A stretch of 34,596 nucleotides of DNA from Paracoccaceae bacterium (GTDB lineage Bacteria > Pseudomonadota > Alphaproteobacteria > Rhodobacterales > Rhodobacteraceae): NCBI GenBank assembly GCA_013139635.1, contig WTAL01000245.1:1-34596 (forward strand), given 5' to 3'. The notes beneath the pieces were generated by a model. That model was not told the DNA's origin. It did not search any database and was given only the letters and a program-made list of their open reading frames with translations. Each line of letters opens with the position of its first letter. Within the stretch, counting starts at the first letter, position 1. Positions 1 to 34,596 of the stretch are shown piece after piece. A program made the position numbers and the translations under genes.

Positions 1-1883
1 CCGCCAGCGCGCATAAAATCCGGCACCGTATAGCGCCCCGGCCCCATGATAAGCGCGTTCACCTGATGGGTGGGGAGTAGGAATGAATTTGATGTGGCAA
101 TGGCGACCGTAAGGGCAAACACCGCCGGATTGGCCCCTGCATGCAGCGCAATACTAATGGCCAGCGGCACCAGCAGCACCGTGGCCCCGACATTGGACAT
201 CACCAAAGTAAAAGCCGTGGCTAAAATAGCGATCACCAGTTGCAGCACCCAGATTTCCACATCTCCAACCACATAAAGCACGCGGTCGGCGATCCATTCG
301 GCCGTGCCGCTGGTCTCCACCGCTTTACCAAACGGAATAAGGCTGGCCAGCAAAAATACGGTTTTCCAGCTGACCGAGGCATAGGCCTCTTCGGGGTCGA
401 GCACGCCGCTGATGATGATCCCGAGCGCGCCCACCATCAGTGCCACCGATAGCCGCAAATCTGTGAGCAGCACCAAAGCCATAGCGATGCCAAAAAAGGT
501 AAGCGCGTGCAAAACTTTATGGGTGCGAACTTCTTCTTGTGGATAGTCGCTGGTAATGACCACGTTTTGGCCGGTGTGGAAGTCTTGCAAGCTTTGCCAG
601 TCAGCAAATATCACCACGGTATCTCCAGCAAGAAACTCCATGCTACGCACGTCTTCGCCTTCACGAATGGTTTTGCCGTTCCGAATAATACTCAGCGTGG
701 AAACCCCGTGTAGCTCGCGCAGGCGAATGGTGCGGGCGGATTCACCAACCATTTTAGAGGTTGGGGAGATAACAGCTTCGGCCAAACCAGCTGAGGAGGC
801 GGACATAACCTCGGAAAACAGATCTAGCTCTGGCTTTAGGGTCAGCTTATAGGCTTTGCAAAAAACCTCGATGCATTCACGCTCGCCAATCACGGCCAAA
901 TGATCGCCGCCCGCGACCTCAAGGCTTGCCGGCACACCGCGCGTAGTAAGCCGCACCTTTTTGCCCGAGGTGATGCCAACCGTGCGCACATGAAATAGGG
1001 TTTCGTAGCTATCCAGTATATTGCCCACCAAGCGGTTTCCGGTGGGCACGTAAACCTCGGCAATGATGTAATCGATGCCGTAATCATCCAGTAAATGGGT
1101 CTCTAACCCGCCTCTTTGTTCGGGCTGGTCAGTGCCTTTGGGCAGCACCAGTGGGCCAAAAACCACAAAGTAAAGAATGCCAGAAAGCACCAGCGCAATG
1201 CCAATCGGGGTCACGTCAAATAGCCCATAGGTGCTCACCTGCTGCTCGGGAGGCAGGCTTTCATTGGCGAGGATAATCAGATCATTCAGCAGAATAAGCG
1301 GGCTGGAGCCCACCATGGTGACGGTGCCGCCTAAAATAGCGCAAAATCCCATCGGCATTAACAGTCGCGAAACGGAAATATTTGAACGCAGTGAAATGCG
1401 CTTGATGACCGGTAGGAATAAAGCCGCTGCGCCCACATTTTGCATAAAGCCCGAGATACCGCCGACCGTGCCGGATACCAAAGGAATGATCCGCTTTTCA
1501 TTGGTTCCGCCGATTTTAACCAAAAACCGCGCGACCGAATTCATGGCCCCGGTTTTGTCTAACCCCGCCCCAAGGATCATCACGGCAATAATTGAAATTA
1601 CGGCGTTGGAGGAAAAACCGTCAAAAAGTTCGTTGATCTCGACTAGCCCTTCATCTAGCCCCATAATCGGTGCTGCCAGTGTGGTGAGGCCCAGCATCAC
1701 CAAAATGGTGAGCGCAGCGACATCAATGGGGATGATCTCAAAGGAAAATAGAAAGACAGCCAGCAGCAAAAGCGAAAGCACCCAAGCAACCTCGATGCTT
1801 GGAGCAATGCTGGTGAGCGCCCAGCCGAGCAAGAGAAAACAAAGCGCCGCACCACCAACTATCAACCCGCGATATCGCTTCAT
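1..1883 (-). CDS. SLC13/DASS-family permease with probable TrkA-C (RCK_C) domains, C-terminus cut off by the window edge
   Basis: Reverse frame open from ATG at 1883 to the window edge (missing from the ORF track because no stop is in the window). Translation begins MKRYRGLIVGGAALCFLLLGWALTSIAPSIEVAWVLSLLLLAVFLFSFEIIPIDVAALTILVMLGLTT... and contains SSNAVISIIAVMILGAGLDKTG and GFMQNVGAAALFLPVI, typical of this permease family. Confidence 0.85.
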   Translation of the reverse strand, partial: MKRYRGLIVGGAALCFLLLGWALTSIAPSIEVAWVLSLLLLAVFLFSFEIIPIDVAALTILVMLGLTTLAAPIMGLDEGLVEINELFDGFSSNAVISIIAVMILGAGLDKTGAMNSVARFLVKIGGTNEKRIIPLVSGTVGGISGFMQNVGAAALFLPVIKRISLRSNISVSRLLMPMGFCAILGGTVTMVGSSPLILLNDLIILANESLPPEQQVSTYGLFDVTPIGIALVLSGILYFVVFGPLVLPKGTDQPEQRGGLETHLLDDYGIDYIIAEVYVPTGNRLVGNILDSYETLFHVRTVGITSGKKVRLTTRGVPASLEVAGGDHLAVIGERECIEVFCKAYKLTLKPELDLFSEVMSASSAGLAEAVISPTSKMVGESARTIRLRELHGVSTLSIIRNGKTIREGEDVRSMEFLAGDTVVIFADWQSLQDFHTGQNVVITSDYPQEEVRTHKVLHALTFFGIAMALVLLTDLRLSVALMVGALGIIISGVLDPEEAYASVSWKTVFLLASLIPFGKAVETSGTAEWIADRVLYVVGDVEIWVLQLVIAILATAFTLVMSNVGATVLLVPLAISIALHAGANPAVFALTVAIATSNSFLLPTHQVNALIMGPGRYTVPDFMRAG

Positions 1884-2027
1884 ATTCTTCCCCAATTCTT
1901 ACATGTTTCACCAATTGTCATGAAGCTTTGTATGAAAATGGTTTTTTTACAAGAAGTTTACGTGGATTTTGGTTTTCAAAATGGGCCGGTGTTGGCAAAA
2001 TATCTCAATTTACCCCATCAATACAGC

Positions 2028-2050
2028 GCAGAAACCCCGCAAGGGGCTGC
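2028..2050. terminator. Hairpin between the sulfotransferase and permease genes (GCAG-AAA-CCCC-GCAA-GGGG-CTGC)
   Basis: 4-bp stem, AAA bulge, CCCC/GGGG stem with GCAA tetraloop; on the minus strand followed by TTTCTGC. Weak U tract. Confidence 0.4.
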
Positions 2051-2127
2051 TTTAGGAACGGATAAGGGCGGCAGATCAAGGAAGGGCTATTTACGCGTGT
2101 AGAATTTTTGACCAATGGATTCAGTTT

Positions 2128-2946
2128 TTATGGCGCGCTGTTCTCATCGGGTTGCGTTATTATATCGGGGTAGTTCAAAGCTGCGGAATCATAGGGCCAA
2201 TAGGCAGTGCTATTTGATTCCGTGGGGCAGTGAATGTCAGATTGCCACGCGGATTTTGGCACGGCCAGTTCCGTTAAACACCGATGAATGCGGTCTTTGT
2301 TGCGTAACGTGCCCCGTTCGCGGGTCTGTTGGGTTGAGCGCTTATAAACCTTGCTGACGATTTTTGTTTTCCCAAGGAAATCCGCGATTTTTTGGCCCGG
2401 GTCGGCCTCGCGGATATAGTTCAAGACCAACAGGTCATCGGGGCGGTCCCGAAAATAGTCCAGCACCTGCTGATGGTAGTGATTACGTTCCTCAATCCAG
2501 TGCTTAACAGCGAAATCTGTCCGGTCCCATTTCGAATGAATCTGTGTTGACTTTTTTTCTTTTGATAGTCGGATGTGCTCTAGTCGGCTATCAATCCACT
2601 CATCCAGATCCCGAATATTTAGGATAAATTTCGAGTTTTTAAAACGCCTGTCCAGAGCGGTAAAGTCATCAGGCGGGCCGTCGGTAAAGCATTGATATTT
2701 TAAGAATACAAAGGTGCGTTTTGTGTCCCGCCAATGGGTATTATGGGCAGAAAGCATGCCTAGCTTTTGGAACACCTCATGAATCGAAGAGGTGGCGGTT
2801 TTGTTAAACCCTATGGCAAACACTTTGCGGTGACCCGTTGAAATACCAAGCAGCATCAGCGCTGATTTCGCTATAACTAGTAGCCTGCGCAAGCGATCGT
2901 ACGCTGTGCGCCAGCTCAGGTTGAATCCTCTGTTTTTATCGCCCAA
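2128..2946 (-). CDS. Sulfotransferase family protein
   Basis: KVFAIGFNKTATSSIHEVFQKLGM resembles the 5'-PAPS-binding loop; FKNSKFILNIRDLDEWIDSRLEH and later DDLLVLNYIREADPGQKIADFLG match the sulfotransferase layout. Confidence 0.8.
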   Translation of the reverse strand: MGDKNRGFNLSWRTAYDRLRRLLVIAKSALMLLGISTGHRKVFAIGFNKTATSSIHEVFQKLGMLSAHNTHWRDTKRTFVFLKYQCFTDGPPDDFTALDRRFKNSKFILNIRDLDEWIDSRLEHIRLSKEKKSTQIHSKWDRTDFAVKHWIEERNHYHQQVLDYFRDRPDDLLVLNYIREADPGQKIADFLGKTKIVSKVYKRSTQQTRERGTLRNKDRIHRCLTELAVPKSAWQSDIHCPTESNSTAYWPYDSAALNYPDIITQPDENSAP

Positions 2947-2994
2947 ATTCGTGGCTCCGTCTGCAAGCTTGGCGTTAATCAGAAGTGCAAAACC

Positions 2995-3762
2995 CTATAT
3001 TTTAGATATCAGGTTTCCGGTCATCGCAGGCACGCGTTTAAGGATATCAGCACTGCCATAAGGCGCGTTCACCAGCAGCAAGCCGCTGCCTGTCATGCCC
3101 TCGCCGTCTTTCAGGTTAAAGCCTACTTCATGGCGGGTGAAATTCAGTTTTAGCCCCGAAATCAGCTCTGCATGGCGGCCCTCGGCCAGAATTGGATACC
3201 AGATCATCACCGTGGCTTCGGGCCATTTGGCCATCAGCTTATGGGTAAATTCGGCCACCTGTTCATATTCGGTTTTCACCTCGTATGAGGGGTCTACCAG
3301 CACCAACCCTTTGCGGGGTTTAGGCGGAGAAAGCGAGAGTATGCCCTCGTAGCCATCTCGATGGTGAACACTGGTGTGCTCGGTGCGCAGCGCCCGGCGC
3401 AGCGCGCCAAATTCGGCGGGGTGCAGCTCCATCAGGTGCAGGCGGTCTTGCTCACGTAGCAAGGTTTGCGCGATCAGCGGAGAGCCGGGGTAAGCGGCCT
3501 CGCCAAACCGCGCGCGGGTGGTTTGCAGGGCGGTGGCCAGCGGGCTATCGGGCAAGGTGATCGCCTCAATGCCTTCAGCGGCCTCACCGGTTTTTAGCGA
3601 TTCCGGCGCGCTTAGGTCATAGCGGCCCCGGCCCGCGTGGGTTTCCATATAGGAAATGCCGCGGGCTTTTCGGGTGAGCAGGGCCAAGAGCTCGGCCAGC
3701 ACAAGATGCTTGTGTAGGTCGGCTGGGTTTCCGGCGTGATAGGCGTGTTGATAAGATAACAT
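2995..3762 (-). CDS. rlmJ: 23S rRNA (adenine(2030)-N(6))-methyltransferase RlmJ
   Basis: MLSYQHAYHAGNPADLHKHLVLAELL... METHAGRGRYDL ... LVDPSYE; diagnostic RlmJ/YhiR motifs. Confidence 0.93.
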   Translation of the reverse strand: MLSYQHAYHAGNPADLHKHLVLAELLALLTRKARGISYMETHAGRGRYDLSAPESLKTGEAAEGIEAITLPDSPLATALQTTRARFGEAAYPGSPLIAQTLLREQDRLHLMELHPAEFGALRRALRTEHTSVHHRDGYEGILSLSPPKPRKGLVLVDPSYEVKTEYEQVAEFTHKLMAKWPEATVMIWYPILAEGRHAELISGLKLNFTRHEVGFNLKDGEGMTGSGLLLVNAPYGSADILKRVPAMTGNLISKI

Positions 3763-4168
3763 GTGGCTGTGATAGCGGTTGATCAGTGCTCAGTTCAAGC
3801 GATATTCTGGTTTTTGTGTCATGGTGGCGCGGCAATTGGAAGTGGTTGGGGTCATTTGTGCGATTTACGCATAAAGATGAATGGAAATGCAACCTATTGG
3901 CACATGGAAACTACTAACCTAGGTAAATAAATTCCCTCCCCCGTGAAAAGACACGCAATCGCAACGCATTACACGAGTTTTGGTGGCTCAAACCGACGCT
4001 CAAGTTGGCCGTGATATCAGCGGTTGCATCGCGTTTTTGGCCCGCGCCCATGCTGCCATCAACGCCCATTTTGCGCCTCGCCCGGAAAATGTGCCGCAGG
4101 GGGTTTTCGACTCCCTTCAAAGCCCTTATGTAATGCCTGACTGAAACACTCATAAAAGGGGTATATCC

Positions 4169-4702
4169 ATGCATGTAGGCTTTAAACTTCCTTCCGTAAC
4201 TTTCCACACGCGGGTGCGCGACGAAAGCATCGGCGGTGACAATCCGTTTAAGTGGGAAGACAAAACCACAAATGATTTCTTTAAAGGCAAGCGGGTTATT
4301 CTGTTTTCCCTTCCAGGCGCGTTCACCCCAACTTGCTCCACCTACCAGCTTCCGGGCTATGAAAATGGCGCGGCTGATTTCGCCGCCGAGGGCATTGACG
4401 ATATCTACGTGATGTCTGTGAATGATACCTTTGTGATGAACAAATGGTCGTGGGATCAAGAGCTGAAAAACGTTAAAGTTATCCCTGACGGCGCCGGCGT
4501 ATTTACCCGCCAAATGGGCATGCTGGTTGATAAATCAAACATCGGCTTTGGCATGCGCAGCTGGCGCTATGCGGCCATCATCAACGATGGCGTGGTCGAA
4601 GCTTGGTTCCAAGAGCCGGGCCTTGCTGACAACCACGGTGATGACCCTTACGGCGAAAGCTCGCCAGAGACCGTGATGACATGGCTCAAAGCCAATAAGT
4701 AA
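4169..4702 (+). CDS. Peroxiredoxin (Prx5/redoxin type)
   Basis: GKRVILFSLPGAFTPTCSTYQLPGYE active-site motif; full-length 177 aa. Confidence 0.93.
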   Translation: MHVGFKLPSVTFHTRVRDESIGGDNPFKWEDKTTNDFFKGKRVILFSLPGAFTPTCSTYQLPGYENGAADFAAEGIDDIYVMSVNDTFVMNKWSWDQELKNVKVIPDGAGVFTRQMGMLVDKSNIGFGMRSWRYAAIINDGVVEAWFQEPGLADNHGDDPYGESSPETVMTWLKANK

Positions 4703-4709
4703 AATAATC

Positions 4710-4736
4710 GCGCGGGGCCAAGGCTCCGCGCTTTTT
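4710..4736 (+). terminator. Intrinsic terminator after the peroxiredoxin gene
   Basis: GCGCGGGG-CCAAGG-CTCCGCGC followed by TTTTT. Confidence 0.8.
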
Positions 4737-4750
4737 ATATGGAGGGCGCC

Positions 4751-5146
4751 ATGGTTGGCCTCATTCTAGGCGTGCTGCTGCTTTACGGAATTCAAACCTA
4801 CCTGCCTGCGATGATCATGTCCCGCTCGCTCGGGGGTAAGGTGTTGCGCCATGGGGGTGGCCCGCGTGACGAGGCCCTGCCGCTCACGGTTAATGCAAGC
4901 CGTGCCAAGCGCGCCGTGGCCAATATGAACGAGGCCATGATGGTTTTCCTGCCGCTGGCGCTGCTGGCCGTGCATTTTGGCCTGAATAGCGGGCTGGCAT
5001 GGTGGGGCGCGCTGGTGTTTTTGCTGGCGCGCGCCGCCTACGTTCCCGCTTATATTACTGCTATCGGCCTTACCCGCTCAATCGTCTGGACGCTTGGGCA
5101 TGTGGGGCTGGCTATGATGGCGGTGGCTGTTATTCAAAACACCTAA
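4751..5146 (+). CDS. MAPEG family membrane protein
   Basis: RHGGGPRDEALPLTVNASRAKRAVANMNEAMMVFLPLALLAV and four hydrophobic segments. Start moved from 4739 to 4751 because GGAGG lies at 4741-4745. Confidence 0.75.
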   Translation: MVGLILGVLLLYGIQTYLPAMIMSRSLGGKVLRHGGGPRDEALPLTVNASRAKRAVANMNEAMMVFLPLALLAVHFGLNSGLAWWGALVFLLARAAYVPAYITAIGLTRSIVWTLGHVGLAMMAVAVIQNT

Positions 5147-5155
5147 GGAGAGGCG

Positions 5156-5551
5156 ATGTTGGAAGGTGAAATAAACCCGGATTGCACGAGCACAGAAGCC
5201 GATATGCTGGCGCTGGGGCTAACGCCTTTGTCTGCCGAGGCATTGGCGGCAAAGATTGTTGGCAAAACGGTGTATGGCGACTTTGGCTATATGTTCAAAT
5301 ACGTGATGACAGTTGACAGTGACGGCCGCTTAGAGGGTAAAAATAACGCGAGCGCACATACCTTTGGCCATTGGGTTATTAACCCTGAAACAGGCGAGAT
5401 GTCCGTTGCGTGGCAAGCCGGCTGGGTGGCCTCCACAACGCGGGTTTATGAAGTGGGTGGCAGCTTGAAGCTATATGAAACCAGCACGGGCCGTTGGGCA
5501 ACCTCGCTACATAGGCTTGAAGACGGCACAAAACGCCCGCTCTCAGTTTAG
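5156..5551 (+). CDS. Conserved-looking hypothetical protein (131 aa)
   Basis: Complete ORF preceded by AAGGAGAGGCG; overlaps the 3' end of the convergent enoyl-CoA hydratase gene by 4 nt. Family not recognised with confidence. Confidence 0.7.
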   Translation: MLEGEINPDCTSTEADMLALGLTPLSAEALAAKIVGKTVYGDFGYMFKYVMTVDSDGRLEGKNNASAHTFGHWVINPETGEMSVAWQAGWVASTTRVYEVGGSLKLYETSTGRWATSLHRLEDGTKRPLSV

Positions 5552-6378
5552 TGTTTATCTTTCATGCCGCGCACTTTGCTTAAATCATCAAAGGTGGTTT
5601 TTTCGCCATTGGCGCGCGCCATAACTGCTTTTTGAATATCCGCTGGATTCCAAATTAGAGCTTGGGTCATGCGTGCATGCGTAAGGGCATCGGCCGTAGA
5701 ATGATCACGCGCATAGGTGATGGCGGCTTTTGAGCCAGCTATCGCGAGCGGGGCTTTGGTGGCAATGCGCTCGGCGGCCTGCATAGCGGCGTCCAGTACG
5801 GCCTCTGCATCTGCCTCAACAGCGTTGATAAACCCAACAGCATGGCCGCGCTCGGCGTTCAGCGTGCTGCCAAAATAAGCCAATTCGCGCACCACACCTT
5901 CGGGCATAAGCTTGGGCAAGCGTTGCAGGCTGCCAAGGTCTGCCATCATGCCGATATTGGTTTCCTCAACTCTGAAATATGCATCCTTGGCCGCGATGCG
6001 CAAATCACAAGCAGATACAAGATCAAGCCCGCCACCAATACAGGCCCCGTGGATGGCAGCGATCACCGGAAAGCGGGCGGCTTCAAGGCAGCTTAAGGTA
6101 TCTTGCAGGTGCTGAATGAAGGCGGGAAAGGCTTCGCGGGAAATTGGTGTGTCGGTGGTTGGAATCCCGCTGGCAAACATCGAAATATCCATGCCCGAGC
6201 AAAAGTTCTTGCCCGCTCCCGAAATCACCAAAGCCCGCGTTTTTCCGCTTTGGGAAAGCTCAAGGATTGCGAGCCTGAAATCAGCCCAAAACTCCGCGCC
6301 CATAGCATTAGATTTTTCCGGCGTACAAAACCGTAAATGGGCAATGCCACCAGATTGGGTGAGGTTAAAAGCTGCCAT
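5548..6378 (-). CDS. Enoyl-CoA hydratase/isomerase (crotonase) family protein
   Basis: AAIHGACIGGGLDLVSACDLRIAAKDAYFRVEETNIGMMADLGSLQRLPKL: crotonase signature. Confidence 0.92.
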   Translation of the reverse strand: MAAFNLTQSGGIAHLRFCTPEKSNAMGAEFWADFRLAILELSQSGKTRALVISGAGKNFCSGMDISMFASGIPTTDTPISREAFPAFIQHLQDTLSCLEAARFPVIAAIHGACIGGGLDLVSACDLRIAAKDAYFRVEETNIGMMADLGSLQRLPKLMPEGVVRELAYFGSTLNAERGHAVGFINAVEADAEAVLDAAMQAAERIATKAPLAIAGSKAAITYARDHSTADALTHARMTQALIWNPADIQKAVMARANGEKTTFDDLSKVRGMKDKH

Positions 6379-6467
6379 AAGTTACAATCCTTTTGTCTAA
6401 ATATGGTTTGGTGCTATTGTATTTTTGGCTGTTTGCAAACCCGTTGCGGAAAGCAAGCTAACCGCGC

Positions 6468-6495
6468 TTGACTCTCCCTTTTAAACCACTATAAC
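6468..6495 (+). promoter_or_regulatory. Candidate sigma70-type promoter for rpsD
   Basis: TTGACT, 16-nt spacer, TATAAC; about 125 nt upstream of the GTG start. Confidence 0.55.
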
Positions 6496-6505
6496 CCGCC
6501 CATCC

Positions 6506-6621
6506 GGTGCTGCAAGGCTCCGGTGATTTTGGTGTTTGTGGACCCCGCAAGGGGAAACCTGTCACTCGGCTAATAATGGTCGGGTAAGGAAAGCACCTTT
6601 CAAACCTGAAAGGATCCAGCC
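6506..6621 (+). promoter_or_regulatory. Structured 5' leader of rpsD, candidate autogenous regulatory RNA
   Basis: GGTGCT(6506-6511)/AGCACC(6592-6597); CCCC-GCAA-GGGG (6543-6554); ACTCGGC(6564-6570)/GTCGGGT(6579-6585); CCTTTCA-AACC-TGAAAGG (6596-6613) covering the Shine-Dalgarno. Confidence 0.5.
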
Positions 6622-7242
6622 GTGACTAAACGTACAGCTGCCAAGTATAAAATTGACCGCCGCATGGGCGAAAACATTTGGGGCCGCCCCAAATCTCCCG
6701 TAAATCGCCGTGAATATGGCCCGGGCCAGCACGGCCAAGGCCGTAAGCAAAAGCTTTCTGACTTCGGCACGCAGCTGCGCGCCAAGCAAAAGCTTAAGGG
6801 CTATTATGGCGACGTAACGGAAAAGCAATTCCGCCGCATTTATGCCGATGCCGAGCGCATCAAGGGCGATACAGGTGCAAACCTGATCGGCTTGCTAGAG
6901 CGCCGTTTGGACGCGGTTATTTACCGTGCCAAGTTTGTGCCAACCGTATTTGCCGCGCGCCAGTTCGTAAACCACGGCCACGTGACTGTGAACGGCAAAA
7001 AGGTGAACATCGCCTCCTACCGCGTAAACGAGGGTGACGTGATCGCCGTGCGTGAAAAATCCCGCCAGATGGGCCTTGTGATTGAAGCTATCGCTTCTGC
7101 CGAGCGCGACACACCTGAGTACATGAATGTGGACCACAGCAAGCTGACGTGTGAATTTTTGCGCACACCTACGCTTTCGGATGTGCCTTACCCAGTGGTT
7201 ATGGAACCAAATCTGGTGGTGGAATTCTACGCGAAGAACTAA
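6622..7242 (+). CDS. rpsD: 30S ribosomal protein S4
   Basis: [39 protein letters not shown]... [26 protein letters not shown] (S4 domain); GTG start. Confidence 0.98.
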
Positions 7243-7261
7243 GGTTTTTCGTATTTCAAAG

Positions 7262-7295
7262 AAAAGGGGCTGCACTTTGGTGTGGCCCTTTTTTT
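7262..7295 (+). terminator. Intrinsic terminator after rpsD
   Basis: AAAAGGGGCTGCAC-TTTG-GTGTGGCCCTTTTTTT hairpin plus U tract. Confidence 0.75.
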
Positions 7296-7339
7296 GTGTC
7301 TGCGCCTACGGCGCAGACTTGGCCTCGCTGCGCTCGGCA

Positions 7340-7439
7340 GCGGCGCGTCTGGCATTGGTGTGCTTTGGAGTATTGTGCGCGCGCCGGGCTGGTAGAATTG
7401 CGCCTAGGGTCAAATATTTGAGTATTTATGCAGAAAAGA
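7340..7439 (+). repeat. Dispersed intergenic repeat, copy A
   Basis: Blocks GCGGCGCG - 32 nt - CGCGCCGGGCTG - 25 nt - TTTGAGTATTTATGCAGAAAAGA; same block order as copy B at 34171-34264. Confidence 0.65.
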
Positions 7440-7478
7440 ATTAGTGTGTAGCTTTCAGTAAGTACCGGTTTCGCAGCG

Positions 7479-7526
7479 CGGCGCGGGAACAACACTCGCC
7501 AAGCCATACAGCGCCAGACGCGCCGC
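7479..7526 (-). repeat. Dispersed intergenic repeat, partial inverted copy C
   Basis: Reverse complement GCGGCGCGTCTGGCGCTGTATGGCTTGGCGAGTGTTGTTCCCGCGCCG... shares a 14-nt perfect match with copy A (7340-7353 vs 7513-7526). CGCGCCGCGCTG (extending to 7474) is identical to copy B. Confidence 0.6.
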
Positions 7527-7591
7527 CATGGCGTCGCACACGCATTTTTCCCGAAGGGAAAAAGCCGCCCGCAGGGCGTATGCGGCGGTAA

Positions 7592-7912
7592 CTATGTGAA
7601 ATACTGTACCGTATAAAGCACGGCCATACCGCCAAAAATTGCCCCCAGCACTGAGCGGGTAAGCCCGCCGATGGCCAAGGCAGTGAGCGCGGCGAGTGAG
7701 CGCGCAAGATCTGCTGAGCCACCCGTGGCTTCGGGCCACACCACCAAAGGGGCGACCAGCCCCGGCAGTACGGCCACGGGAACATAGCGCAGGTGGCGGG
7801 TTAGCCAGTTCGGCAGATCTCGCCCGCCCAGTAAGCCTAGAAAGGAAAACCGGATCAGGAAGGTGCCGATGCCGAGCGCAATAATGGTGATCCAAATCGA
7901 AAAGTCACTCAT
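7592..7912 (-). CDS. azlD: AzlD family branched-chain amino acid transport protein
   Basis: ALGIGTFLIRFSFLGLLGGRDLPNWLTRHLRYVPVAVLPGLVAP; 106 aa, next to azlC. Confidence 0.88.
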   Translation of the reverse strand: MSDFSIWITIIALGIGTFLIRFSFLGLLGGRDLPNWLTRHLRYVPVAVLPGLVAPLVVWPEATGGSADLARSLAALTALAIGGLTRSVLGAIFGGMAVLYTVQYFT

Positions 7913-8610
7913 GCCTTGGCCTCCAGACGTTTTTCTATCGCGGCGCCGGTTATCATTGCCAGCAAGGCTGCAATCATTAAGCCGCTATTATACGGCAGCC
8001 ATGCCAGCACTAGCGCTACACTTACCGAAACAAACGCCGCTGAAATTTGCGGCAGGCTCCGCAGGGCGGGGGCGACAATGGCGATGAAGGTGATCGGCAC
8101 CGCGAAATCCAGTGCGTATTCGGGCGGAATGGCTTTGCCGGCCACCGCCCCCACATAGGTAAAGCCATACCAAAGCGGCGCAATCGGAGATACCGAACCA
8201 AAGAAATACACCAGCTTTTCCGGCAAAGGCCGCGCGGGGGCCTTCTCGAATTCGGCAACCGAAATCGCATAGCTTTGGTCCACCAGAAAATACGCCACCA
8301 AGGCGCGCTTGCCCAAGCTGGCCTTGCCCAAATGCGGCGTGAGCGAGGCCGAATACATCGCCATGCGCATATTCACCGCCAGCCCCGTAAGAATAGCCAC
8401 GAATGTTGGCGCGTTGTCTGAAAGCAGCTGCAACGCCGCAAATTGCGAGGCGCCAGCAATGACCAACACCGTCATCGCCATGGTTTGCACAATATCCAGC
8501 CCGGCCTCTGTTGCCACCACGCCAAAAAGCAGCCCAAACGGGGCCACCACAAGCACAAAGGGTACCCCTGCCCGAAAACCTTGCCAATATGCGCGGCCCA
8601 TGCTGGACAT
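7909..8610 (-). CDS. azlC: AzlC family ABC-type permease
   Basis: FRAGVPFVLVVAPFGLLFGVVATEAGLD ... VIAGASQFAALQLL; overlaps azlD by 4 nt. Confidence 0.9.
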   Translation of the reverse strand: MSSMGRAYWQGFRAGVPFVLVVAPFGLLFGVVATEAGLDIVQTMAMTVLVIAGASQFAALQLLSDNAPTFVAILTGLAVNMRMAMYSASLTPHLGKASLGKRALVAYFLVDQSYAISVAEFEKAPARPLPEKLVYFFGSVSPIAPLWYGFTYVGAVAGKAIPPEYALDFAVPITFIAIVAPALRSLPQISAAFVSVSVALVLAWLPYNSGLMIAALLAMITGAAIEKRLEAKA

Positions 8611-8679
8611 CCCCTGCTTATCGTTGCACCTTTACGGCAATAGCGCACCTTGCGCTGAAACAAAAATCACGAGTTTTGA

Positions 8680-9339
8680 TTGATGACCTCACCGGAAATA
8701 ATAGCAGCGCCTTTGCGGCCCTCTAGCCCGCAGGCCCGTATTGCAGGCGTGGTGCTGGCGGGGGGGCAATCCAGCCGCATGGGCGGGGGCGATAAATGCC
8801 TTTTACCGCTTGGAGGTCAGCCGATATTGAGCCATGTCATTGATCGAATTTCGCCACAAGTTGAGGCGGCGGTGCTCAATGCTAATGGTGATCCTGCTCG
8901 ATTTTCGGCCTTTGGCTTGCCCGTTGTGGCCGATAGTATTTCTGGCTTTGCCGGCCCCCTTGCCGGTGTGCTCGCGGGGCTGGATTGGGCGGCTGAAAAT
9001 GGCTTTTCTCATATTGTGAGCACCGCCGCCGATAGCCCGTTTTTCCCGCCACGCCTTGTAACCGGCCTGCGCTTTGCTTGCGAGGCTTCAGGGCTGCCCA
9101 TGGCCATGGCCCACAGCCCGCGTGAAACCGGCGGCTATTTTCGCCAGCCGACCTTTGCGCTTTATGATGTCTCTTTGCGGGAAAACCTGCGCACAGCCTT
9201 GCAAGGCGGGGTGCGCAAAGTTATTCAATGGGTAGAGCCGCTTGGCTGCGCGCCCATCGTCTTTCACGGGTTCTCAGAAGACCCGTTTTTTAATATCAAT
9301 ACACCAGAAGATCTGGTGCATGCAGAGGGTTTATTATGA
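8680..9339 (+). CDS. mobA: Molybdenum cofactor guanylyltransferase MobA
   Basis: GVVLAGGQSSRMGGGDKCLLPLGGQPIL nucleotidyltransferase signature; followed by mobB. Confidence 0.93.
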   Translation: MMTSPEIIAAPLRPSSPQARIAGVVLAGGQSSRMGGGDKCLLPLGGQPILSHVIDRISPQVEAAVLNANGDPARFSAFGLPVVADSISGFAGPLAGVLAGLDWAAENGFSHIVSTAADSPFFPPRLVTGLRFACEASGLPMAMAHSPRETGGYFRQPTFALYDVSLRENLRTALQGGVRKVIQWVEPLGCAPIVFHGFSEDPFFNINTPEDLVHAEGLL

Positions 9340-9830
9340 AGGTTTTTGGCATTACGGGCTGGAAAAACAGCGGCAAAACCACCCTGACCGAGCGGCTGGT
9401 AGAAGAGATTACCGGCCGTGGGATTACCGTTTCAACCATAAAACACGCGCATCATTCGGTCGATGTAGACCAGCCCGGTAAAGACAGCTTTCGCCACCGC
9501 GCGGCGGGGGCGGGCGAGGTGATTTTGGCTTCGGCTTACCGCTGGGCTATCATGCATGAGCTGCGCGGGGCCGAGGAGCCAACTGTGGATGACCTGTTGG
9601 CCAAGCTCAGCCCCGTTGAGCTGGTTTTGATCGAGGGGTTCAAGCAAAATGGCCACGCCAAAATCGAGGCTTCAGTGAAGCCAGACCGCCCGCTGATTTC
9701 GGTGAAAGACCAAAGCATTAGGGCGATAGCCGCCGGGCATGACGTGGGGCCGCAAACAGTGCCGGTGCTTGATATTAACAATATACCCGAGATCGCGGAT
9801 TTTGTCTTGAAAGAGGTTGGCCTTGGCTGA
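9336..9830 (+). CDS. mobB: Molybdopterin-guanine dinucleotide biosynthesis protein MobB
   Basis: MKVFGITGWKNSGKTTLTERLVEEI ... VLIEGFKQNGHAKIE; 4-nt ATGA overlap with mobA. Confidence 0.94.
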   Translation: MKVFGITGWKNSGKTTLTERLVEEITGRGITVSTIKHAHHSVDVDQPGKDSFRHRAAGAGEVILASAYRWAIMHELRGAEEPTVDDLLAKLSPVELVLIEGFKQNGHAKIEASVKPDRPLISVKDQSIRAIAAGHDVGPQTVPVLDINNIPEIADFVLKEVGLG

Positions 9831-11082
9831 ATTCCCTCGCCTGAAAGATGATTGCTTTGCCTTGCCAGAGGGCACGCATTGGACCCCGGTTGATGAGGCA
9901 CTTGCCCATTTGCGCGCCCAAATGCGCTGTGTGGTCGGGACCGAAACACTGCCGGTTGCGCAGGCGTCAGGGCGGATATTGGCAAAAAACGTGGCCGCCA
10001 AGCGCGCCAACCCGCCCTATGCTAATGCGGCGGTTGATGGCTACGCTTTTGCGTTTGCCTCACTCACAGATGAGGCCCTGCAAGCCTTGCCACTGGTTGA
10101 GGGCCGTTCGGCGGCGGGGGCGCCTTTTAATGGGGTTGTGCCAGCAGGGGAGGCGGTCCGAATCCTCACAGGGGCATCTTTGCCTGAGGGCGTTGACACC
10201 GTAATCATGCAAGAAGATGTGCAGGTTGAAGGCAATGTGCTGCGCTTTGAAAGCGGGTTGAAGCAAGGGGCAAATTGCCGTGCCAAGGGCGAAGATATTT
10301 CAGCCGGAGACATCGCGCTCGAAGCCGGCACGCGGCTAGGGCCGCAAGAGCTTGGATTTCTGGTGGCCATTGGCGTGGCTGAGGTGGCGCTTTTTAAGCG
10401 TTTGCGCGTTGGCGTGGTGTCAACGGGCGACGAGCTGCGCCAGCCTGGCGAGCCCGCCAGCGCGCACGAGATATATGATGCCAACCGCCCAATGCTGCTG
10501 GCCTTGCTGCAAGATTGGGGCTTTGAGGCTGTGGACATGGGCGCTGTCGGTGACAGCGTGGCTGCCGTTGAATCCGCTTTAAATGAAGCGGCTACGCTGT
10601 GCGATGCCCTCCTGACATCGGGCGGGGCTTCGGCTGGAGACGAAGACCATATGTCCGCCGTGCTTGCCGATAAAGGCCAGCTTAACCTGTGGCGCATTGC
10701 TGTAAAACCGGGCCGCCCCTTGGCGCTGGCCATGTGGCAAGGCCTGCCGGTTTTTGGCTTGCCCGGGAACCCCGTTGCCGCCTTCACCACCGCGCTCGTT
10801 TTTGCCCGCCCTGCCTTGGGCGCACTGCAAGGGCAAGGTTGGTTGCGCCCGCTGGCCACACAGCTGCCTGCTGCATTTGCAAAGCGCAAAAAAGCTGGCC
10901 GGCGAGAGTATCTGCGCGCGCGACGCAGCGCCAATGGCACGGTTGAGGTCTTTGCGTCTGAGGGCTCTGGCCGCATTTCCGGGCTGGCTTGGGCTGACGG
11001 GTTTGTCGAGCTGCCAGATGAAGCCTTAGAGATCAAGCACGGCGACCTCGTGGCCTTCACGCCTTTTACAGCCTATCGCTGA
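9817..11082 (+). CDS. moeA: Molybdopterin molybdotransferase MoeA
   Basis: ANPPYANAAVDGYAFAF, VGVVSTGDEL, SGGASAGDEDH, GLPGNPVAAF; likely TTG start (9817 or 9823). Confidence 0.94.
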   Translation: MALAEFPRLKDDCFALPEGTHWTPVDEALAHLRAQMRCVVGTETLPVAQASGRILAKNVAAKRANPPYANAAVDGYAFAFASLTDEALQALPLVEGRSAAGAPFNGVVPAGEAVRILTGASLPEGVDTVIMQEDVQVEGNVLRFESGLKQGANCRAKGEDISAGDIALEAGTRLGPQELGFLVAIGVAEVALFKRLRVGVVSTGDELRQPGEPASAHEIYDANRPMLLALLQDWGFEAVDMGAVGDSVAAVESALNEAATLCDALLTSGGASAGDEDHMSAVLADKGQLNLWRIAVKPGRPLALAMWQGLPVFGLPGNPVAAFTTALVFARPALGALQGQGWLRPLATQLPAAFAKRKKAGRREYLRARRSANGTVEVFASEGSGRISGLAWADGFVELPDEALEIKHGDLVAFTPFTAYR

Positions 11083-11121
11083 CCGCGCCACTTGGTCCAC
11101 CGAGGTGCTAGCTAGGACATT

Positions 11122-11141
11122 GTTTTCAGCATGCTGAAAAC
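11122..11141. repeat. Perfect 20-bp palindrome GTTTTCAGCATGCTGAAAAC
   Basis: Direct reading; lies 40 nt after the moeA stop. Confidence 0.9.
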
Positions 11142-11256
11142 CTGCCTTTGCCGAGCGGGGGGATATGCACCGCGCTTCCAAAAAGCACAAAAGAGGCAGC
11201 CCTCCCCGAGGCAAAGGCAAACTGGCTGGGTGCTCCCTTCGAACCAAGTGAAAGGC

Positions 11257-11340
11257 CCGAGCGTAGCCCTCCCGCTCGCCGGACGCCGTTTGCTTCGCAA
11301 ACGACACCGGCGGTTGGGCGTGGCCTCGGCTACGCCTCGG
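11257..11340. repeat. Nested ~84-nt inverted repeat
   Basis: CCGAGCGTAGCC(11257-11268)/GGCTACGCCTCGG(11328-11340) with one bulge; CGCCGG(11277-11282)/CCGGCG(11307-11312); CGTTTGC-TTC-GCAAACG(11287-11303). Confidence 0.8.
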
Positions 11341-11389
11341 CGGGGGCGACCCGCCCCCTCGCGCACGCGCGCTCCCCCCTGAAGGGTGC

Positions 11390-12364
11390 CTAGCCGAACA
11401 TCCCGCTTACGCGACCAAGCAGCATAAATGTGCGCCCCGTGCGGGTGTTGGCGAGTTTCTCGATTTGCGGGTCCGAGCCATTGGCGCAAAACTCGCGGAG
11501 CGTAATGTCAAACTGGCGTTGAAAATGCAGCGCTGCATCACGGAATATCGGGTCTGACCGCATACGAGAGCGGACTTTGGCAATGGCGGCAGCATCGTGA
11601 ATGCCCCCCACGGCGGCCACTTCTTCACCGCGGGTGCCTTTAGCAAAGCTGCGCCACAAGGCGGCGGGGGCGATCTCAGGCGATAGATCATCGGTGTATA
11701 TGCCGTCTTGGCTCAAAAGGTTCATGATATCTTCGGCGGCGCGCAGGCATTGAGAGGTGGCAGGGTGGCCCATGGCTATCCGTAGCGCCCGAAAGCCGTC
11801 TTTGTCTTTTTCATCAGTTGGGAAGTTGAGCGCGTGCAAAAGCTCGTCCCAGTTCAAGTTGTCTTTTGTTTCCAGGGCTTCGCTTGGCGGGCTTTCCTCA
11901 GGCCTATCGGCCTCCGGGCTCAGCTCTACCTTGGTTGCCAAAATGGCGACCAGTGCCTTCTCGACCTGCTGCATTTGTGTGCTCAGCGCGGCCAATTTTG
12001 CATTGGTTTCAGCTCCGCCCTTCGGGGCTGGCGTAACCCGCGCTGCGGGGTTGCCCGAAGGCCCTGCTTGAAAGCGCTTGAGCATGGCGGCAAGATCCCG
12101 CGCATCGTGCTGCACTTCGGCCACGCGGCGCAGCATAAGCACGCCTATCCACACCAATGCAATGGGGAGAATAGCGGCGAAGGTGAAGATCATGATCTCA
12201 AGTGAGACCGGCCCTTGCGGCTCTACGCCGCCCCCAAAAAGCCCAAAATATCCCGCGCCATAAGCCGTGAGGCCAAGCACCCATAACACGCTGAAAATAG
12301 TCGCAAAAAAGGTCTCTCGGCCTTCAATTGCGCTTGGTCCTAAGCTGCCGCCAAGCCTGTTCAT
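11390..12364 (-). CDS. Hypothetical membrane-anchored protein (two N-terminal TM segments)
   Basis: Complete 324-aa ORF with hydrophobic stretches FFATIFSVLWVLGLTAYGAGYFGLF and IFTFAAILPIALVWIGVLML, then a soluble region. Family not recognised. Confidence 0.75.
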   Translation of the reverse strand: MNRLGGSLGPSAIEGRETFFATIFSVLWVLGLTAYGAGYFGLFGGGVEPQGPVSLEIMIFTFAAILPIALVWIGVLMLRRVAEVQHDARDLAAMLKRFQAGPSGNPAARVTPAPKGGAETNAKLAALSTQMQQVEKALVAILATKVELSPEADRPEESPPSEALETKDNLNWDELLHALNFPTDEKDKDGFRALRIAMGHPATSQCLRAAEDIMNLLSQDGIYTDDLSPEIAPAALWRSFAKGTRGEEVAAVGGIHDAAAIAKVRSRMRSDPIFRDAALHFQRQFDITLREFCANGSDPQIEKLANTRTGRTFMLLGRVSGMFG

Positions 12365-12385
12365 TTGGTGCTGCTCCCTGCTAAA

Positions 12386-12856
12386 TTAGCTGAATTTTAC
12401 GCTCAAAACCTCGTAACTGCGCGTGCCACCCGGCGTGCGCACTTCCACGCTATCGCCTTCTTCCTTGCCAATCAATGCCCGCGCCAGTGGCGATTGCAAA
12501 TTGAGCAAGCCCTTATCAATATTGGCCTCGTGTTGGCCCACAATTTGATAGGTAATTTCCTCGTCGGTATCCTCATCCGCCAGCGCGACCGTGGCGCCAA
12601 ATTTAATGGTGCCGGAGAGCTTACTCACGTCGATAATCTCAGCGAGGCTCAGCACCGCTTCTAGTTCTTTAATCCGGCCTTCAATGTGGCTCTGCTCTTC
12701 GCGCGCGGCGTGATACTCGGCGTTTTCTGACAGGTCACCATGGGCGCGGGCCTCGGCGATATCTTTGATCACTTGCGGGCGACGCACGGTTTTTAGCTCT
12801 CGGGCTTCAATTTCCAAGCGGGCCTGCCCTGCGGCGGTAAGGTGGATTTTTTCCAA
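12386..12856 (-). CDS. greA: Transcription elongation factor GreA
   Basis: [61 protein letters not shown]. Start placed at TTG 12856 since the ORF-track N-terminal extension is not GreA-like. Confidence 0.95.
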
Positions 12857-13049
12857 TGGTTTAACTCCGGTCTGCGCCCCATTTGCTGCGGCTTTAGCGA
12901 TGATTATTATGGGGGGCGGGCGCATTCAGCAAGCGATAGTTGTGCAATAGCGGCAATCCGGTCGGTTTTGGGCCATTTGACGCCGTGTCATTATTGACGC
13001 GCGCGTTTTGGCCTGCAATACATGTTGCAACGCAATATTGGGGGTTGGC

Positions 13050-14705
13050 ATGGCCGAGATTGAACGCGAAGCGATGGATTATGATGTGGTGATTGTGGGG
13101 GCGGGGCCTGCTGGGCTTTCGGCCGCCATTCGCCTTAAGCAGCTGGATGCTGACCTTAATGTTGTGGTGCTGGAAAAAGGCTCCGAAGTGGGCGCGCATG
13201 TTCTTTCTGGCGCGGTGCTGGATACTTGCGGCCTTGATGCGCTGATGCCTGATTGGGCCGAACGCGGTGCGCCGATTAAAACCCGTGTCAAGAAAGACCG
13301 CTTCCTTATGCTTGGCGCGGGCGGCGGCATTCGCATTCCGAATTTCCTGATGCCACCCTTGATGAACAACCATGGCAAATACATCGTTTCGATGGCCAAC
13401 GTAACCCGCTGGATGGGGGAGCAGGCCGAAGCGCTCGGTGTAGAGATTTTCCCCGGTATGGCCTGCTCTGAACTGGTTTACGGTGAAAATGGCGCGCTTT
13501 CAGGCGTGGTGGCCGGTGAGTTTGGGCTTAATTCTGATGGCACGCAGGGGCCAAATTATGAGCCGGGCATGGTGCTGAATGGCAAATATGTGTTCCTGTC
13601 TGAGGGCGCGCGTGGGTCGCTTTCCAAGCAGGTGATCGCCAAGTTTGGGCTGGACGAAAGCAGCGATGTGCCCAAGTTTGGGCTTGGCATTAAAGAGATC
13701 TGGGATGTGCTGCCGGAAAACCATAACGAGGGCGAAGTTACGCACACTATGGGCTGGCCGCTGGGCTGGAAGGCGGGTGGCGGCTCGTTTATGTATCACC
13801 TTGAAAACAATCAGGTTTATGTCGGTTATATCGTTGATCTCAACTATAAAAATCCGCATCTTTCGCCCTATAACGAGTTCCAGCGCTGGAAGCATCATCC
13901 GATGATTTCGGAGGTGCTGGCTGGCGGCAAACGCGTGGCTTACGGCGCGCGGGTGGTGACCAAAGGCGGCTTCCAATCTATTCCTAAATCGTGTTTTCCT
14001 GGCGGCGCGTTGCTGGGCTGTTCGGCGGGGCTGGTGAACCTGCCGCGCGTGAAGGGCAACCATAACGCCATGCTTTCGGGCATCGCGGCGGCCGAGGCAG
14101 CGGTGAAGGCCATCAAGGCTGGCCGCAGTGGCGATGAGCTCGAAGACTATAACACCGAGCTGCGCGAAGGCCCGATCGGTAAAGACCTCAAACCCGTGCG
14201 CAATGTTGCGCCGCTGAGCGCCCGCTTTGGCCCGCTTGGTGGGCTGTTGTTCGGCGGCTTTGATATGTGGGTGGCCAGTATTTTCAAATTCAACCCGCTC
14301 GGCACGCTGAAACACGGTAAAAATGATGCGCAATCAACGGGTAAAGCGGCTGACCATCCGGTTATTGATTACCCCCGCCCAGACGGCGTGCTCAGCTTTG
14401 ACCGCCTCACCAATGTGAGCTTTTCGGCCACTAACCATGCTGAGGACGCCCCGAGCCACCTGCAATTGGCCGACCCAAACCTGCCGATCAGCGTAAACTT
14501 GCCTGAATATGCCGAGCCCGCGCAGCGCTATTGCCCCGCTGGCGTTTACGAAATTATCCGCGAGGAAGACGGCTCCAACCCGCGCTTCCAGATAAATTCG
14601 CAAAACTGTGTGCATTGCAAAACCTGCGATATAAAAGACCCAAGCGGCAATATCACATGGGCCTGCCCGCAAGGTGGCGAAGGGCCGAATTACCCCAACA
14701 TGTAG
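13050..14705 (+). CDS. Electron transfer flavoprotein-ubiquinone oxidoreductase
   Basis: YDVVIVGAGPAGLSAAIRLKQL FAD motif; C-terminal 4Fe-4S NCVHCKTCDIKDPSGNITWACPQGGEGPNYPNM. ATG 13050 preferred to the ORF-track start 13008. Confidence 0.96.
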   Translation: MAEIEREAMDYDVVIVGAGPAGLSAAIRLKQLDADLNVVVLEKGSEVGAHVLSGAVLDTCGLDALMPDWAERGAPIKTRVKKDRFLMLGAGGGIRIPNFLMPPLMNNHGKYIVSMANVTRWMGEQAEALGVEIFPGMACSELVYGENGALSGVVAGEFGLNSDGTQGPNYEPGMVLNGKYVFLSEGARGSLSKQVIAKFGLDESSDVPKFGLGIKEIWDVLPENHNEGEVTHTMGWPLGWKAGGGSFMYHLENNQVYVGYIVDLNYKNPHLSPYNEFQRWKHHPMISEVLAGGKRVAYGARVVTKGGFQSIPKSCFPGGALLGCSAGLVNLPRVKGNHNAMLSGIAAAEAAVKAIKAGRSGDELEDYNTELREGPIGKDLKPVRNVAPLSARFGPLGGLLFGGFDMWVASIFKFNPLGTLKHGKNDAQSTGKAADHPVIDYPRPDGVLSFDRLTNVSFSATNHAEDAPSHLQLADPNLPISVNLPEYAEPAQRYCPAGVYEIIREEDGSNPRFQINSQNCVHCKTCDIKDPSGNITWACPQGGEGPNYPNM

Positions 14706-14790
14706 GCGTAATTATGATCACATCCGCGTTTGCTTGATTGCACTTGCGCGCCGCGCTGCCTATCTTGGGGAAAACAACGCGGAGTGAACT

Positions 14791-16455
14791 ATGGCGAACT
14801 TGCTAAAAACCCTGTCTCTGGCGGCGACAATGGCGCTTTCAACGGTACCAATGGCCCGTAGCGAAGGTTTTGCGGGCGCGTTTTTGGCGGCGAAATCAGC
14901 CAATATCGCCAATGATTATGTTGACGCGGCCTATTATTACACTCAAGCCATGATCGCCGAGCCAGATAATGGCTACATTATGCAAGGCGGCTTGTTTGCC
15001 TTTTTGGCAGTGGGTGATGTACCCGCCGCAGAGGCCATAGCGCGCAAAATGGCAGCGGCAGGTTTTAAGGATGAATATGCCCACACGGTGATGATTGCCG
15101 GCGCGTTTTCGCGTTTGGACTATAGCGCCGCCCTTGGCCTGATGGCTGATCCGAGCTTTGAGATGAATCCGCTGGTTAAGCAACTTTTGAGTGGCTGGGC
15201 GCTGGTGGGAATGGATGAGATAGATACCGGGCTGGAAACGCTGGCGACCGCAAGCGAAAACGACGCCATCACCTCTTTTGGCCTATATAATAAAGGCTTA
15301 GTTCTGGCTTACCTTGACAGATTATCAGAGGCTGACGCGGTTTTTTCCGCGGGTGGCGCCTATGTTAATCGCAACTCGGTGCTGGCCCATGCGCAAATTC
15401 TGGCGGCCCTTGGGCAGCATGCTACAGCGTTAGAGATCATGATAAATGGTGCGGGTGCTGGCTTTTCAGACCGGGAATCTGCGGATCTTCGGGTGCAGTT
15501 GGCGGCAGAGGAGGCCGTCACGTTTGATCGTATAACCGCCCCGACGGATGGCGCTTCGGAAACGTTATTGGTCATCGCTGATGCGTTGAGAAGCGACGAT
15601 AGCCAGCGGCTGTCCTTGCTTTATGCCCGTCTCGCCTTGGCGCTTCAGCCTGATAACGCAGAGGCTCTTTTGCTGATCGGCGATATTCTCACCGAGCAAT
15701 CTCAATTTGCACTGGCGCTCAAAGCCTATGACGCGGTGCCCGAAGGCAACCCTTGGGTGCTGAACGCCAAAACCGGACGGGCGCTAAATTTGCGCCAAAA
15801 TAATGATCTGGACGGCGCGATTACTACCTTGCGCGCCGCGATCGAGATCAAACCCGACAGCATTACGCTCTGGCAATCACTGGGCGATGTTTTGCGGCAA
15901 AACGGAGATTTGGCCCCCGCGCGGGAAGCCTATACAGAGGCAATAGAGCTCCTCCCCGCGCCCGATATTCGCGCAGCGTGGCGGCTATTTTATGCCCGCG
16001 CGGTTGTTGAACACCGCGCCGATAACTGGCCCGCCGCCGAGGCTGATTTCCGGCAGGCGCTGGCGCTCAACCCCGCGCAACCAGACGCGCTAAACTACCT
16101 CGGCTATTCTTTGGTGGACCGCGGCGAAAAGCTAGATGAGGCGCTGGGGATGATTGAAACCGCGGTTGAGGCCAAGCCCGATAGTGGCGCCATTGCCGAT
16201 AGCCTTGGTTGGGTTTACTACCGCCTTGGCCGCTTTGAAGACGCTGAAGCCGCTATGGAAGTCGCCGTGAAGCTGCTGCCGGTAGACCCGATTTTGAGCG
16301 ACCATTTTGGCGATGTCCTCTGGATGGTTGATCGCAAGCGCGAGGCCCGTTTCCAGTGGCGGCGCGCGCTGTCTTATGGCCCTGAAGAGGGTGATGCCGA
16401 GCGGATCCGCGACAAGCTTTCGCGCGGGCTAGACGCCGTTTTGGCAGATGAGTGA
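14791..16455 (+). CDS. Tetratricopeptide repeat protein with signal peptide
   Basis: MANLLKTLSLAATMALSTVPMARSEG leader; repeated TPR-type helices e.g. DALNYLGYSLVDRGEKLDEALGMIETAVEAKPDS. Confidence 0.88.
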   Translation: MANLLKTLSLAATMALSTVPMARSEGFAGAFLAAKSANIANDYVDAAYYYTQAMIAEPDNGYIMQGGLFAFLAVGDVPAAEAIARKMAAAGFKDEYAHTVMIAGAFSRLDYSAALGLMADPSFEMNPLVKQLLSGWALVGMDEIDTGLETLATASENDAITSFGLYNKGLVLAYLDRLSEADAVFSAGGAYVNRNSVLAHAQILAALGQHATALEIMINGAGAGFSDRESADLRVQLAAEEAVTFDRITAPTDGASETLLVIADALRSDDSQRLSLLYARLALALQPDNAEALLLIGDILTEQSQFALALKAYDAVPEGNPWVLNAKTGRALNLRQNNDLDGAITTLRAAIEIKPDSITLWQSLGDVLRQNGDLAPAREAYTEAIELLPAPDIRAAWRLFYARAVVEHRADNWPAAEADFRQALALNPAQPDALNYLGYSLVDRGEKLDEALGMIETAVEAKPDSGAIADSLGWVYYRLGRFEDAEAAMEVAVKLLPVDPILSDHFGDVLWMVDRKREARFQWRRALSYGPEEGDAERIRDKLSRGLDAVLADE

Positions 16456-17236
16456 ACTGGCGCGGGCCAAGGTTAACCTTAGTCTGCACATCACCGGAAA
16501 GCGAGCTGACGGCTACCACCTCCTTGATTCCATTGTGGTTTTTCCCGAAGTTGGAGATACTTTGACCCATGGCACCAATGGCCTGAGCATCGACGGCCCC
16601 TTTGCGGCGGGGCTTCCCACGCATGATAATCTTATCAGAGATGCTGCGGCGCTGCTTGGGGTACCACCAGATATCCACCTCGAAAAAAACCTACCGATAG
16701 CCAGCGGCATTGGCGGCGGCTCGGCTGATGCCGCCGCCACCCTGCGGCTGTTGGCCAAGGGCGCCGTGCCAGATGGCCTTATCCTTGGGGCCGACGTGCC
16801 GGCCTGCGTGCTTTCCAAGCCGTTGCGGATGCAAGGCATTGGTGAGCGGCTCACGCTTTTGCCCAAGCTGCCGGATTTTGCAATTGTGCTGGCCAATAGC
16901 GGCGCGCCGGTATCTACGGCCGCTGTTTTTTCGGCCCTTGAGGCGGTGGATAACCCCGAGGGCGCAGCTCTGCCGGAAGGGTTAAACGCCGCTGCATTTT
17001 TCGCGTTCATCGCGTCTCAACGCAACGATATGCAGCAGGCCGCTGTGCAGCTTTGCCCCAGCATTTCTGATGTATTGGCGGACCTGAAAAGCCAGAAAAA
17101 CTGCGCTTTGGCGCGCATGTCCGGCTCTGGCGGCACGTGCTTTGGGCTGTTTGAGACATTGGCCGAGGCGGATGAAGCCGCCACCAATATCAAGCGCGCG
17201 CACCCCAATTGGTGGGTGGTGGCCGCGAAGGGCTAA
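16448..17236 (+). CDS. ispE: 4-(cytidine 5'-diphospho)-2-C-methyl-D-erythritol kinase
   Basis: ARAKVNLSLHITGKRADGYHLLDSIVVF and LPIASGIGGGSADAAATLR GHMP kinase motifs; MSGSGGTCFGLF. Confidence 0.95.
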   Translation: MSELARAKVNLSLHITGKRADGYHLLDSIVVFPEVGDTLTHGTNGLSIDGPFAAGLPTHDNLIRDAAALLGVPPDIHLEKNLPIASGIGGGSADAAATLRLLAKGAVPDGLILGADVPACVLSKPLRMQGIGERLTLLPKLPDFAIVLANSGAPVSTAAVFSALEAVDNPEGAALPEGLNAAAFFAFIASQRNDMQQAAVQLCPSISDVLADLKSQKNCALARMSGSGGTCFGLFETLAEADEAATNIKRAHPNWWVVAAKG

Positions 17237-18213
17237 ACCACGCGTGACACCACAAAATCAGCAAGGTCTGCCAGCACGCTTTTAAGCTCTGAGTCGGGCA
17301 GTGGCCCAAGCGCTGCGCGCGCTACCTCTGCCCAATCCAGTGCTTTTTGGCGGGTTTGGTCAAGCGTGCCGTGTCCGTCCATTAGCCGTAAGGCGTGGGC
17401 GAGGTCATCTTCGCGCTGCTCACCCTTCCCGATCGTCCGCTGCCAAAAGGCGCGCTCCGTGGTGTCGGCTTTGGCCACAGCGAGAATAATCGGCAAGGTC
17501 AGCTTGCGCTCTCTAAAATCATCGCCAATGTTTTTGCCAAGCGTGGCGCTTGTGCCGCCAAAATCCAAGAGGTCATCAACAATCTGGAAGGCAATGCCAA
17601 GGGCATCGCCGTAAGCTAGCAGCGCCTTGGCATGCACCTCTGGCGCATCAGAAATCACCGCGCCCACTTCGCAAGCCGCCGCAAATAGCGCCGCCGTTTT
17701 GCCGCGCACCACTTGCAGGTAAATCTCCTCGGTGGTCGAAATATCCTGCGCCGCGCTCAGCTGCAAAACCTCGCCTTCCGCGATCACCGCCGAAGCATTC
17801 GCCAAAATCCCCAGCGCCTTCATATTGCCGGTTTCGACCATCAGCTGAAAAGAACGGGAAAACAGGTAATCCCCCACCAAAACGCTTGATTTATTATCCC
17901 AAAGTAGGTTCGCCGTAGGCCGTCCGCGCCGTTTATCGCTCTCGTCCACCACATCGTCATGCAGCAGCGTGGCGGTGTGAATAAACTCAACCGTGGCCGC
18001 CAGCAGCTGGTGATGCGTGCCCTGATAGCCACAGATTTGCGCTGCCGCCAACGTGAGTAAGGGCCGTAGCCGCTTGCCGCCAGCCTCCACCAAATGCGCC
18101 GTCACTTCTGGAATGCGCGGCGCGTGCTCTGAGGCCATGCGGGTGCGAATCAGTGTGTTTACTGCCGCCATATCCTCTGCGACCAGCGCTTGTAATTGCT
18201 CAAAAGGGCCCAT
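17233..18213 (-). CDS. Long-chain polyprenyl diphosphate synthase
   Basis: TATLLHDDVVDESDKRRGRPTAN and AFQIVDDLLDFGG aspartate-rich motifs. Confidence 0.94.
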   Translation of the reverse strand: MGPFEQLQALVAEDMAAVNTLIRTRMASEHAPRIPEVTAHLVEAGGKRLRPLLTLAAAQICGYQGTHHQLLAATVEFIHTATLLHDDVVDESDKRRGRPTANLLWDNKSSVLVGDYLFSRSFQLMVETGNMKALGILANASAVIAEGEVLQLSAAQDISTTEEIYLQVVRGKTAALFAAACEVGAVISDAPEVHAKALLAYGDALGIAFQIVDDLLDFGGTSATLGKNIGDDFRERKLTLPIILAVAKADTTERAFWQRTIGKGEQREDDLAHALRLMDGHGTLDQTRQKALDWAEVARAALGPLPDSELKSVLADLADFVVSRVV

Positions 18214-18285
18214 TTAGTCTCTCAAATTATGGTGAGGCAGCATTGCCCCCTCGACGGCCATAGTTTTGCCCGATAACGTGGCGGA

Positions 18286-18513
18286 ATGAAAGAGATTTTA
18301 CGCACAACAGAGGCGCTAGATGTCACATTTGCAACCGCTTTGCTGAAAGGCGAGGGTATCCGCTATTTTGTGCTGGGGGAAAATATGGCCGTGCTGGAAG
18401 GCTCTATCGGGATATTCCCCCGCCGTTTGATGGTGGCCAAAGAGGATGCCTTTGTGGCCGCCGCCGTGCTGCGCGATAACGGTATTGATAGCGGGCTGCC
18501 CGATGACGGATGA
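18286..18513 (+). CDS. DUF2007 domain protein
   Basis: MKEILRTTEALDVTFATALLKGEGIRYFVLGENMAVLEGSIGIFPRRLMVAKEDAFVAAAVLRDNGI. Confidence 0.8.
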   Translation: MKEILRTTEALDVTFATALLKGEGIRYFVLGENMAVLEGSIGIFPRRLMVAKEDAFVAAAVLRDNGIDSGLPDDG

Positions 18514-19246
18514 CGGCTTTCTAGACGGGCGTTTGCAAATATTGCAACCACGCGGGGGCTACCGCGCGGCCACAGACCCGGTGTTTTTAGCCGCCGCGAT
18601 GCGGGCGAAAGCCGGCGAAAGTGTGCTGGAACTGGGCTGCGGCGCGGGCGTGGCGCTGGCCTGCCTGCTGCACCGCGTGCCCGTAAAGGCCACGGGGCTT
18701 GAGCTTCAGCAAGAATACGCCGACCTGGCGCGGCAAAACATGGTGCGCAACGAGCTGGATGCTGAAATTGTGCAAGGCGACCTTGCTGCAATGCCGGATT
18801 CTTTGCGCGCCCAAAGTTTTGACCATGTGATGATGAACCCGCCGTTTTACGAAGATTTTCGCCACTCAGCGCCGCTGAATGCCGGAAAGTCGGTGGCTTT
18901 TCTCGAGGGCGACGTCAGTTTGGAAAGCTGGCTTTCCGCAGGATTGAAGCGACTTAAGCCTCTGGGATGGCTTACGATTATTCATAGAGCGGAGCGGCTG
19001 GATGAAATATTATTTGGCCTAAATAGAGCCGGAGACACCCGTATTTTGCCGCTGAGCGCACGCAGCGGGCGGTCCGCGCGACGGGTGATTGTTCAGGCCC
19101 GAAAGGGCGCAGCGGGGCCGCTTAAGCTGCTTTCCCCGCTGGTGCTGCACGATGGCGATTCGCACCGCGCAGACGGTGACGATTTTAGCCAAACTGCGCG
19201 TGAAATACTGCGCGATGGTAAGGCTTTGGTAATATCTGAGCGCTAA
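18503..19246 (+). CDS. tRNA1(Val) (adenine-N6)-methyltransferase (TrmN6)-like
   Basis: GYRAATDPVFLAAAM, VLELGCGAGVALACL, DHVMMNPPFY (NPPF/Y catalytic motif). Start moved from 18446 to ATG 18503. Confidence 0.88.
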   Translation: MTDDGFLDGRLQILQPRGGYRAATDPVFLAAAMRAKAGESVLELGCGAGVALACLLHRVPVKATGLELQQEYADLARQNMVRNELDAEIVQGDLAAMPDSLRAQSFDHVMMNPPFYEDFRHSAPLNAGKSVAFLEGDVSLESWLSAGLKRLKPLGWLTIIHRAERLDEILFGLNRAGDTRILPLSARSGRSARRVIVQARKGAAGPLKLLSPLVLHDGDSHRADGDDFSQTAREILRDGKALVISER

Positions 19247-19275
19247 TTTTGTAAAGATTAGGTGAAGATTGCGTG

Positions 19276-19293
19276 ACAGAATTGAAATTCTGT
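19276..19293. promoter_or_regulatory. Inverted repeat ACAGAATT-GA-AATTCTGT upstream of the YdcH-family gene
   Basis: Perfect 8-bp arms with 2-nt spacer, no following U tract, 52 nt before ATG 19345. Confidence 0.4.
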
Positions 19294-19344
19294 GATCAAC
19301 TCTTACCTATCAATTAGATGCAACCAACCAACCGGAGGCCATTG

Positions 19345-19515
19345 ATGAACCTGAATTCTCATCTGAACGAACTACAGAAAAAACACGAGAAACTGGAAAA
19401 CCAGATCGAGCAAACCCAGCGCCACCCGAGCGCAGACACCATCGAGATCGGGGCGATGAAAAAGGCAAAACTACGCATTAAAGAAGAAATTTCACGCGTT
19501 AGCGCGCAGCTTTAG
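19345..19515 (+). CDS. YdcH/DUF465 family small protein
   Basis: MNLNSHLNELQKKHEKLENQIEQTQRHPSADTIEIGAMKKAKLRIKEEISRV; GGAGG upstream of ATG 19345. Confidence 0.85.
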   Translation: MNLNSHLNELQKKHEKLENQIEQTQRHPSADTIEIGAMKKAKLRIKEEISRVSAQL

Positions 19516-20230
19516 CCTGCCTGAAAAATTCGGCAATGGTTTTGCCCCACGCCACCTGATCTGCTGGTTTTTCCAGCGATTTCAGAGCGGGCTCCACTAT
19601 TTCGGCCGCAATAATGTGTTGCAGCCGTTCCTCGGCAATATCCGCCACAAATTCGGCAGACATTTCGGGGTGCGGCTGGATACTCATCGCATAAGGGCTA
19701 TCAATATCCCCGTATACCAGCCCCGCAATCGGGCAAAATGCTGATTCCGCAAACACCTGCGCGCCCTCTGGCACTTCAACAACCTGATCTTGGTGAATAG
19801 CCGGAATGGCAAATTCTTGCGGGATATTCTTTAGCCAGGCAGGCCGCGCCTTCAGCGCATAATCATGAATTCCGAATCCCCAGCCTTTGGGCGAGTTCAC
19901 CACCTTGCCACCCATGGCCTGCGCCAAAATCTGGTGGCCAAAGCAAATGCCGGCCACAGGCACTTTTGCTGAAAGACACTCCCGCAAAAAGGCTTCCAGC
20001 GGCGGAATCCAAGGCTCATCTTCATAGGCTCCACTGCGAGAACCGGTGATAATCCAGCCATCGGCTTGTTCGGGGCTTTCCGCCACCTCGCCGTCCACAA
20101 TCGCTACGGCAAAAAACTCGGCCTCGGGCAAATGCGGCGCCACCAATCGCTCAAAAAACTTGGGATAGCGGCCATATTTGGCCTTAAGCGTATCCGATAA
20201 ATGCCCGGTTTCCAGAATGCCGATTTTCAT
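19499..20230 (-). CDS. Class I glutamine amidotransferase (GMP synthase-like)
   Basis: VPVAGICFGHQILAQAMGG nucleophile motif; AIHQDQVVEVP catalytic His context. Confidence 0.9.
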   Translation of the reverse strand: MKIGILETGHLSDTLKAKYGRYPKFFERLVAPHLPEAEFFAVAIVDGEVAESPEQADGWIITGSRSGAYEDEPWIPPLEAFLRECLSAKVPVAGICFGHQILAQAMGGKVVNSPKGWGFGIHDYALKARPAWLKNIPQEFAIPAIHQDQVVEVPEGAQVFAESAFCPIAGLVYGDIDSPYAMSIQPHPEMSAEFVADIAEERLQHIIAAEIVEPALKSLEKPADQVAWGKTIAEFFRQAKAAR

Positions 20231-20282
20231 GTAATGCCCCGCAAAAAGAGTTTTCCTTTCTTATCGCGGGGCCAAGCTATTG

Positions 20283-21014
20283 TCACACCACAAATTGCCC
20301 GCCATTTGCGGTGAGCGTAGAGCCGGTGATAAAGCCCGCGTCATCCGACGCCAAAAACAGCACGCAGCGCGCAATTTCCTCGGGCTCCCCAAGGCGGCCC
20401 ACCGGAATTTGCGGGATAATCTTCTCGTTCAGCACCTTTTCCGGCACCGCCCGCACCATTTCGGTGCCAATATAGCCGGGGCAAATCACATTTACGGTGA
20501 TGCCAGCAAAGGCCCCCTCCTGCGCCAGCGCCTTGGTAAACCCAATGTCGCCCGCTTTTGAAGCCGAATAGTTCACCTGCCCCATTTGCCCTTTTTGCCC
20601 GTTGATCGACGAAATCGTGATCACACGGCCAAACTTACGGCTGCGCATCCCCGGCCAGATCGGGTGCGTCATGTTGAAAACGCCGTTCAGGTTGGTGTCA
20701 ATCACCTCCTGCCACGCCTCGCGGGTTAGTTTATGAAACATGCCATCGCGCGTGATTCCGGCGTTGTTTACCAAAATGTCGACAGGCCCAAGGTCGGCCT
20801 CTACCTCAGTAATGCCCTCCACGCATTCATCATAATTCGAAACGCACCATTTATAGGCCTTAATTCCGGTTTCAGCTGTAAACGCTTCCGCTGCTTTATG
20901 GTTGCCCGCATAGCTCACGGCCACTTTTACGCCGCTTTCCTGTAGCGCCACCGCGATGGCCGCCCCGATGCCGCGCGTCCCGCCCGTTACCAATGCTACT
21001 CTTGTCATTTTCAA
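20283..21014 (-). CDS. phbB: Acetoacetyl-CoA reductase
   Basis: SDR fold VTGGTRGIGAAIA, NNAGITRDGMFHK, YSASKAGDIGFTK; adjacent to the thiolase gene. Confidence 0.95.
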   Translation of the reverse strand: MKMTRVALVTGGTRGIGAAIAVALQESGVKVAVSYAGNHKAAEAFTAETGIKAYKWCVSNYDECVEGITEVEADLGPVDILVNNAGITRDGMFHKLTREAWQEVIDTNLNGVFNMTHPIWPGMRSRKFGRVITISSINGQKGQMGQVNYSASKAGDIGFTKALAQEGAFAGITVNVICPGYIGTEMVRAVPEKVLNEKIIPQIPVGRLGEPEEIARCVLFLASDDAGFITGSTLTANGGQFVV

Positions 21015-21020
21015 TTCCCC

Positions 21021-22196
21021 CTAATCGCGCGCAACGCAAAGCGCCACGCCCATGCCGCCACCAATGCAGAGCGTCGCCAGCCCTTTTTTCGCATCACGGC
21101 GCTTCATTTCAAAAAGCAATGTGTTCAGAATGCGGGCACCCGACGCCCCGATTGGGTGGCCAATGGCAATCGCCCCGCCGTTCACATTCACAACCTCTGG
21201 GTTCCAGCCCATGTCTTTGTTTACCGCGCAAGCCTGCGCAGCAAAGGCCTCGTTGGCCTCCACCAAGTCTAAACCCTCGGCCTTCCAGCCCGCTTTTGCC
21301 AGTGCTTTTTTGGAGGCATGTATCGGGCCAGCCCCCATGATAGATGGGTCAAGCCCCGCCGTTGCCGTGGCCACGATCCTGCCCAAAGGCTCAATACCGC
21401 GCTTTTCAGCATTGGCGGCGCGCATAAGCAGCACGCCCGCCGCACCGTCATTCAGGCCAGAAGCATTGGCCGCCGTAACTGAGCCATCCCTGGCAAAAGC
21501 TGGCCGGAGTTTTTGCATGTTTTCAATCGTTGCCCCGTGGCGGATATATTCATCCGCATCCACAATGCTTTCCCCACGGCGAGTTTTCAACGTAACCGGA
21601 ATAATCTCGTCAGAGAACCGCCCCGCTTTTTGCGCCGCTTCCGCCTTGTTTTGCGAGGCGACGGCGAAGGCATCCTGCATTTCGCGGCTTATCCCCCACT
21701 GTTCAGCCACGTTTTCAGCCGTAATTCCCATATGGTAGTCGTTAAAGGCATCCCACAACCCATCGCGGATCATGCAGTCAACAAATTGCATATCGCCCAT
21801 TTTCTGGCCCTGCCGAAGGCTGGCCACATGAGGCGAAAGGCTCATGCTTTCCTGTCCGCCAGCCACCACAATTTCGGCATCCCCCAGCATAATTTGCTGC
21901 GCGCCCAGCGCCACCGCCCGTAGCCCCGAGCCGCATACTTGGTTAATGCCCCAAGCCGAGGCCTCCTTGGGTAGGCCCGCATTAATATGCGCCTGCCGCG
22001 CGGGGTTTTGCCCTTGGCCAGCGGTTAGCACCTGCCCGAGAATGGTTTCGGAAACGTCAGCTGGGTCTATCCCCGCGCGCTCAATCAATGCACGGATGAC
22101 AGCCTCACCCAAAGCGTGAGCTGGCGTGCTGGCAAAAGAGCCCAGAAAACTGCCCACAGCGGTGCGGGCGGCGGATGCGATGACGATATCTGGCAC
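21021..22196 (-). CDS. phbA: Acetyl-CoA acetyltransferase
   Basis: [53 protein letters not shown]. Confidence 0.96.
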
Positions 22197-22225
22197 GGGT
22201 GCCTCCTTTTGGCGATTCGATATTT

Positions 22226-22236
22226 GTGCATTGCAG
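22226..22236. promoter_or_regulatory. Candidate PhaR-type site GTGC-ATT-GCAG upstream of phbA
   Basis: One mismatch to a CTGC-N3-GCAG pattern; 30 nt upstream of the phbA start. Confidence 0.4.
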
Positions 22237-22355
22237 CATAATCACGAAGAAATTAAAAGTCTAATTGCGACCTTATAACGAAATAAAAGTGCGTCATATG
22301 TTCGCGTATAGAAATAATAACACTTCGTGAGGCTGATTGTATGAAGATACGCATT

Positions 22356-22366
22356 TTGCGTTGCAG
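22356..22366. promoter_or_regulatory. Candidate PhaR-type site TTGC-GTT-GCAG upstream of phaR
   Basis: One mismatch to a CTGC-N3-GCAG pattern; 47 nt upstream of the phaR start. Confidence 0.4.
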
Positions 22367-22412
22367 TTGCGAAAAAGGACAGTAATCTAGATGGCAAATC
22401 AAGGAGAATGCT

Positions 22413-22985
22413 ATGGCAGATAGTCAAAACGATGTGGTGGTCATCAAGAAATATGCCAACCGGCGCCTCTATAATACAGCAAAATCCAGCTACGTAACGT
22501 TAGATGATCTTGCGGTCATGGTGCGTGAGGGGCAAGACTTTGTGGTGAAAGATGCTAAATCGGGTGATGATATTACGCGATCAGTCTTGGCTCAAATTAT
22601 TTTTGAGGAAGAATCCAAAGGCCAGAACCTGCTACCGGTTAAGTTTTTACGCCAACTCATTGGCCTTTACGGCGATTCCCTTGAGGGATTGGTGCCCGGC
22701 TATCTAGAAGCCTCGATGGAGAGTTTTGCTCAAAATCAGGAAAATATGCGAGAGCAGCTAAATTCGATGATGGGGCAAAACCCTGTTGTGGCGAATATGG
22801 AGAGCCTTGCACGCGGGAATATGGAGTGGATGGAGAATGCAGTAAAGATGTTTTCGCCGTTCACCTCCCCCATAGCAGCTGCAAAATCAGAGCCAGAGCC
22901 TAGTGGCAACGAAGAATTGGACGCGCTCAAACAACAATTAGCAGCGATGCAGGAGCAGATATCAAAGCTGGCCGACAAGGGTTAA
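22413..22985 (+). CDS. phaR: Polyhydroxyalkanoate synthesis repressor PhaR
   Basis: VVIKKYANRRLYNTAKSSYVTLDDLAVMVREGQDFVVKDAKSGDDITRSVLAQIIFEEE: PHB/PHA accumulation regulator DNA-binding domain. Confidence 0.96.
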   Translation: MADSQNDVVVIKKYANRRLYNTAKSSYVTLDDLAVMVREGQDFVVKDAKSGDDITRSVLAQIIFEEESKGQNLLPVKFLRQLIGLYGDSLEGLVPGYLEASMESFAQNQENMREQLNSMMGQNPVVANMESLARGNMEWMENAVKMFSPFTSPIAAAKSEPEPSGNEELDALKQQLAAMQEQISKLADKG

Positions 22986-23020
22986 CAAACCAGCGCTTCA
23001 CGCCGACTAAATTGAGATCT

Positions 23021-23839
23021 TTAGGCGAGAGCCCCTAACTGCGGGCCCGTGTTCAGGCAAATTGGCATCTCTGCCGAGCGGCCATAATAGAAGCCTTGCA
23101 TAGCGTCTATCCCCAATTTTTGTACCAGCGCGGATTCTTCGGCCGTTTCCACAAATTCCGCCACTGTAAACATGTCAAACTGCTTGGCTATCATCACCAA
23201 GGCTTCAACCAAAACCTGATTATCACGGTTGTTTGGGAGGTCAGTAATGAACTGCCCGTCGATTTTCACCATATCAAACTTGTATTTGCGAAAATGGCTA
23301 AACCCCGTATATCCGGAGCCAAAATCATCTATCGCGAAGCTACAGCCCAATTTGTGCCCTTTATCAATGAAATACGCCACGTATTCAGGGTCATGAATTG
23401 GGGTGGCTTCGGTTAACTCAACTATAAGGCGGTCAGCAATATTGGGGCTGTTTTTGCAGCCATTTTCCAAAATTTGCATCCATTCTGGGTCACCAATTGT
23501 GTTCATCGAAATGTTGACAGAGATGCGCTGCCGAGGATCGGCGCTGAGCATATCGAGCGCTTTTTGCAGGGCGATTCGATCAATCGCTTGCACGAGCGTT
23601 GTGTTTTCAACGGCGGGGATAAACTCACCCGCCGGAAGCGTGCGCCCGCTACGGTCACGAATGCGGATAAGGCCTTCATGAAAAGAAATAAGTGGACGGG
23701 TGCCTGAGCGAAATACTGGCTGAAAAGCCAACCCCACGCGCCCTTCATCGATCGCGGCGGAGACCATAGCCCGGGTGGCCCCGAGCTTTAAATCTTGCTT
23801 TGTGGCGTGGCCTTCAAATGCGTCCCAATTTTGTGCCAT
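23021..23839 (-). CDS. EAL-domain protein (putative c-di-GMP phosphodiesterase)
   Basis: EGLIRI (EAL position), NISMN, IVELTEATPI, AIDDFGSGYTG, VKIDGQFI, VAEFVET, MQGFYYG. Start moved to ATG 23839 behind AAGGAGG. Confidence 0.9.
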   Translation of the reverse strand: MAQNWDAFEGHATKQDLKLGATRAMVSAAIDEGRVGLAFQPVFRSGTRPLISFHEGLIRIRDRSGRTLPAGEFIPAVENTTLVQAIDRIALQKALDMLSADPRQRISVNISMNTIGDPEWMQILENGCKNSPNIADRLIVELTEATPIHDPEYVAYFIDKGHKLGCSFAIDDFGSGYTGFSHFRKYKFDMVKIDGQFITDLPNNRDNQVLVEALVMIAKQFDMFTVAEFVETAEESALVQKLGIDAMQGFYYGRSAEMPICLNTGPQLGALA

Positions 23840-23910
23840 CGAATCCTCCTTAATCACTACGAATTCAACTTGAGCGATAAAAGTTAACAGAACGTAAATA
23901 TTCCTAAATT

Positions 23911-23925
23911 GTTCTTAAAATGTTC
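23911..23925. promoter_or_regulatory. Candidate alphaproteobacterial LexA box GTTC-TTAAAAT-GTTC
   Basis: Exact GTTC-N7-GTTC, about 72 nt upstream of the EAL-gene start codon in an AT-rich promoter region. Confidence 0.45.
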
Positions 23926-23953
23926 TATTTAATTGAATCAAATTTTAGGGTAA

Positions 23954-24529
23954 TTATTCCAGTGAAAGCAAAGTGTTAAGGATGTTTAAAGCACTTTCAC
24001 TATCCCACTCCGCCCCGCCGGTTAATCTCGCAATTTCTTGCCCTTCACGGTTGAGAATCACCGTTAGTGGCAAGCCAATCGCCCCAAATTCGACCCCGAG
24101 AGACGAATCAGGGTCAAGCAGAATCGGCAACGCTGTCACTTCTGCCTGCGTTAAAAAGCGCTCAATGCCGTCGAGGTTGTTAAAGCCGGTGGCCACCGTC
24201 AAAACCTCAAAATCATCCCCGCCCAGCTGTTTTTGCAGCGAATCCAGCGTTGGCATTTCTTCGCGGCACGGGAAGCACCATGTCGCCCAAAAGTTCAGCA
24301 CCCGAATTTTGCCGTTGCTTTCGGCTAAGCTCAAAACCTCCCCCGCCGGATTAGTAAACGTCGTTAGCACCGCCGCCTGCGGCTCGGTTTGCACTTTTAA
24401 CTTGCGCATATTGCCCTCCCGCATTTCCAGCAACTCGGCGCGCAGTTCGGGCGAGATATCTTGCGTGAAACCTTGGTTTGCACCAAGGGTCAAAGCGGCG
24501 TATAGCAGGGCAATCAGGGGCGTTTTCAT
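23954..24529 (-). CDS. TlpA-family thioredoxin-like disulfide reductase
   Basis: [26 protein letters not shown]-terminal signal peptide. Confidence 0.92.
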
Positions 24530-24556
24530 CGGGCCTCTCCAAAAGGGTTTAGTGAT

Positions 24557-25951
24557 ATGTCGGACAAAAAATCAGCAAATGCAATGTGGGGCGGAAGGTT
24601 TTCTGCGGGGCCAGATGCCATAATGGAGGCGATTAATGCGTCCATTGGCTATGATCAAAAAATGGCCAAGCAGGATATTGATGGCTCCCGCGCCCACGCC
24701 GCCATGCTGGCTGCCCAAGGTATTATTGAGGATAGCGATGCGAGCGCCATTCGGAAAGGGCTGCTCACGGTATTGTCAGAGATTGAGGGCGGGGGATTTG
24801 CGTTTTCGACCGCTTTAGAAGACATCCATATGAATGTAGAGGCGCGGCTGACAGAGATTGTCGGGCCAGCGGCGGGGCGGCTGCACACCGCGCGCTCACG
24901 CAATGATCAGGTGGCGACAGACTTTAAGCTCTGGGTGCGCGGGCAGATGGACGCGGCGATAGACGGGCTTACGGCTTTGATGAAGGTTTTTGTAGCGCAG
25001 GCCGAGGCTGGGGCCGATATGGTCATGCCCGGTTTTACCCATTTGCAGGTGGCGCAGCCGGTAACTTGGGGCCACCATATGATGGCCTATGTAGAGATGT
25101 TTGCGCGCGATCGCTCGCGTTTTGAAGATGCGCGGAAGCGGATGAATGAGTCACCCTTGGGTGCGGCGGCGCTTGCCGGAACATCCTTCCCGATTGATCG
25201 GGATATGACGGCGGAAGCGCTTGGGTTTGACCGTCCGTCGGCCAATTCACTTGATGCGGTTTCGGATCGGGATTTTGCATTGGAGTTCCTTACCTCATGT
25301 TCGATTTGTGCAATACACATTTCGCGAATTGCCGAAGAACTTGTGATTTGGTCATCAGCCCAGTTTCGATTCGTAACAATTTCTGATCGCTTCTCAACCG
25401 GCTCAAGCATTATGCCGCAAAAGAAAAACCCCGATGCAGCGGAGCTTTTACGCTCCAAAGTCGGGCGGATCAATGGGTCACTCATTGCGCTGCTGACCAT
25501 CATGAAAGGCCTGCCCTTGGCCTATTCAAAAGACATGCAGGAAGACAAAGAACAAGTGTTTGACGCAGCCGACAGCATCATGCTTTCCCTCGCGGCGCTC
25601 ACGGGCATGATGGCTGATTTGCGGCCCAACCCCGAGCCACTGCGCACCGCCGCCGCCAGCGGCTTTTCGACCGCAACAGACCTTGCCGATTTTTTGGTTC
25701 GGGCGCTTAATATGCCGTTTAGAGATGCGCATCACGTAACCGGCGCGCTGGTAAAAATGGCCGAAGATCAGGGTTGTGATTTGCACGAGCTGAGCCTTGA
25801 GCAGATGCAATCTGTTGAAGCGAAGATCCCCAATGCGGTCTATGAGGTGCTCGGCGTGGAGAATTCGGTTGCCAGCCGCGTTAGCTATGGCGGCACGGCA
25901 CCCGCACAGGTGCGCGCCCAAATTACGCGCTGGAAAGCGGCGCTTTTATGA
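24557..25951 (+). CDS. argH: Argininosuccinate lyase
   Basis: [21 protein letters not shown] ... [26 protein letters not shown]. Confidence 0.97.
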
Positions 25952-26058
25952 GGCATTTCAGCAAAATTTTAACAATTCTAGCAATTGTTAGCCTTCCATT
26001 AACCATTTCGGGGTGTGGTGTAAAAGGCGACCCGCTGGTGCCGGTCGCCGCTCCATAA
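25948..26058 (+). CDS. LptM/YifL-like small lipoprotein (36 aa)
   Basis: Not in the supplied ORF track: [36 protein letters not shown]. Lipobox LTISGC then GVKGDP; ATGA overlap with argH. Confidence 0.8.
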
Positions 26059-26097
26059 CGGCTGCCCATTAGAGGCAGCGTAACCAAAGGTATGCCT

Positions 26098-26649
26098 ATG
26101 TCCGTCTCTAGAAGAGCCCTGATTTTTACTGTTTTTGCTGCTGCACTCGCCACGCCCCTTAGCGCCGAATCGCCACTGCGTGGGCCAATTATTTTGACCA
26201 TCAGCGGCAATGTCGCCAATCCGTCCCGCGGGGCTGTGGGGGATGCTGATAAGTTTTTCCTTTATAACGACGTTGAATTTAACGAAGCCGCGCAATTTGA
26301 CTATGCCGCACTGCAAGGCATTGGTATGATCACAATCAAAGCCGATTTTCCGATGGGCGGTGAGGTGCATGAGTACCAAGGCCCGCTTTTGGCCGATGTT
26401 CTGGCCGCCTCTGGGGCTACGGGCAGTACGGTTACGGTAAAAGCGCTCGATGGATATCAAGTGGACCTTGATTTGGCAGAAGCTGTGGCCAATGGCGCCG
26501 TGATCGCGCTTAAACGCAATGGCGAGCCATTTTCACTGGGTGATTACGGCCCCACACATCTGGTTTTTCCGCGCGCTGAGCGGGCAGATTTGGCTGAGAT
26601 GAATGATGATAACTGGATATATTCAATTTATTACATCCATGTGGAATAG
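26098..26649 (+). CDS. Exported molybdopterin-binding (SUOX-fold) domain-like protein lacking cysteines
   Basis: Signal peptide MSVSRRALIFTVFAAALATPLSA; ISGNV..., HEYQGPLLADVLAASGA, GYQVDLDLAEAVANGAVIALKRNGEPFSLGDYGPTHLVFP, WIYSIYYIHVE. ATG 26098 preferred (AAAGG at 26086-26090). Confidence 0.65.
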   Translation: MSVSRRALIFTVFAAALATPLSAESPLRGPIILTISGNVANPSRGAVGDADKFFLYNDVEFNEAAQFDYAALQGIGMITIKADFPMGGEVHEYQGPLLADVLAASGATGSTVTVKALDGYQVDLDLAEAVANGAVIALKRNGEPFSLGDYGPTHLVFPRAERADLAEMNDDNWIYSIYYIHVE

Positions 26650-26695
26650 CTTGAACCTGCCGCTTTGATGGGCTAGCCCAAAGCAAGGGGGCAAA

Positions 26696-27010
26696 ATGTC
26701 AAAGTTGCGCATGTTTTATTTGGTTATGAGCATCATCGGGGCGATTGTCCCGATGGTTTTTGTGCTGGGCTGGGTGCAGGGCGGCGGCGCGCTCACAGGC
26801 TTGGTGGCGGCATGGAGCGCCAACGGCGCCAGCACTGGCCTGATGTGGGATCTCATCATTTCTGCCAGCGTTTTTACCATTTTTGCCCTCACCGAGTGCA
26901 TAGCACGGCGTGATTATTTCCCGCTTGTGGCTGTGCCTTTGGCCGTTATGATCGGCCTTTCCTGCGGCTTGCCGCTTTACCTATTTTTAAGAACAAGAGC
27001 ACGCGCCTGA
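26696..27010 (+). CDS. DUF2834-type small membrane protein
   Basis: 104 aa with three hydrophobic segments and DLIISASVFTIFALTECIARRD. Confidence 0.65.
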   Translation: MSKLRMFYLVMSIIGAIVPMVFVLGWVQGGGALTGLVAAWSANGASTGLMWDLIISASVFTIFALTECIARRDYFPLVAVPLAVMIGLSCGLPLYLFLRTRARA

Positions 27011-28281
27011 TGGACCATTTTATCTATAAAAACGGGGTGTTGCACGCCGAAGAAGCCTCAATCCCAGAGATTGCCGCCAGCGTTGGCACGCCGTTTTACC
27101 TTTATTCAACCGCCACATTCGAGCGCCACTTTACGGTGTTTGACGAGGCCCTGCACGGGCTGGACCACAAAATTTTCTTTGCCATGAAGGCCAACGGCAA
27201 TATGGCTGTGCTCCGCGTTTTGGCCGCCATGGGCGCGGGCATGGATGTTGTTTCGGGCGGCGAATATGCCAAGGCGCGGGCGGCAGGTGTTTCGGGTGAT
27301 ATGATCGTGTTTTCCGGCGTTGGTAAAACCGAAGAGGAAATGTGGCAGGTGCTGCATGGCGGCATTCGGCAGTTTAACGTGGAGAGCGAGCCTGAGCTTC
27401 GATTGCTGAGCAAAGTGGCGAGCGCCATGGGCAAAACGGCACGCATTACGCTGCGGGTAAACCCCGATGTGGACGCCAAAACCCATGCCAAAATTGCCAC
27501 TGGAAAATCCGAAAATAAATTTGGCATTCCGATGAGTAAAGCGCGGGAGGCCTACGCCGAGGCCGCCAGCCTGCCGGGCCTTGAAGTGGTGGGCATTGAT
27601 GTGCATATCGGCTCACAGCTCACTGATCTGGAGCCCTACCGTCAGGCCTTTACCAAGGTCGCCGAGCTTACCGAAACCCTGCGTGCCGATGGCCATAATA
27701 TCCGCCGGCTGGACCTTGGCGGCGGCCTTGGCATTCCCTATGAGCGCTCCAACGAGGCCCCGCCTTTGCCTATGGAATATGGCCAAGTTATCCGTGAAAC
27801 CGTCGGCCATTTGGGCTGTGAGATTGAGATTGAACCGGGGCGGCTGATCGCAGGCAATGCGGGCGTTTTGGTCAGTAAAGTGATTTACCTGAAGCAGGGC
27901 GAGGGCCGTGATTTTTTGATCATTGATGCCGCCATGAACGACCTCATTCGCCCTGCGATGTATGAAGCGCACCACGATATTATCGCGGTTATTGAGCCTG
28001 CGCCGGGGGTCGAGCCATCGCCGGTCGATATTGTTGGGCCGGTATGTGAAAGCGGCGATACGTTCACTAAGCAACGCAACATGCCGCCGCTAAAAAGCGG
28101 AGACCTCGTGGCGTTTCGCTCGGCGGGGGCTTATGGCGCCGTTATGGCGTCTGAATATAACGCCCGCCCGCTTATTCCTGAGGTACTGGTGAAGGGTGAT
28201 CAATTTGCCGTGGTGCGGGCACGCCCGACCTATGAAGAAATGATTTCTCGCGATAAACTGCCAGAATGGATGGAATCATAA
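27010..28281 (+). CDS. lysA: Diaminopimelate decarboxylase
   Basis: FFAMKANGNMAVLRVLAAMGAGMDVVSGGEYAKA (PLP Lys motif), VDVHIGSQL-like GIDVHIGSQL, LDLGGGLGIPY, CESGDTF. Confidence 0.97.
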   Translation: MDHFIYKNGVLHAEEASIPEIAASVGTPFYLYSTATFERHFTVFDEALHGLDHKIFFAMKANGNMAVLRVLAAMGAGMDVVSGGEYAKARAAGVSGDMIVFSGVGKTEEEMWQVLHGGIRQFNVESEPELRLLSKVASAMGKTARITLRVNPDVDAKTHAKIATGKSENKFGIPMSKAREAYAEAASLPGLEVVGIDVHIGSQLTDLEPYRQAFTKVAELTETLRADGHNIRRLDLGGGLGIPYERSNEAPPLPMEYGQVIRETVGHLGCEIEIEPGRLIAGNAGVLVSKVIYLKQGEGRDFLIIDAAMNDLIRPAMYEAHHDIIAVIEPAPGVEPSPVDIVGPVCESGDTFTKQRNMPPLKSGDLVAFRSAGAYGAVMASEYNARPLIPEVLVKGDQFAVVRARPTYEEMISRDKLPEWMES

Positions 28282-28290
28282 AGGGCTAAA

Positions 28291-30738
28291 ATGGCGCCAC
28301 GCACCACATTTACCGAGGCCAATCGGCGGCGCAAGCTGCTGGCGTTTTTGCGTGGGCGTATCACGCTTACCACGCTGAGCCTTGGGGCCGAAAATGCCCT
28401 GCGTGCCTTTTGGCCATTGCTTACGCTTTTTGGCTTTGCTTATGGCGCTGTGGCCTTTGGCACGCTTGATGTTTTGCCCGCGGGCTGGCCACCATTTGTG
28501 ATGGTGGCGGCAGGGGTTGTCAGCCTAGGGCTGGCCTATGTGGGGGTGCGTCGGTTTTCATGGCCGCGGCGCGACCAAGCGCTTGAAAAACTTGATGAAA
28601 GCCTGGAAAATCGCCCGATTGCCAGCCTGCAAGATAGCCCCGCGATTAATGCAAAAGACCCTTTCGCTAGGGCGCTTTGGGAGGCGCATATTGAGGATAT
28701 GGAGCGGCAAGCCCGCGCTGCCCGCGCCCCGCTGCCAGCGCCAAATCTGGCGGGGCAAGACCGCGTGGGCCTGCGGCTTTTGGCGCTCACTGTCGTGATA
28801 GCCGCGCTGCTTTTTGCCCCCAAAATCGGGGTGGAAACCCTGCAAGCCACCATTGGCGGAGAGGCTATGGCCACTGGCCCTAGCGTGGCGATTGAGGCAT
28901 GGGCAACCCCGCCCGCCTATACCGGAAAACCGGCAATTTACCTGACTGAGCTCGCCAACGGCGCGCGGGTAGAAATGCCGATTGGCAGCGAAATTACCCT
29001 GCGCACCTATGGTGACGGCGAGTTTTCGCTTACCGAAGGGGTGAGCGGCGAGGCCGCGATGCTGACCAGCCCAGAAGAAAATGCACCCGCGCGCGATGGG
29101 CGCTTTGCGGTGCTGCTCAACGGGGCGGTTGAGGTTTTTGACGGCCAAAAGACACTGGGAAAGTGGCAGATTTCGGTGATTGCAGATGCGCCGCCAACGC
29201 TGGATGCACCCGATGGTATAAGCAAATCCCGTGAGGGTGAGCTTTCAATCGAATACGCGGCTACCGATGATTATGGCATTGTTTCAACGCGTTATATCAT
29301 CCACCCTGAGCTGGCACAGGTAAATCGTGCCTTTGGGTTAGCGCCTGATCCGGTGGCGCTTCCCACTGATTTTACCGGCGAATTGCCGCTACCCTTCACC
29401 CAAGATCTCAGCGATATTAAAGAAACCCTGCTGGCGGATTATTCCAAGGAAATGTGGGCGCACCTGCCGGTGAGCATCACGCTGGAAGTGACCGATGGCG
29501 CGGGGCAAACCGCCACTGTTGAGCTGGAAACCGATGCGCTTCCGGCGCTGAGTTTCTTTGACCAGCTGGCCGGAGCTGTGGTGGAACAGCGGCGCGATAT
29601 GATGTGGTCCCCCGAGAATGATGTGCGAATTTCACAGGTGCTTCGGGCGATTAGTTATAAGCCGGCGGATGGTCTTTTTCCCAATGCTTCCACATACTTA
29701 CTGCTTCGCAGCGCCATCCGTCGGATGGGGTATCAGATGGAAGACGGACTGAGCGAGGCTGAGCGCACCGATTTTCAAGAGCTGCTGTGGCAGATCGCGC
29801 TCCAGATCGAAAACGGCGATCTGAGCGGGGCTGAGGCGCGCCTCAAGCGGGCGCAGGAGCGGCTTTCGCAAGCGCTGGAAAACGGTGCAACGAATGAAGA
29901 AATCGCGGGCTTGATGGACGAATTGCGCGATGCCACCGACGATTATATGGACGAGCTGGCGCAAAATATGGAGCCGGGCGAGCAGCAGCAGGCGCAGGGT
30001 GAAACGCGCACCATGACCTCTGATCAGCTGCAAGAAATGCTGGACCGGATTCAGGAGCTTTCGGAAAACGGCCAAACCGAAGAGGCGCAGCAGCTGCTGG
30101 AAGAGCTGCAAAGCTTCATGGATAATATGGAGATGACCCACCAAGGCGAAGGTGGTGGCCAGCAGCGCCCGGGCACCCCTGAGCAGCAGCAAATGCAAGA
30201 CGGGCTGCAAGAGCAGCAGGAGCTTTCTGACGAGGCGTTTCAGCAGTTGCAGGAGCAATTTGACGAGCAGGGTGAGGGCAATGAAGAAGGGCAATCTCTG
30301 GCCGAGCGGCAAGAGCAGCTACGGGAATTTGTTGAGCAAATGCAAGAGGATGGCGCAGGTGGTGAGGCCTTGGACGAGGCCGAGCGCAACATGGGCGCGG
30401 CGCGGGATAGATTGGAAGAAGGCGATTTTTCGGGGGCGTTTGACGAGCAAGCGCAAGCGATGGAAAACATGCGGCAAACCTTGCGCGATATGGAAAACCG
30501 TGAGCAAGCGGGCCAAACAGGCGCAGACGGCGAAGTGACCGCCGAGCGCGACCAATATGACCCGCTAGGGCGGCCTATTGGCAATAAAGGGCGGGCTGAT
30601 GGAGACACAGCGGTGCCAGACCAAAACGCCTCTGATCGCGCGCGGGAATTGCTGGACGAGATCCGCCGTCGCTCGGGGGATGCCAAGCGCCCCGCCGAAG
30701 AACTTGATTACCTTAACCGCTTGCTTGATCGGTTTTAA
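28291..30738 (+). CDS. TIGR02302/DUF4175 family large membrane protein
   Basis: 815 aa, N-terminal TM segments, long Q/E-rich C-terminal region, located directly after lysA as is common in alphaproteobacteria. Confidence 0.82.
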   Translation: MAPRTTFTEANRRRKLLAFLRGRITLTTLSLGAENALRAFWPLLTLFGFAYGAVAFGTLDVLPAGWPPFVMVAAGVVSLGLAYVGVRRFSWPRRDQALEKLDESLENRPIASLQDSPAINAKDPFARALWEAHIEDMERQARAARAPLPAPNLAGQDRVGLRLLALTVVIAALLFAPKIGVETLQATIGGEAMATGPSVAIEAWATPPAYTGKPAIYLTELANGARVEMPIGSEITLRTYGDGEFSLTEGVSGEAAMLTSPEENAPARDGRFAVLLNGAVEVFDGQKTLGKWQISVIADAPPTLDAPDGISKSREGELSIEYAATDDYGIVSTRYIIHPELAQVNRAFGLAPDPVALPTDFTGELPLPFTQDLSDIKETLLADYSKEMWAHLPVSITLEVTDGAGQTATVELETDALPALSFFDQLAGAVVEQRRDMMWSPENDVRISQVLRAISYKPADGLFPNASTYLLLRSAIRRMGYQMEDGLSEAERTDFQELLWQIALQIENGDLSGAEARLKRAQERLSQALENGATNEEIAGLMDELRDATDDYMDELAQNMEPGEQQQAQGETRTMTSDQLQEMLDRIQELSENGQTEEAQQLLEELQSFMDNMEMTHQGEGGGQQRPGTPEQQQMQDGLQEQQELSDEAFQQLQEQFDEQGEGNEEGQSLAERQEQLREFVEQMQEDGAGGEALDEAERNMGAARDRLEEGDFSGAFDEQAQAMENMRQTLRDMENREQAGQTGADGEVTAERDQYDPLGRPIGNKGRADGDTAVPDQNASDRARELLDEIRRRSGDAKRPAEELDYLNRLLDRF

Positions 30739-31625
30739 TGCCTGATTTTCAAAGCCCTACGCTGCGCGGGCATGCGGCGATGCTGCTGTTTTCCGCCCTC
30801 GTGGCCGGCTCGTTTGCCCTTGGGGCGCGGGCGGCCAACCTAATGGACCCCGCCGCGTTTAACGCTGTGCGGTTTTTGTTTGCGTCTTTAATTATTGGCA
30901 CATTGGTTTTTTTTGGGCCGGGAATAAAAAAGCAAGATCTTTCAGCACCTTGGCGTTATCTCGTTTTAGGCGGGCTGTTTTCGGTTTATTTTGTAACCAT
31001 GTTTGAGGGGCTCAAAACCGCGGCCCCCATTTCGGCCAGCGCGGTATTTACGCTCACACCTGTGCTCTCGGCGGGCTTTGGCTGGCTGTTGCTGCGACAA
31101 GTCACAACCCCGCGGATGGCGGCGGCGCTGGCACTGGCGGCGGGGGGGGCTGTTTGGGTGATTTTTCGCGGCGATGTGGATGCTATTCTGGCTTTTGAAA
31201 TTGGCCGTGGCGAGATGATATTTTTTATTGGTGTGGTGGCACACGCGCTTTATACCCCCTTGATAAAGCTGTTGAATCGCGGTGAAAAACCCCTCGTTTT
31301 CACCCTTGGTATGATGGTGGCAGGCTTCATTTTGCTGAGCCTATATGGCGCCCCAAGCCTGATGCGAACAGATTTCTCCAGCCTGCCAAAGATTGTCTGG
31401 ATCACGCTGGCTTACGTGACCGTTTTTGCCTCGGCCACTACGTTTTTCCTGCTGCAATATGCAGCTTTGCACCTGAAGGCGGCCAAGGTGATGGCCTATA
31501 CATATTTGGTGCCGGCCTGGGTGATAGCCTGGGAAATCGCGCTTGGTGGGCCAATGATGACCGCGGCTGTAATGGTGGGCATTGCTGCGGTAATTGTCGC
31601 TTTGCTGATGCTGTTGCTCGATTAA
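30738..31625 (+). CDS. DMT/EamA family transporter
   Basis: About ten hydrophobic segments; PAAFNAVRFLFASLIIGTLV and LHLKAAKVMAYTYLVPAWVIAWEIALGG. TAATG overlap with the upstream gene. Confidence 0.9.
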   Translation: MPDFQSPTLRGHAAMLLFSALVAGSFALGARAANLMDPAAFNAVRFLFASLIIGTLVFFGPGIKKQDLSAPWRYLVLGGLFSVYFVTMFEGLKTAAPISASAVFTLTPVLSAGFGWLLLRQVTTPRMAAALALAAGGAVWVIFRGDVDAILAFEIGRGEMIFFIGVVAHALYTPLIKLLNRGEKPLVFTLGMMVAGFILLSLYGAPSLMRTDFSSLPKIVWITLAYVTVFASATTFFLLQYAALHLKAAKVMAYTYLVPAWVIAWEIALGGPMMTAAVMVGIAAVIVALLMLLLD

Positions 31626-31698
31626 CCTGCCCAGCCCATTTCCCGTTTGCGGGCGGCTCAAAGCTCCGTTACGATAGCGGGGTCAAGGAGCCAGACTG

Positions 31699-32409
31699 AT
31701 GGATCGTCGCCAGTTTTTATTCGCCACATGCGCCAGCGCTGCGGCATGGTCTTCGCGGGCCGCCACGGGCAGCGCGCTGGTGGCCGTGGCGGCAAATTTT
31801 GCCAAAACAGCTGAGGGGGTGCTGCCTGCATTTGAGGCCGAAACCGGCTATCAGATCACCCTTTCCAGCGGCTCCACAGGGCAGCTTTATGGGCAAATCA
31901 CTAACGGTGCCCCTTATGACGCTCTTTTGGCGGCTGACCAAGCGCGGCCCGCATTGCTGGCAGAGGCCGGATTGAGCCTAAACCGCCTAACCTACGCGCG
32001 CGGGCTACTGGTGCTTATGCAAGCTCAAGGCACTGCCACCGAGGCCAGTTTGCTCGGAAATTACAACCACCTCGCCATCGCCAACCCTGCGCTTGCCCCT
32101 TACGGGTTGGCGGCTAAACAGGCGCTTGAAAAAATGGGGCTTTGGGAGGCGCTTAAAGGGCGCATTGTGATGGGGCAAAATGCCGGGCAGGCCTATGCGC
32201 TGGTGGCTTCGGGCAATGCCGAGCTGGGGCTAGTGGCGCGCTCATCTGTACAATCTGGCTTCTGGTCGGTGCCCGAAGACCACTATGCGCCAATACTTCA
32301 AGATGCTGTTTTATTGAGAGAAAACCCGGCGGCGGCGGCCTTTTTGGCCTATCTTGGTGTGGATACCACACAAGCCGCCATTCGTGCAGCTGGCTATGGT
32401 GCGCTATGA
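31699..32409 (+). CDS. modA: Molybdate ABC transporter substrate-binding protein
   Basis: VAVAANFAKTAEGVLPAFEAETGYQITLSSGSTGQLYGQITNGAPYDALLAADQARP; Tat-like RRQFLF leader. Confidence 0.94.
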   Translation: MDRRQFLFATCASAAAWSSRAATGSALVAVAANFAKTAEGVLPAFEAETGYQITLSSGSTGQLYGQITNGAPYDALLAADQARPALLAEAGLSLNRLTYARGLLVLMQAQGTATEASLLGNYNHLAIANPALAPYGLAAKQALEKMGLWEALKGRIVMGQNAGQAYALVASGNAELGLVARSSVQSGFWSVPEDHYAPILQDAVLLRENPAAAAFLAYLGVDTTQAAIRAAGYGAL

Positions 32410-33083
32410 GCTGGCCTGACCTAGCCCCCCTTTGGTTATCCGTGCAACTTGCCGCCGTTACGACGGCTTTGCTGCTGGTTATCGGCACCCCTCTGGCATG
32501 GTGGTTGGCCACCACGCGTGCGCGGCTCCGGCCCTTTATCGAGGCCATTACCGCGTTGCCATTGGTGCTCCCCCCCACAGTGCTTGGCTTTTATTTTCTC
32601 ATTTTACTGAGCCCCAATTCCACCTTGGGTGGGCTTTGGCGCGACGCCACGGGCTCTACGCTTACCTTTTCTTTCACCGGTCTTGTGCTGGCCTCGGCGC
32701 TATATTCGCTGCCCTTTATGGTGCAGCCGCTGCAAACAGCGTTTGAGGCTGTTGGCCGCGGCCCGATGGAGGCCGCGGCCACTCTGCGGGCGGGCAAGCT
32801 GGACGCATTTTTTACCGTTGCCATGCCAATGGCACGGCGTGGGTTTTTAACCGGAATTGTGCTGAGCTTTGCCCACACAATCGGCGAATTTGGCGTTGTT
32901 TTAATGGTTGGCGGCAACATTCCGGGGCAAACGCGGGTGATTTCCATCGCGATTTATGAGCAAGTTGAGGTGCTGGATTATGCCCAAGCCCACGCGCTTT
33001 CCGCGATCTTGCTGGTGTTTTCTTTTACGGTGCTTTTGCTGGTTTATACCCTAAACCGCCGCGCACCGGTGCGGGTGGGCTGA
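32406..33083 (+). CDS. modB: Molybdate ABC transporter permease
   Basis: LPLVLPPTVLGFYFLILLSPNSTLGGLW and SFAHTIGEFGVVLMVGGNIPGQTRVISIAIYE. Confidence 0.96.
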   Translation: MSWPDLAPLWLSVQLAAVTTALLLVIGTPLAWWLATTRARLRPFIEAITALPLVLPPTVLGFYFLILLSPNSTLGGLWRDATGSTLTFSFTGLVLASALYSLPFMVQPLQTAFEAVGRGPMEAAATLRAGKLDAFFTVAMPMARRGFLTGIVLSFAHTIGEFGVVLMVGGNIPGQTRVISIAIYEQVEVLDYAQAHALSAILLVFSFTVLLLVYTLNRRAPVRVG

Positions 33084-34165
33084 TGAGGCTCTCGGTAGAT
33101 ATTAAGCTCGCGCTTGGTGGGTTCTCCCTTGATGTCGCACATAGCTTCGAGCTGGACGGCATTACGGCCCTTTTTGGGGCCTCCGGCGCCGGAAAATCTT
33201 TATTGCTGCGGGTGATTTCGGGGCTGGAAACGGGCGCCAAGGGCCGTGTTTCTTATGGGGATGAGGCATGGCAGGGCGAGGGGCGCTTTGTGCCAGCTGC
33301 CAAGCGTGGCGCAGGCTATGTGTTTCAAGACTCACGGCTTTTTTCGCATCTTGATGTGGCCGGCAACCTGCGATTTGCGGCTAAGCGGAGCGGGGCCGAT
33401 AGCTTTGAAACCGTGGTAAAAACACTAGATTTGCAGCCTCTGCTAGGGCGGCGCGTGGCGGCGCTTTCAGGTGGCGAAAAGCAGCGCGTGGCTATCGGGC
33501 GGACATTGCTTAGCAAGCCCAGATTGCTCCTGATGGACGAACCGCTGGCCGCGCTGGACCACGCCCGAAAAACCCGCCTATTGCCCTATATCGCGCGCTT
33601 GCCAGAAGCATTTGACCTGCCCGTGATTTATGTGACGCACTCGGTTGAGGAGGTCACGCGACTGGCGGATAAAATGGTGGTTTTGGCTGAAGGCCGGGTG
33701 CTGGCAACGGGCGGTGTGGCGGATACCCTCGCACGGTTGGATATTTCTGAGGCTAGCGGAAAGTTTGAGGCAGGCAGCGTGGTGCGGGCGGTTGTAACCG
33801 GGCAAAATGAGCCGTTTTTGCTGACAGAAATGACGGTGGCCGGGCAGCCGTTAAGTATGCCAGCTTCGGCTGTTGAGGTAGGGGAAGAGCTGCGGCTGCG
33901 CATTCGGGCGCGCGACGTTGCGTTGGCATTGGCGCGGCCTGAAGGTGTGAGTATTCGGAATGTACTGCGGGGAGAGGTTGTGGAACTTGTGCAAGAAACT
34001 GAAACGGCCTTTGCTGAAATATTGCTGGATATTGGTGAGGGCCAAAGGGTGCGCTCACGTATTACACGCGCATCGGTGGCGGCATTAGATATTGCGCTAG
34101 GGCAAACAGTTTTTGCGCTGGTAAAAAGTGTGTCTTTTGATCGGCGGGCATTGCCAAAGCGTTGA
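33083..34165 (+). CDS. modC: Molybdate ABC transporter ATP-binding protein
   Basis: Walker A GASGAGKS, LSGGEKQRVAIGR, Walker B LLLMDEPLAALD, C-terminal TOBE/Mop-like region. Confidence 0.95.
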   Translation: MRLSVDIKLALGGFSLDVAHSFELDGITALFGASGAGKSLLLRVISGLETGAKGRVSYGDEAWQGEGRFVPAAKRGAGYVFQDSRLFSHLDVAGNLRFAAKRSGADSFETVVKTLDLQPLLGRRVAALSGGEKQRVAIGRTLLSKPRLLLMDEPLAALDHARKTRLLPYIARLPEAFDLPVIYVTHSVEEVTRLADKMVVLAEGRVLATGGVADTLARLDISEASGKFEAGSVVRAVVTGQNEPFLLTEMTVAGQPLSMPASAVEVGEELRLRIRARDVALALARPEGVSIRNVLRGEVVELVQETETAFAEILLDIGEGQRVRSRITRASVAALDIALGQTVFALVKSVSFDRRALPKR

Positions 34166-34170
34166 GCATA

Positions 34171-34264
34171 GCGGCGCGGCAGCGCAGCATGGCTTGACAA
34201 TACCGCACACGCGCCGCGCTGAAGCGTAGGTGCTTATGGCCTTTGCGTATTTATTCAGAAAAGA
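34171..34264 (+). repeat. Dispersed intergenic repeat, copy B
   Basis: GCGGCGCG - 31 nt - CGCGCCGCGCTG - 20 nt - TTTGCGTATTTATTCAGAAAAGA; starts 6 nt after the modC stop. Confidence 0.65.
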
Positions 34265-34496
34265 CGAGGGCACAAGAAGTGCGGCGGGGCCATTGGCCGC
34301 ACCGTTTACACATGTTTATCAGTGGTTTAGCCAAGCGGGATGTCTTGGCACTGGGGTGGGTTTTCGCGTCGGTTGGCGACCGCCAAACGGTTTACTCGTT
34401 ACTTACAATCCCCGGGCCACTCCCTTTTTTGGCGGAGCTGTGGAATGTCGCGCATCTTTGACTCGGCGCAGCAGGTTTTCTGAAATTTATCAATAA

Positions 34497-34531
34497 ACTT
34501 GCGTCATGCAATATTGCCTCAAACGTCAAGT
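34497..34531. promoter_or_regulatory. Multi-tier inverted repeat centred on GCAATATTGC
   Basis: ACTTG-CGT-cat-GCAAT/ATTGC-ctcaa-ACG-t-CAAGT. Confidence 0.4.
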
Positions 34532-34596
34532 ATTTCTGATCTAAGTTGGCGTGGGAAGGCATGAGTTGTGCCATTATGTGGCAGCATCGTCTGCGA

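Follow-up and report, generated by a model that had tools for sequence, protein, structure and literature searches.

How is ribosomal protein S4 controlled where its gene, rpsD, lies apart from the alpha operon, as it does in Alphaproteobacteria (PMC10931766)? Autogenous regulation by S4 is established in E. coli and B. subtilis (PMC10931766; PMC7247131). The reason for the diversity of rpsD location is given as an open question in a 2024 review, the accessible text of which reports no regulation of the separate alphaproteobacterial gene (PMC10931766). The stretch of DNA analysed here, a contig of 34,596 nucleotides from a Paracoccaceae bacterium (the window), carries rpsD behind a leader in which an earlier, sequence-only reading had seen a candidate autoregulatory structure with a buried Shine-Dalgarno (SD) sequence. 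The encoded S4 is 83-88% identical to its closest Rhodobacteraceae relatives by protein comparison, and the upstream neighbour of rpsD is a divergent gene. A probable intrinsic terminator follows rpsD, which is therefore probably monocistronic and the sole gene of its transcript; the earlier view that rpsD stands alone was thus borne out by the open reading frame (ORF) list and by the terminator at 7260-7295.

Each of the short elements that had been picked out by eye is present where it had been placed: GGTGCT (6506-6511), AGCACC (6592-6597), CCCC-GCAA-GGGG (6543-6554), ACTCGGC/GTCGGGT (inside 6564-6585), CCTTTCA-AACC-TGAAAGG (6596-6613), AAAGGA (6609-6614) and the GTG at 6622. Folded as a single sequence, the leader does not stand out (z = -1.61; an equally good fold was obtained for 14 of 200 shuffles), so that the case for it rests on comparison.

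Rhodobacteraceae rpsD loci were gathered with the S4 protein, which found a match in 195 of 199 genomes, and 90 upstream regions were taken. The pattern GGTG(T/C)T-N-G-N-G stands ahead of rpsD in 89 of these 90 leaders, the remaining one (L004) being a diverged copy. Among Rhodobacterales loci from titled GTDB genomes, which include Paracoccus, Cereibacter johrii, Ruegeria, Sulfitobacter and Roseobacter species, the motif was found in 79 of 80, and the remaining locus, from Neomegalonema (L189), is diverged. Rhodobacterales leaders follow one plan. The 5’ half consists of a TTGACT..TATAAG promoter, an optional 5’ hairpin, GGTGTTGGTGG, a GNRA hairpin and CCTGTC; the 3’ half continues with a variable hairpin, AGGACAACGCCCTTC, a variable loop and GAAGGAGATCAGCC-GTG. 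The conserved fold is a three-way junction of helices P1, P2 and P3, with the SD-burying hairpin directly 3’ of it (Table 1).

Table 1. Coordinates of the rpsD leader and its surroundings in the window.
Feature	Position	Strand	Basis or remark
Probable promoter: TTGACT 6468-6473, 16-nt spacer, TATAAC 6490-6495	6468-6495	+	Sequence reading
P0, lineage-specific 5’ hairpin, contains GGTGCT	about 6501-6526	+	Folds alone, -11.5 kcal/mol
P1, 5’ strand, GGTGTTT	6531-6537	+	Pairs with 6591-6597, 7 bp
J1/2 junction, G then usually pyrimidine	6538-6539	+	G invariant in 67 aligned leaders
P2: GG/CC base (6540-6541/6558-6559) and CCCC-GCAA-GGGG hairpin (6543-6554), GNRA loop	6540-6559	+	
J2/3 junction, UGUC	6560-6563	+	GUC invariant in 67 leaders
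P3, variable-sequence hairpin	6564-6585	+	Pairs 41-82 and 42-81 of alignment A2
J3/1 junction, AAGGA	6586-6590	+	AGGA invariant in 67/67 leaders
P1, 3’ strand, AAGCACC	6591-6597	+	Last two C also in SD hairpin
SD-sequestering hairpin, 6596-6602/6607-6613	6596-6613	+	Covariation, pairing probability
Shine-Dalgarno, AAAGGA	6609-6614	+	Sequence reading
rpsD, ribosomal protein S4, 206 aa, GTG start	6622-7242	+	ORF
Probable intrinsic terminator 3’ of rpsD	7260-7295	+	GGGGCUGCAC-UUUG-GUGUGGCCC then U run, -22.2 kcal/mol

Over 76 Rhodobacterales sequences, 90.5% of the cells in the structure comprising P1, P2, P3 and the SD hairpin are paired, and 14 of its 23 pairs have changed on both sides. The covariation score was 0.268 against a shuffle mean of 0.091, and none of 500 shuffles, a control that leaves the relatedness of the sequences in place, reached 0.268; sliding the partners by 1-3 columns gave at most 0.098. 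Across lineages, the structures counted scored 0.561-0.640, compared with 0.24 for shuffles. In Rhodobacterales rpsD upstream regions the structure is thus both conserved and covarying, and the case of no covariation, for which the sequence-only reading had allowed, did not arise.

The comparison redrew the closing helix. P1 is paired in 99.8% of cells in the 76 Rhodobacterales sequences. Most genomes have GGUGUUG/CAACGCC and the window's group has GGUGUUU/AAGCACC, two forms that differ by one compensatory pair (G-C to U-A) and two wobble exchanges; across lineages, five of the seven pairs have changed on both sides (G-C, C-G, U-A). Because this pairing is conserved and compensatory, it replaces the closing helix 6506-6511/6592-6597 proposed earlier: in the conserved fold the 3’ strand pairs with 6531-6537, and GGTGCT belongs to the variable P0, which is absent from many relatives. 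In families outside Rhodobacterales (e.g. in L138, L303 and L297), P1 is interrupted by an A.C mismatch, a bulged U or a bulged A, always at one level some four positions away from the junction; Rhodobacterales have a G-C pair there.

Both internal hairpins of the earlier reading, CCCC-GCAA-GGGG and ACTCGGC/GTCGGGT (P3), were upheld by comparison. The P2 stem shows compensatory changes in four of four pairs in Rhodobacterales. At its second base pair, 200 of 212 leaders have G-C and seven have A-U; wherever A occurs, in these seven, U stands opposite. In P3, alignment pairs 41-82 and 42-81 (A2) have changed on both sides in about half of the sequences. A different pairing, CCU with AGG (6558-6560/6587-6589), is energetically good but nearly invariant, and the A-U replacements favour the GG/CC base of P2; it was rejected.

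The junction core, G-Y-G, CUGUC and AGGA, is constant across families while the helices around it are rewritten, and the leader is a well-sampled case of this behaviour. (The sole U to G exception in J2/3, at column 52, is L143, apparently misaligned there.) This constancy bears on whether the leader does more than fold. Strong 5’-end hairpins can stabilise mRNA, and the ordinary single-sequence fold would suit a passive structure that protects the message or sets a low basal level of translation with no ligand; such a structure, however, needs no invariant junction across families whose helices are rewritten, and we consider this account decidedly unlikely.

To follow the leader beyond the aligned loci we used covariance models. 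Model R1, built from the alignment of 76 sequences, detected the leader throughout Rhodobacterales, in 296 of 296 genomes and in 114 of 114 genera, mostly with one match per genome. Adjacency to rpsD was checked for those matches that were fetched, and all checked strong matches lie directly 5’ of rpsD, in its 5’ untranslated region. The source genome gave a single strong match (E = 1e-18), with nothing else better than E = 0.89; across the class, R1 found only Rhodobacteraceae members and two weak sites with no rpsD. In several other alphaproteobacterial families, diverged rpsD leaders keep this layout but have different helices, ACGCACCC-GUGG-[P2]-CCUGUC-[P3]-AGAGGA-GGGCGCGU-UUCC..GGAAA. Models R2 and R3 also matched more families of the class; in 249 genomes of the phylum they found nothing outside the class. 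For R2, 30 of 31 checked loci, nearly all outside Rhodobacteraceae, are immediately 5’ of rpsD; the one that is not is the weakest match (E = 0.044). Where weak matches (E > 1e-3) were checked, no rpsD was nearby, except for L309 (E = 0.012), which precedes rpsD; weak matches without rpsD were taken as chance. Five loci from other alphaproteobacterial families (L146, L149, L152, L153 and L156) lack the motif and have in common another string close to the start, approximately CUAUCGGGACAACAAC, possibly the mark of a second rpsD leader class.

The SD-burying hairpin seen earlier also held up in comparison, and it covaries: pair 96-140 (A2) is C-G in 69 sequences and U-A in 6, and 84.9% of cells in the helix counted are paired. 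In the window, pairing probability exceeds 0.9 for six of its seven pairs. When leaders were folded from the 3’ strand of P1 onward, the SD was paired in 206 of 218, comprising 155 of 160 Rhodobacterales and 51 of 58 others. The spacer between SD and start codon is unusually conserved, AUCAGCC in most leaders and UCCAGCC in the window (6615-6621). No covarying partner for it was found among the leaders compared, and pairing of AUCAGCC with the P1 5’ strand was rejected on changes that are one-sided or pair-breaking.

We favour the reading, with a probability of about 0.72, that the leader of the monocistronic rpsD mRNA is where S4 holds down the translation of its own message. S4 is taken to be the ligand because the motif is linked exclusively to rpsD and because E. 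coli and B. subtilis provide precedents. S4 in excess of free 16S rRNA would bind the junction, bound S4 would fix P1 together with the adjoining SD hairpin, and the 30S subunit could then not use the rpsD start site. The target of control is suggested by three results: the SD is paired in nearly all leaders folded, a scan of the window found no terminator-like site on the plus strand between leader and rpsD, and a GTG frame inside the motif is not kept in phase, which together argue for control of translation. That frame is stop-free in 155 of 168 leaders, as a leader peptide would require, but its length is not kept modulo 3 (68, 63, 37) and no SD was seen ahead of it. The leader peptide was rejected on the unconserved phase, and with no terminator-like site at which an attenuator could act, either device is highly improbable.

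A regulatory RNA for rpsD could instead answer to another ribosomal or RNA-binding protein, a small RNA or a metabolite. The invariant junction core resembles a binding site for which computation identifies no ligand, and mimicry of 16S rRNA is missing at the sequence level, CUGUC being absent from E. coli 16S over its first 658 nt; a 16S search of the source genome and of one relative gave no hit, and E. coli 16S served for this comparison. Yet rpsD, and no other gene, follows the motif at each verified locus, and the leaders of single ribosomal-protein genes normally bind that protein, with precedents for S4 (PMC7247131), which makes a ligand other than S4 unlikely.

Whether P1 and the SD hairpin act together, as repression by S4 would have it, or as alternatives depends on their overlap. 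P1 and the full SD hairpin share C6596-C6597 (2 nt) in the window; most Rhodobacterales share 1 nt. Elsewhere the overlap is wider: leaders of other lineages have an extended SD hairpin that competes with P1 for about 4 nt, and GCGU in the 3’ strand of P1 has a second partner, (A)CGC, immediately 5’ of the start codon (for example in L301, L303 and L297, from other families). The earlier proposal of a two-state switch was right about the shared cytosines, but the overlap is only 2 nt here and larger in relatives, so that the two helices may or may not act as a switch. As a variant of repression by S4, it would make the two helices mutually exclusive, a ligand shifting the balance and turning translation on or off. 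Enforcing P1 in the window raises the ensemble 2.9 kcal/mol above the free one, so P1 may need a ligand; with the shared cytosines and the pairing next to the start codon in other families, this speaks for a switch, and the competition for about 4 nt in those lineages fits one in either direction, including activation. However, most Rhodobacterales share a single C, and forms with both helices (P1 plus a shortened SD helix) differ from comparable forms with P1 open by no more than about 1 kcal/mol, which implies that both helices can coexist; covariation, for its part, supports both helices and is silent on mutual exclusion. We regard the two-state variant as rather doubtful.

A wider version would unite the leaders of Rhodobacterales and several other alphaproteobacterial families in one S4 class, in which only the junction core is kept, all helices drift and S4 chooses between P1 and the extended SD hairpin in a true switch. 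We put this forward tentatively, as clearly less probable than its opposite. If true, such a switch class would explain S4 control where rpsD is separate from the alpha operon.

The leader was also compared with known RNA families, as the sequence-only reading had suggested for Rfam. With cmscan, Rfam 15 gave no match in the window at the gathering threshold and none to E = 5 around the leader. At the leaders of relatives no family exceeded threshold, the weak matches all falling below it. The sole true Rfam match among relatives is a TPP riboswitch (RF00059) upstream of rpsD in L032 (160-249, minus strand).

Of the described S4 leaders, that of B. subtilis and other Firmicutes shares several features with the leader described here: a lone rpsD, an untranslated leader and no pseudoknot (PMC10931766). 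In B. subtilis S4 represses its own translation (PMC10931766), and by analogy the same is proposed here. The Firmicutes leader contains a conserved GUAA that imitates 16S rRNA (PMC7247131), whereas the conserved core here is a different three-way junction; a GUAA does occur in the window at 6584-6587, but it is not shared by relatives generally, nearly all of which have ARAGGA at the corresponding junction. The E. coli alpha operon leader (Alpha_RBS), at which S4 regulates the operon encoding it by translational control, offers a further analogy for the control proposed here; it differs in its pseudoknot, its five-gene operon and its entrapment mechanism (PMC10931766). Alpha_RBS gave no cmscan match here, and the leader precedes a lone rpsD rather than the alpha operon. 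The S4 leaders of Bacteroidia, Clostridia, Flavobacteria and Fusobacteriales likewise came from comparative sequence analysis (Eckert and Weinberg 2020, PMC7247131); they belong to other lineages, and two are described as hairpins.

The accessible text of the same paper lists no S4 leader in Alphaproteobacteria (PMC7247131), and the accessible main text of surveys of GC-rich intergenic regions covering Rhodobacterales or many genomes makes no mention of rpsD. The published S4 leaders that we found thus belong to other phyla or classes, and the form of this leader is absent from Rfam 15 and from the literature searched. It probably adds another RNA fold for S4; among ribosomal protein leaders it is one more class, widespread, and useful rather than revolutionary. 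A universal, single-copy, covarying leader before rpsD is a concrete target for direct test in tractable hosts such as Cereibacter, Paracoccus or Ruegeria.

Upstream of the motif, transcription would start near 6501-6504, judging from the probable promoter. The TTGACT/TATAAC pair at 6468-6495, on which the sequence-only reading had relied, is present but does not appear in the list from a strict sigma-70 scan of the window. A promoter-like pair precedes the motif in 158 of 168 Rhodobacterales leaders, and in these the commonest distance from the end of the -10 element to P1 is 12 nt, or about 30-43 nt where a 5’ hairpin lies between them. P0 was found in the closest relative, L187, and is missing from many other relatives. 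The 5’ spacing is bimodal: the -10 element ends 9-13 nt from P1 in 92 of the 158 leaders and mostly 26-50 nt away in the rest, and in the long-spaced leaders the gap is taken up by a GC-rich hairpin, in many cases with a short U run after it.
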